Of a stretch of 64,000 bases of DNA, positions 1-64,000 are shown in pieces. The DNA is from Singulisphaera sp. GP187 (GTDB lineage Bacteria; Planctomycetota; Phycisphaerae; Phycisphaerales; SM1A02): positions 1 through 64,000 of the forward strand of contig CAMBOV010000012.1 of assembly GCA_945869475.1 (NCBI GenBank). The letters run 5' to 3'. Under the pieces are notes generated by a model. That model was not told where the DNA came from and did no database searches. It saw nothing but the letters and a program-made list of their open reading frames with translations. Each line of letters starts with the position of its first letter. The first letter of the stretch is position 1. The position numbers were made by a program, and so were the translations under genes.

Positions 1-422
1 GCGACTGCACTCATGCTGCCTGGCGCGAGCAGTTGCACCGAAAAGTAATCCGCAAGTGTCGCGGAGCCATTTTGATCCATCGCGGGTGCGAGTCGCTCCC
101 AGAGTCGCCGCGCGACGGCGTCGATCGTGTGGATGCGTGGAGGAGTCGACGGGTGACTTTGGCGAGCGATCCAGCGCAGCCAGCCGATTGTCTCGAGACC
201 ATTGACGTGGTCACCGTGCAGATGAGTCACAAGAATGTCTGTGATCTTCAGTGGGTCAAGGGTGATGCCGCTCGTGATCGACGCATCTCGGAGTGCGCGC
301 AAGATTGCATCGGGGCAATCAATGAGAACCAATCCATTGCTCGTCACGATCGCGGCGCTCGAACCGTAGGACCGGTGCGAGAGTGCGCTTCCTGTTCCGA
401 TGATGACGGTGCGAATCGGCAT
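1..422 (-). CDS. MBL-fold metallo-hydrolase, RNase Z-like (N-terminal part)
   Basis: The gene runs leftward out of the window; about 140 N-terminal residues are visible. The start reads MPIRTVIIGTGSA, the usual opening of an RNase Z or phosphodiesterase-type metallo-beta-lactamase fold. The metal-binding signature HLHGDH is at residues 67-72, preceded by an LVLIDCPD strand. Members of this superfamily hydrolyse phosphodiester, thioester or lactam bonds with two metal ions; RNase Z matures tRNA 3' ends. The exosite and C-terminal histidines that would separate RNase Z from other hydrolases lie outside the window, so only the fold is secure. It diverges from the barrel gene at 461 with 38 bp between starts, and a TATCCT box sits 7 nt before its ATG. 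Confidence 0.8.
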   Translation of the reverse strand, partial: MPIRTVIIGTGSALSHRSYGSSAAIVTSNGLVLIDCPDAILRALRDASITSGITLDPLKITDILVTHLHGDHVNGLETIGWLRWIARQSHPSTPPRIHTIDAVARRLWERLAPAMDQNGSATLADYFSVQLLAPGSMSAV

Positions 423-435
423 GCTCGTTAGGATA
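423..435 (-). promoter_or_regulatory. Possible leaderless promoter, -10 box TATCCT
   Basis: On the minus strand TATCCT (430-435) is followed by 7 nt and then the ATG of the MBL-fold gene. There is no room for a ribosome binding site if transcription starts 6-7 nt after the box. No clear -35 is seen. Confidence 0.4.
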
Positions 436-460
436 GAGCGCAGGATCGACGAGGTCACGC

Positions 461-1978
461 ATGCAGAAGAGATTCATGACGATCGAAGCGGTTCTCAGCA
501 CTTGTTGCCTCGGGGTAGCGTGCCTCGTGTTGTCCAACTCGGCGCACGGGCAGGGCAACGCAGCCTTTCGATCAGCCGAGAACTTGCAGCGTCAGATGAA
601 TACGCAAGATGCCGAGATGCGCAAGGCGTATTTCGCGAACGCTCCAGTTTCAGAACGATTGACCATCGACTTCGGCGGCACCTTTCGCTATGCCTACAAC
701 ATCATTGACACCGCTCAGAGCCAGGAGCAGTTTCAACAGACGTTCGATTTGCGCCTCTTTACCTCGATCGAACTCGATGGTGCCCATCGTTTCTACGGAC
801 GGCTGCGATTTATGTACAACGAGTGGAACTTCAACGGCACGCGGCCGAGCGGTCCGGACTATCAAGAAGAGGGATGGCAGGATCCCATCGGTGAGCTCTA
901 CTGGTATGAGTTCAATCTCGGTGGGATGATTCAGGCGCAGACCGGAGCTCGCCCCGAGTATGACTTCACGGCAAAAGTGGGACGGCAATACGTCATCTGG
1001 GGGCAGGGTGCCGCACTCAGCACGTACATGTACGCGGGGATTTTCGATTTCTCGTGGAAGGACCTCAAGCTCACGACGATCATTGGTCAAACGGCAGGTC
1101 ACGACACGATTGATTGGGATATCTCGCGTCCCGGATTTGATACCGACACGCACCGTCTCTACTACGGCGGAAAGCTCGAGTACAGCGGGCTTCCGGGCCA
1201 CCGACCCTACGCATACTTGCTCGCGCAGAAAGACCTCAACGAAGGACAGATCGCCTACTTGCCGCCTGGAGTCGGCACGATTCCAACGACGTTCAACTAC
1301 AACTCGAGTTACGTTGGACTCGGCAGCACGGGCGCTCTGGGTGCTGACCTCGTCTACCGCGCTGAGGTGATGTACGAGTACGGCACAACGCTTTCAGATC
1401 CCTTTCCGCACGGCGGAGGAGTTGTTCCACTCGCACAGGATCCGACGCAGATTTCAGCGGCAGCTGGTGTGGGCGGACTCACCTGGCTTGCGCGCGATGT
1501 ACATGACACCCGCGTCGACGTTCAACTTGTTGCGGGAACTGGATCGACCAATCGACTCGATTCTGGAAGCACCTTCGGAGGCATCGCCCCCAATCATGTG
1601 GACACATCATTCAATTCGCTGGGGTATGTCAACACGGGTCTCGTGCTCTCGCCAGACTTTGCAAATCTGTTGGCGCCATCCATTGGATTGAGTACGACTC
1701 CGTTTCGCGGCGGTGGACACTTCGATGGAATGCGTCTGGGAGTCACTGGATTCATGTTCAATCGGATCGATTCGGATGCGCCCCTGTCATTCGTTACCGT
1801 GCCGGGCGGATCGAACTACGTCGGGAGTGAAGTTGATTTCAGCGTTGAGTGGCGATTGCTGAGCGATCTCGATGTGAACGTGCGCTACGGAATCTTTCTG
1901 CCAAACACGTCGGTGTTCTTTCCAGGACAGGGTGGCGCACGCGACTTTGTCTATGCCGGAGCAACCTATGCATTCTGA
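461..1978 (+). CDS. Outer-membrane beta-barrel protein (alginate export/porin-like)
   Basis: A 505-residue protein with an N-terminal signal peptide (hydrophobic run CCLGVACLVLSNSAHG, likely cut after AHG), then alternating hydrophobic strands rich in Tyr, Trp and Gly, and a C-terminal strand ending in Phe (YAGATYAF), typical of BAM-inserted outer-membrane barrels. Phrases such as LRLFTSIELDG, RLRFMYNEW and AKVGRQYVIWGQG resemble the alginate-export/DUF1302 class. The substrate cannot be told. A GAGG sequence lies about 9 nt before the ATG; an internal ATG at 479 also leaves a usable signal peptide. It leads a rightward set with a lipoprotein, a giant FecR protein and a CHASE2 cyclase, suggesting a shared envelope role, but the order is the only evidence for that. 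Confidence 0.65.
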   Translation: MQKRFMTIEAVLSTCCLGVACLVLSNSAHGQGNAAFRSAENLQRQMNTQDAEMRKAYFANAPVSERLTIDFGGTFRYAYNIIDTAQSQEQFQQTFDLRLFTSIELDGAHRFYGRLRFMYNEWNFNGTRPSGPDYQEEGWQDPIGELYWYEFNLGGMIQAQTGARPEYDFTAKVGRQYVIWGQGAALSTYMYAGIFDFSWKDLKLTTIIGQTAGHDTIDWDISRPGFDTDTHRLYYGGKLEYSGLPGHRPYAYLLAQKDLNEGQIAYLPPGVGTIPTTFNYNSSYVGLGSTGALGADLVYRAEVMYEYGTTLSDPFPHGGGVVPLAQDPTQISAAAGVGGLTWLARDVHDTRVDVQLVAGTGSTNRLDSGSTFGGIAPNHVDTSFNSLGYVNTGLVLSPDFANLLAPSIGLSTTPFRGGGHFDGMRLGVTGFMFNRIDSDAPLSFVTVPGGSNYVGSEVDFSVEWRLLSDLDVNVRYGIFLPNTSVFFPGQGGARDFVYAGATYAF

Positions 1979-2585
1979 ACTGGTGCGGATGATTCGCCGC
2001 GCGGTGGTCGCCGGATGTGCCGCCGCGTCGCTCGCGTGCACGTCGGGATGCGAGCGGGCGACGTCGACGTACTCAGCGGTGGACTCGTTCGAATCGAGCG
2101 AGGCAGAACTCGATTTCTTCGAGATGCTCGAGAAGAGTCAGAGTGTGACCAACAACGATGCGCTGCACACCTTCTTTCTGCTCGCAGACACCGAGGATCA
2201 TTGGGTGACCTATGAAGAGCGGGTCGCCGAGGCAAAGCGGCGTACGTGGCTATCAGAGAGCTTCGATGAACCTGCCAATGAGGGCGCCACGGTCGGATGG
2301 ATCGCCCGAGTCGCCTGCATGCTCGCCAACGTTCAAGGCGGTCTCAGCATGCGGATTGCGGGGCCAATCCCGCGTTATGCGGTCAGGGAGCTCGCGTACG
2401 CGCAAGTCCTCGTCGGGAAGAAGGAGTCCCAAGGATTTACCGGGCTCGAATTCGTCGATTTCTTGACACGCCTCGACCGGATGACACACTTAGCAGGAGC
2501 GGCGGCGCTCGAACAGTTGCCCGGCAAGGGCAGCGAGCCCGGCTCAGTGGCCACGCCACTGCCGCCAGTTGGGCGATTTGAGTGA
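1968..2585 (+). CDS. Lipoprotein of unknown function
   Basis: A 205-residue protein not recognised as a known family. The chosen ATG overlaps the end of the upstream barrel gene by 11 bp; an alternative ATG at 1989 (MIRRAVVAG) would give a tighter signal peptide. The N terminus has Arg-Arg, a hydrophobic run AVVAGCAAASLACTSGC and a lipobox-like SGC, so the mature protein is probably lipid-anchored. The rest is acidic and helical (ELDFFEMLEKSQ, TYEERVAEAKRRTW). Only 19 bp separate it from the next gene, so it is probably co-transcribed with the barrel and FecR genes. Confidence 0.6.
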   Translation: MHSELVRMIRRAVVAGCAAASLACTSGCERATSTYSAVDSFESSEAELDFFEMLEKSQSVTNNDALHTFFLLADTEDHWVTYEERVAEAKRRTWLSESFDEPANEGATVGWIARVACMLANVQGGLSMRIAGPIPRYAVRELAYAQVLVGKKESQGFTGLEFVDFLTRLDRMTHLAGAAALEQLPGKGSEPGSVATPLPPVGRFE

Positions 2586-2604
2586 TCGGTCGAAAGTGAA
2601 CGCG

Positions 2605-5600
2605 ATGAAAAACACAAACATGCACCACTCCTTCTTTGCCACCGCATCTGGGGTGCTCTTCACACTCACCGCATTTGTCTGTGATGCTGCCGCGCAAGAT
2701 TCGTTGGTCGCGACGCCCGCGAGGACGACTACGACCACGACCACGAGCACGATGAATGCCGGAGCGACGCCGATGAGCGCGGTGGTCGAAGGAGTCTCAG
2801 GAAAGGCCCGGTGGCGCGCCGGTGCCGATGCGCCGTGGCGGGAAGTCAAGACCAAAGATGTGATCGTCGCGGGCACCGAACTTCGCACTGGGCTTCGCTC
2901 GAACGTGACGCTGAAATTCGCCAACGCGATGGTGTTCATCGATAGCAATTCAAACTTTGCGTTGCCGGCGATCGAGCAGGGTGTCGATACCTACCACACG
3001 CTCGCACAGTTGAAGAGCGGTCGCGCAGACTTCACCGTCGACAAGATTGGTCTCGCCAATGACTTCAAAGTTGTGACTCCAACGACGACGCTTGCCGTGA
3101 AGGGGACTGGCTTTAGTGTTGCCACTGGCGCCCTCACAGGCACCGAGGTTGTCGGCGCGCGCACGAATGTGATGGCAGCGATCGAATTGAAACACGCGGC
3201 AACGGGTCACACTGTGCAAATGTCTGGTGGCGGCGGCGAGTCGAAGAGTTCATCGTCGTCGCCCGACCCTGCAAAGAGCGCACTCATGGCGACGATCGGT
3301 CCACCTCCAAGTAGTGGATCGGTGACGAGCAGCGCCGAGCGCGAAGCCTCAGCGGCGATGGGAACGACGCAGTCCGTGAGTCAAACGCAGCAGACAAACA
3401 CAATCGCAGCGGTGACCGCAGTCACCGCAGACATCGCGGCCGCCGCGAGCGGAGATGGCACAACCAGCGGAAACGGCAACACTCTCATCGCACTCATCGC
3501 AGACTTGACGCGTGTGGCGCAGGCGCTCGAGCGGTCAGGGTCAGGCGAGGTCGGCGCGTCTGGTGCACTGTCGCAGGCCATCCATGCGCTTGCAGCGGCG
3601 CAGGCGGCGGTGAACGCGGCATACGTTGGGCAATCCAGGTTTCTGCTCGCACAACAGTCGACCTTTGAACTTGCTGCGCGCACGGCTGAGCACCTTCACG
3701 CGGCGAACGAAGCGCTCGTCGCGACTGGCGAGGAGCGATCCGCTGCGCTCGACAATGCTCGGATGGCATTCGAACGCTTCGTCGATCTCGATGTGACCTC
3801 GACGATTCCCTCTGGTTCGGAGGGTCCCACAGGTGGTGGAACCACGATCGAGGAGTTTGTTGCTGCGGCGGGAACGGATGCCGGCCAAGCCACTCTTCGC
3901 GCAGAGGACGCGGCGTCTGCAGCAGCGGCGGCAGGAATCGCGCTCTCGTCCACGAACGTCGCCGCTGAAAACGCGACGGCCTCGGCAGCAACGGTCGCAT
4001 CGAGCGCGTCGAGCGCGACCTCGGCAAGTCAGAGTGGAGTTGTCGCGGCGATGAGTGCAGCGAACTTTCGCGAGATCGTCGATCGAGCGCGCATTGAGAT
4101 CGCGGCAATCTTGCAGCGCCGGCCACTCCCAGACATCGCGCAGAGTTTGTCCGCGGCATTGATAAATCTTGAATCGGCAGTGCAGTCGCTCGCGCACGCA
4201 CACGAGTCGCGCGATCTCGCACTCACGGCAGCACTCGAAGCACACGCACTCGCAGCGACGACCGTCTTGAATGCAGTGCACGCATCCGCGCTCGCAGCCT
4301 CGGCGGACGCGCTCGCGGCAGCGAACGCCGCGCAGTCAGCGGACGCGGCGGCGGATGATGCTCAACTGGGAGTTTCGAAACTCACACTTGCGATCGATGC
4401 GATGCTCGCTGCGCGCAGCGAACAACAGGTGGCGCACGCGAATTCGTTGGCGGCCTCGGCGGCACGAGAAATCGCAACGGCACAGACACAGTTGGCACTC
4501 GTGCAGGTTGGCGCGCATCAGGGAGCGCTCAACGTTGCGCAGGGTGCGCAATTCGTTGCAGCGGGATCACTTGTCGAGGCGCTCAATCACCTCGGGCTGG
4601 CGATCCTCAATGGCGGATTCACCAGTGAGCAGGTGCAAACATGCCTCGAGCGACTCGAAGCGGGTGATCTTCAAGCGGCGGAGGCTGCGGCAGCCAGCGC
4701 AGCCGACTTCGCTCGGGAGAGTGATGCGCAGGCTGATGAAACCAACATCGCGGCAGTGGCGACTGCGGATCATGCCGGAGCAGCTGGGGCGCAGATTCAA
4801 ATCTCTGCTGGCGCGGCGAACTTCTACAACGACAAGAGTTCAACAGGATGGCATGCGCAGGTGGTTAGCGCACAGAATGATGCGACTCTCGCGAGGAGTG
4901 CAGCCGTGGGTGCTGCAGAGGCATCTTCGACTGCGGCTCTCGTGGCTCAACTTCATGGAAGTGCCTTCGCCCTGCAGTTTGAGGGAAGTGCCGCTGCCAG
5001 TGCGGCTCTCGAAGGTGTCGCGCGCGCACTCGCTCTCGCCTCACAGGCGGCTGGAGATGCAGCAGCAACAGCACTCGCACTCGAACAGATTCGCTCAGCA
5101 CTCGAGGGTGCAGAACACGCCGGCGCGGGCAGCGACTTCACAGCAACCCAACTTGCAGCGAATGGCGCGGCGTTTGACGCGGCGAGCGCGCAGACCGCTG
5201 CCTCCGACGCGCGCGAAGTCGCCGACATCGCGCACGCTGAAGCCAAGAGCGCTTCAGCGGCCGTTGGATCGATCGGGCAAGCGCAGCAATCGCAATTCGC
5301 CGCATCCGTTGTTGAGCAGCATGTCGCGACCCTCAGTGGGATCGAGGGTCAGGTGGTTGGTGCACTCGCTGTGCAGGTCGGCGCACTCGCGGCGGTGCAC
5401 GCAAGCGAGGCTGCTGCAGGGAGTGAGCGTGCCGCGGCGATCACCCAGTTCAGTGAAGCGGGGGCACGGCGCGAGAGCGTGATGATTGCGCTGAGTGAAA
5501 CGATCGAAGCGATGTCGCAGTTCGATCCAGCACATGCGATGCTGCGTGCAGGTGATGCGGTCGATCACTCGACGCGTTCGAGTGCTGCCGCCGGCGAGGC

Positions 5601-6948
5601 GCACCAAGCAAGCGTGCGGGCAGCAGATCAGGATCCACTCGCAATTGCAGCGGCTGCGCTCTCACACCAACAGGATCTCGTGGTCTCTGCAGCGGGCACC
5701 GTTGCCGCGGGGATCCTTCCAGTGATATCGGAGGCTGCAGTGTTTTCAGGTGAGCAGGCGGTGCTCTCGCAGCAAAACGCCATCGAGTCTGCTGGGTTCG
5801 CGAGCATCGCTGGAACGGATGTCGCGAACGATCTCTCGCTTCTGGCTGCGGCTCGAAGTGCAGAGGCCCTCGCCCGAGCAGTCGCCGCGGTCGACTTGAG
5901 TTCAGCCGCGCTTGCGCGCGCTGAGGAACTGAGGTCGCAAGCACAAAGCGCTGGATTTCAAGAGGCTCGATTCGCAGCGGAGCGCACGCACATGAAGGTG
6001 TTGGGCGCGCAGGGTGCCGCCAACGACGCGCAGACAATCGCGGCGAGTGCGCACCTTCATGGGCAACTCGCTCACGCCTCGGCGATCGCGTTCGGAGCGG
6101 GAGCACGCGCGGACCAGTCGCGCGCCGCGGTGGAAATCGCGCGTGACTCGGCTCGCACGGAACAATTCAATGCTGGGAGCGCCATCGCCTCGCACAACGC
6201 AGCACTCGCGAACGTCACATCACTGCACGACTTTGCGGGACTTTCGCGTGCGAGTGCCGAGTCGACGATGAATGCGGCCATTGGCTTTCGAGAAGACACC
6301 GCGAGGAACTACGGGCTTGCGCAAGCGGCAGCGTCGGAAGCGATTCCGGATTATCGCGCCACGAACGGTCACGCTGAGCTTGCGGACGCGATGGCCGCGC
6401 AGAGCGAGGGCGCAGCGGGCCTCTCACTGGGACACGCGACCACGACGCGTGGTTACGCGACGCAAGCATTCGTTCAAGCTGGCATCTCGCAAGGTGCGGG
6501 CACGGCGTATTCAAATGCGGTTTCGAGTGCCAATGGCTTCGCGCAGGCTTCTTCGGGAGCACGCAACGACACGGGCAACGCACTCGCGCAGGCCGCCTCT
6601 TTTTCGCAGCTTGCCACCGAGTTCGCTGGGCTCATCGCGAGTGCGCAGGCGACCTCTGCTGCGAACTTCGCCACAGCGGCTCACAATCATGCGATTGCGC
6701 AACTGATTCTTGCGGTGCAGGCTCAGTCCGACGCGTTTGCAGCTGCCAGTGCAGCGACCTCGATGGGAGCGCGCGTCTTCTTCACACGCACTGCTGAAAT
6801 CGCCGGGGCGACCGCGGCGCGCGCCTCGCAAGCTGAAGCCTTCGCAAATCTCGCGCGCCTCGCATCCGAAGCGGCACGCGTCGACGCGAACGCCGCGTTT
6901 GCGCTTGTTCCACCTTTTTGGGATGGTTCGCAGGCGCCTGGCAACTGA
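2605..6948 (+). CDS. Giant secreted FecR-domain protein with alanine-rich helical region
   Basis: A 1447-residue protein. The ATG at 2605 gives a good signal peptide (MKNTNMHHSFFATASGVLF, ending DAAAQ). Residues 41-47 are a threonine run. Residues about 60-175 match the FecR fold: VSGKARWR, WREVKTKDVIVAGTELRTG, VTLKFANAMVFIDSNS and VVTPTTTLAVKGTGFSV. A Ser/Gly/Pro linker follows (about 200-250). The remaining ~1200 residues are almost entirely Ala with Ser, Glu, Gln, His and Asp in A-x-x-A spacing, with very few prolines or aromatics, so they should form a very long helix or coiled coil. Function is unknown; FecR domains are found in anti-sigma regulators and in envelope polysaccharide or surface proteins. 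It sits 60 bp before the CHASE2 cyclase. Confidence 0.75.
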   Translation: MKNTNMHHSFFATASGVLFTLTAFVCDAAAQDSLVATPARTTTTTTTSTMNAGATPMSAVVEGVSGKARWRAGADAPWREVKTKDVIVAGTELRTGLRSNVTLKFANAMVFIDSNSNFALPAIEQGVDTYHTLAQLKSGRADFTVDKIGLANDFKVVTPTTTLAVKGTGFSVATGALTGTEVVGARTNVMAAIELKHAATGHTVQMSGGGGESKSSSSSPDPAKSALMATIGPPPSSGSVTSSAEREASAAMGTTQSVSQTQQTNTIAAVTAVTADIAAAASGDGTTSGNGNTLIALIADLTRVAQALERSGSGEVGASGALSQAIHALAAAQAAVNAAYVGQSRFLLAQQSTFELAARTAEHLHAANEALVATGEERSAALDNARMAFERFVDLDVTSTIPSGSEGPTGGGTTIEEFVAAAGTDAGQATLRAEDAASAAAAAGIALSSTNVAAENATASAATVASSASSATSASQSGVVAAMSAANFREIVDRARIEIAAILQRRPLPDIAQSLSAALINLESAVQSLAHAHESRDLALTAALEAHALAATTVLNAVHASALAASADALAAANAAQSADAAADDAQLGVSKLTLAIDAMLAARSEQQVAHANSLAASAAREIATAQTQLALVQVGAHQGALNVAQGAQFVAAGSLVEALNHLGLAILNGGFTSEQVQTCLERLEAGDLQAAEAAAASAADFARESDAQADETNIAAVATADHAGAAGAQIQISAGAANFYNDKSSTGWHAQVVSAQNDATLARSAAVGAAEASSTAALVAQLHGSAFALQFEGSAAASAALEGVARALALASQAAGDAAATALALEQIRSALEGAEHAGAGSDFTATQLAANGAAFDAASAQTAASDAREVADIAHAEAKSASAAVGSIGQAQQSQFAASVVEQHVATLSGIEGQVVGALAVQVGALAAVHASEAAAGSERAAAITQFSEAGARRESVMIALSETIEAMSQFDPAHAMLRAGDAVDHSTRSSAAAGEAHQASVRAADQDPLAIAAAALSHQQDLVVSAAGTVAAGILPVISEAAVFSGEQAVLSQQNAIESAGFASIAGTDVANDLSLLAAARSAEALARAVAAVDLSSAALARAEELRSQAQSAGFQEARFAAERTHMKVLGAQGAANDAQTIAASAHLHGQLAHASAIAFGAGARADQSRAAVEIARDSARTEQFNAGSAIASHNAALANVTSLHDFAGLSRASAESTMNAAIGFREDTARNYGLAQAAASEAIPDYRATNGHAELADAMAAQSEGAAGLSLGHATTTRGYATQAFVQAGISQGAGTAYSNAVSSANGFAQASSGARNDTGNALAQAASFSQLATEFAGLIASAQATSAANFATAAHNHAIAQLILAVQAQSDAFAAASAATSMGARVFFTRTAEIAGATAARASQAEAFANLARLASEAARVDANAAFALVPPFWDGSQAPGN

Positions 6949-6996
6949 TGGCGGTCACGCACGCGGCTCGTCTGTGCACGGAAGTGCAACTCGATT

Positions 6997-7008
6997 CATA
7001 ATGCACGC
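6997..7008 (+). promoter_or_regulatory. Possible leaderless promoter, -10 box CATAAT
   Basis: CATAAT (6997-7002) lies exactly 6 nt before the GTG start of the CHASE2 cyclase gene at 7009. No Shine-Dalgarno sequence is present. No -35 hexamer is apparent. Confidence 0.35.
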
Positions 7009-9681
7009 GTGAAGCGTTTTTCTTGGATCGCCTTTTTGGTTGGCAGTTGCGCCACACTTGGTATTGCGTTCTTGGCGTGGAGCGGTCTGCTTCACGTCGC
7101 TGAACTTCGCGCGATCGATTGGCGATATCAGCATGCGCGGTCCTCACCTGAACCGATGAGTGATCAGATCGCGCTCGTCGCGATCGACAACAATTCGCTT
7201 GATACGGTTGGACGTTGGCCGTGGCCGCGGCGGTTGCTCGGACACGCGCTTGAAGAACTTGCGCACGCCGGGGCACGCACGGTGGCAATCGACCTCTTGC
7301 TCGATGAACCCGATACGCGCGATGGTGGAGGGGATGAGGCGCTCGCTGCAGCGATGACCGGTTTTCACACGGTGCTCGGTGCGGATGTCGGACGGACTGT
7401 CTTTTCACTCGGAATCGAGTGGGAAGATGCGCAGGGCGAGGCACTGCTCGCGCAGATCTCGGCAGTGCTTGCGGCGCAGATCGACGCGGACCCCAGCGAA
7501 ATCGCTGACCAATTCAAGCTCACGGGAAGGCGACGCGAGTCGCTTCTCGAGCACCCCCTTCGATTCAAGGCGCGTGTTGCGTGGAAGGTGATTGAAGAGA
7601 TGGCGCGGAAGGGTCCAATTCCTCCGCTCGATCAAGTCTTGCTTGTGCTAACGGGCGGCAGAGCGACCTTGCAGTCGTTCGATGCGCGGTTGCTCATCGA
7701 AGAACTCTACCGACGCGCCACGAGTTGGGAGCACCTGCGTGAAGAGGTCGCGTATGAGGGTGCACGCGAGAGTGTCGTCGGAGCGCATCAACTCGAGCCG
7801 CCAATTCCGGCGTTCGCGCGCGCTGCATCTGGAGTCGGTGTCGTGACGAGTGATGGCTACGACCTTGATGGAGCGAAGCGTCGCTCGGGGACCGTGTGGA
7901 GTGTCCCGGGTGGAAGGGCGCACCAATTCGGTCTCGCTGCTGCAGCCAAACATCTAGGAATTGCGCAGAACGAGATCGACGTGCAGGACGATCTGCTGCA
8001 CGTCGGCGCCGTCACACTTGAACTTGAAAATGGCGACGTTTTTCTCGATTGGCCGACGTCGACTTTCGATGGCTTCTCGAAGAGCGGCGACGAAAACGCA
8101 GAGGGTCGCCCAGCGATTTCGATCGGACGGTTGGTGCGAATGCACGTCGAGCGTGAGCGACTTCGATCGCTCGAGCGAGAGCGAGACGAGGCTCGCCGCG
8201 CGGTCGAGCAGGCGCTTCCATTGCTCGCGAATGTGGGCGCGAGTGGTGGTGGCGAAGCGTCGCATGAGCTCTTCGCGCAAGAACTCAATGACATACGGAT
8301 GGATGGTCACGTGACCGAAGGTGCGAGCGCGCTGGTGCAGAAGTATCTCGCGCTCTTTGAGGGAGCGTCCGACGGACAGATCGTGCTTGACCGAGCAACC
8401 GAGCAGTTGCGCAGTGCGGTGCGCGACAAACTTGTCTTCATCGGATGGGTTGCGACGGGTGCACTCGCCGATCAAGTGCAGACGCCGCTGGGACCGGAGA
8501 CTCCCGGAGTCTTCGTGCACGCAGTCGCTGCAGACATGGTGCTCAATGATCACGCCCGCCGGAACGCCCCTCATTGGGTTGGTCTGGTGGCGATTCTCGC
8601 GCTCGGTGCAATCGCATCGATCTGTTCGGCACGATTCTCAACGCTCTGGAGTGCAGGCGTCGCGTTGGCGCTTGTTGCGCTCTGGGCTGGCGTCGCTGGG
8701 GCGTACGTATTCAACGAGCTGCGTCTCGTGCTGCCGGTGGTCGGTCCAATGCTCTCACCGATCGCATCGTGGGCAACTGGAACGGCTGCGGTTGCGATTC
8801 TCACCTCACGGGATCGCGCGCGCATCACACGGCAGTTCTCAGCGCGCGTCTCACCCGAGCTCGTCGCGCAACTCGCTGGAAATCCTGGAGCGCTCACGGT
8901 CGGTGGTCAAGAGCGCGAGATCACCGTCATGTTCGGAGACCTCGCGGGATTTACGACGATCGCAGAAGCACTTGGTGGCCCTGGAGTCGTGCGGACGCTC
9001 AATCTCTATCTCGGTCGATTGGCCGATGAACTCGTCTCGCGCAAGGCCTACGTGAACAAGTTTCTCGGCGATGGGTTCATGGCATTCTGGTCGGCATTTG
9101 GGGTCGAACCGCAGCAGGAGTTGCTCGCGGTTGAGAGTGCGCTTGCATGCCAGCGTGCAATGGCGAAACTTGCGGAGGGCAGTCCTGCAGATGCTCCGAA
9201 GATCACCGTGCGGCTAGGAATTGCGACCGGCATCGCGGTGGTTGGAGATTGTGGCGCCCCCCCGAAACTGAACGACTACACAGCGATCGGCGATGTCGTC
9301 AATCTCGCGTCGCGACTTGAGAGCGCGAACAAGCAGTTCGGCACAGGAATTCTCATCGACGGCGCGACACGTGCAGGCATCGCGGCGAAGGGGCAGGGGC
9401 TCGCAGTGAAGTTTCGCGCGCTTGGAAGTGTCGTCGTTGTCGGACAGTCGAAACCAGTCGATGTCTTCGAAGTCGTCGGCGCCGAGGCTGATCAAGCGTG
9501 GATCGATGCGACCGAGCAGGCTGTCGCGCTCTTTCGTGCGGGTCGAATGAGTGAAGCGAATGAATCCTGGATCGCATTCGAAGCGAAGTTTGGCGCGTCG
9601 AAGCTCTCGAGCGCCTATCGCGAGGCGATCGCGCGCGGCGATGGAGCGAGCGACGGCGTGCTTCGGCTCGTCTCGAAGTAA
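7009..9681 (+). CDS. CHASE2-domain class III adenylate/guanylate cyclase
   Basis: An 890-residue membrane receptor cyclase. After one N-terminal membrane segment (IAFLVGSCATLGIAFLAW), residues about 30-500 form a CHASE2 extracytoplasmic sensor (IALVAIDNNSLDTVGRWPWPR, and FIGWVATGALADQVQTP near its end). Three membrane helices follow (about 520-600), then the class III catalytic domain (about 635-820). Metal-binding aspartates are in MFGDLAGFT (D644) and FLGDGFMAFW (D688), with the purine-site lysine in YVNKF and the transition-state pair in GDVVNLASRLES. All catalytic positions look intact. The start is a GTG; no other start fits the membrane segment. The role is to make cAMP or cGMP in response to an envelope signal; the neighbouring FecR/alanine-rich protein is a candidate partner. 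Its 3' end faces the SpoIIE phosphatase gene 9 bp away. Confidence 0.9.
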   Translation: MKRFSWIAFLVGSCATLGIAFLAWSGLLHVAELRAIDWRYQHARSSPEPMSDQIALVAIDNNSLDTVGRWPWPRRLLGHALEELAHAGARTVAIDLLLDEPDTRDGGGDEALAAAMTGFHTVLGADVGRTVFSLGIEWEDAQGEALLAQISAVLAAQIDADPSEIADQFKLTGRRRESLLEHPLRFKARVAWKVIEEMARKGPIPPLDQVLLVLTGGRATLQSFDARLLIEELYRRATSWEHLREEVAYEGARESVVGAHQLEPPIPAFARAASGVGVVTSDGYDLDGAKRRSGTVWSVPGGRAHQFGLAAAAKHLGIAQNEIDVQDDLLHVGAVTLELENGDVFLDWPTSTFDGFSKSGDENAEGRPAISIGRLVRMHVERERLRSLERERDEARRAVEQALPLLANVGASGGGEASHELFAQELNDIRMDGHVTEGASALVQKYLALFEGASDGQIVLDRATEQLRSAVRDKLVFIGWVATGALADQVQTPLGPETPGVFVHAVAADMVLNDHARRNAPHWVGLVAILALGAIASICSARFSTLWSAGVALALVALWAGVAGAYVFNELRLVLPVVGPMLSPIASWATGTAAVAILTSRDRARITRQFSARVSPELVAQLAGNPGALTVGGQEREITVMFGDLAGFTTIAEALGGPGVVRTLNLYLGRLADELVSRKAYVNKFLGDGFMAFWSAFGVEPQQELLAVESALACQRAMAKLAEGSPADAPKITVRLGIATGIAVVGDCGAPPKLNDYTAIGDVVNLASRLESANKQFGTGILIDGATRAGIAAKGQGLAVKFRALGSVVVVGQSKPVDVFEVVGAEADQAWIDATEQAVALFRAGRMSEANESWIAFEAKFGASKLSSAYREAIARGDGASDGVLRLVSK

Positions 9682-9690
9682 ACGTGTGCG

Positions 9691-11016
9691 TTAGATGAGT
9701 CGCTTGACGAGAATTGCCGTGCGATCGTCGATGGTGTTCGCGGCGCACGCGAATTGCAAGACCGCGCGGTCGAGTTCTTCGCGAACCGCTGCCATCGGTT
9801 CATCGCGCATTGCGCGAATGATCTCGCAGACGCCTGCTTCGTTCCAGAGCGCGCCCGCAGGTGACGCGGCCTCGTAGTACCCATCGGTGAGCAAGACAAG
9901 AATGTCGCCACTTTCCAGTTGGAGGTGGCGCGTCGCCTCCCAATTGAAGGTGCCGCTCATGATTCCAAACGGCATTGCGTCTGTTTCAATCTCTTCGAAT
10001 CGATCGTCACTGCGCCGGTAGATGAGCACGGGGCCCTGTCCCGCACTGAAGCACTCGATTGAATGGGATGCCAGATCGAGTGCGCCGATCCATCCAGTGA
10101 CGAATCGACCCGAGGGGGTGTCTTGGAATAACTGTTCGTTCATCTCGCGCGCGAGCGGTCCCAGTGGTTGACCCAACCGAGCGGCGATGCGCATCATCGA
10201 ACGCGCTTGCATTGACGAGAGCGCGGGCCCGACGCCGTGTCCCGTGGCATCCGCGATGAGAAAGTGAATTCGGTCGGGCGCCTCGTCGCTCGCGGCGATC
10301 GTGTTGGCGCGCACGCCGAAGCAGTCGTACGCATCGCCGCCGCACTCATCCGCTGGAGTGCTGTGCGCTGCAATGTCGTAGGCGGGATGCACGGGAAGTG
10401 ACGACGGAAAGCACTTCTCCTGAATCTCGCGCGCAACCTGCATCTCTTCTTGCAGTTTCAGTTTGTCGAGGTGGTCTTGGATCAATCGGGCGCGGCGCAA
10501 CGCGATCGCCGCGTGCGCTCCAACGCCCAGAGCAATCTGCTCATCGGCGGAGGTGAACGCGCCGCGCGTCGAGTTGAGAACTTGCGCAACTCCCACGAGC
10601 TCTCCCTCGTGATCGATGAGCGGAATCGCGAGAATCGACTTTGTTCGAAATCCTGTCCGCCGGTCGACCTCGGAATTGAAGCGGGAGTCGGCGTACGCGT
10701 CTGGAATATTGAGCAGCGTCCGTGTGGTCGCGCAGGCACCGGCAACTCCAAGAGATGCGCTGAAGCGAATCACGTTCTGCTCGTGTGCGTCCGCGACCCC
10801 GTGTGCAACGTGAATCGCGAGCTGATTGCCCGCTGCCTCGTACGTGAAGACCGTTGCGCGCTCAGCGGCGAGCAAGTCGCGAAGGGCATCGATGATCACG
10901 CCGAGCACAACGATGAGGTCGGAAGACTCGCCGAGCCGCTTGGAAATCTCGAGAAGTTTCTCGAGCGCGTCCGCCCGCGAGGCGGTGTGGGCGCCGTCGC
11001 TCGCAAGATTCGTCAC
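9691..11016 (-). CDS. GAF-domain PP2C/SpoIIE-type serine phosphatase (RsbU-like)
   Basis: A 441-residue cytoplasmic protein. Residues about 15-170 are a GAF domain (LLAAERATVFTYE, KSILAIPLIDHEGELVGVAQ). A short coiled linker (QEEMQVAREIQEKCFPS) leads to a SpoIIE/PP2C domain (about 195-440) with metal-binding motifs GGDAYDCF, FLIADATGHGVGPAL, LLTDGYYEA and DDRTAILV. Such enzymes dephosphorylate anti-sigma-factor antagonists in partner-switching pathways. No anti-sigma factor or STAS protein is in the window. The start is GTG at 11016, 13 bp after the FG-GAP gene, so the two form a leftward operon. Confidence 0.9.
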   Translation of the reverse strand: MTNLASDGAHTASRADALEKLLEISKRLGESSDLIVVLGVIIDALRDLLAAERATVFTYEAAGNQLAIHVAHGVADAHEQNVIRFSASLGVAGACATTRTLLNIPDAYADSRFNSEVDRRTGFRTKSILAIPLIDHEGELVGVAQVLNSTRGAFTSADEQIALGVGAHAAIALRRARLIQDHLDKLKLQEEMQVAREIQEKCFPSSLPVHPAYDIAAHSTPADECGGDAYDCFGVRANTIAASDEAPDRIHFLIADATGHGVGPALSSMQARSMMRIAARLGQPLGPLAREMNEQLFQDTPSGRFVTGWIGALDLASHSIECFSAGQGPVLIYRRSDDRFEEIETDAMPFGIMSGTFNWEATRHLQLESGDILVLLTDGYYEAASPAGALWNEAGVCEIIRAMRDEPMAAVREELDRAVLQFACAANTIDDRTAILVKRLI

Positions 11017-11029
11017 GAGAAGGTGCCGT

Positions 11030-13420
11030 TCATTTTTTGGGCGCGGGTGGAACGGTGGATGGCGCCGCTGCCGAAGACGTCGTCATCTGTGGATAGAGCA
11101 GAATGCGATCGTGGCACATCAACACGAGATCGTCTGCGCCATCGCCAGTCACGTCTTCAATGATCGCTTGGCTCGGTTCAAACTCGCGTGGCTCACCGCC
11201 CGAGAAGAGTCGACTCTCGAAGACTCGAAAACTGAGCGCAGGCAGCAAGACCTTGGATTGACTCACGCCGAGCACTTGGAGCATCTGCTTGCCCGCATCG
11301 AGCACAACGAGGTCGACCATTCCATCCGAATTGAGGTCACCGACACCGAGTTCGTGCGGAACTTGACCGATGTCGTCGGCGCGCCACGAGGAGAGTTCTT
11401 CAAGTTTTTCTCGGGTGCCGCTGAATCGCATGACGCCGAATCCATCGTCACCGATCAAGAGAAGTCCTTCGTCTTTCGTTCCAGTGAACGGTCCTGCGGC
11501 GATCGAGTTGAACTTGAATCCTTTGACGTCGAATTCGTCGACTTGGCCCCATTTCTTCGCTTGCGGATCTCGCGCGAAGATGACGACCCTTCCATTTTCG
11601 CGGTCGCCCGCTGCAATGCGATCGCGCTGTCGAGCGATCGAACTGAATTTTGTATCGCCGCGCGGAGCGTTGATCTGTTCGACGACTTGCCATCCGAGTT
11701 TTGAATCGAAGCGAAGTGCTCGCACGAAGTTTCGATCGGCGACGAGCAATTCGGCTTTGCCATCCCCATCGATATCTGCCGTGGTCGTGTTCTGAGCGTT
11801 GGCTGCTTGTGCGAGTCCAAACTGCGCCATGTCTTTGCTTTCGAGCGTCTTGAACGTCGGCCTCGGACTCGCCGCGTCGCCCTCCTTCGCACTCTCGTGA
11901 CGCAGCATCACCATCGGCTTTTCAGGCGTGAAGAGCAAGAGGTCGGTGAGACCATCCTGATCTGCATCGAGCGCAAGAATCGTGTCGGGCGCGCGGCTCA
12001 ACGCCCCAAGTGGAATCGTGACCTTGCCGCTGGTGTTGCCATCAGCAGGTTGCAACTCGATCGAATAGTTGCGGCCATCTTTGCCGATGACGGCGATCCA
12101 ATGCGTGCCGTCAATCTGCACGAGACCGAGTGCGGTTGGCACCGTTCCGCCCGTCAGTGGCATTGTTTGTGGAAAGTTCAGCGCGTCGCCCAAGAATGCT
12201 GCGCGACCAACAACGCCTTCTTTCTCGCTGCTCATGAAGACTTCGGCCTTCAAATCACCATCGATGTCTCCCGCGACGACGAAATCAAGATCGCTGTAGG
12301 CAGGGGAGTTTTCGACGCTGACGAAGCCGCGTCCAGGGACTTGTCGAAAGATCGAAACGGCATTCGACTCGGTGTTTGTTGCGAGCAAATCTGGAAGCGA
12401 GTCTCCGTTGATGTCGGCGATCGCCGTGTCTCGCTTGCGATTTCCGGTGTCAGTAAAGGACCACGTCTGCAAACTTGCCTCGCGATCGCCGCCCTCTGTG
12501 ATCGGTTCCGAAGCAACGTTGAGCAGCACGACACGCTTCGAAGGTTTTTCGACGACGGCGATTGCGAGACCCTTTTGACCAGCGAGTCTGACAAGCTCTG
12601 CGTCACGCAGCGGTGGCATCTCGAAGCGCGTTTGTGCGCCCAGCGCGACACCACCATTCTGTTTCGATCCAAACCACGCTCGAATCGGCGCAGCGTCGTC
12701 GGGCATGAGTCCCACGAGATCGAGCGTGCCGTCACCGTCGAGGTCGCCCGTCAGAACTGCAACGACATTGCCAGATCCTGGTGAGACCTCAACGGGAGTT
12801 CCCACATCAGATCCGTTGAGTGGCCAAATCTGAATGCGACCGTTGGCGATCCCAACAAGGTCTTGCTTCTCATCGCCGATGAGGTTCGCCACCGAAAGTG
12901 CATAGTGTTGAGGATTGAGTCCTTTGACGGTGTGCTTGCGCGCGACTTCGAAAACGCCAGGTGCAGACTGCCGCAAGAAGACGAGCTTGCCACTGACTGC
13001 GGAGTAAATGAGATCCATCCGCTTATCGCCGTCGAAATCGAATGGAAGCACCGCGCCCACTTCATCGGAAACTGGAACTTCAACTCGTCGAAAACGCCAG
13101 TGCTGTGGAATCTCATTCACGCTCGACGTTGGCGGTGGTTCATCCGTCGGCTTTGCTCCAACCTTCTGATAGAGAAGATCAATGCGGCTGTTGCGATTGT
13201 TGATTGCGATGAGGTCGATCTTGCCGTCGCCATCGAGATCAGCCTCTGCGAGTGCGCCCGCGCCTTTGTCGACCTTGATCGCGTCGAGACCGTCGAAACC
13301 AAAGTGTTCAGAGAGTTGGTCGCCTGTGGGAGCAGGAGTCTGCGCGCCTGCAGTCGCCGCTGCGAGAAGCAGAAGAGTGGCGAGAGAGAGGCATGCACGG
13401 TGGAGAGGAGTTGTTCGCAT
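11030..13420 (-). CDS. Secreted FG-GAP/VCBS-repeat beta-propeller protein
   Basis: A 796-residue exported protein. The ATG at 13420 is chosen because it gives a clean signal peptide (MRTTPLHRACLSLATLLLL ending in AGAQ); longer frames run into the divergent protease gene. The chain carries many calcium-binding FG-GAP/VCBS loops: EADLDGDGKIDLIAI, FDFDGDKRMDLIY, GDLDGDGTLDLVGL, ADINGDSLPDLLA, LDADQDGLTDLLLF, ADIDGDGKAELLVA and GDLNSDGMVDLVVLD. This predicts one or more integrin-alpha-like propellers outside the cytoplasm. There is no enzymatic domain, so adhesion or scaffold roles are only inferred. It is followed closely by the GAF-SpoIIE phosphatase gene, an odd pairing of a secreted and a cytoplasmic protein. 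Confidence 0.85.
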   Translation of the reverse strand: MRTTPLHRACLSLATLLLLAAATAGAQTPAPTGDQLSEHFGFDGLDAIKVDKGAGALAEADLDGDGKIDLIAINNRNSRIDLLYQKVGAKPTDEPPPTSSVNEIPQHWRFRRVEVPVSDEVGAVLPFDFDGDKRMDLIYSAVSGKLVFLRQSAPGVFEVARKHTVKGLNPQHYALSVANLIGDEKQDLVGIANGRIQIWPLNGSDVGTPVEVSPGSGNVVAVLTGDLDGDGTLDLVGLMPDDAAPIRAWFGSKQNGGVALGAQTRFEMPPLRDAELVRLAGQKGLAIAVVEKPSKRVVLLNVASEPITEGGDREASLQTWSFTDTGNRKRDTAIADINGDSLPDLLATNTESNAVSIFRQVPGRGFVSVENSPAYSDLDFVVAGDIDGDLKAEVFMSSEKEGVVGRAAFLGDALNFPQTMPLTGGTVPTALGLVQIDGTHWIAVIGKDGRNYSIELQPADGNTSGKVTIPLGALSRAPDTILALDADQDGLTDLLLFTPEKPMVMLRHESAKEGDAASPRPTFKTLESKDMAQFGLAQAANAQNTTTADIDGDGKAELLVADRNFVRALRFDSKLGWQVVEQINAPRGDTKFSSIARQRDRIAAGDRENGRVVIFARDPQAKKWGQVDEFDVKGFKFNSIAAGPFTGTKDEGLLLIGDDGFGVMRFSGTREKLEELSSWRADDIGQVPHELGVGDLNSDGMVDLVVLDAGKQMLQVLGVSQSKVLLPALSFRVFESRLFSGGEPREFEPSQAIIEDVTGDGADDLVLMCHDRILLYPQMTTSSAAAPSTVPPAPKK

Positions 13421-13456
13421 GTGTGGCTCGAGTGGCTCGTGGAATGGTGAGTTCGT

Positions 13457-13463
13457 TATAGTA
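13457..13463. promoter_or_regulatory. Overlapping divergent -10 boxes (TATAGT / TACTAT)
   Basis: In the 70-bp gap between the FG-GAP gene (leftward) and the protease gene (rightward), TATAGT on the plus strand (13457-13462) overlaps TACTAT on the minus strand (13458-13463). If both are used the two promoters exclude each other. -35 elements are not convincing. Confidence 0.3.
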
Positions 13464-13490
13464 ACGGCTTCCCAACTGGAGACTTCTCTG

Positions 13491-14504
13491 ATGATCACTC
13501 GATGCATGACCCCGTTCGCCGCGCTTCTTTGTTGCAGTCTTGTCACCTCAGTCGCATGGGCAGATGATGTCGCGGTCACGCCCGCAGTCACGCCTGCGGT
13601 CACAGCTGCGGATGTCGTCATCCTCAAGAGTGGTCGCAAGATCGAAGGCGAAGTTGTCAAGCGCAGCGACCGTCGAGTCTGGCTCGACGTTGGGCCTGAT
13701 GTGCTCGTCTTCGAGATGACCGATGTTGCCGAAGTTCAGAATGCGCAGGGCGTCTCGCAGATTCAGCGAACCGAAGACACGCTCTTTTCGACTGCATCAA
13801 ATTTGCCGGAGCTCTCGCCGCGCGAGCATGCAAAGATCATTGGTCCCGCAGTCATAAAGGTTTCGACGCCGGGCGGGCTTGGATCGGGGGTGATTATCAA
13901 TCCACAGGGCTATGCGATCACCAACGCGCACGTTGTGCAGGGCGAGACGAATTTGCGCACGACGATTTGGCTTCCACAATCGGATGGCACACTCAAGCGG
14001 ATGGAGATCGAAGATGTCGAACTCATCGCGGTCAATAGTCAGATCGATCTTGCGTTGATTCGGATCAAGCACCCCGAGGGGAAAGATTTCAGTTGCGCAC
14101 CAGTTGTGATGCAGGATGGCCTCGAGATTGGTCAGCCGGTGTTCGCCATCGGCAATCCACTGGGGCTCGAGCGCACGATGACCCAGGGAGTCGTCTCGAC
14201 GACCTCGCGCAACTTCGATGGACTGACCTACATCCAGACCGACACAGCCATCAATCCCGGAAACTCTGGCGGACCGCTTTTCAATACACGAGGCGAGGTC
14301 GTCGGTATCACCAACATGGGCATTCGCGGGGGCGAATCGCTCGGATTTGCGATCCCAGCGCGCTACGTCAAGGACTTCGTGCGCAATCGCGAGGCGTTCG
14401 CCTTCGATCGCAACAATCCAAATTCTGGAAACAACTACTTGAAGCCGCCACCGCGCAAGGATTTTCAGAATCCACCGCAGGTGAATGACAAGAGCGGGGG
14501 CTGA
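13491..14504 (+). CDS. Trypsin-like serine protease, HtrA/DegP type without PDZ
   Basis: A 337-residue exported protease. The start at 13491 gives a signal peptide (MITRCMTPFAALLCC ending in AWA). Residues about 30-90 form a small N-terminal domain (VVILKSGRKIEGEVVKRSDRRVW) of the kind planctomycete proteins use before protease domains. The protease domain carries the triad H147 (TNAHVV), D186 (SQIDLALI) and S259 (NPGNSGGPL) with the oxyanion loop intact. No PDZ domain follows; the C terminus is a short Pro/Asn-rich tail. The expected role is periplasmic quality control or a regulated cleavage. It diverges from the FG-GAP gene, and the next gene begins 50 bp downstream on the same strand. Confidence 0.85.
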   Translation: MITRCMTPFAALLCCSLVTSVAWADDVAVTPAVTPAVTAADVVILKSGRKIEGEVVKRSDRRVWLDVGPDVLVFEMTDVAEVQNAQGVSQIQRTEDTLFSTASNLPELSPREHAKIIGPAVIKVSTPGGLGSGVIINPQGYAITNAHVVQGETNLRTTIWLPQSDGTLKRMEIEDVELIAVNSQIDLALIRIKHPEGKDFSCAPVVMQDGLEIGQPVFAIGNPLGLERTMTQGVVSTTSRNFDGLTYIQTDTAINPGNSGGPLFNTRGEVVGITNMGIRGGESLGFAIPARYVKDFVRNREAFAFDRNNPNSGNNYLKPPPRKDFQNPPQVNDKSGG

Positions 14505-14554
14505 TCGGCGAATCATCGCGTCTCGACCTGAACTCGCACTGAGAAAGAATCCAC

Positions 14555-16390
14555 ATGACACTCCCTCGACTTCGTTCTGTTTGCGTTCTCACTGTTGCCT
14601 TTGGATGGAGCCTCTCCATCGCGCCCGTCGCACGCGCCGATGGCGTCGACTTCGCATCGATCGCTCCCAAGGGCAGTGCCCTGATTGTCACGGCGAAAGA
14701 TGTCCACGCCTCGATGGTGCGTTTCGATGCGTCGCCGCTCGGGCAGATGTTGCGCGCACCCGAAATCGATGGGATCACCGCGCCGCGTCGTGAGGCTGCC
14801 GCGAAGGAGCGGGCAGCCGAGTTGCAACAACTTGGAGTCGCCGCTGAGAGTGTTCCGCTTCCCAGCGCGGTTGGCCTCGCGCTGTTCGTTGAGCACAATG
14901 AAGAACTTGATGCGCCTGAGGTCGGACTGCTGCTCTTCGCCGACTACGCCGATCGCGCGGATCTTGCGGGAAAGATCTTCGATGCAGTCATCGCCGACAT
15001 GGAAAAGAAGGCGGAGGTTGCGTTCGAACAGGTTGAAGTTCAGGGTGGCGCAAAGGCGACGCGTATCGTCTTGCCGACCGAGCCAGAGGTGCTCGATCCC
15101 AGTGATCCGCAACCACCAAGTCGACGCCGTCCGCGCGGAATGGATGCACTTGGTGGGATCGCCGCGCTTCCTGAGGCGCTCTATTTCATCCGCGTTGGCT
15201 CGCAGTTTTTCGCTTCGAGCACCGTGCCCACTCTCGAGGAAGCACTCGCAGGTGCATCTGGCAAGGGTGGCGCGTCGGTTGCGCAATCGCCCGATTGGCA
15301 GGGAGTGACTGGGATCATCGGCGAGCAAGATGCTTCAATCGTGCTCTTGATTGCGCCGCTCGCTGAACTTCTCGATCCGATATTTTCGGGACCGATGGCT
15401 GAAGTGCCCATCGTGCTCAATGCAACGTTTGGCGATGTTCGCGCGATCGGACTGGGCCTTCGCGGTGATGATGCGCAGGGGATGCTGAGCGTTTCTGGCG
15501 CGAGCTTCCTGCAAGGGGAGAAGGTCGGGTTCATGAAGATCTTTTCTGATGCGACTCCGGTCGAGCAGCCTCCCATGCTGCTCGGTGATGATGCGCTGAC
15601 GTATCAGCGGTTGAACGTGCGCTTTGGCGAGATCACCTCGATGATTGAAGATCTGCTCGCGGCGCTGCCTGACTACATCGCCGATAGCGCCTCGCCATAC
15701 ATGCAGCAGTTTGGTCCGGGACTCACGAAGGCTTTCACGTCCCTTGGTCCTGCCGTCTTCACCGTCTCGCACGCTGCAGCAGCTGGAGCTGGACCATCGC
15801 AAACATTCACCGCGATCACATGCTCTGACGAGAAGGCGGTCAATGCCATGCTCGCCACGATGCTTCCGTCGGCGGGGATGAATCCACGGGATTTTCAGGG
15901 ACAAATCGTCTACGGCGGCGAGGAAGTTGGAATGGAGATTGGACTTGGTGCCGGTGCACTCGTGATTGGAGCGCCCGCAGCGGTGGATCAAGCACTCCGA
16001 TCTTCGGGTGACACGACGGTCAAGCCACTGAGCGAGAGTGCGCTCTATCGACAGTGTGTGGCAGCGCTCGCTCCTGGATCCGTTGTTGGATGGGGATACA
16101 CCGACATGGCAACGATGCTTGACGAGAATCGCAAGGCGATCATGGCTCTCAACGATGAAGCGCCAGAGGCCGCAGCCGCATCGACGGACGCAGCCGCGCA
16201 GGATGATGAATCTCTCGACATCTTGATGCCAGTGCAGTTTGACTTCGGGCTCGAGCCTGCGCTCGAGAAAATCGATCACGCGATGTTGAGTCGGTACATC
16301 GGTCCGCTCATCTGGGAGATTCGAAGTGAACCCAAGGCGGTCACTGTTCGATTCTCGTGGTTGCGTCCGACTGCACCACCGTCGAAGTAG
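14555..16390 (+). CDS. Secreted protein of unknown function (DUF3352-like)
   Basis: A 611-residue exported protein with signal peptide (MTLPRLRSVCVLTVAFGWS ending in ARA). The mature part opens DFASIAPKGSALIVTAKDV, a pattern seen in planctomycete proteins related to DUF3352, in which repeated alpha/beta units (FADYADRADLAGKIFDAVIA; ALPEALYFIRVGSQFFASS) alternate. No catalytic motif is visible. It follows the HtrA-like protease by 50 bp and may be co-transcribed. Its last 50 bp overlap tail-to-tail with the alpha/beta hydrolase gene on the other strand. Confidence 0.65.
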   Translation: MTLPRLRSVCVLTVAFGWSLSIAPVARADGVDFASIAPKGSALIVTAKDVHASMVRFDASPLGQMLRAPEIDGITAPRREAAAKERAAELQQLGVAAESVPLPSAVGLALFVEHNEELDAPEVGLLLFADYADRADLAGKIFDAVIADMEKKAEVAFEQVEVQGGAKATRIVLPTEPEVLDPSDPQPPSRRRPRGMDALGGIAALPEALYFIRVGSQFFASSTVPTLEEALAGASGKGGASVAQSPDWQGVTGIIGEQDASIVLLIAPLAELLDPIFSGPMAEVPIVLNATFGDVRAIGLGLRGDDAQGMLSVSGASFLQGEKVGFMKIFSDATPVEQPPMLLGDDALTYQRLNVRFGEITSMIEDLLAALPDYIADSASPYMQQFGPGLTKAFTSLGPAVFTVSHAAAAGAGPSQTFTAITCSDEKAVNAMLATMLPSAGMNPRDFQGQIVYGGEEVGMEIGLGAGALVIGAPAAVDQALRSSGDTTVKPLSESALYRQCVAALAPGSVVGWGYTDMATMLDENRKAIMALNDEAPEAAAASTDAAAQDDESLDILMPVQFDFGLEPALEKIDHAMLSRYIGPLIWEIRSEPKAVTVRFSWLRPTAPPSK

Positions 16391-17291
16391 TCGCGATTTT
16401 CTCGAGGAACGCGTGGAGAGCTCTCGCACAGGGAGTCGTCGCTTTCGCATCGCAACTGCTGCCGAGTTCGTCGTGTGTCGACAGTTCATCGATGACGAGT
16501 GTGACCTGCGCAGCTTCTGCGACCTTCTCAACGTGCGGACGGGAGACAACCGTGTCTTGGCCGCTCGCGACGATCAAGAGCGGCACCTGATTCGCGTGCA
16601 ACACTGCGAGCGCGCGAGTGACGCTCGCTTCTCGTCCGCACAGCGCGTGCAGCCAGAGTTCGGCGAGCCGCGCGAAGGGAACTGCAGGAAGCGCTTGCGA
16701 GCGCAGTCGGCTTTCGAGTGGTTCGGCGAGCGATTCGTATGGAGCGAAGGCCACGAGGCCAGCGAGTGAGGCAGGATCGAGTCGCGCCGCGGCGCGCGCA
16801 GCGATCGAGGCACCAAGCGAGTGTCCAATGAACAGAAGTCGAGTTGGTGGCGCGCCGGTCGCGTGACCTTGCGCGAGAAGAGTCCGCGCGAGTCGCACGA
16901 GGTCATCGACATCACGCACTCCGAGCGTTGTTGGTCCTGGCGGAGCATCGCCGTGGCCGGCGAGATCGAGAAGCCAGAGCGATGAACTTCGTGAAAGCCA
17001 CGGATGAATGCGACGTAGCGAATCGATGCGCGAGCGGCGCCATCCATGAATGATGATTGTTGTGATGTCGCTCGAAGGCGAACCACCGCGAAGAACCCAC
17101 GCAGGTTGGTTCGCTGCCCACGTCGACTCGGTGAATTCAATGTTGAGCGCCGCAGGATCGACTGGCAATTTTCTCGCGAGAGCCCAGCCAATAGTTGCGC
17201 GTGAAGGTGAGCGCGCGTCGCGCACGATTCCCCACGTGAAGAGCGCGGCGGCGCAGAGAAGTCCCACGAGAAGCAGAAGAGCGAATTCCAT
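16341..17291 (-). CDS. Membrane-anchored alpha/beta hydrolase
   Basis: A 316-residue protein beginning MEFALLLLVGLLCAAALF, a membrane anchor or uncleaved signal. The serine hydrolase core has the oxyanion strand IIIHGW, the nucleophile elbow GHSLGAS (S158), an acid in SGQDTVV and the histidine in STHDELGSS, so the triad looks complete. Substrate is unknown; small esters or lipids are typical. The start at 17291 is chosen because longer frames overlap the upstream gene and would hide the membrane segment. It lies 34 bp downstream of the cyclodeaminase-like gene, forming the third gene of the pheT unit. Its 3' end overlaps the preceding rightward gene by 50 bp. Confidence 0.8.
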   Translation of the reverse strand: MEFALLLLVGLLCAAALFTWGIVRDARSPSRATIGWALARKLPVDPAALNIEFTESTWAANQPAWVLRGGSPSSDITTIIIHGWRRSRIDSLRRIHPWLSRSSSLWLLDLAGHGDAPPGPTTLGVRDVDDLVRLARTLLAQGHATGAPPTRLLFIGHSLGASIAARAAARLDPASLAGLVAFAPYESLAEPLESRLRSQALPAVPFARLAELWLHALCGREASVTRALAVLHANQVPLLIVASGQDTVVSRPHVEKVAEAAQVTLVIDELSTHDELGSSCDAKATTPCARALHAFLEKIATTSTVVQSDATTRIEQ

Positions 17292-17325
17292 GAGAATGAA
17301 GGCAGAGGAGGGGAAAGGGCGCGCG

Positions 17326-17970
17326 CTACGAGGCGCCATGCGACTGCGCGAGGCGAGCTCCTTCGCTGCGGCGCGAGGCAACGAATCGTGCGCTTTCTGC
17401 GCGCGCTGTCGAATCAGCGACGAGCGGCAGGTTGACTTCGACGTTGGCGAGCGCCGCTTCGAGGGCCGTATGCGCGCATCTTCGCGCGATCTGTAAATCA
17501 CTCGCGAGTTGCTTTGAGGTGATCGCATCCATCGCAGCAAGCACTACGAGCACGCTCGTCGCGAGGTCAGCGGTCGCACTGGGCGCTGCAATGGCTTGGC
17601 GCACAGCCGCGTGCCACTCGCTGAGCGCGGCCCGCTCTGCGGCGGGAATCTTCCAGAGTGCATTCAACGCGAGGTAGGCCTGTGCATCGGCGTCGCCAAG
17701 ATCGAGCGCTTCACTCCGCGCGGCTGCCAAGATCGCGTCGTAGTGGCGCAGTCGATCGTCGTGCTCTGCAAACTTCGGCTTCCCAACCGTGTACGCGATC
17801 ACCATCGAGCCGAGTGCGGCTGCTTGTGCGAGCACACACGCCGCCGCCGCGCCGCCACCTGGCACGGGCTGCTTTGATGCGAGTGCATTCACGAATGCTT
17901 CAAGCGTCAACTGGCGCAGCGGAGGTGCGTCGCGAAGTGGCGTTGCGTCACTCGGAGGCGCTGCGGTCAT
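17326..17970 (-). CDS. Cyclodeaminase/cyclohydrolase family protein (FTCD C-terminal-like)
   Basis: A 214-residue all-helical protein. The signature PVPGGGAAAACVLAQAAALGSM at residues about 36-57 is that of the formiminotetrahydrofolate cyclodeaminase domain found alone in FchA-type proteins and fused in FTCD. Later helices (ALSEWHAAVRQAIAAPS; ALANVEVNLPLV) match the same family. The enzyme converts 5-formimino-THF to 5,10-methenyl-THF with release of ammonia, in histidine or purine breakdown, but no partner genes are here, so the exact reaction is uncertain. Its ATG overlaps the pheT stop by 4 bp (ATGA), indicating translational coupling. Confidence 0.8.
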   Translation of the reverse strand: MTAAPPSDATPLRDAPPLRQLTLEAFVNALASKQPVPGGGAAAACVLAQAAALGSMVIAYTVGKPKFAEHDDRLRHYDAILAAARSEALDLGDADAQAYLALNALWKIPAAERAALSEWHAAVRQAIAAPSATADLATSVLVVLAAMDAITSKQLASDLQIARRCAHTALEAALANVEVNLPLVADSTARAESARFVASRRSEGARLAQSHGAS

Positions 17971-20018
17971 GATCGCAACTCCGCCTTGAGGTCTTTGGCA
18001 AGCAGTTCGGTGAGGCGTGCAAGTTGTGGCTCAACCTCCTCGCGGCGAAGGGTGCGATCAGCGGCGCGAAAGCAGAGGCGAACGGTGGTCGATCGCCGAG
18101 TCGCGCCGAGTTGTTTTCCCCTCCAATTGCCAACGAATTCGATCGATTCGAAGAACGGCAACTGCGCGCTGCGAATGGTCGACTCGATCTGACTCCACGT
18201 CACATCGTCACCGACAACGATCGACAGATCTCGGTCGAGCAGTGGACTGTTCGCGAGAGTTTCCGCTCGTGGAGTGGGTGGATAGCTCTCGGCGAGCAGT
18301 GTCCAGTCGAGCTCTGCCGCGGCGACCGAGCCTTCGAGACCGAAGGCGTGCTGTGCGGTCGATGAGATCAATCCAAGAACTCCCACGGCTTTCCCGTCAA
18401 TCAAGAGTGTGCCCGCAGGGTGCAAGCCGCTGCCGGCACTGGTGCAGACAGTGCACGGCGAGGTGATCTGCACCTCGCACGAGGCGTGTGTTCCGCGCAG
18501 TTCGCGCGCGAGTGCCTCGATCGATCCGCGCACGAGTCGATAGAGCGACTCGGGCGGTGACGAATCGCTCGCAACAAGTGCAAGCGTACGTTTCTCGTGA
18601 TGCGTTTTTCCTTCGAGCCAAAATGTTGTTGCGTGTTCGAAGAGTCGAACGTTCTGGCTGCCTCGATCTCGATTCACCTTGAGCGATTGCAAGAGACTGC
18701 AGAGCAGTGACGGGCGAAGGATCGGCTCTCCCATCGTTCGTTCGTCCGCGACACGAAGTGCGACGAATTCGCGAGGAAGAAAGGGTGCCGCCGCGCGCTC
18801 AGAGACGAGTGTTGGCGAGACCGTCTCGACGAAGCCGAGCCCCGCGAGTGCGTTCTTCGCGGTGCGCACTGCTTCGACGGCGAATTGCCGTCCAACAGGT
18901 CGAATCGAGACGACGTCGTGTTGTGGTATTCGATCGAGGCCCGCGAGTCGAACGACCTCCTCGATGAGATCGATCTCGCGTGTGACATCGATGCGGCGGG
19001 ACGGAATCGTGCAGGTGATGGTCGCACTCGCGAGAACGGGCGAGAATCCAAGCACGGTGAGAATCTGCATGACCTCGCGCGGTTCGAGCGGGTATCCAGC
19101 GATGGCGATCAATCGTTCGAGGCGAAGCATGACCGTGAGCGCTGCAGGGACCGATGGTCCCGCAGCGACCGATCCACTGAGCAGTGATCCGCCGGCAGTT
19201 TCGAGAATCAATGCGACGAGTCGTTGCGCGGCCTCATCGACCTCGGCCGGGTGCACGCCGCGCTCGAAGCGATAGCTCGAATCGCTCGAGATGCGAAGTG
19301 CTCGGCTTGTCTTTCGAACAGCGACAGGATCGAATGCCGCCGCTTCAATGACGATATCGGTTGTTGCATCAGTGACTGCGGTCGCCGCGCCGCCCTTCAC
19401 GCCCGCGAGTGCGACCGGTCGTTCGCCATCGGCGATGACGAGTATTCCTGCGTCGAGCGTGATGCTCTTAGCTCCTTCGCCCAGCGGCAGAAACGTCTCG
19501 CCCTCTCGTGATGCGCGCACATGGATCACCGCGCCCGTGAGCTTCGCGAGGTCGAAGACGTGCGATGGTTGGCCATATTCGAAGAGCACGAAGTTGGTGC
19601 AGTCCACGACGTTATTGCGGGGAATCTGACCGATTGCGATGAGTCGCTCCTGCAACCACGGCGGACTCGGGGCAACCGTGACTCCGCGGATGACCCGTGC
19701 CGTGTAGCGCGGGCAGCGCAGTGGTTCGTGATTCGTGACTGAGATCGCAGACGAGGCAGCCTCCGTGGCGCAGACCGATGCGCTCGAGGGCAAGACGATC
19801 GTTCGGCCGCTCGCCGCAGCGATTTCACGAGCGAGTCCGAGGTGGCAGAGGCAGTCACCGCGGTTACTTGTCGTCTCGATCTCTTGCGCGTAGTCGCCAC
19901 CTGAGAGTTTTTCAGAGGACTCGCACGGAAAACCAACGCCCGTCAGAATCTGAGCCTGCTCATCGGCGGTGGTGGAAGACGACAGGTACGCATTGATCCA
20001 GTTCACACTTGTTCGCAT
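17967..20018 (-). CDS. pheT: Phenylalanine-tRNA ligase beta subunit, short form
   Basis: A 683-residue protein. The ATG at 20018 gives MRTSVNWINAYL, matching the usual PheT N terminus. Recognisable parts are the B3/B4 editing region (NRGDCLCHLGLAREIAAASG; VVDCTNFVLFEYGQPSHVFD), the B5 region (SSYRFERGVHPAEVDEAAQR), the catalytic-like region (EVVRLAGLDRIP; LRPSLLCSLLQSLKVN) and the C-terminal FDX-ACB anticodon-binding domain (about 590-683). With the alpha subunit it charges tRNA-Phe. Between the N-terminal helix (about residue 35) and the NRGDC motif (about 53) the OB-fold tRNA-binding domain of standard ~800-residue PheT is missing. pheS is not in the window. Confidence 0.93.
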   Translation of the reverse strand: MRTSVNWINAYLSSSTTADEQAQILTGVGFPCESSEKLSGGDYAQEIETTSNRGDCLCHLGLAREIAAASGRTIVLPSSASVCATEAASSAISVTNHEPLRCPRYTARVIRGVTVAPSPPWLQERLIAIGQIPRNNVVDCTNFVLFEYGQPSHVFDLAKLTGAVIHVRASREGETFLPLGEGAKSITLDAGILVIADGERPVALAGVKGGAATAVTDATTDIVIEAAAFDPVAVRKTSRALRISSDSSYRFERGVHPAEVDEAAQRLVALILETAGGSLLSGSVAAGPSVPAALTVMLRLERLIAIAGYPLEPREVMQILTVLGFSPVLASATITCTIPSRRIDVTREIDLIEEVVRLAGLDRIPQHDVVSIRPVGRQFAVEAVRTAKNALAGLGFVETVSPTLVSERAAAPFLPREFVALRVADERTMGEPILRPSLLCSLLQSLKVNRDRGSQNVRLFEHATTFWLEGKTHHEKRTLALVASDSSPPESLYRLVRGSIEALARELRGTHASCEVQITSPCTVCTSAGSGLHPAGTLLIDGKAVGVLGLISSTAQHAFGLEGSVAAAELDWTLLAESYPPTPRAETLANSPLLDRDLSIVVGDDVTWSQIESTIRSAQLPFFESIEFVGNWRGKQLGATRRSTTVRLCFRAADRTLRREEVEPQLARLTELLAKDLKAELRS

Positions 20019-20053
20019 GGTCGCCCGCAAGACTACCGCGCGCTTTGACGTGT

Positions 20054-20065
20054 TACTCTTGGCGC
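20054..20065 (+). promoter_or_regulatory. Possible leaderless promoter, -10 box TACTCT
   Basis: TACTCT (20054-20059) is followed by 6 nt and the ATG of the lipoprotein gene at 20066. The whole divergent gap to pheT is 47 bp. No Shine-Dalgarno sequence is seen. Confidence 0.4.
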
Positions 20066-20716
20066 ATGGTGCCCCTGCGAGTGAGCGAGACGATCGTGAT
20101 TCTTGTTGAAGCCCTCGTGCTGAGCCTGGTGGCATCGACGATGAGTGGATGCACCGATGTTCGCACGACACACATCGACACGGCGACGTGTCCAGATGAC
20201 TTTTCAGTCGACGTCACGATTCTCACGGGAAGCCGTGCGAAAGATCTGCCTCAGGCCCATGCGCGCCAAGGAAAACTCACGCTGCTCGCAGATGGCAGCT
20301 TGCACAGCGATAGCGGCGACAGTTTGAGTTTCGCGACGAGACCAGCTGCGACGCGCTGGCTCTATCAGCGACAAGTCGAGGGGGTCTGGACTCTCGCCGG
20401 TGAATTGGGATGGCTCGATCCATCGACTGCGAACATCGATCTCTGGCCCGGATCGGTGCGACCGACGACCGATGAGATTGTCTACATCCTCTTCTTTCAT
20501 GGTGATGGCACGGACTGGTGGTACGTGCGTCGATTCAAGACTTCGGAGATTCCAGATCCTCGCGCGGTGCAATTCGTGCGAAGCCTGTGTGATCTCGCAT
20601 GGGCGACTGATCGGGGTCAAGATCGTAACCTTCCACATCGGTATGACTTTGGTCCAAATCCGTATGAAGGATTCGCCAAGGCTCCGCCATTTTCGTTTGC
20701 GAAGCCAACGCAGTGA
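20066..20716 (+). CDS. Putative lipoprotein, unknown function
   Basis: A 216-residue protein with an N-terminal hydrophobic segment (ETIVILVEALVLSLVAS) and a lipobox-like SGC (MSGCTDVRTTH), so the mature protein probably starts at that Cys. The remainder is beta-rich with many Trp and Asp residues (GKLTLLADGSLHSDSGDS; TDWWYVRRFKT) and is not a family I recognise. The next gene overlaps by 4 bp (GTGA) and is also a small lipoprotein, so the pair is translationally coupled and probably acts together. The ATG at 20066 is preferred over longer frames because of the TACTCT box 6 nt upstream and the lipoprotein signal. Confidence 0.6.
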   Translation: MVPLRVSETIVILVEALVLSLVASTMSGCTDVRTTHIDTATCPDDFSVDVTILTGSRAKDLPQAHARQGKLTLLADGSLHSDSGDSLSFATRPAATRWLYQRQVEGVWTLAGELGWLDPSTANIDLWPGSVRPTTDEIVYILFFHGDGTDWWYVRRFKTSEIPDPRAVQFVRSLCDLAWATDRGQDRNLPHRYDFGPNPYEGFAKAPPFSFAKPTQ

Positions 20717-21222
20717 GTGGGGGCTCTGCACGTTCGGTGCGAGCCGCGGGGGTTGCGATTGCGATGGCGATCGCACTGTCAAGTTGCAACACGCTACCCA
20801 ACCTGCCACACGATGTTGGTGAATGCGGCGTTGCTCTGGTGATTTGGTTGCGCCATCCCAATGCTGCGCGATATGAGTATTTCACAGTCGACGGCGGAGT
20901 CTTCGCCTACGGAGCTGGTCGCGATGCGCTGCTTCTCAAGACCTCGTGGCAGACCGACCTCTCTGCAGAGCAGTGCCGCTCTCTGAGTGACATTGCTCAG
21001 CGAGGTGGATGGTTCACCGAGGGATTCACACCGCCCATCGCCGCAGCGGGCGACCTCAGCGCCGACTGCGCCGTGAGCTGGCCAGGTGGACGCCAACAAT
21101 TTGTCGTTCAAGGAGTTGAGCCATCTTTGCAGGCTGCGACCGCTCTGCTTCGGGCGATCGCGGATGTTCGATTTCAACCCGCACTTGATCGCCTGCCAGA
21201 GGCGGGGCTCCAGAAGAAGTGA
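20713..21222 (+). CDS. Small lipoprotein, unknown function
   Basis: A 169-residue protein starting at a GTG that overlaps the previous stop by 4 bp. The signal peptide (RAAGVAIAMAIALSSC) ends in a classic lipobox SSC. The mature part has a beta-rich stretch (ARYEYFTVDGGVFAYGAGRD) and a helix typical of small regulatory or inhibitor lipoproteins, but no known domain is recognised. Two internal cysteines (ECGVAL; EQCRSL) and one later (ADCAVSW) could form a disulfide in the envelope. It is the second gene of a two-gene lipoprotein unit ahead of the sigma factor operon, separated from that by 156 bp. Confidence 0.6.
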   Translation: MSGGSARSVRAAGVAIAMAIALSSCNTLPNLPHDVGECGVALVIWLRHPNAARYEYFTVDGGVFAYGAGRDALLLKTSWQTDLSAEQCRSLSDIAQRGGWFTEGFTPPIAAAGDLSADCAVSWPGGRQQFVVQGVEPSLQAATALLRAIADVRFQPALDRLPEAGLQKK

Positions 21223-21366
21223 GCAGCGCGGGGTGAACGTGGCGGTGACTCCTCAGTGCACGCGCGGTGGATAAGTGCATCGCGAACTGCGAAAGTGAAA
21301 AAATGGGAGTGTTGTTCACAGATCGCTTCGCAAAGTATTAGCCTGCCCTCGATTACTCACATGCAG

Positions 21367-21373
21367 AAGGAGG
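21367..21373 (+). promoter_or_regulatory. Strong Shine-Dalgarno site deciding the sigma factor start
   Basis: AAGGAGG lies 5 nt before the ATG at 21379. It is the strongest ribosome binding site in the window and fixes the start of the sigma factor gene against longer upstream frames. The 156-bp gap before it (21223-21378) should hold the promoter, but no convincing -35/-10 pair was found. Confidence 0.7.
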
Positions 21374-21378
21374 CTTTG

Positions 21379-22032
21379 ATGACAGAGACTCAACCCGGCG
21401 GATTCGATGTTGTCTGGCGAGCGCGAATTGAACGCGCCTACTTGCAACACCGCGAGGCGATCATCGCGAATCTGAAGCATTTTCATTCGATGGGGGCGAT
21501 CGAGGATGCGATGCACGGTGTCTTCGCGCGCTGGCTTGCGCGCATTCCAAGTTCTGCGGCGGTGGCAGAGGTCATGTTGCAGCCCGCCTACCTGTTCACC
21601 TGTGTTCGCAAAGAGATTCATGATGAAATCATCGTGCAGAACCGCCGTCGTCACTTGGCGAGTCGCGCAGTCGACCGAGGTGCTCTCGCGTCGCGCGCAG
21701 AAACCCCTCGCGGCGGCGATCCTGCGCATGCGGTCGAACCGGCGCTGAGCGATGAGCAACTCACTGAAGAACTTGCACGACTTCCAGAGAACCAATCGGA
21801 CGCGTTGCGATCGTTTGCCGCTGAGAACGTGCGAAGCCGTGATGCTGCGCGCACGCTCGGTTGCGGCGAGGGTGCGCTCTTTGTGAGGCGACACCGCGCT
21901 TTGGCGGAGATTCGTGAACATCGTGCCGAGTGCGAACTCGCCGCTCGACTTGAGTCACGCCGAAAGCAGGCCGGCGAGGGTGGGGGTGGCCGCGTCACTG
22001 CGAGCCCGTCCCAGTTGGGCATCGCCTCCTAG
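21379..22032 (+). CDS. ECF-like sigma-70 family factor
   Basis: A 217-residue protein. Residues about 20-90 resemble sigma region 2 (FHSMGAIEDAMHGVFARWLAR; AYLFTCVRKEIHDEIIVQNRR). Residues about 120-185 resemble region 4 with an HTH (ELARLPENQSDALRSFAAE; SRDAARTLGCGEGALFVRRHR). A basic, Gly-rich tail follows. Region 3 is absent, as in ECF factors. No anti-sigma factor is adjacent; instead the gene is 12 bp before an Hsp70 gene and in the same unit as ispD. It may direct transcription of its own operon or a stress regulon; this is inference. Sequence conservation in region 2 is weak, so it may be a divergent ECF group. Confidence 0.7.
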   Translation: MTETQPGGFDVVWRARIERAYLQHREAIIANLKHFHSMGAIEDAMHGVFARWLARIPSSAAVAEVMLQPAYLFTCVRKEIHDEIIVQNRRRHLASRAVDRGALASRAETPRGGDPAHAVEPALSDEQLTEELARLPENQSDALRSFAAENVRSRDAARTLGCGEGALFVRRHRALAEIREHRAECELAARLESRRKQAGEGGGGRVTASPSQLGIAS

Positions 22033-22044
22033 ACTCACGATTGA

Positions 22045-23919
22045 ATGTCACTGCCGCAGCTGCTGAGCGATCCCATTATTGGAATTGATTTAGGTACGAC
22101 GAATTCGCTCGTGGCATTCAGTGATGCAGCTGGACCGCGCGTGTTGTGCAACGAGGCCGGCGAGCGGATGATTGCCTCCGCGGTGCGCTACAGCAACGGT
22201 GCCGCTGTCGCGGTGGGATGCGATGCGCGTCGAAGCGCGGCGGAGTATCCAGCAGAGACGGTGTTGAGCTCCAAGCGGCTGATGGGACGCTCCTACGACG
22301 AGGCGCGTGCACGCACTGGTGGAGAGGTCTCACAACTCTGTGCGGGCGCGCGCGGTCTCGCCGCAATCCGCGCCGGTGGAGCAACACTTTTGCCGCAAGA
22401 GGTCGCAGCGGTCATCCTTCGTGAACTGCGACGAATCGCAGAAGTGCAGCTTGGAGTTTCGGTGCGCCGCGCAGTCATCACAGTGCCGGCATACTTCGAT
22501 GATGGACAGCGCCAGGCGACGCGTGACGCGGCCCGTCTCGCTGGTCTCGATGCAGTGCGAATCGTGAATGAGCCGACGGCTGCTGCGCTCGCGTATGGAA
22601 TCGGCGCGCGTGGTCGCAGCGAGACGATCGCTGTGTACGACTTCGGCGGAGGCACGTTTGACATCTCGATCTTGCAGGTGATCCCAGATGGTGGCAGCGG
22701 CGATGGCGATCTCTTTCGCGTTCTCTCGACCGCGGGAGACACGCACTTGGGCGGCGACGACATCGACGAGCTGCTCGCACGACACATCGCACGAGACGGC
22801 GCACGAGAGCTCGAGAGTGTGGCGGACGAGCCGACGCGCGCACTCCGCGATCGTGCCGAGTCGACGAAAATAACCCTCTCGCTGCGCGAATCTGTGGATA
22901 TTGAGTTCGAGACGAGTGATGGCACGCGCAACGCATGCAGCGTGACTCGCGCGACGTTCGATGGACTCATTCGTCCGTTGGTGCAGAGGACCATCGACGC
23001 GTGTGCGCGCGCAATGCGCGACGGTGGGTCGCCCGCGATCGACCGGGTCGTCATGGTTGGAGGGTCCACTCGCATTCCGCTCGTTCGTCAGCTCGTTTCT
23101 GAGTTTTTCGCGCTCGAGCCCTATACGGCGGTCGATCCTGATCTCGTTGTTGCACTCGGCGCGGCGGTGCAGGCGTCCGTGTTGCGTGGCGATCGACGAG
23201 ACGTGCTGCTGCTCGATGTAATCCCGCTCTCGCTGGGTATCGAGACCGTCGGCGGAGCGGTCGCGAAATTGCTGATGCGAAACGCGATGATCCCAGCGCG
23301 CGCGACCGAACTCTTCTCGACAAGCGTCGACAACCAAACGTCGGTGCGATTGCAGGTTGTGCAGGGCGAGCGTGAGATGGCCTGCGATTGCCGTTCACTT
23401 GCGACGTTTGAGCTGCGCGGACTGCCTGCGATGCCTGCGGGAATTCCACAAGTCGAAGTCGCATTCCTTGTCGACGCCAATGGTGTGTTGCAAGTGAGCG
23501 CGGTCGAGCGACGCAGTGGATGTCGAGCGAGCGTGCAGGTGGTGCCGAGTTACGGTCTGACGGTTGAAGAGATCGAGCGCATCGAGGCTGAGAGTCTCGT
23601 GCATGCACGCAGCGACATGCACCACCACCGTGTCGTCGATCTTGCAGTGAATTGCGCGCTCGATATCAAGTGGATCGAGGAAGCCTTGGCGAAGACCCGC
23701 AGTGAACTCAGCGAGCCGTACGTCACGAAGGTCGAAGCGTTGCTCGCACAGTTGCGCGAGTTCGTCGGCGCGGCGCGCGCGACACCGCACGAGGTCGATG
23801 CGGATGCGTTCTTCGCTGCGAAGGATCTGCTCGATCGAGCGAGCATGCACCTTCACGAAACGTCGATCGCACGAAGTTTGCGCGAGATGTCCATCCCAAC
23901 GAAAGAGAGCATCCCATGA
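22045..23919 (+). CDS. Hsp70 family chaperone (HscA/DnaK-like)
   Basis: A 624-residue Hsp70. The ATPase domain shows phosphate 1 [13 protein letters not shown] (residues 13-25), [44 protein letters not shown] and [12 protein letters not shown]. The substrate domain follows ([31 protein letters not shown]). Length (E. coli HscA is 616) and motifs [10 protein letters not shown] and [12 protein letters not shown] are closer to HscA, the iron-sulfur assembly chaperone, than to DnaK, but no iscS, iscU or hscB is nearby, so the client is open. The C-terminal lid is short and lacks the acidic EEVD-like tail. It follows the sigma factor by 12 bp and overlaps ispD by 4 bp. Confidence 0.9.
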
Positions 23920-24707
23920 GTGAGTTTCGAGTTGCCGTCATCATTCCCGCCGCAGGTCAAGGCACCCGATTCGGCGCAGACAAATTGGGGCAAGATCTCG
24001 GGGGCCGCCCGCTCTTGTTGCGCACGGTCGAGCTCTTTACGAAGCGCGAGGAAGTCGGGGCGATCATCGTCGCGGCTCCGCCCGAGTCGTTCGATGACTT
24101 TCGGCTGCGCTACGGCGCGCAACTTGGATTTCACGGCGTGCTCATCGTTGCCGGTGGACGCACCGAGCGGTGGGAGAGCGTTCGAAACGCGCTCGCGGTT
24201 GTGCCAGCCGAGTGCACGCACATCGCCGTGCATGATGCGGCGCGACCTGGAGCGAGCGCCGCACTCTTGACGCGAATCTTCGATGCGGCGCGAGTTGCCG
24301 ACGCGGTGATCCCCGGCGAACCGGTGAGTGCGACGCTCAAGCGCGTCACAGAAGAGACCTTTCAAGCGACTGAAGATGACGCGGTCGCGGATGCAATTCT
24401 GGGTGAGGCCGGAAAGGACGCAGTGCGGGGTCGCCGCGTTGAGGCGACGATTTCGCGCACTCGCGTGGTCGCGATTCAGACTCCGCAGATTTTCGCTGCG
24501 GCGCTTCTGCGACGCGCGTACGCGCAAGAGAATCTCGCAGGTGCAACGGATGACGCAATGCTTGTCGAGCAACTCGGCGAGCCTGTGCTCGTTGTTGATG
24601 GCGAACCGCGCAATATGAAGGTCACGACGACTGCCGACCTTGCGATTCTGCGGGCGATTCTCGGTCACCGGTCGGCCGAAGAACGCCCAGCACACAAACG
24701 ATTCTGA
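23916..24707 (+). CDS. ispD: 2-C-methyl-D-erythritol 4-phosphate cytidylyltransferase
   Basis: A 263-residue enzyme of the MEP isoprenoid pathway; it joins CTP and MEP to give CDP-ME. The nucleotide-binding signature [16 protein letters not shown] is at residues 11-26, followed by [20 protein letters not shown] (residues about 107-113), [13 protein letters not shown] and [11 protein letters not shown]. All conserved charged residues for CTP and metal binding are present. The ATG overlaps the Hsp70 stop by 4 bp, so translation is coupled to the chaperone. The gene converges with the FeoB-associated gene (5 bp gap). Confidence 0.93.
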
Positions 24708-24712
24708 CGAAC

Positions 24713-24913
24713 TCAGGCGCGGCGCGGCTTCGCGCCGTCAATAGTGAGTTGCGCAGGCTGATCCTGTCCGCTGGAACTCTTGCTCGGACAATTCGGGCAC
24801 GCTGCACCCTTGCCGCGACGTGGAAGAAGCGTGCGCACGACAAACCACACGGCGACCGCGACGGACGCCGTGGCGATCCAGAACTGCCAGTCGTTGAGGG
24901 GCAATCCATTCAT
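24713..24913 (-). CDS. FeoB-associated Cys-rich membrane protein
   Basis: A 66-residue protein with one membrane segment (WQFWIATASVAVAVWFVVRTL), a basic turn (LPRRGKG) and a CPNCPS motif, matching the small FeoB-associated cysteine-rich family that lies next to feoB in many bacteria. The role is thought to be assembly or function of the FeoB transporter. The start overlaps the feoB stop by 4 bp (ATGA). The C-terminal tail holds a GC-rich inverted repeat that is probably coding coincidence. Confidence 0.8.
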   Translation of the reverse strand: MNGLPLNDWQFWIATASVAVAVWFVVRTLLPRRGKGAACPNCPSKSSSGQDQPAQLTIDGAKPRRA

Positions 24914-26865
24914 GACATCACACGATACGCCACCCACGCGGCGCCATAGGCGACGGCCGACATGTAGACGAACTGACCGAGGGGCCACTTCCACGATCCC
25001 GTTTCGCGGCGAACGACGACGAGTGTTGGAAGGCACTGCATCGCGAGTACGAAGAACACCAAGAGAGATGCGGCGGTTGGAATGTTGAAGAGCGGCTGAC
25101 CATCGCTGCGTGTTGCCCGTCGAACACTCTCAAGCGTGCCGAGGTCTTCACCATCGGCGGATTGACCAGCCCCCGCGAGCACGAAGACGGTGGTCGTGAA
25201 AACTTCGCGAGCGAGGAAACTTGTGAGCACCGCAACGGTGAGCTGCTGGTCGAGGCCGAGGGGGGCGAATGCTGGCTGACAGATCGCCCCCAGTTGCCCC
25301 GCAAACGAGCCTGATTGTTGTGCGCGCTCATCGAGTGCATCGGCCTGAGCGATGAGCGACTCGCTGTCGATGGGATTGGTCGACGCGATGACTTCGGCTT
25401 GAGTTCGCAGATCGCTGCTCTCAATCGATGGCGTCGAGTGTGGATAGGCACTCAGCCACCACATCACCACGGCGATGGCGAGGATGACGCTTCCGGCACT
25501 CTTGAGAAAGACGAGTGCTCGGTCAAGTGCGACCAGCGCCGCACTGCGAAGTGAGGGCAAGCGGTAATCAGGAAGTTCGAGCATCATCGGCGCGCTCGGT
25601 CCGCGCAGGATGCTTCTGCGCAGAATTGCGGCGGTGCCAAGCGCAGCGACCGCGCCGAGCACGTAGCACGCAGTGAATGCGATGCCTGCCGCGAGGGGGC
25701 GTCCTGCAAAGAGAAGTCCAGTGAGCAGTGCGTACACCGGCACGCGCGCGCTGCAACTCATGAAGGGCGCGACGAGAATCGTCGTGAGCCGCTCGCGTGG
25801 ATCTGGAATCAGCCGCGTCGCCATGATTCCAGGAAGCGCGCATGCGTGCGATGAGAGCAGTGGCATGAAGGCTTGTCCGGGCAATCCAAATCGTCGCATC
25901 AGACGATCGACTGCGAATGCGGCGCGCGCGAGGTAGCCCGAGTCTTCGAGCAGTGCCAGCAAAAAGAACAAGAGCACGATCTGCGGCACGAAAACCACTG
26001 TTGCGGCGACGCCACCGACGACGCCATCGATGGCGAGATCGCGCAGCACCCCACTGGGCAGCATCGAGTGAAGCGCCGAGCCGAGCCATCCAAAGATTGA
26101 ATCGACTGCGTCCATCGGAAACGCTGCGAGCCAATAGATCGACGCGAACAAAAGCGACATGATGATGGCAAAGACCACGATGCCAATCACTGGATGGATG
26201 AACGCCGCATCGAGGCGGTCGTGCACTGTCATCTCGTCATCGATCTTGAGTGGCGGATGCGCTGCCATCTGCGCAAAGGTCTCTGCAGCCCACGCACAAC
26301 TCGCGACCGATCCTGGCTCGCTTGTGGGCAGCGAAATAGCAGGATGCGCTGGCGACTGTGCCTTCGCGGCGGCGGCCAGTGCGTCGAGCAATCGATTGAC
26401 TCCCACTCCAGTGCGCGCCGAGACTGCGATGACCGTGACGCCGAGCAACTTGGATGCCGCCTCTTCATCGATGATGAGTCCTCGGCGCTGCGCGAGGTCA
26501 ACCATGTTGATGGCGATCACCGTTGGAAGTCCGCGGCGCAGGGCGCTCGCTGCAAACTGCAGATTGCGCAGCAAGTTGTTTGCGTCGAGAACGATGAGCG
26601 CGCCATCGGGTCGTCCATCGCCGATGCGTCCCTCGAGACAGTCGACGCAGAGTTTGCTCTCAGGCATCTCGAGCATCAAACTGTAGATGCCGGGCAGATC
26701 GATGAGATCGAACTCATCACCCGTCGCACTCGTGCAGCGACCGACTTGGTGTTCGACGGTGCTTCCAGGATGGTTCGCAGTTTTCGAGCGCAGTCCGCAG
26801 AGCCGATTGAAGAGCGTGCTCTTTCCGGTGTTGGGATTTCCAAGCAGTGCAATTCGCAGCGTCAC
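24910..26865 (-). CDS. feoB: Ferrous iron transport protein B
   Basis: A 651-residue inner-membrane Fe(II) transporter. The N-terminal G domain has G1 GNPNTGKST (residues 9-17), the switch region KTANHPGSTVEHQVG, G3 DLPGIYSL and G4 NMVD (about 120). The membrane part has the FeoB core pairs (LFASIYWLAAFPMD, FVPQIVLLFFLLALLEDSGYLAR; GFMPLLSSHACALPGIMATR-like segment with Cys; ARVPVYALLTGLLFAG). Transport is gated by GTP hydrolysis. It sits between feoA (4-bp overlap) and the FeoB-associated gene (4-bp overlap), giving a coupled three-gene operon under the Fur-like site at 27136. Confidence 0.95.
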   Translation of the reverse strand: MTLRIALLGNPNTGKSTLFNRLCGLRSKTANHPGSTVEHQVGRCTSATGDEFDLIDLPGIYSLMLEMPESKLCVDCLEGRIGDGRPDGALIVLDANNLLRNLQFAASALRRGLPTVIAINMVDLAQRRGLIIDEEAASKLLGVTVIAVSARTGVGVNRLLDALAAAAKAQSPAHPAISLPTSEPGSVASCAWAAETFAQMAAHPPLKIDDEMTVHDRLDAAFIHPVIGIVVFAIIMSLLFASIYWLAAFPMDAVDSIFGWLGSALHSMLPSGVLRDLAIDGVVGGVAATVVFVPQIVLLFFLLALLEDSGYLARAAFAVDRLMRRFGLPGQAFMPLLSSHACALPGIMATRLIPDPRERLTTILVAPFMSCSARVPVYALLTGLLFAGRPLAAGIAFTACYVLGAVAALGTAAILRRSILRGPSAPMMLELPDYRLPSLRSAALVALDRALVFLKSAGSVILAIAVVMWWLSAYPHSTPSIESSDLRTQAEVIASTNPIDSESLIAQADALDERAQQSGSFAGQLGAICQPAFAPLGLDQQLTVAVLTSFLAREVFTTTVFVLAGAGQSADGEDLGTLESVRRATRSDGQPLFNIPTAASLLVFFVLAMQCLPTLVVVRRETGSWKWPLGQFVYMSAVAYGAAWVAYRVMS

Positions 26866-27122
26866 GGCGCGGTCAATTCAATGGGAGTCACCATGATGAG
26901 GTCGGCGATCCCCTTTGGAAGTCCCAGTCGTGTTCGATCAATCTGCACGATGCACGGCGTGCCTGGGCGACAGACGCGCACCTCGCAACTTTCACCGAGT
27001 CCCATCGCGGCGAGCAAACATCGATGTTCCCTTGGAAGTGCATCGAGTGCTGAGCATTCGACGGTCGCACGTTGACCGCGCGGCAGTTGGCTCAGAGGGA
27101 TTCGAAGCGGGGTCGATGCCAT
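26862..27122 (-). CDS. feoA: Ferrous iron transport protein A
   Basis: An 86-residue SH3-like FeoA. Motifs: PLSQLPRGQRATV at the N terminus, then RCLLAAMGLGESCEVRVCRPG, which is the family core LxxMGxxxGxxxxVxxxxP, then CIVQIDRTRLGLPKGIADLIMV. FeoA binds FeoB and stimulates iron uptake. The ATG at 27122 is the only start that fits the family N terminus. It overlaps feoB by 4 bp. A -10 box lies 6 nt upstream of this ATG, so the mRNA is likely leaderless and controlled by a Fur-type repressor. Confidence 0.9.
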   Translation of the reverse strand: MASTPLRIPLSQLPRGQRATVECSALDALPREHRCLLAAMGLGESCEVRVCRPGTPCIVQIDRTRLGLPKGIADLIMVTPIELTAP

Positions 27123-27128
27123 CGTCCA

Positions 27129-27157
27129 ATAGTATTGAGACTCAGTCTCACAATCAA
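27129..27157 (-). promoter_or_regulatory. feoA promoter, -35 TTGATT, 17-bp spacer, -10 TACTAT
   Basis: Read on the minus strand: TTGATT (27152-27157), a spacer of exactly 17 bp (27135-27151), TACTAT (27129-27134), then TGGACG and the feoA ATG (27122-27120). This is the best -35/-10 pair seen in the window. The predicted start site falls on or within 1-2 nt of the ATG, so the transcript would be leaderless. The rest of the 244-bp gap to the ferredoxin gene (27158-27366) shows nothing recognisable. Confidence 0.6.
27136..27150. promoter_or_regulatory. Fur-type box (7-1-7 palindrome)
   Basis: TGAGACTCAGTCTCA is a perfect 7-1-7 inverted repeat. It fits the general Fur heptamer pattern TGAnAnT-n-AnTnTCA known from other bacteria. 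It lies wholly inside the -35/-10 spacer of feoA, where a bound repressor would block RNA polymerase. A Fur protein in iron-replete cells is the likely ligand; the fur gene is not in the window. Confidence 0.65.
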
Positions 27158-27366
27158 CTGGCAAATCGCCATTGGTACCCATAAAACGGCAGACTCCAAG
27201 ACCAAAGTCTCCCACATCGGTGTGTCAATAAATCGTGCACCAGACCAGGACCCAGCAAGGGTGTAGTCAGCCCCGTAGGACGCGATGCATTCCAAGGGCG
27301 GGTGGCTCGATCCGCGCAAGAACATGATCTCCCACGCGTGACCGCGTTGACGCGCGCGCGGGAAAA

Positions 27367-27621
27367 CTATTCCTTCGCGCTGCGATAATCGTCGCGGTGC
27401 GCGGCGTAGTCGGCTGGGGAGTCGCTCACCGTTGGCGTCTCACCGAGCTTCCACTGCTCGTGAAGTCGCTTGAGGTAGGGAACGCACCAGTGGCATCCAG
27501 TGCCGGCGCCGAAACAGTTTGAGAGTTGGCTCGCGACGGCTGGTTTTTCAACCGCGAGATAGGTCTGCAACTTTCGCAGACTCACACGAAAGCAGAGGCA
27601 GACATGATCGTCAGGATCCAT
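27367..27621 (-). CDS. BFD-like [2Fe-2S] ferredoxin
   Basis: An 84-residue protein with the bacterioferritin-associated ferredoxin cysteine pattern C8-x-C10-x32-C43-x2-C46 (HVCLCFRVS; GAGTGCHWC). BFD-type proteins reduce or mobilise iron stored in bacterioferritin, or hold an Fe-S cluster in related reductases. No bacterioferritin gene is in the window. It lies 15 bp downstream of the secreted protein gene and 244 bp upstream of feoA, in the same direction, which fits an iron theme. An extra Cys36 is present. Confidence 0.8.
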   Translation of the reverse strand: MDPDDHVCLCFRVSLRKLQTYLAVEKPAVASQLSNCFGAGTGCHWCVPYLKRLHEQWKLGETPTVSDSPADYAAHRDDYRSAKE

Positions 27622-27636
27622 CGCTGCTCGCTGGGT

Positions 27637-29097
27637 TTACTTCGTCGAAGCGGCCGGAGCTGCGGCCGCTGGTTGACTCTGCGCATCTGAAGGAGTCGTG
27701 GCGGGAGCGCGCGTCGAACCATCAAGCAGGGTCAGCCGTTCACGCGCTGAATTGAGGATGATTTCAACCGCTGGTTTCATTTCAGGGGATGCCGTTTCGA
27801 GCCGCGCTTCATATCCCTTGATCAGCAACGTCACCGTCGCGCGGTCGTTGGATTTGGCGATCTGCGCCGTCGATTTGTCGACCATTTTTTGAGCGCTCGC
27901 GGTCAGCGGTGGCACCGCTGCGGCTTGCGCGTCTGCTGCGGCTTGCGCGTCCGCTGCGGCTTGCGCGTCCGCTGCGGCTTGCGACGCGATCGCTGCCTGC
28001 GCCTCGGCAAGAATGCGAGCGCGCTCTTTGAGTGCATCAGGTGGTGCTGGCGAAACTCTGGTTGGCGCGACGTCGGTCGCAAGCGAACGCTTTCGCACGG
28101 GAACTTCAGGTGCGCTCGTGTTCGCGCGCGCATCGGTTGACTCGGGCATCGTCAGTGGAGCAGCAGGCTCATCCGCGCTTGGCTCATCAGACGCAGGCGC
28201 CTCGTCCACTGGCGTTGGCGCGGCGTCCGGTGTCGCCATCGCCTGCGGTCGAAGTGCGATCGCGGCTTCGCTGAGTTGCGATCCATTCACGGCCCAGTTC
28301 GACACGCAATATGGACCGATGAACGTTCCGCCGCGATGCCAGAGTCCATCGTTGGCGTGTTCAGCTGAGTAGGCAACGCGTGGATCGATCACACCCACAA
28401 GTTGAAAAGTCGCTTCGCTCGGCTTTGCGCGAATCACTTCACGTGCATTTTCACCGTCAATCTCGACTCGAAAGTCATTGCCGAGTTCAGCACCACTTGG
28501 CGAAAGCGCGCGACAGAGCAGGCTCACGTTGACTGGAGAGACCTTGGATGGCTCAACGCGAAGAACTTTGACCGTCCACTCGATCGGTTGAGCGAGGACA
28601 TTGTTCTGGATCGCCGACCAGCGACGAAGGTCACTGCTGAATGCATCGAACGTGTCGAGGTCGGTCGGCAAGATTGCCGTTTTCAGACCGAACCGCTCGA
28701 CGTAGCGGCGCTGCATTTCTGCGACGAATGTCAGCGCAGTTGCATAGGGATCGGCCGATGTGACGTCGTTCTCTTCAGAGACGACGACCACCGCGATGGC
28801 CGGCGCTTCGGGAGTGATCTGCACTGGGGCTGGTGCGACCGTGACTGCAGGAGCGCTCGCAGCGGCAGCTGCCTGGTTCGCAAGTTGCGCCCGCAATTCG
28901 TCGACCTTTGCCTCGAGATCTGCGATGCGCTGCTCGGCTGAGCGCAACTTCGAATCGGACGCAGCGCTTCGAACGGCTCCGGCGGGTTGATTGACCTCGT
29001 CATCGACCTCAGGCGCCTGCGCAGAAGCGTGGGACGAGAGCACAAGGGCGCTGGCGGTCAGAACAAGTTGCAAGAACAGAGTGGCGGGAGTGCGCAT
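27637..29097 (-). CDS. Secreted Ala/Pro-rich protein with coiled coil and AADAQA repeats
   Basis: A 486-residue exported protein; start 29097 gives the signal peptide MRTPATLFLQLVLTASALV ending in ASAQA. A short coiled coil (about residues 50-80, SAEQRIADLEAKVDELRAQL) precedes a central globular part (YATALTFVAEMQRRYVERFG; VKVLRVEPSKVSPVNVSLLC; AYSAEHANDGLWHRGGTFIG). Low-complexity Ala/Pro/Glu regions follow, including about four copies of AADAQA, then a helical C-terminal part. No catalytic motif is visible and the family is not recognised. The TAGGAT box 7 nt before the ATG suggests a leaderless mRNA. It probably shares its transcript with the ferredoxin gene. Confidence 0.65.
   Translation of the reverse strand: MRTPATLFLQLVLTASALVLSSHASAQAPEVDDEVNQPAGAVRSAASDSKLRSAEQRIADLEAKVDELRAQLANQAAAAASAPAVTVAPAPVQITPEAPAIAVVVVSEENDVTSADPYATALTFVAEMQRRYVERFGLKTAILPTDLDTFDAFSSDLRRWSAIQNNVLAQPIEWTVKVLRVEPSKVSPVNVSLLCRALSPSGAELGNDFRVEIDGENAREVIRAKPSEATFQLVGVIDPRVAYSAEHANDGLWHRGGTFIGPYCVSNWAVNGSQLSEAAIALRPQAMATPDAAPTPVDEAPASDEPSADEPAAPLTMPESTDARANTSAPEVPVRKRSLATDVAPTRVSPAPPDALKERARILAEAQAAIASQAAADAQAAADAQAAADAQAAAVPPLTASAQKMVDKSTAQIAKSNDRATVTLLIKGYEARLETASPEMKPAVEIILNSARERLTLLDGSTRAPATTPSDAQSQPAAAAPAASTK
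27917..27988 (-). repeat. 18-bp in-frame tandem repeat, about four copies
   Basis: The unit gctgcggcttgcgcgtcc (plus-strand reading) repeats at 27917, 27935 and 27953, with a degenerate fourth copy at 27971. It encodes AADAQA units and keeps the reading frame, so length changes would only extend or shorten a flexible helix. Confidence 0.85.
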
Positions 29098-29110
29098 CGT
29101 CGCTATCCTA
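29098..29110 (-). promoter_or_regulatory. Possible leaderless promoter, -10 box TAGGAT
   Basis: On the minus strand TAGGAT (29105-29110) is followed by 7 nt and the ATG at 29097. The divergent gap to the operon at 29145 is 47 bp. Confidence 0.4.
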
Positions 29111-29144
29111 GCGAAGAGAGGCGCGATTCGAGTGAGATTCAACG

Positions 29145-30965
29145 ATGAATGACCTTGGTCCTATTGGAGCACTGATCGCACGAGCGCGCCGTCGATTGTT
29201 TCTCGCTGACCTCCTACAAAAAGGCGCACGCGGAGTGCTTCTCGCCGGGATCGCACTTGCCGCCATCGCGATCATCGCCACGTTGATCGCGCCATGGTTG
29301 ACCGTGGTGCAGGAGCGGGGAATGTGGTTTCCGCTTGCGGCAGGGGTCGTGCTTTGCGCGTTGGTCGTCTACACATTCGTAACGCGAGCGCGTGATCCTG
29401 GAGATATTGCAGTCGCTTCTCTCGTTGATGTTCGGATGAAGTTGCATGACCGACTTTCGACCGCGGTCGCGGTGGCCCACCGAACCGATCCATTTGCCTG
29501 TGCGGCGGTCGAGGATGCTCTCAAACTCGCTTGCGACCGCAGACTCGCCGAGGCGTTGCCGCGCGCACTTCCGATTGCGACTCCCAAGAATTGGTGGGCG
29601 GGTCCACTCTTGTGTGCGAGCGCGACTGCGATTTGGTGGCTGGTTCCAGCGCTTTCGTTCGCAGGGACTGCTCCGGCAGCCGCCCAGAGTGATCTCGATT
29701 TGCAAGCTGCGCGAGATGCGGCCAAGGTGCAGATCGAATCGCTGCAAGTGAAGATTGATGAGAATCCAGAACTCTCCAAGGCGGTTGCAGGCAGCGAGAG
29801 TGAGAAGAGACTCTCAGCAGACTTGAGTGACGAGAAACTTCACACTCCAGAAGAGGTGCGACGCGAGACGACGCGCAAGGTAAATGAACTCTCCAAGCGG
29901 CTCGATGAGTTGCTCGGTGGCGAGCAAGCGCAGCAACTCGAAGCGATGAAAGATGCGCTCAGCCGAATTGAGCCAGCCAAAAGTGGACCGCTTCAGAAAT
30001 TGGCCGAGGCATTGAAGCGCGGCGATGCGGCATCCGCCAAGCAAGAGCTTGAGAACTTGCAGAAGCAACTCAACGAAGGAAAGATGGACGAGCGCGCGCG
30101 CAAAGAACTCGCCGCGAAATTGCAAGATCTCGCGCAGCAATTGAAGGATGCCGCCGCCGCAGGCGATGCGCTCAAGAAGGCGCTCGAGAATGCTGGTCTC
30201 GACGGAGCGCTCGCCAAGAACCCGCAAGCTGCCAAGGCGGCGATCGAAGCCTCGAAGACTCTCAATGAGGCGCAGAAGCAGGCGCTCAAGCAAGCGCTCG
30301 ACGCACAGAGCAAGGCTGGAGAGAAACTCGAGAAGCTCGCGAAAGCCTGCGAGTCGATGTGTACGCAGTGCAAGAATGGCGGATCGAAGTCGGGCAAGGG
30401 TGCAAGCAAGTCGGGAGCTCCGGGCGAGTCATCGTCGGCGAATCCATCGAGTTCGGAGGGTGCGGCTGAGATGGCGGCTGACTCACTGAGCGAAATGGAG
30501 ATGCTCAATGAGATGATGAAGGATGCCGAATCCGCTCGATCGCAGTGCAAGGGAAGTTGTTCGAGCAACTCGCCTTCGAACACTGTCAGCGATTCGTCGA
30601 AAATGGGAGCGAATCGTGGGCGTGGCACTGGTGGCGAACGCACGAAAGAAGAGACCGCGACTGGAACTAAGGCGCGCAAAGAAAAAGTCGAGCTCACCAG
30701 TGGCGAAGTGATCGCCCGACAACTCGTCGATGCTCCGCCGGTGGTGGGCGAGAGCCGTGCGGTGCTACAGCAACTCTCTGGTGAAATCGGCAGGGGATAT
30801 GAAGAGGGAACAGAAGAGGATCCCGTGCCTGCAAACCTGCGCGAAGTGCACAAGCATTATTTCGGCGACCTCAAGAAGAAGATTGATGCAAAGAATGTGC
30901 AGCCTGCGGCGAGTGCTCCTGCAGCCGCGCCAGCACCTGCTCCGCCAAGCGGCGTGAAGAAATAA
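29145..30965 (+). CDS. Membrane-anchored coiled-coil protein (DUF4175-like)
   Basis: A 606-residue protein. The N terminus has two to three membrane helices (ARGVLLAGIALAAIAIIAT; MWFPLAAGVVLCALVVYTF; WWAGPLLCASATAIWWLVP) around the segment DIAVASLVDVRMKLHDRLSTA, which recalls DUF4175-type proteins. Residues about 180-400 are a charged coiled coil (EELRRETTRKVNELSKRL-like repeats of Lys, Glu, Ala and Gln). A Ser/Gly-rich linker with clustered Cys (ACESMCTQCKNGG; QCKGSCSS) follows, then a conserved end (ELTSGEVIARQLVDAPPVVG) and an Ala/Pro tail. Proteins of this build often precede VWA/MoxR genes in planctomycetes. It begins the 12.6-kb operon; the next gene starts 5 bp after its stop. Confidence 0.65.
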   Translation: MNDLGPIGALIARARRRLFLADLLQKGARGVLLAGIALAAIAIIATLIAPWLTVVQERGMWFPLAAGVVLCALVVYTFVTRARDPGDIAVASLVDVRMKLHDRLSTAVAVAHRTDPFACAAVEDALKLACDRRLAEALPRALPIATPKNWWAGPLLCASATAIWWLVPALSFAGTAPAAAQSDLDLQAARDAAKVQIESLQVKIDENPELSKAVAGSESEKRLSADLSDEKLHTPEEVRRETTRKVNELSKRLDELLGGEQAQQLEAMKDALSRIEPAKSGPLQKLAEALKRGDAASAKQELENLQKQLNEGKMDERARKELAAKLQDLAQQLKDAAAAGDALKKALENAGLDGALAKNPQAAKAAIEASKTLNEAQKQALKQALDAQSKAGEKLEKLAKACESMCTQCKNGGSKSGKGASKSGAPGESSSANPSSSEGAAEMAADSLSEMEMLNEMMKDAESARSQCKGSCSSNSPSNTVSDSSKMGANRGRGTGGERTKEETATGTKARKEKVELTSGEVIARQLVDAPPVVGESRAVLQQLSGEIGRGYEEGTEEDPVPANLREVHKHYFGDLKKKIDAKNVQPAASAPAAAPAPAPPSGVKK

Positions 30966-30970
30966 CGCTC

Positions 30971-32143
30971 ATGAGGGTGATGTCGATTCGTGCAATCGCA
31001 GCGCGGGTGTGTCATACGACAGTGGCGATTGCTGCCATCACAGGTGCGGCCTGCGACGATCGAACCGCAGAGTCGCGCAGCACGGGCGACCCCAAACCAT
31101 TTGAATCGGAGCGCGAGGTTGTGATCTACGTCAGCACGGATGAGGCGCTCGCCCGTCCAATTCTGGACGCATTTCAGCGAAGTTCTGGCATCACAGTGCG
31201 CGCGCGTTACGACGGAGAAAACGCAAAGGCGACTGGGTTCGCTGCGATGATCCGCGTCGAGCGCGATGCTCCGCGGGCCGATCTGTTCTGGTCGGGTGAG
31301 TGTTTCGTTGCCGCGCAACTCGCGACAGAACTCTTGGTTGACCCATGGCGCAGTGGCCGCGTCGATCAGTTTCCAGCGAGCCTTCGAGGGGCATCGGGTC
31401 GTTGGTATGGGCTCACGCCACGGGTGCGTGTCTTGGTGTACGACCCATCGAAAATTGCCGCCGCCGATTTACCGACGTCGATGATTGATCTTTCGAGTCC
31501 CACGTGGAAGGGTCGCGTGGCGATCGCGGATCCACGATTCGGCACAACCCGCGGACAGATTGGCGCGCTCGCCGCGCAACTCGAAGCGCGTGAAGTTGGT
31601 GGTTGGAAGAAATGGGTGAGCGCGATCGCGGCGAATCATCCACTTATTCTCGCTGGAGGAAACGGCGCCGTGGTCGATGCGGTCGCGCGCGGCGAGGCAG
31701 CGCTCGGACTCACCGACACCGATGATGTGTATGGCGCGGTCGCAGGTGGAGCCTCTCTCGCGATGGTTGCGCTGCGCCACCTTCCGCCGGGCGAAAGTGG
31801 TGGGGGAGCGATGGTGATTCCCGCGAGCGTCGCGCTCGTCGCTGAGGCTCCGCATCCGCGCGAGGCAAGTGAACTCATGTCGTTTCTGCTTGATCAGGAT
31901 GTGACCCAGTGGATGCATCAGTCACGGCAGGGAACGCTGATTGTGCCAGAGATTGCAGCGCTCGCAGTTGCCGGTTCGCCGGCCCCGGCGCCCGAAGGAT
32001 TTCCGCTGATGCCCGCGCGAATCGATCCGATGCGAATCAACACGGTGGATGATCCAGCTCAGTTCGACGCCGATGAGCTTGCAGCTGCCATCGACAAGGC
32101 CATTGCAGAGTTCATGAACACGTGTCGCGCGGAGCCTCGGTGA
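30971..32143 (+). CDS. ABC transporter substrate-binding protein, Fe(III)/FbpA-like
   Basis: A 390-residue periplasmic binding protein. The N-terminal signal (VCHTTVAIAAITGAAC) ends in a lipobox-like GAAC, so it is probably a lipoprotein. The fold follows the Fe(III)-binding FbpA/FutA pattern: VVIYVSTDEALARPILDAFQ, DLFWSGECF, LTPRVRVLVYDPSKI, WKGRVAIADPRFGTTRGQIG, GGNGAVVDAVARGEAALGLTDTDD. The conserved tyrosine ligands of FbpA cannot be placed with certainty. The permease gene overlaps it by 4 bp (GTGA). No ATP-binding subunit is nearby. Confidence 0.8.
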   Translation: MRVMSIRAIAARVCHTTVAIAAITGAACDDRTAESRSTGDPKPFESEREVVIYVSTDEALARPILDAFQRSSGITVRARYDGENAKATGFAAMIRVERDAPRADLFWSGECFVAAQLATELLVDPWRSGRVDQFPASLRGASGRWYGLTPRVRVLVYDPSKIAAADLPTSMIDLSSPTWKGRVAIADPRFGTTRGQIGALAAQLEAREVGGWKKWVSAIAANHPLILAGGNGAVVDAVARGEAALGLTDTDDVYGAVAGGASLAMVALRHLPPGESGGGAMVIPASVALVAEAPHPREASELMSFLLDQDVTQWMHQSRQGTLIVPEIAALAVAGSPAPAPEGFPLMPARIDPMRINTVDDPAQFDADELAAAIDKAIAEFMNTCRAEPR

Positions 32144-34722
32144 GCGCTGCCCAGTTGATCGCGCTGCCTGGACTGTTGTGCATCGTTGTGCTCGTGGTGT
32201 TTCCGATGGCCGTGACACTGGCGCGCGTGTTGAGCGAGAGTGCGACGACGCAGCCTGCCGAACTCTTCGACGGCTTCTCCCTGCTCGTGCGTTCGGTTCT
32301 CTGGTCGGTTGGCATCGCCATCGTCGCGACCCTCGTGGGATGGTTTCCCGGACGAGCGCTGCGCCGCGGTGGATTTGTACTTTCAACGATCGTGCTGGTC
32401 GCATCACTGATTCCGGCCTACGCGCTCTTCTTCTGTTGGTGGAGATTTCTGCGGCCCGGCAATGCGATCGCCGACTTCGCGATCGCCCACGATCTCACAC
32501 CTCTTTTTCGCGCCGGAGTGCTGGCACTCGCGCTCGTCGCATGGAGTTGGCCCATCGCTGCATGGATCTGCGCACTTCGTCGATCGTCAAGCGACGAGAT
32601 GACGAGCACGCTGCTTCAACTCGATGGAGCTGCTCGCGCGCAGCGATTCGTGGCCTGCTGGCAGAGCGACAAAGCGGCGCTCGCCGTCGCAGTCGGCGTG
32701 ATTACGCTTGTTCTTTTCGGTGAGACGAGTGCGTTCGACGCGGCGCAGGTTGCGACGACCGCATCGGAGATTCGCGCGCTCGACGCTTCGGGTGCGACAC
32801 TGCGCTCAGTCGTCGTCGCGGCACTCCCAGCGACGGCACTGGCGATTCTCGCGAGTGCAGTGGTTGGGTGGTTTCTCGTTCGATCGCTGCGTGATTCGCG
32901 TGAGCCAAGCGCGTCCGACGACGTTGGCATTTCTTTCGGACGCGTCAGGCGTTCACCGAGCGCGCGGTGGGGGAGAGCCATTGCATGTGCGCTCTTTGCA
33001 CTCGTGACCGTGCTTCCAATCGTGCTGCTCGCACTCGAGGCGCAGCACTCCGCGAGCGCCGGGTCGCTGAGAGCACTTCACCTGCGTGGCGCACTCAACA
33101 CACTCATGATGGCAGCACTCTCGGGTGCGATGTGCTCGCTCGTCGCACTCGCGGGAGCGGCGCTGATGATGTGCGGAGGCCGCCGAACGATTCCACTCGC
33201 GCTCTCCGTGGCACTCATCGCGCTCACTGCTCCCGCAACGGTGGTCGCACTCGCCACCGCGGAGTTCTGGCGCGCACTGCCGATAGGGCTGACCATCTAC
33301 GACTCACTCGTCATCGTGAGCATCGCGCAGAGTGCGCGCTACTGCGCAGTCGCCTTCGCGATCGGACTCTGGACTGGCACATCGCTCTCGAAGCCACAGC
33401 GCGAACTCTGGGTGATCCATGGTCGCACCCTGCGAGATTTCATTCGAATGGGATGGCCCATCCTGCTGCGCGCATGCATTGGGGGATGGCTCGTCACGCT
33501 GCTCTTGGCCGCGAGCGAAACGGCAATCGCCGCGCGACTTGAACCGCCTGGAATGGAATGGATCGCAACACTGCTGTTGAGTGCGATCCATTACCAAGAC
33601 GTAAGTGGCGCGAGTGGGGCGATCCCATGGATGGCGGCACTCGCATGCGTGGGAGCACTCGCTGCGGCGCTGCTCTTTCGCTCGATGAAATCACTCGCGG
33701 CAGTCGCCACATCTCGCGGCGCGTTGCTCCTGCTCTTCGTCGTCGCAGTCGCAGTTGCGCAGGGTGGGTGTGAGCAGAATGCGCACGAGCATGCTGCCTT
33801 CGATGAGTCGAAGCAGTCGACGGCGCCACTTCCGACCGATCAGGTCATCGGACGCGCAGGTCGCACCGAAGGACGGTTCGATATTCCGCGCGCCTTCGCG
33901 ATCGAACCAGCGACGGGGGCGATCTTCGTCGCTGACAAGAGTGGTCGTGTGCAACGATTCGCGAGCGATGGAACGTTTGAACGGGTGTGGAAGATGCCGA
34001 AGTTCGATAATGGCAAGCCCACTGGGATGACGTTTGGTCCAGACGGATTGCTCTACGTCGCCGACACGCACGAGCATCGAGTGCTCGTCTTCGATCGCGA
34101 TGGGACGATCATCAAGACGTTCGGCTCGTACGGGCAAGCCGATGGACAGTTCGTCTATCCAACAGACCTTGCGTTCGCCCCTGACGGTCGCATCTTCGTG
34201 AGCGAGTATGGCGGCAACGACCGCATCCAGGTCTTCGACCGCAGTGGAGTCTTTCTCTACGCCTTCGGAGAACCGGGCGACGGCGTTGGAGAATTTTCGC
34301 GCCCACAATCAATCGCATTCTCGCACGACGGCAGCGAACTCTTCGTCGCCGACTCGTGCAACCACCGCATCGCCGTCTTCACTCCCGAAGGACAGTGCAC
34401 CCGAGTGCTTTGCAGTGCTGGAGCAGCGGCCGGCGAAGTTGCCTATCCCTATGGAGTCTGCTCGCTCGCCGATGGTTCGCTGCTCATCGCCGAGTTTGGA
34501 AACTGTCGAGTGCAGTGCATCGATGGCGCCACTGGCAGTTCACTCGCACTCTTTGGTGGTGGCGGTCGGTCGGTTGGCCGCCTCAACGCTCCGTGGTCAG
34601 TCGCGGTGCATGCGGGGCGTGCCTTTGTGCTCGACTGCGCCAACGGCCGAGTGCAATCGATGCCGCTCGCGGCGCTCAGTGGGCAAGGTGAGCGGGGCAA
34701 GGTGACCTCGACCGACCGGTGA
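32140..34722 (+). CDS. Double-length ABC permease (FbpB-like) fused to an NHL beta-propeller
   Basis: An 860-residue open frame. Residues about 1-515 form a full double permease of the Fe(III)/FbpB type: two sets of about six membrane helices, each with a degenerate EAA loop (LLQLDGAARAQRFVACWQS; HGRTLRDFIRMGWPILLRAC). Residues 516-544 read MKSLAAVATSRGALLLLFV then AVAVAQGGC, a lipoprotein signal peptide with lipobox Cys544. From about 560 to 850 there are NHL repeats (FDIPRAFAIEPATGAIFVAD; TFGPDGLLYVADTHEHRVLV; LAFAPDGRIFVSEYGGNDRI). No stop codon separates the halves. The GTG start at 32140 overlaps the binding-protein stop by 4 bp; a GTG at 32122 is less likely. ATG 33685 could be an internal start. 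Confidence 0.8.
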   Translation: MSAAQLIALPGLLCIVVLVVFPMAVTLARVLSESATTQPAELFDGFSLLVRSVLWSVGIAIVATLVGWFPGRALRRGGFVLSTIVLVASLIPAYALFFCWWRFLRPGNAIADFAIAHDLTPLFRAGVLALALVAWSWPIAAWICALRRSSSDEMTSTLLQLDGAARAQRFVACWQSDKAALAVAVGVITLVLFGETSAFDAAQVATTASEIRALDASGATLRSVVVAALPATALAILASAVVGWFLVRSLRDSREPSASDDVGISFGRVRRSPSARWGRAIACALFALVTVLPIVLLALEAQHSASAGSLRALHLRGALNTLMMAALSGAMCSLVALAGAALMMCGGRRTIPLALSVALIALTAPATVVALATAEFWRALPIGLTIYDSLVIVSIAQSARYCAVAFAIGLWTGTSLSKPQRELWVIHGRTLRDFIRMGWPILLRACIGGWLVTLLLAASETAIAARLEPPGMEWIATLLLSAIHYQDVSGASGAIPWMAALACVGALAAALLFRSMKSLAAVATSRGALLLLFVVAVAVAQGGCEQNAHEHAAFDESKQSTAPLPTDQVIGRAGRTEGRFDIPRAFAIEPATGAIFVADKSGRVQRFASDGTFERVWKMPKFDNGKPTGMTFGPDGLLYVADTHEHRVLVFDRDGTIIKTFGSYGQADGQFVYPTDLAFAPDGRIFVSEYGGNDRIQVFDRSGVFLYAFGEPGDGVGEFSRPQSIAFSHDGSELFVADSCNHRIAVFTPEGQCTRVLCSAGAAAGEVAYPYGVCSLADGSLLIAEFGNCRVQCIDGATGSSLALFGGGGRSVGRLNAPWSVAVHAGRAFVLDCANGRVQSMPLAALSGQGERGKVTSTDR

Positions 34723-34741
34723 AGTAGTCTGAGGAAAGTTC

Positions 34742-37732
34742 ATGATCCCCATCGGTTTCGAACGTCCGGTTGCATTGCTCTTGCTCGTGGTGCTTCCTGC
34801 ACTCTGGCTGCTCAGTTGGCAGCGCCGCCATGCCACAGGCATCGCGCGCGCGTGGGCGAGTTCGATCGTTCGATCCGTTCTTGTGCTGCTGTTGTCGTTG
34901 AGTCTTGCGCAACCTTCGATCGTGCGCACGGGTGAAGGTGTCACGCTGCTGGTTGTTGCCGATGTGAGTCGGTCGATCCCAAGTGATCTGCTTGCGCGTG
35001 CCCAGACGGCGTTGCAACTGGCGACGAGGAATCCGCCCAATCGTGCGGACCGCGTCGGAGTCGTCACGGTCGCGCGTGATGCGAGCGTTGCAGAGATTCC
35101 ATCGGTTGGCGGTGAGATTTCGTTTGGTGCACACGGTGGTGAACTTGATGGATCGAATCTCGCCCACGGAGTGCGACGCGCACTCGCGCTGCTGCCCTCG
35201 GACACGATGAGCCGCTTGCTGCTTGTCTCTGATGGCAACGAGACCGCCGGAAGTCTGCGCGAAGCCGCTGCGCTCGCGAAGGCAAATCACATTCCTATTG
35301 ACGTGCTCGCGCTGGAGTACAACCAAAAAGGCGTCACAATCTTCGAGGGAATTCGCGCTCCGACGCGGGCGCGACTCGGACAGACGGCCGACTTAAAACT
35401 CTTTCTTCGAAGCCAGGGTGGCGCGAGTGGCACCCTCTACGTGAAAGAGAATGGTAAACCCATCGACCTCGATAGCACCGCAGCGGGGGATGGACTCGCC
35501 GTGACGTTGAAGGCAGGTCCAAACACATTCGAAGTTCCGATGAGCCTCGATTCGAGCGGCGCGCAGCGATACGAAGCGGTTTTCGAACCTGATGCCGCAA
35601 GTCTCGATGGGGTCGTCGAAAACAAGAAGGGAGCGGCAACGGTCTTCGTCTCTGGCGAGGGACGCGTGCTCGTGGTCGATCAAGATGGCAGCGAGGGCGG
35701 GGCGCTCGTCGACGCCCTTCGAAGCGGCGAGCTGCTTGTTGATGTGGTGAATCCAGAGCGACTCAGCGAGGGGATGTCTTTTCTCGCGAGCTACGACGCG
35801 GTTGTGCTCGTGAACATCGCGCGTCACGAGGTCGACAATGCAACCGACCGAATGTTGCACGCCTACGTGCACGAACTCGGCGGCGGACTGCTCATGATCG
35901 GCGGCGACAAGGCATTCGGCGCAGGTGGATGGATCGACAGCGAGACCGCCAAGGCGTTGCCTGTGCAGATGAATCCGCCAGCGACACGCGAACTTCCACG
36001 CGGCGCGCTCGCGCTGGTGATGCACTCGTGCGAGATGCCGCAAGCGAACTACTGGAGTGAACAGGTCGCGGTCAGCGCGATCGATGCGCTTTCACGTCTT
36101 GATTACGCTGGAATTGTCGTCTTCAACTATGGAATGAAGGATGGCGTCAACGGCGCGGGGTGGTACTTCCCGATGCAAATCGTTGGAGACAAGGGTGCGG
36201 CGTTGAAAGCCGCACGCTCGATGCCGGTTGGCGACATGCCCGACTTCGGCGCATCGATGACAGCTGCGCTTGCTGGACTCGAAAGTGTTCCAGCCGGTCA
36301 ACGGCACGTGATCGCAATCTCCGATGGCGATCCCGCTCCGCCGACGCAGGAACTTCTCGCGAAGTTTAAGGCTGCGAAGATCACGGTGACGACGGTCATG
36401 ATCGCTGGGCATGGCACCGCCGAAGACTTGCAGAACATGAAGGCGATGGCCGAGTGGACGGGCGGCAACTTTTACAACGTGATGAATCCAAAGCTGCTGC
36501 CCAAGATCTTCATCAAAGAGGCGACGCTCGTTTCGCGCAATCTCTTGGTCGAGGGAGATTTTCAACCCTCGGTCGCGCCTGAGATTGGCGGTCCACTCGA
36601 GGGCATTACGCAGGTGCCGGGCGTCAAGGGGTATGTCTTGACGGTGCCGCGCGAGGGTCTTGCGCAGATTCCTATTCTCAATCGCACGTCCGAGGGGAAC
36701 GATCCCATCTTTGCATCGTGGAACTTCGGACTTGGAAAGTCTGCGGCATTTACGAGTGATCTCAGCGGACGGTGGGGCGGCGCGTGGCCCGCGTGGAGCG
36801 GATTTCAAGGAATGTGGGAGCGCGTCGTGCGCTGGCTGATGCGACCCGCGGCGCCGTCGAACGTGCTCTTGAAGACCCGACTCGATGGTGAAGAGGCGAC
36901 CGTCGAACTCGAGGCGATCGGCGGCGAATCAGGACTCATGAACTTCATGCGCACCGACGCGCGCGTTGTGGGTCCAGATGGTGAGACAACGCCACTTGCA
37001 CTTGAGCAGGTCGCGCCCGGTCGCTATCGCGGCACCTTTCAGACTTCGCAGACTGGCTCGTATCTCGTTGATGTCGGATTACTCGATAACAAGGGCGCAC
37101 GCGCGGGTGGGTCGATTCAAGGGGCGGTCACGCTCGCCTATCCACGCGAGTTTCGTACGAGTCGCGACAATGCGGCGTTGCTGCGCGCGATTGCTCAAGA
37201 AACTGGAGGGCGCACCCTCACGGTTGGCGACCTCGCTGTTGCGAATCTCTTCGACCGAACGGGTCTCGCGCCGCCGTCGAGCGTGCAGCGCATCTGGGAC
37301 ATCCTCGCAATCATCGCGGCAGCGCTGCTCGTGATCGACGTCGCTGTTCGTCGACTCGTCGTCGACCGTGAAACAGCACGCGACGCCGCCCAGCAAGCCT
37401 TCGGAGGAGCCCGCGGCACAGGTGGTGAGGTGATCGCCGCATGGAAAAAAGCGCGGCGCGTCTCAACTGCGAAAGCGGCCGACGAGCCGAGCCGAGCGAG
37501 TGCTTCGGGTGAGCGCGACGTGCTGCCTCGTGCGAGTGCGCGGGTGACACCGCTCTCGCCTGCGCCGCCTGCGACCGACGCAGCGGCGGGTGCAACGACA
37601 GGAGAGAGCGCCGAGCAGCCTCAGGAGTCACCAATGGATCGCCTTCGCCGCGCGAAGAAGCGCGCGAAAGATGGCCGTGACGATGCGGATGGCTCGCCTG
37701 ACTCAACTGGTTCAGCCGGAGCGGCCTCATGA
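34742..37732 (+). CDS. Large VWA/glutamine-amidotransferase-like membrane protein
   Basis: A 996-residue protein. Two N-terminal membrane helices (ALLLLVVLPALWLLSW; SSIVRSVLVLLLSLSLA) precede a VWA-type domain with a degenerate MIDAS (LLVVADVSRSIPS) and a second acidic motif (LLLVSDGNETAGSLREAA). The middle part resembles the class I glutamine-amidotransferase-like fold of this family (SYDAVVLVNIARHE, GGGLLMIGGDKAFGAGGWID), followed by another VWA-like piece (RHVIAISDGDPAPPTQELL). A last membrane helix (IWDILAIIAAALLVIDVAV) leads to a charged tail of about 110 residues. Such proteins sit in MoxR/Bat operons; the function is unknown. It starts 19 bp after the permease-NHL gene and overlaps moxR by 4 bp. 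Confidence 0.8.
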   Translation: MIPIGFERPVALLLLVVLPALWLLSWQRRHATGIARAWASSIVRSVLVLLLSLSLAQPSIVRTGEGVTLLVVADVSRSIPSDLLARAQTALQLATRNPPNRADRVGVVTVARDASVAEIPSVGGEISFGAHGGELDGSNLAHGVRRALALLPSDTMSRLLLVSDGNETAGSLREAAALAKANHIPIDVLALEYNQKGVTIFEGIRAPTRARLGQTADLKLFLRSQGGASGTLYVKENGKPIDLDSTAAGDGLAVTLKAGPNTFEVPMSLDSSGAQRYEAVFEPDAASLDGVVENKKGAATVFVSGEGRVLVVDQDGSEGGALVDALRSGELLVDVVNPERLSEGMSFLASYDAVVLVNIARHEVDNATDRMLHAYVHELGGGLLMIGGDKAFGAGGWIDSETAKALPVQMNPPATRELPRGALALVMHSCEMPQANYWSEQVAVSAIDALSRLDYAGIVVFNYGMKDGVNGAGWYFPMQIVGDKGAALKAARSMPVGDMPDFGASMTAALAGLESVPAGQRHVIAISDGDPAPPTQELLAKFKAAKITVTTVMIAGHGTAEDLQNMKAMAEWTGGNFYNVMNPKLLPKIFIKEATLVSRNLLVEGDFQPSVAPEIGGPLEGITQVPGVKGYVLTVPREGLAQIPILNRTSEGNDPIFASWNFGLGKSAAFTSDLSGRWGGAWPAWSGFQGMWERVVRWLMRPAAPSNVLLKTRLDGEEATVELEAIGGESGLMNFMRTDARVVGPDGETTPLALEQVAPGRYRGTFQTSQTGSYLVDVGLLDNKGARAGGSIQGAVTLAYPREFRTSRDNAALLRAIAQETGGRTLTVGDLAVANLFDRTGLAPPSSVQRIWDILAIIAAALLVIDVAVRRLVVDRETARDAAQQAFGGARGTGGEVIAAWKKARRVSTAKAADEPSRASASGERDVLPRASARVTPLSPAPPATDAAAGATTGESAEQPQESPMDRLRRAKKRAKDGRDDADGSPDSTGSAGAAS

Positions 37733-38775
37733 GCAAAGTTGCGCACGAAGAATCTCGCGCGCTCGACTCAGTCGAAGCAGTCCGCGAGGCGTGCGCTGAG
37801 TTTCGTCTCGTCGCCGATCGACTTCGAACTGAAATCGCGCAGGTGCTCGTGGGTCAAACGACGGTGGTTGAGCAGGTGCTCATGGCGCTCTTCGCCAATG
37901 GGCACGTCTTGCTTGAGGGAGTCCCTGGGCTCGGCAAGACGCTTCTCGTTCGCACACTCGGTCGTGCACTTGGACTGCAGTTCTCGCGCATTCAGTTCAC
38001 TCCAGACTTGATGCCTGCTGACATTCTCGGCACGCAAATTGTCGTTGAGAACCAAGCCATGGGACGGCGCGAACTGCAGTTTCGCCCAGGTCCAATCTTC
38101 ACGCAGATTCTGCTCGCGGACGAAATCAACCGGGCCTCTCCAAAGAGTCAGTCGGCGCTTCTCGAAGCGATGCAAGAGCGCGCTGTCACCGTTGCAGGCG
38201 AGACGCGAAAACTCGATCGGCCTTTTCTTGTGCTTGCGACACAGAATCCAATCGAGCAGGAGGGAACCTATCCGCTGCCCGAGGCGCAACTCGATCGCTT
38301 TCTCTTCAAGGTGACGGTGCCCTATGCGACGCGCACGGACATCGCCACGATCATCGATCGCACCACGGGCGCGCGCGCGCGTGAGGAGGAGACGAAGGCC
38401 GTGTTAACCGCACGCGAGATTCACTTCGCGCAAGATCTTGCACGCAAGGTGCTCGTCGCTCGGCACGTTCAGGATTACGCGGTGCGACTCGTGCTCGCGA
38501 CCCATCCCACTGGAACTGCTTCGCTCGCTGAGGTCGAGAGGATGGTTCTCGTGGGCGCGAGTCCGCGCGGAGGTCAGGCACTCATTGCGGCCGCGAAGGT
38601 GCGCGCGCTCATGGCGGGTCGGTGTGCAGTCAGCACGCAAGACATCGCAGCGCTGGTTGCCCCCGCACTGCGCCACCGAATTGTGCGCACCTTTGAAGCA
38701 GAATCTGCTGGCGTGACCTGCGATGGCATTCTTGCGCAGATCGTGCAACTCGTTCCCGCCGAGGCGCAGCCGTGA
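37729..38775 (+). CDS. MoxR-family AAA+ ATPase
   Basis: A 348-residue AAA+ protein. Walker A is GVPGLGKT (about residues 65-72), Walker B ILLADEINRASPKSQSALLEAM, sensor 1 VLATQNPIEQEGTYPLPEAQLDRF, and the C-terminal lid carries GASPRGGQALI with sensor 2 arginine. MoxR ATPases act as chaperones that mature metalloenzymes or remodel VWA partners. It overlaps the preceding VWA gene and the following DUF58 gene by 4 bp each, the standard arrangement for a MoxR-DUF58-VWA module. Confidence 0.95.
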   Translation: MSKVAHEESRALDSVEAVREACAEFRLVADRLRTEIAQVLVGQTTVVEQVLMALFANGHVLLEGVPGLGKTLLVRTLGRALGLQFSRIQFTPDLMPADILGTQIVVENQAMGRRELQFRPGPIFTQILLADEINRASPKSQSALLEAMQERAVTVAGETRKLDRPFLVLATQNPIEQEGTYPLPEAQLDRFLFKVTVPYATRTDIATIIDRTTGARAREEETKAVLTAREIHFAQDLARKVLVARHVQDYAVRLVLATHPTGTASLAEVERMVLVGASPRGGQALIAAAKVRALMAGRCAVSTQDIAALVAPALRHRIVRTFEAESAGVTCDGILAQIVQLVPAEAQP

Positions 38776-39713
38776 GTGGGTTGGCTGCGAGTGCAGCCGC
38801 GACCTCCAAGGGGAGATTCGACAAGATCGATGACCTCATCGATTCGAGGTTGATGGCGCGACTCGATCGACTCGATGTCGTGAGCCGAAAGATTTTCACT
38901 GGCAAGATTCAGGGAGAGCGTCGCAGCCGTCGACGCGGCCAATCGGTTGAGTTCGCAGACTTTCGCAACTACTCGCCGGGCGATGACCTGCGCTTCGTCG
39001 ATTGGAACATCTACGCGCGACTCGATCGACTCTTCTTGAAACTCTTTCTCGAGGAGGAAGATCTTTCGATGGTGATCGCACTGGACATGAGTCAGTCGAT
39101 GGATGGGGGCGATCCAAACAAGTTCGATTATTGCCGCCGACTCGCGATGGCACTTGGATACATCGGGCTCGTCAACAACAATCGCGTGAGCCTCTTCGGT
39201 TTCGGCGGCGGCAGGATTGAACGACTCACAGGACTGCGCGGTCGTCGCCGCACGCGCGAGATGGGTCGCTGGTTGCTCGATCGCAAGACCGACGGCGATG
39301 CTGGTTTCGCAGATGGAATGCGCGCGATCGCGCTCGGCGGACAGGGGCGCGGCGTGCTGCTTGTGCTGAGCGACTTTCTCTTTCCCGATGGATACGAGAA
39401 GGGACTCACCTACGTCGCCGGTCGCGGATTCGATGTCTACGCGCTGCAGTTGCTCGCGCCGCAGGAGATCGACCCCGCCCGCCACGGAGTCACCGGCGAT
39501 CTTCGCCTCATCGACAGTGAAACGGCAGAGGAGGTCGAAGTCACCGCATCGACCTCAGTCGTTGCGAAGTACAAGGAGTCGCTCGAGAGATACGTCGGCT
39601 CGCTTCGCGAGTTTTCGGTGCGCCGCAACATCTCGCATCAAGTCGTTGAGACCTCGCTCGACCTCGACACGCTGCTGCTCGACTACCTGCGCAAGCGAGG
39701 ATTGCTGGCATGA
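38772..39713 (+). CDS. DUF58 domain protein
   Basis: A 313-residue cytoplasmic protein. The DUF58 signature EFADFRNYSPGDDLRFVDWN then IYARLDRLFLKLFLEEED is at residues about 58-97, followed by a VWA-like core with VIALDMSQSMDGGDP (MIDAS DxSxS present). The usual partner is the MoxR ATPase encoded just before it. The start is a GTG that overlaps the moxR stop by 4 bp (GTGA); the end overlaps the BatA-like gene by 4 bp. Confidence 0.92.
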   Translation: MSGLAASAAATSKGRFDKIDDLIDSRLMARLDRLDVVSRKIFTGKIQGERRSRRRGQSVEFADFRNYSPGDDLRFVDWNIYARLDRLFLKLFLEEEDLSMVIALDMSQSMDGGDPNKFDYCRRLAMALGYIGLVNNNRVSLFGFGGGRIERLTGLRGRRRTREMGRWLLDRKTDGDAGFADGMRAIALGGQGRGVLLVLSDFLFPDGYEKGLTYVAGRGFDVYALQLLAPQEIDPARHGVTGDLRLIDSETAEEVEVTASTSVVAKYKESLERYVGSLREFSVRRNISHQVVETSLDLDTLLLDYLRKRGLLA

Positions 39714-41725
39714 GCGCGGCTGGGCTACTCGCCGTCACGTGGCTCGCTCCGCTCGCGGCATCCGTGCTCGCGCTCGCGACACTTCCACCGCTCGTCGCCC
39801 TCTATTTTCTGCGACTTCGGCGCACCAAACGGGTCATCTCGAGCACACTCTTCTGGACGCGTGCGACCCAAGACTTGCGTGCAAACGCTCCCTTTCAACG
39901 GCTCCGGTTCTCGCTGCTTCTACTCTTGCAACTGCTCGCGCTGTTGTTGCTGATTTTTGCGATTGCCCAGCCGCAACTCGACCTTGGCGGCACGAACGCG
40001 CAGCGGGTTGTCATCCTGATTGATGCATCGGGATCGATGAGCGCGACCGATTGTTCGCAGAGCACGACGCGACTCACCGAGGCGAAGCGGCTTGCGAGTG
40101 AACGAGTGCGATCGCTTTCGAGCGGCGGACTCTTCTCGAGTGCCGCGCCTTCGATCATGGTGGTCGCCTTCGCCAAAGATGCTCAAGTCGTCTGTCCATT
40201 CACCGACAACGCAGCGCAAGCGATCGATGCGATCGCCTCGATCGAAGCGACCGATGAAACCACGCAGATCGCAGACGCGTTCGAACTCGCGCGCGCCTTC
40301 ACGACGGTAACCGATCCAGACAATGCGCAGGCGGTGATCGCAGCGCCTCCCGAGTACGAACTTTTCTCGGATGGTCGCATCGCCGATCTCGACAAGGTGG
40401 TGCTGCGCACCGGTGAACGGGTCGTCTTTCACACCGTCGGCGCTGCCACGACACAGAACGTCGGCATCGCTGGACTCGCCGCGGCGCGCACCCCAGAGCG
40501 GCCCGACGAGGTGCAGATCTTCGCCCGCGTCGTGAACTGGGCATCGACTCCGTATGCGGGCGATCTCGAAGTGCGCGTCGATGGCACCCTGCGCGCGGTG
40601 ACTCCAAAGCCCGTCGAAGTGCCAGCACTTCACGAAGATTCCACAACGAAGGTTCGCATCGCGGGCGAGACGCAAGTTGTCTTTCCGTCGATCGCGCTGC
40701 CGCAAGGTGGAGTCGTCGACGTTCGACTCACGACCAAAGACGCGCTCGTGGCCGATGACTGTGCCTCGGTGGTTGCCGCTCCGCCGCACGCGTTGAGTAT
40801 CGCGATCGTCGGCAAGGGCGCCTTCGTTCTGAGGTCGCTTCTTGAGGGGATGACCCTCGCGGCACTCGACGTCTTCTCGCTCGAAGAGTGGGATCGCCGC
40901 CTCGCGAGTGATGCGCAAACTCCAGACGCCTATGACGTCATTGTGCTCGACGACGCGATGCCTGCACAACTCGCGCGCGGGCGGTATCTCGTCTTTCGCG
41001 CGCCGCCACTCGCTGCAGGCATCGTGGCATACGGCGAGAAGCAGAACGCGTCGGTGCGCAGTCTGCGCGATGAACATCCACTCTTGCAGTATGTGAATCT
41101 CGATGGACTCTTCGTCGCGTCGATGACCGCGGTCGCTCCCGGTGGCGATGCTGATGTCATCGTTGAAGCGAGTGAGGGTCCGCTTGTTGTGACTGTGAAT
41201 CGCGGCCCACTCACACTCGTCTACGTCTCGTTCGATCCGATGGAGAGCAATTGGCCACTTCAGCGAGGATTCGTCAACTTCTGCTCGAACGCAATCGCGT
41301 GGCTCGCGGCGGGTGGTCAGGCGGTGACCGACGAGCCTCTCGCGCCGGGCGACATCATCACGGCGCGACTTCCGAGCGATGCTCGCACGCCCGTGTTGCG
41401 CCTGCCCGATGAGCGCGAGATCGCGCTGGTCGTGCCCGCGCAGTCGAACCTCTCGTATGGTCCTTTGCGTCGCAGTGGTGTCTATCGATTGCAGTGGGAG
41501 CAGGGTTCAGCGGACCGCGCGGCGACAACACTTTCGTACGCGGTCAACATGAAGACTCGCACGGAGGGACGGTGCGACGCAGCGAGCGAGATTTCATTCG
41601 CGACCGAACGAGTCACGGGTGTGCAAGGTGGCGGAAGCGCGGCGAGCGCGGCGTGGCCCTGGCTTCTGCTCGCAGCGTTTGTGCTGCTGATCCTCGAATG
41701 GTGGGTCTGGCTACGACGCGTGTGA
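39710..41725 (+). CDS. BatA-like VWA membrane protein
   Basis: A 671-residue protein with the Bat N-terminal motif (WLAPLAASVLALATLPPLVAL then YFLRLRRTKRVISSTLFW), a second membrane helix (LLLLLQLLALLLLIFAIAQP) and a VWA domain with intact MIDAS (VVILIDASGSMSATD). The middle has beta-sandwich-like segments and a glutamine-amidotransferase-like fold (VIVLDDAMPAQLARGRYLVF). The C terminus is one membrane helix (AAWPWLLLAAFVLLILEWWVW). It is the last gene of the operon and its final 15 bp overlap tail-to-tail with the TPR-YggX gene. Confidence 0.85.
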   Translation: MSAAGLLAVTWLAPLAASVLALATLPPLVALYFLRLRRTKRVISSTLFWTRATQDLRANAPFQRLRFSLLLLLQLLALLLLIFAIAQPQLDLGGTNAQRVVILIDASGSMSATDCSQSTTRLTEAKRLASERVRSLSSGGLFSSAAPSIMVVAFAKDAQVVCPFTDNAAQAIDAIASIEATDETTQIADAFELARAFTTVTDPDNAQAVIAAPPEYELFSDGRIADLDKVVLRTGERVVFHTVGAATTQNVGIAGLAAARTPERPDEVQIFARVVNWASTPYAGDLEVRVDGTLRAVTPKPVEVPALHEDSTTKVRIAGETQVVFPSIALPQGGVVDVRLTTKDALVADDCASVVAAPPHALSIAIVGKGAFVLRSLLEGMTLAALDVFSLEEWDRRLASDAQTPDAYDVIVLDDAMPAQLARGRYLVFRAPPLAAGIVAYGEKQNASVRSLRDEHPLLQYVNLDGLFVASMTAVAPGGDADVIVEASEGPLVVTVNRGPLTLVYVSFDPMESNWPLQRGFVNFCSNAIAWLAAGGQAVTDEPLAPGDIITARLPSDARTPVLRLPDEREIALVVPAQSNLSYGPLRRSGVYRLQWEQGSADRAATTLSYAVNMKTRTEGRCDAASEISFATERVTGVQGGGSAASAAWPWLLLAAFVLLILEWWVWLRRV

Positions 41726-42379
41726 AGGGGGCGTCGCCGGCGGCGCAGCTGCCGCGCGCAGGCTCGCGACAAGTTCATCGTCGAGTCCGAGGTATTCGCG
41801 CATCTGCTGATCGTAAATCTCTTGATCACGCTCGCGCGAAAAGTCGAGTCGCATTTCGTTGATGACCTTTGTTCCCTGACCGATCCACTCTTTCCACGTC
41901 TCGGCTGAAATGTTCGCAAAGATCCACTCGCCGATCACTCCGCGCATCGGCGCGCTGGGCAACTTGCTTCCAGCACGACCGGTGCGACCACAAACAAAGG
42001 TACCGGTCGCGCGCAAAGTTTCAGCGGCGGCTTGAGTCGCGCGCTCAATGGTCGGAGGCGTTCGACCAAGTGAGACGAGCAACTGTCCAATCGCTTGCTC
42101 GACCATTCGATCGCCGCGCTCTGCAGCGGCTTGAAATCCGCGGTTCAAGACATCGACTGCCTTGTCTGTCCAACCCGCGCCGATCATCGCTTGTCCGCAG
42201 AGTTGATAGGCCTTGCTCATGCCTGGGCTCAGCGCGATGACACGCTCGAGGCTCGTTGCAGCTTCACCGTGGCGTCCGGATTGCAAGTAGGCGTTGCCGA
42301 GGCTGAAGTGCGCCATCTCATTTGTTGGATCGGCCGACGCCATCTTCTCGAACTGCGCGATTCGTTCTGGAGTGCTCAT
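41711..42379 (-). CDS. TPR protein fused to Fe(II)-trafficking (YggX-like) domain
   Basis: A 222-residue cytoplasmic protein. Residues about 1-105 hold three TPR units (AHFSLGNAYLQSGRHGEAAT; AYQLCGQAMIGAGWTDKAVD). Residues about 126-199 match the YggX fold: TFVCGRTG (Cys130 at the position of the redox-active Cys of YggX), GVIGEWIFANISAETWKEWI, KVINEMRLDF and QQMREYLGL. YggX protects Fe-S clusters and labile Fe(II) against oxidation in other bacteria; here TPR may add a partner-binding surface. The TATGAT box 8 nt before its ATG suggests a leaderless mRNA. It diverges from pyrD. Confidence 0.8.
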   Translation of the reverse strand: MSTPERIAQFEKMASADPTNEMAHFSLGNAYLQSGRHGEAATSLERVIALSPGMSKAYQLCGQAMIGAGWTDKAVDVLNRGFQAAAERGDRMVEQAIGQLLVSLGRTPPTIERATQAAAETLRATGTFVCGRTGRAGSKLPSAPMRGVIGEWIFANISAETWKEWIGQGTKVINEMRLDFSRERDQEIYDQQMREYLGLDDELVASLRAAAAPPATPPSHAS

Positions 42380-42393
42380 GTCGAATGATCATA
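42380..42393 (-). promoter_or_regulatory. Possible leaderless promoter, -10 box TATGAT
   Basis: On the minus strand TATGAT (42388-42393) is followed by 8 nt and the ATG of the TPR-YggX gene at 42379. The gap to pyrD is 15-48 bp, depending on which pyrD start is used. Confidence 0.4.
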
Positions 42394-42427
42394 GATGTGT
42401 TACAAGTACCACGTGGGCATTCCAGAG

Positions 42428-43345
42428 ATGCTTCAGACGTCACTTGCAGGACTCACGCTGCGCAATCCCGTCATTGCCGCGGCCGGAACGTGCGGCTACG
42501 TCGACGCGCTTGCCGATGCGATCGACCTTCACGAGATCGGTGCAATCACAACAAAGAGCATTACGCGGGAGCCACGCGAGGGGAATGCGCCGTGGCGCAT
42601 CATTCCGTCGAACGTTGGGATGCTCAATGCGATCGGCCTCGCCAACATGGGCGTCGCGCGGTTCGTTGCCGAAGAAGCTCCCAAGGTTCGCGCCTGTGGG
42701 ACGACCGTGATCGCCTCAGTCGCTGGTCACACCATCGACGACTACGTCGCAGTCGCGAGTGCAATCGATCTCTGCGGAGAATTTCGCGCAATCGAGTTGA
42801 ATGTCTCTTGCCCAAACACCTCGACAGGTCGTCATTTCGGCAGTGATCCCGCGACGCTTCGAGAGTTGCTCGCCGCAGTTCGACCCGCCGTCACCCACGG
42901 TGCGCTCTTTGTGAAACTCGCTCCCGACATGGCTGATCCAGTGGCGATGGCCGAATGCGCAATCGCGTGCGGCGCGAACGCACTGGTGCTCTGCAACACG
43001 ATGCCTGCGATGGCGATCGATGTGCATACGCGTGAGCCGCGTCTCTCGAACCGACAAGGTGGACTCTCGGGGCCGGCGATCCATCCCATTGTTGTTCGCA
43101 TCGTGCACGATGTCTACGCACGCGTCGCGCGCAACGCGAATGTTCCGATCATCGGCGTCGGTGGGGTTTTCACGTGGCAGGACGCCGCAGAATTCATCCT
43201 CGCAGGCGCGAGTGCGGTCGCAATGGGAACAGCGCTCTATGCCGATCCAGCATCGCCGCGTCGAGTCGTGCGCGGACTCGAGCAGTGGGTGCGCGAGCAG
43301 CAGGTACAGAACATTTCGCAACTCGTTGGGCAAATTTCACAGTGA
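42428..43345 (+). CDS. pyrD: Dihydroorotate dehydrogenase, class 1
   Basis: A 305-residue FMN enzyme of pyrimidine synthesis that oxidises dihydroorotate to orotate. Motifs: LRNPVIAAAGTCGY near the N terminus, ITTKSITREPREGN, ELNVSCPNTSTG (the Cys is the class 1 catalytic base), LFVKLAPD, VLCNTMPAMA, GGLSGPAIHP and IIGVGGVFTWQDAAEFILAGASAVAMGTA. A class 1B enzyme would need a PyrK partner, which is not seen, so the electron acceptor is open. The start is uncertain: ATG 42395, GTG 42413 and ATG 42428 are all in frame; 42428 best matches the family N terminus. Its stop overlaps the zincin start by 4 bp. Confidence 0.92.
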   Translation: MLQTSLAGLTLRNPVIAAAGTCGYVDALADAIDLHEIGAITTKSITREPREGNAPWRIIPSNVGMLNAIGLANMGVARFVAEEAPKVRACGTTVIASVAGHTIDDYVAVASAIDLCGEFRAIELNVSCPNTSTGRHFGSDPATLRELLAAVRPAVTHGALFVKLAPDMADPVAMAECAIACGANALVLCNTMPAMAIDVHTREPRLSNRQGGLSGPAIHPIVVRIVHDVYARVARNANVPIIGVGGVFTWQDAAEFILAGASAVAMGTALYADPASPRRVVRGLEQWVREQQVQNISQLVGQISQ

Positions 43346-43794
43346 GTCGCCGCAGCAGCGGCAGCAGTGGATGGTCGCGCGCTTTCCGCGAGCGGTTCGA
43401 TGCACTTGTTGAGTCGGTGCTTGCAACACTGCCCGCGTCGCTTCACGCGCTGCTCGAAGAGTCGCCACTCATCGTTGAAGATGCCCCATCCGACGCGCTT
43501 CTGCGATCGCTCGGTCTCGATCCAGACGACGAGGATCTCTGCGGGCTTCACACGGGAGTTTCGATCACCGAACGAAGCGTCACACAGTCAGGTGAGTTGC
43601 CTGATGTCATCCAAATCTTTCGCCGAGGAATTCTCGATGCGGCAGGAGGATGGGACGAGTGCACCGACGAAGAAGGCGAGCCACTCGGCGGCGAGGCGCA
43701 TGTCATGCGTGAGATTCGAATCACGATTCTGCACGAAATCGGTCACCACTTTGGCCTCGATGAAGAGGAGCTCGATCGACTTGGATATGGATGA
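43342..43794 (+). CDS. Small zincin-like metallopeptidase (HExxH)
   Basis: A 150-residue protein. The zinc signature HEIGHHFGLDEEEL lies near the C terminus, as in the DUF1025/minimal zincin family. The rest has a helical N-terminal part (AFRERFDALVESVLATLPASL) and an acidic middle with GLDPDDEDLCGLHTGVSITE and ELPDVIQIFRRGIL. The substrate is unknown; related proteins are small conserved zincins with no proven target. The GTG start overlaps the pyrD stop by 4 bp (GTGA), so it is translated with pyrD. It converges with the zinc-ribbon gene, 39 bp apart. Confidence 0.85.
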   Translation: MSRRSSGSSGWSRAFRERFDALVESVLATLPASLHALLEESPLIVEDAPSDALLRSLGLDPDDEDLCGLHTGVSITERSVTQSGELPDVIQIFRRGILDAAGGWDECTDEEGEPLGGEAHVMREIRITILHEIGHHFGLDEEELDRLGYG

Positions 43795-43833
43795 TCTCCC
43801 AGCCGTTCGCGAGGCTGTGCCCGAGCACTCAAC

Positions 43834-44580
43834 TCAGCTCGCAGCAGCGGCAGCCTCTTGGATGTAGAGAATGCGGTGGCACGAGGTGCAGGTCACGGCG
43901 ATGTTCTGATTCGACGCGAGCGCGGCGTACTTGTCCTTAGGAAGTTCCATGTTGCAGACTCCGCAGACGTAGTCGCGTTCTTTTCCAACGTCGACCGCCA
44001 CGAGTTCAGCCATCGCTTCACCTTCGTAGAGGTCGGCGACGCGGTTGAATGCATCCCGGTCGCGTTGAGGGATGCGCGCCGCGGCCGCGGTCCGCTCAGC
44101 GTCGAGTTCGGCGAGGCGCGATCCAACTTCAGCCCGGCAGATTTCGAGTTCGACACTGCCAGCCGCTTTCACTTGAATTCGTTCTGCAAGCAGTTTCTCG
44201 ATCTCGAGCAACTTCGCTTGAAGTTCTTCGACCTTCTGCAACTGTGCGAGGGTGCTGTCATCGACCTCATCGCGCTTTGATTGGAGAACCTTCAGTTCAT
44301 TGAGGACTGCTGCATATTGCTTTGGATTCGTGCTCGTGTTCAATTGCGTGCGCAGACTCTCGACTCGCGCCTTGATCGTGCCGCTCTCGGCTTCTTGATT
44401 CGCCGCGGTCGCTTGGTACTGCCGAGTCTGGCTTTTGATCTCATCGAGACGCCCCTGCAGAAGCAGTCGTTGACGTTCTTGCATCGAGACGTAGTGCTGC
44501 GCTGATTCGAGCCGACCGCGCAGGGCGCGCACTTGGCTATCGACTCGGTGGAGGCTGACGAGATCGGCGATGAGGGTCAT
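43834..44580 (-). CDS. C4-type zinc-ribbon coiled-coil protein
   Basis: A 248-residue protein: a long N-terminal antiparallel coiled coil (about residues 1-190, rich in Gln, Glu, Leu and Arg) and a C-terminal zinc ribbon with two CxxC pairs (YVCGVC and VTCTSC). It belongs to the conserved CT398-like/zf-RING_7 family, often linked to nucleic-acid or flagellar/secretion roles; the exact job is unknown. A TAGCCT box lies 9 nt before the ATG. It shares direction with cdsA, which lies upstream. Confidence 0.85.
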   Translation of the reverse strand: MTLIADLVSLHRVDSQVRALRGRLESAQHYVSMQERQRLLLQGRLDEIKSQTRQYQATAANQEAESGTIKARVESLRTQLNTSTNPKQYAAVLNELKVLQSKRDEVDDSTLAQLQKVEELQAKLLEIEKLLAERIQVKAAGSVELEICRAEVGSRLAELDAERTAAAARIPQRDRDAFNRVADLYEGEAMAELVAVDVGKERDYVCGVCNMELPKDKYAALASNQNIAVTCTSCHRILYIQEAAAAAS

Positions 44581-44642
44581 GTGAAAGTGAGGCTAGCAGA
44601 GAGTGCCTGCGCGCCAAAATCGCTGATCGTTCGCACTTCGTA

Positions 44643-45554
44643 CTACCGGGTGAGCAGCCACCACGCGAGTGGTCCGGCGGGCAGCAGCGAGTCAAAAACA
44701 TCGTAAAGACCGCCCATCCCAGGCAGAATCGTTCCAGAATCTTTCACGCCCGCTTCGCGTTTGAGGCAACTCTCGAAGAGGTCGCCGCAGGTGCCCACGA
44801 CGCCGATGATGACTGCGACGACGACGGCGTAACCGATCGCAACGGGTTCGACGAACGCATTCGCCGCTGCGGCGGATTGTGAGGCGACCGCGAGAGCCCA
44901 TCCAACACCTGCAGAGACGGCAACGCCTGCGAGAAAGCCTTCCCACGTCTTTGCCGGGCTCAGCCACGGGACCATCTTGTGTCGCCCAATTGCGCAACCG
45001 GCGAAGTACGCGCCGATATCTGCGCTTTTGACGCAGAGGATCGCTCCCGCCAAGGTCCACGCGTCACGATCATGTCGAAGCAAGATCCAGAATCCAAGCG
45101 GTACGCCGATCGCTCCGTACGCGAGCAGGGTCGAGCCGACGGCGTGCGCCAGCCCGGCGACTTGTTTCGAGCGCGCGTGGTTGAGCGCGCAGAGCGTGAC
45201 GAGCACGAAGGGGGTCGAGAGCAGCGCGGGTGCAACGAGATGCGCCGGCAAAAGTTCCTGAGCGAGCGCAACACTCGCGACGCCACTGGCGATGGCAAGG
45301 TAAGAGAGCCAGCGGGAGAGGGGTTGGCCGCCGCCGACCCGGAAGTTTGACCCAGCGGGATGAGAGCCAGTCAGTCGTGAAAATTCGCCTGCCAATATTA
45401 CAGAGATCGGCAGCAGCGCCACAAAGATGAGTATCGCGCCCGGCCCGATGCGCTGCGAGGCGATCCACACCACTGGAAACGCAGAATCGACTGCCGCAAG
45501 CGCAGCAAGCGCCGCGATGAGTAGACCTCCAACGACCAGCCGTGTTTTCAACAT
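44643..45554 (-). CDS. cdsA: Phosphatidate cytidylyltransferase
   Basis: A 303-residue integral membrane enzyme with about eight helices. It makes CDP-diacylglycerol from phosphatidate and CTP for phospholipid synthesis. The family signature is near the C terminus: GDLFESCLKREAGVKDSGTI and LPGMGGLYDVFDSLL, preceded by the conserved AKTWEGFLAG segment; the usual S-x8-K-R-x3-K-D motif is intact. A TAGACT box is 8 nt before the ATG. The product feeds the cardiolipin synthase type gene at 57.6 kb, though the two genes are not adjacent. Confidence 0.92.
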   Translation of the reverse strand: MLKTRLVVGGLLIAALAALAAVDSAFPVVWIASQRIGPGAILIFVALLPISVILAGEFSRLTGSHPAGSNFRVGGGQPLSRWLSYLAIASGVASVALAQELLPAHLVAPALLSTPFVLVTLCALNHARSKQVAGLAHAVGSTLLAYGAIGVPLGFWILLRHDRDAWTLAGAILCVKSADIGAYFAGCAIGRHKMVPWLSPAKTWEGFLAGVAVSAGVGWALAVASQSAAAANAFVEPVAIGYAVVVAVIIGVVGTCGDLFESCLKREAGVKDSGTILPGMGGLYDVFDSLLPAGPLAWWLLTR

Positions 45555-45568
45555 CGGGTGGCAGTCTA
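45555..45568 (-). promoter_or_regulatory. Possible leaderless promoter, -10 box TAGACT
   Basis: On the minus strand TAGACT (45563-45568) is followed by 8 nt and the cdsA ATG at 45554. Confidence 0.4.
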
Positions 45569-45649
45569 GAAAGTTTCGCTGTGAACGATTTCTCGCCCGT
45601 GAAAATTGCCGAGGGCGGGTGCAGCGCGCTCAGAGGGCTGCGCGTTTGC

Positions 45650-45661
45650 TAGGATCAGAAA
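45650..45661 (+). promoter_or_regulatory. Possible leaderless promoter, -10 box TAGGAT
   Basis: TAGGAT (45650-45655) is followed by 6 nt (CAGAAA) and the ATG of the HTH regulator at 45662. There is no Shine-Dalgarno sequence. Confidence 0.45.
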
Positions 45662-46318
45662 ATGCCCTCTGCTCTGACCACTCGTCGTCGCGCGTCCAAG
45701 ACGCCTGCGTCCTCCTCTTCGAAATCAGCTGCCCGCCCAGCGCAACTCTCGCTCGCGTCCAATGCGACGTGGCATGGAGTGCGTTCGGTCTTTCGTATGC
45801 AGATTCTCGAAGCGATTCGCGCACAGGGACCGCTCAACATTCCACAGTTGAGCGAGATTTTTGATCATGAGTGCACTGGGCTCTACTACCACGTCAAACT
45901 GCTGCAGAATGCTGGACTCATTGGGGTGACTCGCGCGACTGGCGCCGAGGCATTCGCAGCGACTGGATCGACTGTGAAGGTGAAGTGCAATCTCAAGAAT
46001 CCGAAAGAGGCGAAGAGAATGCGCTCACTGGTTGCCGGCTACGTCGAGGCAAGCCAGAAATCGGTTGCCTCCGACACGAATGCGACAACGCGCAGTGGAG
46101 TTCTCGCTGGATATCGCTGGGAAAACCTCGAGAATTCAGAAGTTGCGAAGATCAAGGCGCTTCAGAAGCAGATTCACGCAATTCTCGACACAGCCAAGGC
46201 GCGACGCACCTCGTCGCGCAAGACCGCTCAGTCGCGCGCGAACTGGCACGTTGCAGCCATCACAGCTCCAGTGAGTTCGGTGCAGTATCCGATCACCGCG
46301 ATCGAGTGCGTGAGCTGA
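45662..46318 (+). CDS. Winged-helix (ArsR-like) transcriptional regulator
   Basis: A 218-residue protein. A basic, Ser/Ala-rich N-terminal tail of about 35 residues precedes a winged HTH (about 42-100: RMQILEAIRAQGPLNIPQLSE, then GLYYHVKLLQNAGLIGVTR, the recognition helix and wing of the ArsR type). The C-terminal half is helical (AKRMRSLVAGYVEASQKS; SEVAKIKALQKQIHAILDTA) with a basic tail, with no Cys pair for metal sensing. The target is unknown; cdsA diverges from it with 107 bp between starts and may be controlled. Confidence 0.8.
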   Translation: MPSALTTRRRASKTPASSSSKSAARPAQLSLASNATWHGVRSVFRMQILEAIRAQGPLNIPQLSEIFDHECTGLYYHVKLLQNAGLIGVTRATGAEAFAATGSTVKVKCNLKNPKEAKRMRSLVAGYVEASQKSVASDTNATTRSGVLAGYRWENLENSEVAKIKALQKQIHAILDTAKARRTSSRKTAQSRANWHVAAITAPVSSVQYPITAIECVS

Positions 46319-46371
46319 GACGCTGCTGAAAAACGCTTGGGCGCGCCACGTCGAACCCTCTCCGGTGCGAT

Positions 46372-46391
46372 AGTGCTCTCTTGAGAGCACT
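46372..46391. terminator. Palindromic hairpin between convergent genes
   Basis: AGTGCTCTC (46372-46380), a TT loop, then GAGAGCACT (46383-46391): a perfect 9-bp inverted repeat. It lies in the 154-bp gap between the ends of the HTH gene (46318) and the lectin-like gene (46473), the right place for a two-way terminator, but no T-run follows on either strand. Confidence 0.45.
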
Positions 46392-46472
46392 CTGCGACCG
46401 AAGCCGAGCGGGGTTCTGGTTGGGGTCGTGCGCTGAACGAGTCAGGGCATCCTGCGCATCGCTCGAGCACTC

Positions 46473-47531
46473 TTATGGGCACGCGCCCCACGCGCTCAGC
46501 ATCGTGGTCAAGTCTGATCCGCCCACAAGGTTGTCGCCGTCGAGGTCACCCGTTCCGCTGCCACCCCAGTTGCTGAGGATGACCGCGAGGTCTGAACCTG
46601 CGACGAATCCATCCCCGTCGAAGTCAGGAGCGCATGCTGGCGCGCTCGGTTCGAGTTCGATGATTGCGAGATGCGGCAGTCCAGCGCCAGAGTCAGCGAG
46701 GTCATTCCACTTGCCGTTGCTCCCCAAAAGTTCTGCGAAGTCTTCGCCTGAGCCGCCGTTGTTTGGTTCCCCTGGATTCCAGTTTGTGAATCCGACCGCG
46801 GCGCCGCTCGACCAGACAAATTGTCCTTCGGTTGTCCCGTCGTTGAAGCCGATCCAAATGCGCCGGTCGACGCCGAGAAGCGCTCAGAAGTTCGCCTGAA
46901 CCCAGTCGTTTTCAGCTTGGTCATCAATTGTCACAAGATGTGCGCCAGCAGCGACCGCAAATGCTTCGCTCGAGGTCCACGTCGTTCCGGCGAACGCGAG
47001 ATAGCGATGACCGTTGGCTGGATTGGTGAAATCTCCCAGCGCGCCCGCAGCGATCGTGATGTTTCCAGCGCCAGTGACGGCCGTCGCGTACGACCCAACG
47101 CGCACCGTGTACGAGTGACCAATCTCTGCAAGAAAGACCACCTTCGAGTGCAAGGCACACGAGTCGTCACTGCACGCGATAATCGTCGATGGATCTGCGC
47201 ACGGAGTGCAGTCGGCGTAGACGGCAAGCTTGGTGTCGAAGGTCGATCCGCACAAGTCGATCGAGACGATGTTCGACTCGGATGCTGTCCAGCAATACCA
47301 GACGTCGTTGTAAATCTGCGAGACGCTGAAGAAGAGGCAGGCCGGTCCCGCGACTCCGTCAGTGGTTGCACCGACGGTCGAGTAGGCGGTCACACCATAG
47401 CCAGCGAGCGACTGCGCAGCGGCGCAACCGTCGTTGGCGACTTGGCCAAGTGCGGTTGCAGTCACGAGTGCGGATCCGGCGATTGCGAGGAGGAACGAAG
47501 CGGATGGCACGGTTGTGTGTGAGTGTGTCAT
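46473..47531 (-). pseudogene. Secreted C-type-lectin-like protein with dockerin-like repeats, broken by in-frame TGA
   Basis: Two open frames lie in the same phase, split only by TGA at 46884-46886. The first (from ATG 47531) has a signal peptide (SFLLAIAGSALVTATALGQ), a disulfide-rich domain (DVWYCWTASESNIVSIDLCG; YADCTPCADPSTII) and the start of a C-type lectin fold (GHRYLAFAGTTWTSSEAFAV; TIDDQAENDWVQANF). Directly after the stop the lectin fold continues in frame (DRRIWIGFNDGTTEGQFVWS; GFTNWNPGEPNNGGSGEDF), then two dockerin-like repeats (DFDGDGFVAGSDLAVILSNW; DLDGDNLVGGSDLTTMLSAW). So the ancestral gene encoded about 352 residues. Either it is a recent nonsense mutation, a read error, or read-through. 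Confidence 0.8.
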
Positions 47532-47648
47532 TCGACTTACAACGTACCCCACGGCAGGCAGTGCGCAAAATCTATTGCGCAGAAAGTGGATCGAATCGCG
47601 AGTGGTTTTGCGGGTGAGGGCGGCACCGGCGGTCGCTGACCGAAGTAA

Positions 47649-49748
47649 TCACCGCGTTTTTTCTCTCGCGCTCGGCACCACGATGTCGATCGTTGCCCAC
47701 CCTGCACCAGCAGCGCGACCTTCGAGGCGCCATCCACCAAGTTGCAGAGTGACGGCGCCCTCGCTCGCCGCCGCCCTGCGCAAGAAGTCGAGCATCGCGC
47801 GACTCCTCGCAACTCGTGGAGGTGCATCGTTCGTGGCGGCGTCGACCACTTCGACAGGCCCAGCGGATGGCGTCACGAGTGCCGCTCCGAGCACAAAGTC
47901 GATCTGATCGCCATCGAGAATCACGCGCACTCGCGCCCCTCGAAGAGAACCTCCATCACGTCGCACCTCTCGTGCATCGACGAGCAGCGAAGCACCACCG
48001 CCGATCGCAGTCGCGCGGCTCATCGCAAGTTCGAACTTCACTGCGGCGTTTTCACCGATGCCGAGTCCAAGAGGTGAGCCTCCATCGAGTTGAGCTTTGT
48101 GCAGCGCCGCGATGAGCCGTCCGATGCGATTGCGTTCGAAGAAGTGTGAGTCTGTGAGCACCCACGGCTCGAGTGCCATTCCCAAGCCGAACCGCGGCCC
48201 GACCACAACTCGAGCCGTCTCGTCATCGCCATCATCCGTTGGGGGCTGACCGATCACGCCAAGCGCCGCTTCGCTCGATCCACCGTGAAACATGAGCGAT
48301 CCCATCATGGCGTCCCCCGCGCTTGTTCCAGCAATGACTCCGCCGCGCAGGAGCAGTGCACGCATCGCACGCGACTCTGCGCTTTCGACTCCGGCCGGTC
48401 GATAGCGCGCGACGATTCGTTTTTGATCGCCGCCCGTGAAGAAGAGCGCGGTGGCATTGTTGAAGCGAGCGACTGTTTCGTCGGTCGACGTTTCGCGCGT
48501 CACGACTTCGATCGACGCACTCGGGCAGTGGCGAGAGATCGCCTCGCGCACCTCAGTTGCAGCCTCTTCTTGCGATCCGCTCGCTGCGGTGACAATGACG
48601 ATGCGTGCGGCACTCGAACTGGCGCAGAGTTCTCGATAGACGACTGTGTTTTCATCCGACAGCCCGCCACCAATTGCGATGAGTGCGCCGCTGGGCGCAG
48701 GCACTGTCGTGCGTTCATCGAAAATGCTCACCTCAAATCGGCCGTTGCAATCCGCTGCACCTCGATACATCCCGGGCGTGCTGTAGACCATCTCGATTGT
48801 GCCCGCTGCATCGATTGCGATCACGCCGCCGTCATCAGGGCGAAGCGAGTCGAAGACAAGATGGCGCGTCGCTTGCGCGAGGCTCTCGTGGCCGAACTCC
48901 ATTCGTGCGGCGATCGACCGGGCAACCGAGTGGCGGATGAACTCTTCGCCCGATCCGGTGCAACTCACCGCGCAGATCGCGTTCGCGTACGAGCCTGCTC
49001 CGATGATCGGCGAATCTCCGACGCGTCCAAGTTTCTTGCCCGTGAGCCCGCCGGTGCTCGTTGCAACGGCGAGGCGGCCGAGTGAATCGCGTGCCACGCA
49101 TCCAACTGTTCCGCGCTTCGCGGCCGCGGTGTCGCGCGTTGCGGGGGCGTTGTCGGGCTTCGCAGGCACAGGAGCGGCTGACTCGCGAAGAGAATCCTCG
49201 AGCATCTTTCGCCGATGCGGCGTGCCGAAGAAGCTGTTGGGAACGAGCTCGAGGCCAGTGGTCGCAGCGAAATCATCAGCGCCTCGACCGGCGAGCAAGA
49301 CGTGTTTCGTTCGTTCCATGACCGCTCGCGCCAGCTTGATCGGATTCTTGACGCTCGTGACTCCCGCGACCGCACCGCACCGCAAGGTTGAGCCATCCAT
49401 GATCGCGGCATCGAGTTCGTGGGTGCCCACTGCGTTGAAGGCTGCGCCTCGTCCAGCGTTGAAATGGGGGTCATCTTCGAGATCGACCACGACAATCTCG
49501 CACGCATCGAGGGCGCTCGAACCGCTGCCGAGGGCGTTGGCACCTTTGCGAAGGGCTCGAGCAAGTGATGCATTGAATTCATCGCGCACCGACTGTGGCG
49601 CATCGCGGTCGACGGTTCCTGCGCCGCCGTGAAGCGCGATCGACCAACAGGGATCAACCGGTGTGGGAGTGTTGGTGCATCGCAGCAGGAGTACCACAAC
49701 TGCAACGCTGCAGAGGGCGAACCGAATGCCCCCCGTGCGCTGCATCAT
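47649..49748 (-). CDS. Isoaspartyl peptidase/L-asparaginase fused to cyanophycinase
   Basis: A 699-residue exported protein (hydrophobic N terminus FALCSVAVVVLLLRC; lipobox atypical). Residues about 35-340 are a plant-type asparaginase/isoaspartyl dipeptidase, an Ntn hydrolase: LHGGAGTVDRDA, FNAGRGAAFN, AAIMDGSTLRCGAVAGV, and the autocleavage site KRGTVGCVA with nucleophile Thr214. Residues about 354-690 are a cyanophycinase: LIAIGGGLSDENT, FFTGGDQKRI, nucleophile Ser476 in AGTSAGDAMMG, and DSHFFERNRIGRL. Cyanophycinase cuts cyanophycin to beta-Asp-Arg; the isoaspartyl enzyme then splits that dipeptide. Both active sites look complete, so one chain could carry out the whole breakdown outside the cytoplasm. 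No cphA is seen. ATG 49748 overlaps the HicA-like stop by 4 bp. Confidence 0.88.
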   Translation of the reverse strand: MMQRTGGIRFALCSVAVVVLLLRCTNTPTPVDPCWSIALHGGAGTVDRDAPQSVRDEFNASLARALRKGANALGSGSSALDACEIVVVDLEDDPHFNAGRGAAFNAVGTHELDAAIMDGSTLRCGAVAGVTSVKNPIKLARAVMERTKHVLLAGRGADDFAATTGLELVPNSFFGTPHRRKMLEDSLRESAAPVPAKPDNAPATRDTAAAKRGTVGCVARDSLGRLAVATSTGGLTGKKLGRVGDSPIIGAGSYANAICAVSCTGSGEEFIRHSVARSIAARMEFGHESLAQATRHLVFDSLRPDDGGVIAIDAAGTIEMVYSTPGMYRGAADCNGRFEVSIFDERTTVPAPSGALIAIGGGLSDENTVVYRELCASSSAARIVIVTAASGSQEEAATEVREAISRHCPSASIEVVTRETSTDETVARFNNATALFFTGGDQKRIVARYRPAGVESAESRAMRALLLRGGVIAGTSAGDAMMGSLMFHGGSSEAALGVIGQPPTDDGDDETARVVVGPRFGLGMALEPWVLTDSHFFERNRIGRLIAALHKAQLDGGSPLGLGIGENAAVKFELAMSRATAIGGGASLLVDAREVRRDGGSLRGARVRVILDGDQIDFVLGAALVTPSAGPVEVVDAATNDAPPRVARSRAMLDFLRRAAASEGAVTLQLGGWRLEGRAAGAGWATIDIVVPSAREKTR

Positions 49749-50011
49749 TTGTGCGCAGGCTCGAAGCCGCAGTCGCGCAGAAAACGTCGAATGTGGCCGA
49801 TCTCATCATTGTTGTCGAGGCTGTGATGACCATGACGGGGAATCAAGAACGTCATCTCCTTTCCATTGAGTTTGACCTTGAGGTGCTCTTTTTTTGTCTC
49901 TTCTGTGATTCCGCCGAGCCCCTCAAACATCTTGACGACATCCCGCCATGGGATGTTGTGCGACGTTGGATGAGCGAAGATCTGCTTCAGCGTCTCTTGT
50001 GTGTGTGGCAT
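49745..50011 (-). CDS. HicA-like small protein, no antitoxin partner
   Basis: An 88-residue protein. The second half, GKEMTFLIPRHGHHSLDN followed by DEIGHIRRFLRDCGF, resembles the dsRBD-like fold of HicA (an IPRHG strand, then a conserved helix RxFLRxxG), and the first half has NIPWRDVVKMFEGLGG. The canonical catalytic His of HicA toxins cannot be placed with confidence, and no HicB gene lies next to it, so it may be an RNA-binding relative rather than a toxin. A TATCCT box is 6 nt before the ATG. The stop overlaps the cyanophycinase fusion start by 4 bp. Confidence 0.6.
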   Translation of the reverse strand: MPHTQETLKQIFAHPTSHNIPWRDVVKMFEGLGGITEETKKEHLKVKLNGKEMTFLIPRHGHHSLDNNDEIGHIRRFLRDCGFEPAHK

Positions 50012-50023
50012 GGCTCAAGGATA
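50012..50023 (-). promoter_or_regulatory. Possible leaderless promoter, -10 box TATCCT
   Basis: On the minus strand TATCCT (50018-50023) is followed by TGAGCC (6 nt) and the ATG at 50011, the first gene of the HicA-like/cyanophycinase unit. Confidence 0.45.
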
Positions 50024-50076
50024 TCGAACTTGGTGGCGCCGCACACGCACGGATGTAGCCTTGATGTGGTTCACTC

Positions 50077-50083
50077 AAAGGAG
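50077..50083 (+). promoter_or_regulatory. Shine-Dalgarno site for the DUF1697 gene
   Basis: AAAGGAG lies 6 nt before the ATG at 50090 and settles the start against a longer upstream frame. Confidence 0.65.
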
Positions 50084-50089
50084 ATCCTC

Positions 50090-50614
50090 ATGTCGTCGGT
50101 CGTCTTTCTTCGCGCAGTCAATGTTGGGGGACACAAGTCGTTTCGTCCGACAGTTCTGGCTGAACAACTTGCCAAACTTGACGTCGTGAGTATCGGCGCA
50201 GCCGGAACGTTTGTCGTTCGAAGTGCTGCGAGCGAGAGCGAGATTCACGCTGCATTTGCCCGCAAACTGCCCGTTGAGACGACCATGATGATCGCAACGG
50301 CGAAGCAAGTCGTGACGCTGCTCGCGAAAGCGCCCTTTGGCAGGCGATCAGTGACTAAAGGCGACGGCGACTACATCACGATTGTTGAGACTCCGCTTTC
50401 GGATGCGCTCGTCTGTCCGATTCGCCTGCCCGAAGGAGCCACGTGGCAGGTTCAAATCGTCGAGATTCGCGGCGCATTCGTCGCCTGTGTGCGCCGCAAG
50501 AGCACTGGCACGCAGTTCTATCCGAATGAGCTCGTCGAAAGACACTTCGGAGTCGCAGCAACGACTCGCGGTTGGCCGACTTTTATGAAGATTCAGCAGG
50601 TGCTCGAACGGTGA
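50090..50614 (+). CDS. DUF1697 family protein
   Basis: A 174-residue cytoplasmic protein of the DUF1697 family: it opens MSSVVFLRAVNVGGHKSFRP (the family N-terminal strand and loop), then LAEQLAKLDVVSIGAAGTFVV, and ends GTQFYPNELVERHFGVAATT followed by RGWPTF. Function is unknown in the family. The stop overlaps the sulfotransferase GTG start by 4 bp, making it the first gene of a four-gene unit (DUF1697, sulfotransferase, pseudouridine synthase, TrhO). Confidence 0.85.
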   Translation: MSSVVFLRAVNVGGHKSFRPTVLAEQLAKLDVVSIGAAGTFVVRSAASESEIHAAFARKLPVETTMMIATAKQVVTLLAKAPFGRRSVTKGDGDYITIVETPLSDALVCPIRLPEGATWQVQIVEIRGAFVACVRRKSTGTQFYPNELVERHFGVAATTRGWPTFMKIQQVLER

Positions 50615-52074
50615 GAGAGAGCGAAACCCCAAATGCACAGATTGAGCGGCTGCTTGCGTCGGGGGGGTTCACGCAAGCGCTGCATCTCTGCGATGCGATG
50701 ATAAAACTCTCGCCGCGCAATCGCATGGCACTGGTCGGTCGAGCGCGCGCAAACCTCGGACTCGGTCGCACCTGCGACGCCGACGGTGACCTCGATCGTG
50801 CGCTTCGAATCGATCCGGCAGATGCACAGAGCAATCTGCTGCGTGGGATGGTCGATCAGCGGCTCGGACGCATCGACGCCGCCGTCGAACGTCTCACGAA
50901 GCTCGCCGCGTCGTCGAGTCCTTACAACATTGAGGCTGCGGTGACACTCGCCGAAACGCTCTATTTCTCCCATCGCCGCGATGAACTGAAGAACTTCGTG
51001 CAGGCAGGCGGGGCGTGGATGCGCGAGGCGCGTGGTGCACTCTTCACGGCGCGAGTGCGCGCGCGCGAAGATCCGCAGGGGGCGATCGATGAGCTTTTGC
51101 AGATTGTGCGCAGTGAGAAGAGCGTCGTGCTGCGGCGCGTCGCAGGCTTCGATGCAGTGCAATTGCTCGACAAAGTTGGGCGCTTTCGAGAGGCTTACGA
51201 GCTCGCCGTGCAACTGCACGCGCAGACGACTCCGCCATTCGATCTCGAAGGAATGGTCGGAGCAATCAGCGAACAACGAACGCGCTTCGCTGCGGCGGGT
51301 CGATGGATCACCCCTCGCGCCGATCCGGTGCGCGGCGTCTCGATGGTTGTTGGACTCCCTCGCTGCGGATCGACGCTGCTCGAGCAGATGCTCGACAGCC
51401 ATCCCGCAATCAGTGGTATTGGTGAGTTCGATGGGGTTGAGATGCTCGCTGATGCACTCGCTTCGACGGGATGCACCCTTCGCGATCTCCCGCGAGTTTC
51501 GCGCGAAACCGCGCAAGAGTTGCAGCTGCAGTACGTGCAGAACGCGACGCGCTTGCGCCGAGTTGGAGCGCAATGGACGTTCGACAAGACACTCGAAGCG
51601 TGGCAGCATCTGCCGATTCTCGCCGCGGTCATGCCCGGAACAGTGTTCTTTCATGTCGAGCGAGATCCGCGCGACATGGCGATCAGCATGTTGCTCTCGT
51701 TCTTTCATCCAATCTCAAATGGATGGACTGCTTCACTCGAGTCGGTGCGCCGTGTCATCGAGGCTGAGCGTTCGATTCTTCCGGCGGCGCTCGAGTCGCT
51801 CGAGTTCGCTCACGAACAGATTGTCTACGAAGATCTCGTGGCCGATCCCATCGGTCACGCCAAGCGCTGCCTCGACCGACTCTCACTTGCGATGGACGAG
51901 CGCGTCGTGCAACCAGAGCGAAACACCCGCGCAGTCTTCACACTCAGCCACGAGCAGGTTCGAAATCCCATCAACAGCGCGTCGATTGGTCGGTGGCGCA
52001 ACTACGAATGGGCGTTCGATGCCGCGTGGGATTCACTCGCCGCCGCGCACGACGCTCGACGAATCACGAAATGA
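50611..52074 (+). CDS. TPR-containing sulfotransferase
   Basis: A 487-residue protein. Residues about 10-225 are TPR-like helices (GFTQALHLCDAMIKLSPRNR; AVERLTKLAASSSPYNIEAA). The C-terminal half is a PAPS sulfotransferase: the 5'-phosphosulfate loop VGLPRCGSTLLEQMLDSHP at about 248-266, then FDKTLEAWQHLPIL, a 3'-phosphate-binding stretch VFFHVERDPRDMAISM and EQIVYEDLVADPIGHA. It transfers sulfate from PAPS to an unknown acceptor; proteins with this build modify glycans, lipids or proteins. The GTG start overlaps the DUF1697 stop by 4 bp; the end overlaps the RluA gene by 4 bp. Confidence 0.88.
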   Translation: MRESETPNAQIERLLASGGFTQALHLCDAMIKLSPRNRMALVGRARANLGLGRTCDADGDLDRALRIDPADAQSNLLRGMVDQRLGRIDAAVERLTKLAASSSPYNIEAAVTLAETLYFSHRRDELKNFVQAGGAWMREARGALFTARVRAREDPQGAIDELLQIVRSEKSVVLRRVAGFDAVQLLDKVGRFREAYELAVQLHAQTTPPFDLEGMVGAISEQRTRFAAAGRWITPRADPVRGVSMVVGLPRCGSTLLEQMLDSHPAISGIGEFDGVEMLADALASTGCTLRDLPRVSRETAQELQLQYVQNATRLRRVGAQWTFDKTLEAWQHLPILAAVMPGTVFFHVERDPRDMAISMLLSFFHPISNGWTASLESVRRVIEAERSILPAALESLEFAHEQIVYEDLVADPIGHAKRCLDRLSLAMDERVVQPERNTRAVFTLSHEQVRNPINSASIGRWRNYEWAFDAAWDSLAAAHDARRITK

Positions 52075-53027
52075 AGGAGCGCCGCGGCACGTTGACAGTT
52101 CCGCTGCCGACTCGCAACGGAGTCGGACCAAGTCGCACCTGCCTTCCCGCCGGCGACTGGCAAACGATCGCGCAGTGTTTGATCGAGCACTTTTCAAACA
52201 CTGCAGCGAGCGAGTGGATGCGGCGAATCGGTGCGGCCGAGGTCGTCGATGGTGCGGGCACGATCGTCACGTCGACGCGTGCACATGAGCCAGGCGCGAT
52301 CATTTTCTATTACAGAACCATCGAAGACGAACCGCGCATCCCCTTCGAAGAGACGGTGCTCTTTCAGGATGAACACATCATCGTCGCTGACAAGCCGCAT
52401 TTTCTTCCAGTGATCCCAGGGGGTCGATTTCTGCAAGAGACCTTGTTGGTGCGATTGAAGCGTCGACTCGGTATCGACTCGCTTGTGCCGATCCACCGAA
52501 TCGACGGCGCCACGGCCGGGCTCGTGGTCTTCAGTGTTCAGGAGCGAACGCGAGGCGCCTACCAAGCACTCTTTCGCGAGCGGGCTGTCGAGAAGCACTA
52601 CGAGGCCATCGCATTGCACAACGATGCTCTTCGGTTGCCGATGGTGTACGAAAGCAGAGTTGTGCAAGATGAGCACTTCATGCGGATGCGCGAAGTTGCA
52701 GGAGAACCCAACGCACGAACCACCATCGCGCTCATCGAAAAGCTTGAGAGCGCGCCATCGCGGCGCGAGTTTGCGCGCTATCTGCTCTCGCCAACGACGG
52801 GTCGAAAGCATCAACTGCGCGTGCAGTGCGCTGCGCTGGGCATCCCGATCGTGAACGATCCCTTCTACCCGGTGCTTCGCGCGCGCCATCAAATCGGTGG
52901 TGTCGATGACTTTGCCCATCCGCTGCAACTGCTCGCACGCGAGATTGCGTTTCGCGATCCAATCACTCTGAAAGAGCGCCGATTCAAGACTCTTCGCACG
53001 CTCGTTTCTGCGAGTGCTGCCCTATAG
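52071..53027 (+). CDS. RluA-family pseudouridine synthase
   Basis: A 318-residue RNA-modifying enzyme. The catalytic motif [13 protein letters not shown] carries Asp145, in place of HRLDxxTSG. It is preceded by [19 protein letters not shown] and followed by [23 protein letters not shown] and [20 protein letters not shown], all RluA family features. No S4 domain is visible. The target uridine (23S rRNA or tRNA) cannot be told. The ATG overlaps the sulfotransferase stop by 4 bp and the TrhO gene follows 8 bp later. Confidence 0.9.
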
Positions 53028-53035
53028 TGGCTGCG
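53023..53035 (+). promoter_or_regulatory. Possible leaderless promoter inside the end of the rluA-type gene, -10 box TATAGT
   Basis: TATAGT (53023-53028) contains the stop codon TAG of the pseudouridine synthase gene and is followed by 7 nt and the ATG of trhO at 53036. A second transcript start here would let trhO be made alone. Confidence 0.35.
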
Positions 53036-53890
53036 ATGTTCACGAATCTCGCCGCCTACAAGTTTGCGCCACTCGAGAACCTCGAAGAACTGCGCGCGCG
53101 ATTGCAGAGCCTCTGTGCAGAGCAGGCGCTGAAGGGAACGATTTTGCTGAGCCCCGAAGGAATCAACATCGTCATCGCAGGTGGGGCTGCTGCAGTGGCG
53201 CGACTCATGTGCGAATTGCGGGGCCTTGCGGGGTTCGAAGAGCTCACTGCCAAAGAAAGTTTCAGCGTGAAACAGCCTTTTCGGCGGATGCTTGTCAAAC
53301 TGAAGAAAGAGATTATCGCTTTTGGGATCGAGGGGATCGCTCCGGCGCACAAGTCCTCTGCGAAGATCTCGCCGCAACTGCTGAAGCAGTGGATCGACGA
53401 GGGCAAGCCCCTGACGCTGCTCGACACACGCAACGACTACGAGATTCGAATGGGCACCTTTCGGGGCGCGCTGCCTATTGGTGTCGACCACTTTCGAAAC
53501 TTTCCGGCTGCGACCAAGCAGCTTCCGGACGAGTTGAAAGAGAAAACGATCGTCATGTTCTGCACCGGAGGCATTCGGTGCGAGAAGGCTGGTCCATTTC
53601 TTGAGCAAGCTGGCTTTCAGCAGGTCTTTCAACTCGATGGTGGAATATTGAAGTACTTCGAAGAGTGCGGTCAAGCCCACTACGACGGGGATTGCTTCGT
53701 CTTTGATCGGCGCGTGTGTGTCGACTCGCAGTTGCGACAGACCGACGCCGCCCTGTGCTTCTGCTGCCAAATGCCCGTGACACCTCAGGAGCAGGTTGAC
53801 GCGCGCTATATCGTTGGGGTCTCGTGTCCGTTCTGTCACGCAGAGTCGGCAGGGGGCGGATCAGTACCGAAGCACACTGTGAACGGGTAG
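53036..53890 (+). CDS. trhO: tRNA uridine(34) hydroxylase, rhodanese-type (TrhO/YceA)
   Basis: A 284-residue rhodanese-fold protein. The family opening is [20 protein letters not shown], then [18 protein letters not shown]. The rhodanese loop is [12 protein letters not shown] (Cys176 at the active position, six-residue CxxxxR type), and the C-terminal Cys-rich segment [13 protein letters not shown] and [10 protein letters not shown] is conserved in the family. TrhO makes 5-hydroxyuridine at wobble position 34 of tRNAs. ATG 53036 is chosen over GTG 53027 because it fits the family start and the TATAGT box. The 3' end overlaps apt by 30 bp tail-to-tail. Confidence 0.9.
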
Positions 53891-54388
53891 TGGCTCGAGC
53901 GCGGTACGCCCGCCAAGCGCTGGCAATTCAATAAAAACACTTGCTGCAACGGGGCAGGCACCAGTCATCCGAACGAGTTCGATGCACGCTCTCATCGTGC
54001 CGCCGGTGGCGAGCAGATCGTCGACCACGAGAACACGTGCTCCCGGAGCAAGCGCGTCCTGGTGCACATGCATGGCATCATTGCCGTACTCGAGCTCGTA
54101 CTTGATGCTAAATGTGGGCGCGGGCAACTTGCCCGGTTTTCGCATCGGCACGAAGCCTGTGTTAAGCGCTTGAGCGACCGCAGTGCCGAAGATGAATCCG
54201 CGGCTCTCTGCTCCGACGACCGCATCGATGCGAGCGCTGCGCCAAGGATTCGCCATGAGTTCGACCGCCATCGCCAACGCGCCGGGATCCGCGAGCAGGG
54301 GAGTGACATCTTTGAAGACGATTCCCTTTCGGGGAAAGTCCGCGACGTCCCGCACAAATCGCTCGAGCATTGAGGCGAGAGCTTGCAT
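53861..54388 (-). CDS. apt: Adenine phosphoribosyltransferase
   Basis: A 175-residue purine salvage enzyme that makes AMP from adenine and PRPP. Motifs: [49 protein letters not shown] (substrate loop), and the PRPP-binding loop [17 protein letters not shown]. All residues expected for PRPP binding are present. The ATG at 54388 is chosen to fit the family length and N terminus. It diverges from the CopA gene (65 bp between starts). The 3' end overlaps trhO by 30 bp. Confidence 0.92.
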
Positions 54389-54439
54389 AGGCCAAGAGGG
54401 TATCAGTGCGCGCCGACGAGTGATGCACGCGTGCGCCAT

Positions 54440-54453
54440 TATGATTGGGGTTC
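54440..54453 (+). promoter_or_regulatory. Possible leaderless promoter, -10 box TATGAT
   Basis: TATGAT (54440-54445) is followed by 8 nt and the ATG of the P-type ATPase at 54454. Confidence 0.35.
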
Positions 54454-56685
54454 ATGACGCCGCAGTTGACTCATCCCCCGTTTCGACTCTCGATCAGTGG
54501 GATGCACTGCGCCGGGTGTGCGGCATCGGCTCGTGCGAAACTCGCCGCGGTTCCTGGCGTCGGCTCTGCGGCGGTCGACTTCGCGAGCGGAATCGCGGTG
54601 ATCACGGCGAGTGATGCGCTACCGCTCGACGAGCGGGCGGTGCGGGCGGCAATTCGAGCCGCAGGGTTTGAGCCCGGAGACGAGAGTGAAGCGCAAGGAC
54701 TGAATGGTCGACTCGATGCGATCACCGCATTGATTGCACTGCAAACTGATTCGCGCGAGCGTCAGCGCGCGCGATTGCGCGGGTGGTCACAGAGCACAGC
54801 GGTCGCGGGAAGCATCTGGATCGTGCTCGAGATACTTCACTGGACGGTCGCACACTCGTCGCATGCGCGTGGTTGGAGCGATTGGATCATGTTCGCCGGC
54901 GCATCGATCGCGCTTGTCGTTGCAGGTCGCGGGTTTTACGCGAGCGCCTGGCGGGCAGCGCGCCGACGTACGACAAACATGGACACGTTGGTCGTCGTGG
55001 GTGTGACCGCCGCATACGCACTAAGCGTGTGGAATTTCTTTGCAGGTGGCGTCGACGGCGCCCCCACATACTTCGCCGAAGCGTGCGCACTCTTGGCGAT
55101 CATCAGCCTCGGTCACTGGATCGAGTCGCGCGCGGCGCGCCGCGCCAACTCGGCGATCGAAGAACTTCTCCAACTGCAACCTGAGTTTGCAGAGCGCGTG
55201 GGAGAGAGCGCCACACTCACGAGAGTCGCGGTGAGCGAACTCGCTGTTGGCGACTGCGTGCAGGTGCGCCCCGGCGCGCGAATTCCAGTCGATGGCATCG
55301 TCGTCACTGGTCATGCGAGCATCGACGAGAGCTCGCTCACGGGCGAACCACTCGCAGTCGCACGCACGAGCGGCGAGCGTGTGAGCGCGGGAACGATCGC
55401 ACTCGATGGTGCGATCGTGGTGCGAGCGACAGCTGTCGGCAGCGACTCGGCGCTCGGCCGAATCGCGCAGATCGTCTGGAGCGCGCAGATTTCTGAGGCG
55501 CCCATTGCGCGGATGGCCGATCGGGTGTGCGTCGTCTTCGTGCCGGCTGTGCTTCTCATCGCACTCGCCACGTTTTTCGCATGGTGGTGGATGGCATCCC
55601 TCGCAATTGCGACCGTCACCGCGGTGACCGTGCTCGTGATCTCGTGCCCGTGCGCGCTTGGAATCGCGACGCCACTCGCGCTTGTCGTGGGCACGGGAGA
55701 AGCGAGTCGACGAGGAATCTTGGTGCGCAACGCGGCCATTCTGCAATCGGTTGCTGCGATTCGAACCGTCGCATTCGACAAGACCGGCACGATCACGCGG
55801 GGGCGTCCCGTTCTCGAACGAATCGAGCTCGTCGAGACCAGCATGAGTGAATCGCGTGCCCTCGCGCTCGCCGCTGCTGCGGAGGTGCAGAGTGAGCATC
55901 CACTGGGACGGGCGATCGTCGCTGCGGCGTATGCGGCGAAACTCGCGCTTCCAGTGGCGACAAACTTTCGCGCGCAGGCAGGTCGCGGAGTGCAGGTCGA
56001 GTGCGAAGGCACACTCATCGCCGTTGTGCGCGACGACGCAGCATCCGCCCGCCTCGAAGTTGATGGAGTGCTTCTCGCGCGGTTCTTCATCGCCGACGAA
56101 GTTCGCCCCCAGTCGCGCGAAGCGGTCTCGCAGTTGCGCGCGCTCGGTTGTGGCGTCGCGCTCGTCACAGGTGACCGACTCGTCGCGGCGCAGAAGATCG
56201 CGCACGAGGTCAGCATGGTCGAGAGTGAAGTTTTTGCAGAGCAAACGCCAGAGTCAAAGGTCGCCGTGATCACAGCGTTGCGTCGCGATTCACTCATGAT
56301 GGTGGGGGACGGCATCAACGACGCCGCCGCACTCGCCTGCGCTTCGGTTGGGGTAGCGATGGGAAGCGCCACCGCACTTGCCGTCGAGAGTGCCGATGTG
56401 ATCCTCTTGCGTGACGACCCACAGGATGTCGCGCGGCTCATCGGTGTTGCACGAGAGACCTTCGCAGTCGTGCGCCAGAATCTTTTTCTCGCCTTCGCGT
56501 ACAACGTGCTTGCGATCCCAGCCGCTGCATGTGGGCTGCTCGGCACACATGGACCGCTCATCGCCGCGATCGCAATGGGACTCTCTGATCTCTCAGTTGT
56601 CGGCAACACGCTCTGGCTGCGCCGACGACTGCGCAGAGGGCGCACGTGCGCCTCTTCGGGTACACCCTCAACCTCTCATCGGTAA
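54454..56685 (+). CDS. Heavy-metal P1B-type ATPase, CopA-like
   Basis: A 743-residue membrane transporter. The N-terminal metal-binding domain has GMHCAGC (Cys19 and Cys22). After four membrane helices come the A domain (SSLTGEPLAV, with VRPGARIPVDG), the CPC metal site (VLVISCPCALGIATP, Cys398 and Cys400), the phosphorylation site DKTGTITRG (Asp442), the nucleotide-domain HP motif (EHPLGRAIVAAAY) and GDGINDAAAL. CPC points to Cu(I) or Ag(I) export, though only the motif supports that. The gene starts at ATG 54454; a TTG at 54445 is less likely. No copper chaperone or CueR-type regulator is next to it. Next gene starts 19 bp later on the same strand. Confidence 0.93.
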   Translation: MTPQLTHPPFRLSISGMHCAGCAASARAKLAAVPGVGSAAVDFASGIAVITASDALPLDERAVRAAIRAAGFEPGDESEAQGLNGRLDAITALIALQTDSRERQRARLRGWSQSTAVAGSIWIVLEILHWTVAHSSHARGWSDWIMFAGASIALVVAGRGFYASAWRAARRRTTNMDTLVVVGVTAAYALSVWNFFAGGVDGAPTYFAEACALLAIISLGHWIESRAARRANSAIEELLQLQPEFAERVGESATLTRVAVSELAVGDCVQVRPGARIPVDGIVVTGHASIDESSLTGEPLAVARTSGERVSAGTIALDGAIVVRATAVGSDSALGRIAQIVWSAQISEAPIARMADRVCVVFVPAVLLIALATFFAWWWMASLAIATVTAVTVLVISCPCALGIATPLALVVGTGEASRRGILVRNAAILQSVAAIRTVAFDKTGTITRGRPVLERIELVETSMSESRALALAAAAEVQSEHPLGRAIVAAAYAAKLALPVATNFRAQAGRGVQVECEGTLIAVVRDDAASARLEVDGVLLARFFIADEVRPQSREAVSQLRALGCGVALVTGDRLVAAQKIAHEVSMVESEVFAEQTPESKVAVITALRRDSLMMVGDGINDAAALACASVGVAMGSATALAVESADVILLRDDPQDVARLIGVARETFAVVRQNLFLAFAYNVLAIPAAACGLLGTHGPLIAAIAMGLSDLSVVGNTLWLRRRLRRGRTCASSGTPSTSHR

Positions 56686-56704
56686 TCCTTTTCGAAAGGT
56701 CTTC

Positions 56705-57580
56705 ATGCATACGACCCGCCCTTGGCTCACGTCGCTCACGTCTCGCACATCTCGTCGTTCGCGGTTGATCGCGTTGGTCGCACTCTGCGCGCTCAACGCA
56801 TTCGTCGGTTGCGCTCCTCGCACGATGAGTTCACTTTCGTGCAGTGCCGACATTCACGACGATGCCGCCGCAGCGACGATCAAGCTCACCGCGCTTGCGA
56901 GCGCCGATCCATCGAACAAAGAGCCGCAACTCTGCCTCGCTTACGCGTACATCGCGCAACAGAAGTATCCAGCGGCAGTTGAGGCGTCGACCAGCGCACT
57001 TGCCATCGACAAGGACGACGCGCTTGCTCTTCGAATGCGCGCGTTTGCTCGCTACCGCCTCGGCTCGTATCCGCAAGCGATCGAAGATGCCAACGCATCG
57101 CTGAGGTCTGAGACTTCTGGGGAGGCGTACGAGATTCTGGGCAAGTGCAAGATGCGAACGGGCGACGCTGCTGGAGCGGCTGAAGACTTTCGCATCTGGG
57201 CGAATCTCGACAAATCGATCGAAGCACGATGTTGGATGGGTTCGGCACTCTGGACGACCGGCGATACCGCGGGTGCCCTCAACACGTGGCTCGCCGCTGA
57301 ACTCGCCGCGCCGCACGATCCTGAGCCACTCATTTGGAAGTGCGGGTTTCTCTATCGCGCCGGTGACAAGAGCGGCGCGCTTGCGGCTGCGCAACGGGCT
57401 GTCGAGATGGCGCCGAAATCGCCTCAGACTCTCGGCGCGCTCGCGCGTGTGCAAGCATGGAGCGGCGATGAAGGTGGCGCGGCCGCGACGGTTGCGCAAC
57501 TCAATGTGACCAATCCCGCGGCCGCAGCGAAACTCGCGAAAGAGTTGAAGAGTTCCGTTCCTACTGCAACGGTGAAATGA
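56705..57580 (+). CDS. TPR lipoprotein
   Basis: A 291-residue exported protein. The N terminus is basic and hydrophobic (LIALVALCALNAFVGC) and ends in a lipobox-like VGC. The mature part is all helical with tandem TPR units (LCLAYAYIAQQKYPAAVEAS; LRMRAFARYRLGSYPQAIED; WMGSALWTTGDTAGALNTWL; AGDKSGALAAAQRAVEMAPK). TPR lipoproteins usually scaffold other envelope proteins; no partner is identified. Its 3' end overlaps the cardiolipin synthase gene by 20 bp tail-to-tail. It may be read from the CopA transcript (19 bp gap). Confidence 0.8.
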   Translation: MHTTRPWLTSLTSRTSRRSRLIALVALCALNAFVGCAPRTMSSLSCSADIHDDAAAATIKLTALASADPSNKEPQLCLAYAYIAQQKYPAAVEASTSALAIDKDDALALRMRAFARYRLGSYPQAIEDANASLRSETSGEAYEILGKCKMRTGDAAGAAEDFRIWANLDKSIEARCWMGSALWTTGDTAGALNTWLAAELAAPHDPEPLIWKCGFLYRAGDKSGALAAAQRAVEMAPKSPQTLGALARVQAWSGDEGGAAATVAQLNVTNPAAAAKLAKELKSSVPTATVK

Positions 57581-59009
57581 GTCGACAGATTCGTGCCAGC
57601 GCGCGAAACCACCACGATCTGCGTGTGAAATCAGCGAGCGTCGCTTGCGTCGATCGCTCGAGATCACGTGTGAACATCTCCTGCACATGAACTGCAGTCG
57701 GTCCGCCAGCGACGATGACGGTGATTTCGAAGTTGATTCGAAAAGATCGATTGTCGAAATTCGCAGTGCCGATGCCAGCAATCTCATCGCAGAGAAAAAC
57801 CTTGTGGTGCAGAAATCCGGCGTGGTAGCGGCATAGACGCACGCCTGCGGGGATGACATCTTCGTAGTACGAGTAGGCAGACATCGAAATCAGCGCGTTG
57901 TCACTTCGATCCGGAATCAAGATGCGAGTGTCGACATCGCGTAGCGCTGCGAGTTGCAGATTTAGCACGATGCCCTCATCGGGCATGAAGTAGGGTGAGG
58001 CGATCCACAGCCGCTGCCGTGCACACTGGATGACCTGATGAAACATGAGGGCGCAGGTCTCGAACTGATCTCCCGGACCGCTCGGCACGATGAGCACCCG
58101 ATCCTCTCCGCACGACTCGCACGTCCACGAGAGTGTCGGAACCGAGCCCGTCGCCGAGTTCCAATCCTCCGCAAACGAAAGTTGCGCCGCGAGCACCGCG
58201 GGACCATCGACTCGAATGTGCGTGTCGCGCCACGCTCCCATCTCGGGGTCGAGTCCGAGGTATTCGCGTCCAACATTGTGGCCACCGATGAATGCCGTGC
58301 GACCATCCACGATCACAATCTTGCGGTGGTTGCGAAAATTGAGTCGAAACCAGGTCGAATTGCGGCGGCTATGAAAGGCTTCGGCGAGCACGCCCGCCTC
58401 GTGCAACTCATCGACGAACCCTCCTGTGATCTCCTTTGATCCAAGCGAGTCGTAGAGAAAGCGCACAACGACGCCGCGGCGGGCCGCTGACACGAGCGCC
58501 GCGTGCAGTCGCCATCCGAGTTCGTCCGCGCGCACGATGTAGAACTGAATGCACACATCGCGCGTTGCCTTGTCGAGTTCGGCGAGAATCGCGGCGAAGG
58601 TCGCTTCGCCATCGATCAAGAGCTGCGTGCGATTGCCCGTCGTCCAGTCGGTTCGTGCAAGTCGTTGAATCGCATTGCGCGCTCCCGAACGTTCGTCTGT
58701 CGACTCTGCACTTTGTTGTGCGAGTGTCCACGGAGCCATCGCCTCGATCGCTCGGGTCGCAACTCGGTCGAGCGTTTGCTTTCCGCGGCGCCGCGCACGC
58801 ACATAGCCGTCGAATCGGCGCGCGCCAATGAGAAAATACAAGGGCACTGCGATGGGTGGCACAAAAACGAGCGCGAGCGCCCACGCAACGGTTCCCTGTG
58901 CGGTGCGGCCATTCGCGATCGCGTCAAGAGCGAAGAAGACTCCCACGAGTTCGGCGAGAACCAGTCCAAGCCACGCGAAAATGACCCAGTTTTCGCTCAT
59001 GAATACCAT
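57561..59009 (-). CDS. cls: Cardiolipin synthase, phospholipase D type
   Basis: A 482-residue membrane enzyme with two N-terminal helices (VIFAWLGLVLAELVGVFFAL; VAWALALVFVPPIAVPLYFL) and two PLD motifs: HKD1 in NHRKIVIVDGRTAFIGG and HKD2 in LHHKVFLCDEIAGIGTANFD, both with intact H-x-K. It joins two phosphatidylglycerols to give cardiolipin and glycerol. The ATG at 59009 is favoured by GGAGG 5 nt upstream; an ATG at 59000 is the alternative. The 16-bp repeat array at 59029 lies between it and the next leftward gene. Confidence 0.92.
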   Translation of the reverse strand: MVFMSENWVIFAWLGLVLAELVGVFFALDAIANGRTAQGTVAWALALVFVPPIAVPLYFLIGARRFDGYVRARRRGKQTLDRVATRAIEAMAPWTLAQQSAESTDERSGARNAIQRLARTDWTTGNRTQLLIDGEATFAAILAELDKATRDVCIQFYIVRADELGWRLHAALVSAARRGVVVRFLYDSLGSKEITGGFVDELHEAGVLAEAFHSRRNSTWFRLNFRNHRKIVIVDGRTAFIGGHNVGREYLGLDPEMGAWRDTHIRVDGPAVLAAQLSFAEDWNSATGSVPTLSWTCESCGEDRVLIVPSGPGDQFETCALMFHQVIQCARQRLWIASPYFMPDEGIVLNLQLAALRDVDTRILIPDRSDNALISMSAYSYYEDVIPAGVRLCRYHAGFLHHKVFLCDEIAGIGTANFDNRSFRINFEITVIVAGGPTAVHVQEMFTRDLERSTQATLADFTRRSWWFRALARICRLISPLQ

Positions 59010-59014
59010 CGAAT

Positions 59015-59019
59015 CCTCC
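59015..59019 (-). promoter_or_regulatory. Shine-Dalgarno site for the cardiolipin synthase gene
   Basis: GGAGG on the minus strand lies 5 nt before the ATG at 59009. It favours this start over the in-frame ATG 9 bases later. Confidence 0.55.
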
Positions 59020-59028
59020 GGCCGCTGC

Positions 59029-59072
59029 TCACTTCAGTCGTCCCTCACTTCAGTCGTCCCTCACTTCAGTCG
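59029..59072. repeat. 16-bp tandem repeat over a gene's 3' end
   Basis: tcacttcagtcgtccc occurs at 59029 and 59045, with a third partial copy at 59061-59072. On the minus strand the unit contains CGACTGAAGTGA, which in the last gene copy encodes Arg-Leu-Lys-stop. The two extra copies follow the stop, so the end of the gene has been copied downstream. Confidence 0.85.
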
Positions 59073-59492
59073 CTTGAAGAAGAACGACGTCGTCGTGCCT
59101 TGGGCGATCTGATCTTGCGTGACGGCGACCAACTCCCAGTTGGCCAAACCCATCCACTGCACGAGCATCATGTCATCCATCGGTCGCCCCGCCCCCAACT
59201 CGTCAAAGCCAGCATCGGTCGAGGTCGCACGAATCGCACTCTGGATCGGTTCGAGTGTGCCGTCGAGCTGCTTGCCAACATTCGCAGTCGCTGCGCCCAG
59301 TGGCGTGTTGATCCACGCGAGCGTCGATGCTGGAGCGGTTGTAAAGATGAGACGCGCGTACTCGAAGTCAGGAGTGCTCGCGCGAAGCGTTGAGCGAGTC
59401 GACGCGGGCGAAGAGCCCAGCAGAATAGTGCCGACGATCGTGAGCGAACTCACAGAGAGTAGAAGTGAGAGATGTGAGGTGGTTGTCTTCAT
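59061..59492 (-). CDS. Small exported protein, unknown
   Basis: A 143-residue protein with an N-terminal hydrophobic segment (LSLLLSVSSLTIVGTILLG) acting as signal peptide or anchor. The mature part ends VAVTQDQIAQGTTTSFFFKR, which resembles short planctomycete proteins with a C-terminal 'yffKR' ending, but no function is known. The ATG at 59492 is preceded at 6 nt by TACTCT. It diverges from the MFS gene with only 24 bp between starts. The final codons are part of a 16-bp tandem repeat. Confidence 0.55.
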   Translation of the reverse strand: MKTTTSHLSLLLSVSSLTIVGTILLGSSPASTRSTLRASTPDFEYARLIFTTAPASTLAWINTPLGAATANVGKQLDGTLEPIQSAIRATSTDAGFDELGAGRPMDDMMLVQWMGLANWELVAVTQDQIAQGTTTSFFFKRLK

Positions 59493-59516
59493 GACCTCAG
59501 AGTACCTTTCGATTCG
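59493..59516. promoter_or_regulatory. 24-bp divergent gap with two opposed -10 boxes
   Basis: Minus strand: TACTCT (59499-59504) then 6 nt to the ATG at 59492. Plus strand: TACCTT (59503-59508) then 8 nt to the ATG at 59517. The boxes overlap by 2 bp. With only 24 bp between the start codons neither mRNA has room for a normal leader. Confidence 0.45.
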
Positions 59517-60830
59517 ATGCAAGCGACTTCACCTCTCATCTCACGCCGCGCTCGCGCTTTCGTGATTGTCGTTGCCGCGCTCGGCTACTTCGTCGACATC
59601 TTTGACTTGCTGCTCTTCGCAATTGTTCGCGTCGAGAGCCTCAAGTCGCTTGGAGTTGCCGCAGATCAAATCAAACCAGTTGGACTCTGGCTCGACAACT
59701 ACCTGCAGGTCACTGGACTGGTTCTGGGTGGAATTGTGTGGGGAATCCTCGGCGATCGGCGCGGTCGACTCTCGGTGCTCTTTGGATCGATCTTCGTCTA
59801 TTCGACTGCAAACATTCTCAATGCCTTCATCGCGGATGTGCCAGATTCTGGGGCAGGGGCTCTGTTGCACATGGTCGGTCTCGGCGGGGCGATCGAGCAG
59901 TATGGGGTCTTGCGCTTCATCGCTGGATTCGGTCTCGCGGGTGAACTCGGGGCTGGAATCACACTTGTCAGCGAACTCGTCAGCAAAGAGCGTCGCGGCC
60001 TCGCGACCACTGCCGTCGCAACTGTCGGCATCTGCGGCGCGATCGCTGCGTACTTCATCACTCGCCTCGTCGACTGGCGCACGGCCTTTCTCATCGGCGG
60101 CCTCATGGGATTCGCGCTTCTGTTTCTTCGCGTCGGTGTCGTCGAAAGTGGTCTTTTCCGCACAGCGCAATCGACACATGTCGCAGGGCGCGGTGCATTC
60201 TGGCTCCTGTTCACTCCGTGGAGTCGCTTGCGCACCTACCTCGCGGTGATTCTGTGCGCGATCCCCATTTGGTATTCGGTGGCGATTCTTGTGAAGTATT
60301 GCGACTCGATTGGTGCGAGCCTCGGCATGCCTGAGGGTGCGCGACCAGCGCCTGGTCTCGCGATCATGTGGTGCTACGTCGGGCTTGCGTGTGGCGACTT
60401 GTCGAGCGGTCTGCTGAGCCAGTGGATGAAGTCGCGCCGTCGAGCATTGCTGATCTTTCATGCGCTCACTGTCGTCGCGATCGCGCTCTATTTCACGGTT
60501 GGTCCCACATCGCTCACTGCGTTCTACGCATGCACCGTCGCTCTGGGATTCGCCTGCGGATATTGGGCGGTCTTTGTGACCGTCGCCGCCGAACAATTCG
60601 GCACAAATCTGCGATCGACCGCAGCGACATCGGCGCCGAACTTTGTTCGCTGGTCCGCTGCGGGCAGCGCATTCCTCTGGACCTCGAGCGAACAAATGCT
60701 CGGCTCAACCCAGAGCGCACCATGGCAGGCAGCGCTCATCGTTGCAGCGATCGTGGTTCCCATCGCCGTGACCGCAGTCTTTTTTCTTCGCGAGACCTAC
60801 GGACGCGACCTCGACTTCGTCGAAGACTAA
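59517..60830 (+). CDS. Major facilitator superfamily transporter
   Basis: A 437-residue membrane protein with about 12 helices. The MFS signature between helices 2 and 3 is GILGDRRGRLSVLF, and helix 5 has GLAGELGAGITLVSELVSKE with the basic RR loop after it. The domain swap repeat is visible (GDLSSGLLSQWMKSRRRALL). It resembles the sugar/metabolite (SP or MHS-like) branch, but substrate cannot be read from sequence. It is followed 27 bp later by the 310-residue protein and the fumarylacetoacetase gene, so an aromatic acid or related substrate is possible. Confidence 0.88.
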   Translation: MQATSPLISRRARAFVIVVAALGYFVDIFDLLLFAIVRVESLKSLGVAADQIKPVGLWLDNYLQVTGLVLGGIVWGILGDRRGRLSVLFGSIFVYSTANILNAFIADVPDSGAGALLHMVGLGGAIEQYGVLRFIAGFGLAGELGAGITLVSELVSKERRGLATTAVATVGICGAIAAYFITRLVDWRTAFLIGGLMGFALLFLRVGVVESGLFRTAQSTHVAGRGAFWLLFTPWSRLRTYLAVILCAIPIWYSVAILVKYCDSIGASLGMPEGARPAPGLAIMWCYVGLACGDLSSGLLSQWMKSRRRALLIFHALTVVAIALYFTVGPTSLTAFYACTVALGFACGYWAVFVTVAAEQFGTNLRSTAATSAPNFVRWSAAGSAFLWTSSEQMLGSTQSAPWQAALIVAAIVVPIAVTAVFFLRETYGRDLDFVED

Positions 60831-60845
60831 TTCGTTCGAAAGCCG

Positions 60846-60857
60846 TATCGTGGGGCG
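60846..60857 (+). promoter_or_regulatory. Possible leaderless promoter, -10 box TATCGT
   Basis: TATCGT (60846-60851) is followed by 6 nt (GGGGCG) and the ATG at 60858. It would start the two-gene unit with fumarylacetoacetase. Confidence 0.4.
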
Positions 60858-61790
60858 ATGCAAAGCGTCCACGCACTCGTTTCTTCAACGCTCGATTACG
60901 CAGGGCTCTATCCGCCAGCGCAGCTCGATGCCGCAACGACCGTGCGCAATTACGCGCACATCCACGGCTCGCCACGGCAGTGGATGCTCGGTCGGCTCGT
61001 CTGGCCCGTCGCACAACTTGAACAACTCGCGACCCTCGCAGTGGGTCACGCACCTGAGGCCGTGCTGCCTGAAACACACGGCGCGTGGGCGATCTCGTGT
61101 GTCCTCTCGCCAGCGGGCACGGATGAATTCCTTGAAGAACTCGAGCAGGTGCAAGACTTCAATGAGCAGCATGAAGAACTCGGGAATCCTGCGATGCGCA
61201 TTGATGCGCTCGAGATGCGTGCCCCTGATGCCTCTGCGATCGAACGCGCACTCAGTGAATTGCCCGATGACATGTTTCCGTACTTCGAGATCGCACTCGA
61301 GGGCGATCCACGCGGGGTGATCGCGTCGCTCGTCGGCGAACAGGCGGGAGCAAAATTTCGCACAGGCGGCACGACGCCACAAGCGCATCCAGCAGCGGGC
61401 GATCTCGCTCGTGCCATGCACGCGTGCGCATCCGCGGGCGTGCCATTCAAAGCGACTGCAGGATTGCACCGCGCACTCTGCCACTTCAACACCGCAGCAG
61501 GCTCGACGCAGTTTGGATTTTTGAACGTGCTTCTTGGCGCGGCATTCATCTACAACCGAAAGTGCGACGTCGAGGGGCTCACACGATTCCTCACCGTTGG
61601 ATCGGTCGAAGAGATCGAGTTCAGCGACAAGGCGATGATGTGGCATGGAATTCGGGCCTCGCTCGAGGAGATTGAGGAGACACGAAGCCGCTTCGTGCAC
61701 TCATTTGGATCGTGCACCTTTGACGAACCTTGGGATGATCTCGTGGCGATGGAAGTTGTTCGCGCAGTCTCGGCTGGCGGTGCTGCGTGA
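60858..61790 (+). CDS. Conserved protein of unknown function paired with fumarylacetoacetase
   Basis: A 310-residue cytoplasmic protein with no recognised family name. It shows TIM-barrel-like alternation and a conserved-looking core: FPYFEIALEGDPRG, AKFRTGGTTPQAHPAAGDLA, GVPFKATAGLHRALCHFNTA and FGFLNVLLGAAFIY. The KFRTGG and PFKATAGLH patches look like an active site with basic residues that could hold a carboxylate or phosphate. Its stop overlaps the fumarylacetoacetase ATG (TGATG), so the two are translated together and it probably takes part in tyrosine breakdown. This role is inference from position. Confidence 0.7.
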   Translation: MQSVHALVSSTLDYAGLYPPAQLDAATTVRNYAHIHGSPRQWMLGRLVWPVAQLEQLATLAVGHAPEAVLPETHGAWAISCVLSPAGTDEFLEELEQVQDFNEQHEELGNPAMRIDALEMRAPDASAIERALSELPDDMFPYFEIALEGDPRGVIASLVGEQAGAKFRTGGTTPQAHPAAGDLARAMHACASAGVPFKATAGLHRALCHFNTAAGSTQFGFLNVLLGAAFIYNRKCDVEGLTRFLTVGSVEEIEFSDKAMMWHGIRASLEEIEETRSRFVHSFGSCTFDEPWDDLVAMEVVRAVSAGGAA

Positions 61791-63079
61791 TGCAAAGTGC
61801 TGCACAGTCGTGGGTCGAGGGGGCGAACGATTCGGCGTCTGGTTTTTCGCTCGCAAATCTGCCCTTTGGAGTCGTCGGGGGTGAAGGGCGTGGACTTCGC
61901 ATCGGCGTGCGCATCGGAGCGTTCATCGTCGATTGCCGCGCGCTCGTCGAAGCGGGCCTGCTCGCGAGGCTCGATGACTCCATCCGCACAGCGCTGACTG
62001 GTGAGTCGCTAAACACGTTTATGTCGCTCGGTCGCGAGGCGTGGCGCAGTGCGCGGGCTGAGCTGACACGACTGCTCAACGCGCAGACGCCAGATCTGCG
62101 CGATCATCCACGGCGCAAGTCGATCATGCTTCCAGAGTGGGGGATGAGCGTGCGATTGCCCTGCACCATCGGCGATTACAGCGATTTTTATGCTTCGCTG
62201 CATCACGCCACAAACGTTGGCAGCATGTTTCGTCCTGACAATCCGCTGCTTCCAAACTGGAAGCACATGCCCATCGGCTACCACGGACGGTCGAGCTCGA
62301 TCGTGATGAGCGGCACACCGATTCGCCGTCCACATGGCCAGACGGTGCAAAGTGATTTGGGACCACCGACGTTTGGTCCATCCAAGTTGATGGACTACGA
62401 ACTCGAAGTCGGTGCACTCATCGGAACGGGCAACGCGATGGGCGAGCCGATTCACGTCGATAGGGCGCTCGAAAGTGTTTTCGGTCTCGTGCTGCTCAAC
62501 GATTGGAGCGCTCGCGATATCCAGAAGTGGGAGTACCAGCCACTTGGCCCCTTCCTCGCAAAGAACTTCGCGTCGAGTCTTTCGGGATGGGTGGTTTCAC
62601 TCGATGCACTTGAACCCTTTCGCGTGCCGCTCCCAGCGCGTCCGGCGAGCGATCCAGAGCCGCTTGAGTATCTGCGTGGCACGAATGATGTGGTCTTCGA
62701 TGTGACGCTCGAAGTCTCGATTGCAAGCGCTGCGATGCGATCCGCTGGAACTCCCGCGACGGTCGTCACGCTTGGAAACTTCAAAGAGATGTACTGGACC
62801 ATCGCGCAAATGATCGCTCATCACACCAGCAGCGGTTGCAATCTGCGCAGCGGAGACTTGCTCGCAAGCGGCACGGTTTCAGGTCCGACTCCAGAGTCGC
62901 GTGGCTGCTTGCTTGAGCGCACCTGGCGTGGCACACAGCCGATCACACTTGGCGACGGCGCCGAGCGAAAGTTCTTACAGGATGGCGACGAGGTGATCAT
63001 GCGCGCCTGGTGTGAGCGCGCTGGTGTGCCGCGAATCGGATTTGGCGAGTGTCGCGGAATCGTGACTCCCGCGCGCTGA
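61790..63079 (+). CDS. fahA: Fumarylacetoacetase
   Basis: A 429-residue enzyme that splits fumarylacetoacetate to fumarate and acetoacetate, the last step of tyrosine and phenylalanine catabolism. Key motifs: DYSDFYASLHHATNVGSMFR (metal Asp and catalytic His region), LPNWKHMPIGYHGRSSSIV, DYELEVGALIGTGN (metal Glu residues), LLNDWSARDIQKWEYQPLGP and LASGTVSGPTPESRG. All metal-ligand positions look intact. The ATG at 61790 overlaps the stop of the 310-residue protein by 1 bp (a GTG at 61787 is the alternative). Homogentisate dioxygenase is encoded on the opposite strand nearby, so both pathway steps cluster here. Confidence 0.95.
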   Translation: MQSAAQSWVEGANDSASGFSLANLPFGVVGGEGRGLRIGVRIGAFIVDCRALVEAGLLARLDDSIRTALTGESLNTFMSLGREAWRSARAELTRLLNAQTPDLRDHPRRKSIMLPEWGMSVRLPCTIGDYSDFYASLHHATNVGSMFRPDNPLLPNWKHMPIGYHGRSSSIVMSGTPIRRPHGQTVQSDLGPPTFGPSKLMDYELEVGALIGTGNAMGEPIHVDRALESVFGLVLLNDWSARDIQKWEYQPLGPFLAKNFASSLSGWVVSLDALEPFRVPLPARPASDPEPLEYLRGTNDVVFDVTLEVSIASAAMRSAGTPATVVTLGNFKEMYWTIAQMIAHHTSSGCNLRSGDLLASGTVSGPTPESRGCLLERTWRGTQPITLGDGAERKFLQDGDEVIMRAWCERAGVPRIGFGECRGIVTPAR

Positions 63080-63108
63080 ACGCAGCGCGCGCACAACGAA
63101 TTGCCGAC

Positions 63109-63678
63109 TCACCGCGGCAAGTGGCTCAGCAAGTTCTTGCGATTGATCGCAATCTTGACACCAGGCTTGATCTTGAGTGCATCGTTGGTTCCCGCAGGCG
63201 TTTCAATCACGAACTGCGCTCCGGGACCGCTGAGGTAGCGCTTCAGCCGCGCTTCGTAGTCGGCCACCGGCTCGCGCTCGCCCCGCAGCGGTTCTTTCTT
63301 CATCGTGTAGACGCTCAGCACGGTGCCATCGGGACCGAGGTAGGCGATGTCCATATCAATCACGCAGTCGATCATCCAGAAGGATCGTTCGTTGCCTGCG
63401 GGGAAGACGAAGATCATGCCAGTATTCGCTGGAATCTCTTCGCGCTTCGAGAGTCCCCGCGCGATGTCGGCCGTGTTCGCCGCAACCTCGAGGTTGAAGA
63501 GTTTTCCTTGCAGAGTCACTTGCTCGATCGGCAGTCCGCTCTTCGCCTTCACCGGCGGAGTCTTCGACTGCGCCGCTGCCGAACCTTCACCTGAGCGATT
63601 CGTGGCGTACGCAAGTCCGCCCAGGCCGACGATGACGAGTGCGAGGAGTCCGATACGAATCATGGTTGCTTTTTTCAT
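63109..63678 (-). CDS. DUF192 family exported protein
   Basis: A 189-residue protein with a membrane anchor or signal (IRIGLLALVIVGLGGLAYA). The mature part matches DUF192: FNLEVAANTADIARGLSKRE, GMIFVFP, RSFWMIDCVIDMDIAYLGPD, and GPGAQFVIETPAGTNDALKI. Family members are small beta-barrel proteins of unknown role, often exported. The ATG at 63678 is chosen because AAGGAG lies 9 nt upstream, whereas the ATG at 63684 would leave only 3 nt. It follows homogentisate dioxygenase by 22 bp on the same strand. Confidence 0.85.
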   Translation of the reverse strand: MKKATMIRIGLLALVIVGLGGLAYATNRSGEGSAAAQSKTPPVKAKSGLPIEQVTLQGKLFNLEVAANTADIARGLSKREEIPANTGMIFVFPAGNERSFWMIDCVIDMDIAYLGPDGTVLSVYTMKKEPLRGEREPVADYEARLKRYLSGPGAQFVIETPAGTNDALKIKPGVKIAINRKNLLSHLPR

Positions 63679-63687
63679 TCGCATGCG

Positions 63688-63693
63688 CTCCTT
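63688..63693 (-). promoter_or_regulatory. Shine-Dalgarno site choosing the second ATG of the DUF192 gene
   Basis: AAGGAG on the minus strand is 9 nt before the ATG at 63678 and only 3 nt before the ATG at 63684, so the second start is preferred. Confidence 0.5.
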
Positions 63694-63700
63694 GCGCCTC

Positions 63701-64000
63701 TCACCACGTGTTGACCTGATCTGGTTGCTTCGCGTTCGCGCCGCTCGCGCCGTCCTTTTCCCAACTCATTGGATAGTGCAAATCGTCGAGTTCGATCGCG
63801 GCTTTCGTTGGAAAGAGCGGACGAAATGTGTCGCACATCACGGCAAGTTCATCGGTCTTGGTTGCGCCGATCGACGACTCGACCGTGCCTGGATGCGGTC
63901 CGTGGGGGATTCCTTGCGGATGCAGAGTCAGCGACGCGCTCTCGATGCCGCGTCGCGCCTTGTAATTGCCTTCGACGTAATACAAGACCTCGTCGGAGTC
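63701..64000 (-). CDS. hmgA: Homogentisate 1,2-dioxygenase (C-terminal part)
   Basis: The gene enters from beyond the right edge; the last 99 residues are visible. They carry the conserved end of HmgA: DSDEVLYYVEGNYKARRGIE, SASLTLHPQGIPHGPHPG (with the last iron-ligand His), SIGATKTDELAVMCDTFRPL and LDDLHYPMSWEKDG. The enzyme opens the homogentisate ring with Fe(II) and O2 to give maleylacetoacetate, two steps before fumarylacetoacetase. It is transcribed towards fahA, with the DUF192 gene downstream of it. Confidence 0.93.
   Translation of the reverse strand, partial: DSDEVLYYVEGNYKARRGIESASLTLHPQGIPHGPHPGTVESSIGATKTDELAVMCDTFRPLFPTKAAIELDDLHYPMSWEKDGASGANAKQPDQVNTW

Follow-up and report, generated by a model that had tools for sequence, protein, structure and literature searches.

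The window, a 64,000-nucleotide stretch of contig CAMBOV010000012.1, carries one frame in which an FbpB-like permease is joined to an NHL beta-propeller by a hydrophobic stretch that ends at a lipobox Cys (Table 1), and this fusion is both real and old. We regard as evenly balanced the reading that the one chain is cut and lipidated at Cys550 into a permease with no motor and a propeller anchored by lipid which, with an FbpA-fold solute-binding protein (SBP) in a MoxR-VWA-DUF58-BatA cassette, would form a receptor or scaffold rather than an importer. In the proposed course of events, loss of the ATPase would have come first, bringing the permease and NHL genes together. The embedded signal would carry the propeller outward, and Lgt and signal peptidase II (Lsp) would lipidate and cut the chain, giving the two products in equal amounts. 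With less confidence, these products and the SBP may sense ligand as a receptor or scaffold associated with the neighbouring cassette genes, and not act as an ATP-driven importer; such a role with MoxR-VWA is a working guess on the doubtful side.

Table 1 Features of the fused frame and its cassette in the window (residue numbers count from 32122, so that Cys550 is Cys544 from the start at 32140)
Feature	Position	Strand	Evidence or remark
UP, unnamed first cassette gene, 606 aa	29145..30965	+	same place in many relatives
SBP, FbpA-fold solute-binding protein	30971..32143	+	Pfam SBP_bac_11/6/1; AlphaFold; Foldseek; PDB profile
Fused permease and NHL propeller frame	32140..34722	+	alternative upstream start GTG 32122; GTGA overlap with SBP stop
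FbpB-like double permease, ending at about residue 515	32140..33666	+	AlphaFold, Foldseek, profile search of PDB
First EAA (coupling) loop, motif lost	32605..32649	+	alignment
Second EAA (coupling) loop, motif lost	33397..33429	+	alignment
Lipoprotein signal segment inside the frame, from ATG 33685 to just before the lipobox Cys	33685..33768	+	ATG not conserved
Lipobox Cys550 (codon)	33769..33771	+	invariant column of 23-row alignment; [GAS]-Cys in 58/58 fused rows
NHL beta-propeller	33829..34671	+	Pfam, AlphaFold, Foldseek
VWA / GATase1-like protein	34742..37732	+	Pfam; conserved neighbourhood
MoxR AAA+ ATPase	37729..38775	+	Pfam AAA_3 E 1.2e-63
DUF58 protein	38772..39710	+	cassette scan
BatA / VWA protein	39710..41722	+	cassette scan

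The fused frame and its occurrence in relatives

An open reading frame check found no stop codon between either candidate start (GTG 32122 or GTG 32140) and TGA 34722. The second GTG shares the letters GTGA with the stop of the SBP gene, an overlap that makes 32140 the plausible and favoured start. The double permease takes up residues 1 to about 515, the segment ending in the lipobox Cys residues 522–550, and the propeller residues about 570–850. The AlphaFold model of the whole chain reached a mean pLDDT of 85.6 and a pTM of 0.74, the join being modelled with low confidence. For the permease half, Foldseek returned FbpBC of Thermus thermophilus (9j4r_A, TM 0.74 by target length), the same chain being the sole one found at E up to 0.01 by the permease profile against the PDB (E 1.8e-12). 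Thus the double-permease identity given in the earlier note is upheld by the AlphaFold model, Foldseek and the PDB profile. The Pfam permease model (BPD_transp_1) gave no match on the fused protein, and the cassette permease is not among the 11 stretches of the genome that this model matches. For the propeller, Pfam recognized NHL repeats in the fused protein (E 1.2e-29) and Foldseek returned NHL domains with 6xg7 first.

The join was then scored in 93 one-per-genome rows, chosen from search matches and therefore not a census (one search alone gave a permease match in 121 of 298 genomes of the class). The gene was fused in 58 rows, followed by a separate NHL gene in 18, and parted from the NHL gene by an ABC ATPase gene in 4; 8 rows had no NHL match, and 5 were not callable, either since the sequence ended too soon or since the frame was broken (L203). 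The fused rows span 13 families of the class Phycisphaerae in the Planctomycetota (f1, f2, f3, f4, f8, f11, f13, f15, f16, f17, f20, f23 and f25). Among 18 genomes of the same genus, the fused gene was whole in 11 and partial in 3 (G004, G009 and G017), with weak matches or none in the other 4 (G003, G005, G008 and G010), an absence that speaks against our best explanation.

These counts bear on how the join arose. That a stop codon was missed in the assembly of CAMBOV010000012.1, the artefact which the earlier note had proposed to check by resequencing, now has a negligible probability, the identical fused frame being present in the 58 rows; an assembly error was rejected because relatives carry the same join. 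The in-frame fusion described in that note is thereby confirmed, and its suggestion that the fusion is recent was discarded because the fused frame occurs throughout the class relatives. Separate permease and NHL genes, for which it had proposed a search, do exist in relatives, but beside fused ones; the outcome named there as refuting, two genes that are separate throughout, did not arise. A quick maximum-likelihood tree was built from the rows with an NHL part, 78 out of 80 once the truncated L042 and L043 were set aside. On it, with SH-aLRT as the only support measure and with no direction assigned, the fused label changes six times, six changes being forced by starred branches. These six changes make the two states look interchangeable as judged from the sequences. 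In L043, the permease stop overlaps the ATG of the lipoprotein as ATGA, which would add one change, an indel in this MAG being possible.

The lipobox segment and the fate of the chain

The embedded lipoprotein signal proposed in the earlier note has held up: in all 58 fused rows, the Cys ahead of the propeller is preceded by G, A or S. A lipobox Cys is likewise present in all 22 rows with an NHL gene of its own (18 separate and 4 with the ATPase between, N-termini inspected), so placed that the signal is internal in the fused rows and N-terminal only where the NHL gene is separate. A stricter hydrophobicity filter was passed by 56 of the 58 fused, 16 of the 18 separate and all 4 ATPase-between rows. 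Across the fused rows, this Cys is the sole invariant position from −20 to +15. The charge preceding the segment averages +2.7 (positive in 56 of 58 rows) and that following the Cys −2.3 (negative in 46 of 58), a pattern as expected of a segment that crosses outward. Genes for Lsp and Lgt are both present in the genome. On the other side, a literature search, judged from its search results only, brought up no report of a polytopic protein that Lsp cuts at an internal site. Taken together, these sequence features make lipidation and cleavage at Cys550 rather probable.

The earlier note had also offered two other fates for the segment. In one, the old signal peptide serves as a mere transmembrane linker, which is possible and is made less likely by the invariance of the Cys alone. 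The corresponding covalent arrangement, of OpuABC type, in which the segment anchors an uncut propeller on the permease, appears unlikely, if not strikingly so. AlphaFold does place a helix at 533–547, with low confidence; however, anchoring alone does not require a Cys, and this one is kept in all 58 fused rows, among which no other position from −20 to +15 is invariant, and the at least six changes between one gene and two suggest that attachment is dispensable. In the other fate, two proteins are made from one mRNA, with ATG 33685 starting a lipoprotein inside the frame. We consider this very unlikely: the nearest relative (L005) has no Met at this site, there is no conserved start column, only 30 of the 56 fused rows scored have a Met 12–40 residues ahead of the Cys, and inspection of the sequence upstream of ATG 33685 revealed no obvious ribosome-binding site. 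Against these points stand the complete-looking signal peptide downstream of the ATG and the separate lipoprotein of L043, which begins at the ATGA overlap. The internal start was rejected because it is not conserved. Cleavage of one chain at Cys550 is retained as the preferred reading.

Coupling loops, the missing ATPase gene and the binding protein

According to passages of a study of MalFGK2 (PMC3150292), the EAA motif is in direct contact with the ATPase. The window permease has lost this motif in both loops. Two hand-chosen, non-random sets were compared, 15 permeases close to an ATPase gene and 37 ATPase-less ones: loop 2 was intact in 13 and 1 of them, and loop 1 in 10 and 3, respectively; the simple p-values (2e-9 and 4e-5) overstate the case, since the rows are related. 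Loop 2 was kept in all four complete ATPase-between cases (L251, L254, L238 and L204). Moreover, among nine further permeases of the class with neither NHL nor ATPase gene beside them, it was kept in L098 alone, so that the loop has decayed outside the cassette as well. Another permease of the same genome, L187, has both loops intact.

That no ATPase gene lies in the cluster, as the earlier note had stated, was borne out by the ABC profile, which matched 1 of 35 loci of the window's class (10 of these loci had no match to SBP, VWA or both); the single match, in L112, came from a complete SBP-PERM-ABC set just upstream. Elsewhere in the phylum, the order UP-SBP-PERM-ABC-NHL-VWA-MoxR, with all genes separate, occurs in L251, L254 and L238. 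L204 has UP-SBP-PERM-ABC-NHL with no VWA match, and L239 has ABC-NHL-VWA, its permease being cut by the contig start. From this distribution of gene orders and the decay of the EAA loops, we infer that the ATPase gene was lost from the cassette in the window's class.

Other arrangements extend the picture. In three genomes of family f51 (L269, L270 and L271), an ABC ATPase is fused to the NHL part, with a hydrophobic segment and its lipobox Cys between the two; the family is not uniform, the NHL frames of G431, G615 and G646 being only 320–350 aa. Distant permeases can evade the profile, which scored 29 bits in L269 and 38 bits in L270 and had no match in L271. In L241, L242, L247 and L248, NHL directly follows UP with no SBP, permease or ATPase gene between, for which reason VWA and MoxR look like the steadiest partners of the propeller. 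For UP itself, a Pfam search gave no family above the cut-off. The fused gene is solitary in the f4 loci. Eight f2 loci keep the PERM-NHL-VWA-MoxR pairing with no SBP found in the cluster; this persistence of the permease-NHL pair beside VWA and MoxR counts for our best explanation.

The binding-protein gene adjoining the fused gene, also described in the earlier note, was verified: the AlphaFold model of the SBP has a pLDDT of 89.8, Foldseek leads to HitA/FbpA, and the profile against the PDB has a best E of 2.2e-46. FbpA binds iron through an adjacent Tyr pair. In the SBP, this position aligns with the invariant D251-D252, and because the Tyr pair is replaced by an invariant Asp pair, the ligand is probably not a bare ferric ion; a ferric ligand deduced from the FbpA fold was rejected on the same ground. 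Across relatives, 21 positions of the SBP are invariant, which suggests that ligand binding is kept. Such conservation is as if ligand were still delivered, and counts against our best explanation.

The cassette might still encode an ABC importer served by an ATPase from elsewhere in the genome, which has 46 ABC_tran matches. The best FbpC-like ATPase (331 bits over its length) has no importer genes beside it here, and is present in G004, G021 and G038, three genomes with the cassette gene in which the permease of the other importer had no match; it could therefore act in trans, which counts against our best explanation. The conserved SBP positions point in the same direction. In G052 and G040, however, the neighbourhood of the relatives of this ATPase includes both a low-scoring SBP match (30 and 57 bits) and a relative of another permease, whose copy in the window's genome has both EAA loops intact, and the ATPase and that other permease are present even where the cassette gene is missing (e.g., in G003, G005, G008 and G037). 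The second-best ATPase (274 bits) has permease matches of its own on the same contig. Together with the near-complete decay of loop 2 in the ATPase-less permeases, these findings make an importer supplied in trans rather improbable, and a loss of ATP-driven import is, on the sequence evidence, the likelier state of the cassette.

Significance and comparison with known systems

Taken furthest, the preferred reading would describe a natural bacterial polyprotein, split at a lipobox inside the chain by signal peptidase II, that arose more than once, with a permease in this class and an ABC ATPase in another family, and by which a motorless importer became the membrane receptor of a MoxR-VWA cassette; we advance this combined view tentatively and with some doubt. 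No paper on this fusion or cassette was recognized in a literature search of open-licence papers, which says little about whether one exists. Should cutting at the internal lipobox prove true, bacteria would produce a polytopic membrane protein together with a lipoprotein as a single chain and part them by means of their usual lipoprotein enzymes, and signal-peptide prediction would need to search the interior of chains. The EAA decay where the ATPase gene is missing is a natural test of an importer changing its role, and it offers a lead on what the MoxR-VWA-DUF58-BatA clusters of Planctomycetota act on.

With the FbpABC-type ferric importers, which are type I ABC importers, the window shares an FbpA-fold binding protein and an FbpB-like double permease in one cluster, whereas here the cluster is without an ATPase gene, the EAA motifs are lost, an invariant Asp pair takes the place of the iron-binding Tyr pair, and the permease is fused to a lipoprotein. 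In OpuA, according to PMC11065425, a hydrophobic anchoring sequence connects an extracytoplasmic domain with the transmembrane part; GlnPQ is likewise a transporter-receptor fusion. The chain as encoded resembles OpuABC and GlnPQ in the covalent joining of an extracytoplasmic domain to a transmembrane part, and OpuA in the hydrophobic segment between the two; it differs in that the joined domain is an NHL propeller and not a substrate-binding one, in the lipobox Cys of all fused rows, and in having no adjoining ATPase gene.

MoxR-vWA-beta-propeller ternary systems, whose vWA component itself carries the propeller as a fusion, are reported also from planctomycetes in sections of PMC7159879. They share with the cassette a neighbourhood of MoxR, VWA and propeller, whereas here the propeller is on the permease, and DUF58 and BatA follow. 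The MoxR protein scored 46.3 bits with bpMoxR (cut-off 27) and 213 with AAA_3, and a Pfam search of the VWA protein gave no propeller family among its matches. Membership in the published ternary systems was rejected because the propeller is not on the VWA protein. Finally, in GlnH-GlnX, as outlined in excerpts of PMC9769921, a lipoprotein binding protein is proposed to signal via a membrane protein to a cytoplasmic kinase; GlnX is described there as having four transmembrane helices, not as a permease, and the pair is a functional precedent and no more.

The permease/NHL join

At the junction of the permease and NHL parts, where the earlier note had placed a candidate internal start (ATG 33685), the window reads ATGA (33685–33688), letters that form the stop/start overlap in some two-gene relatives. 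Because this ATGA is missing in L005, the nearest relative, its occurrence at the window join is probably due to chance.

Variation in cassette content

The fused gene stands without other cassette genes, within the stretch examined per locus, at f4 loci L036–L040 and L052. At f2 loci L089, L090, L091, and L105, neither an SBP (FbpA-fold binding protein) nor a UP gene (the unnamed first gene) was detected ahead of the permease; at L090 and L091, frames upstream on the opposite strand resemble biotin carboxylase and its carrier protein. In L104 (G278), the VWA frame directly follows the permease frame, and the NHL gene is absent between them, the gap being too small for one. The cassette of L203 (G600, from a different family of the phylum) has the order UP-SBP-permease-NHL-VWA, with the permease match divided between two frames, and no ABC ATPase match was found in it. 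An additional, divergent permease-NHL copy was observed at G182:C29:22805–25144, its permease match being interrupted by one TGA.

ABC importer genes and an ATPase fusion

In the window's genome, a permease with intact EAA loops (which hold the motif that normally contacts the ATPase) and an FbpC-like ATPase lie on different contigs; in genomes G052 and G040, such genes are close together.

Coordinates of genes flanking or apart from the cassette
Feature	Location	Context
HSP70 gene	window 22045-23916	upstream of cassette
Complete SBP-permease-ABC ATPase set	L112:937-4610	immediately upstream of ATPase-less cassette
EAA-intact permease	L187:7505-9322	contig C1 of window's genome
FbpC-like ATPase	L189:3333-4412	contig C2 of window's genome

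In L269, L270, and L271 of family f51, the NHL lipoprotein is joined in frame to an ABC ATPase, and the hydrophobic segment that links them carries a lipobox Cys.
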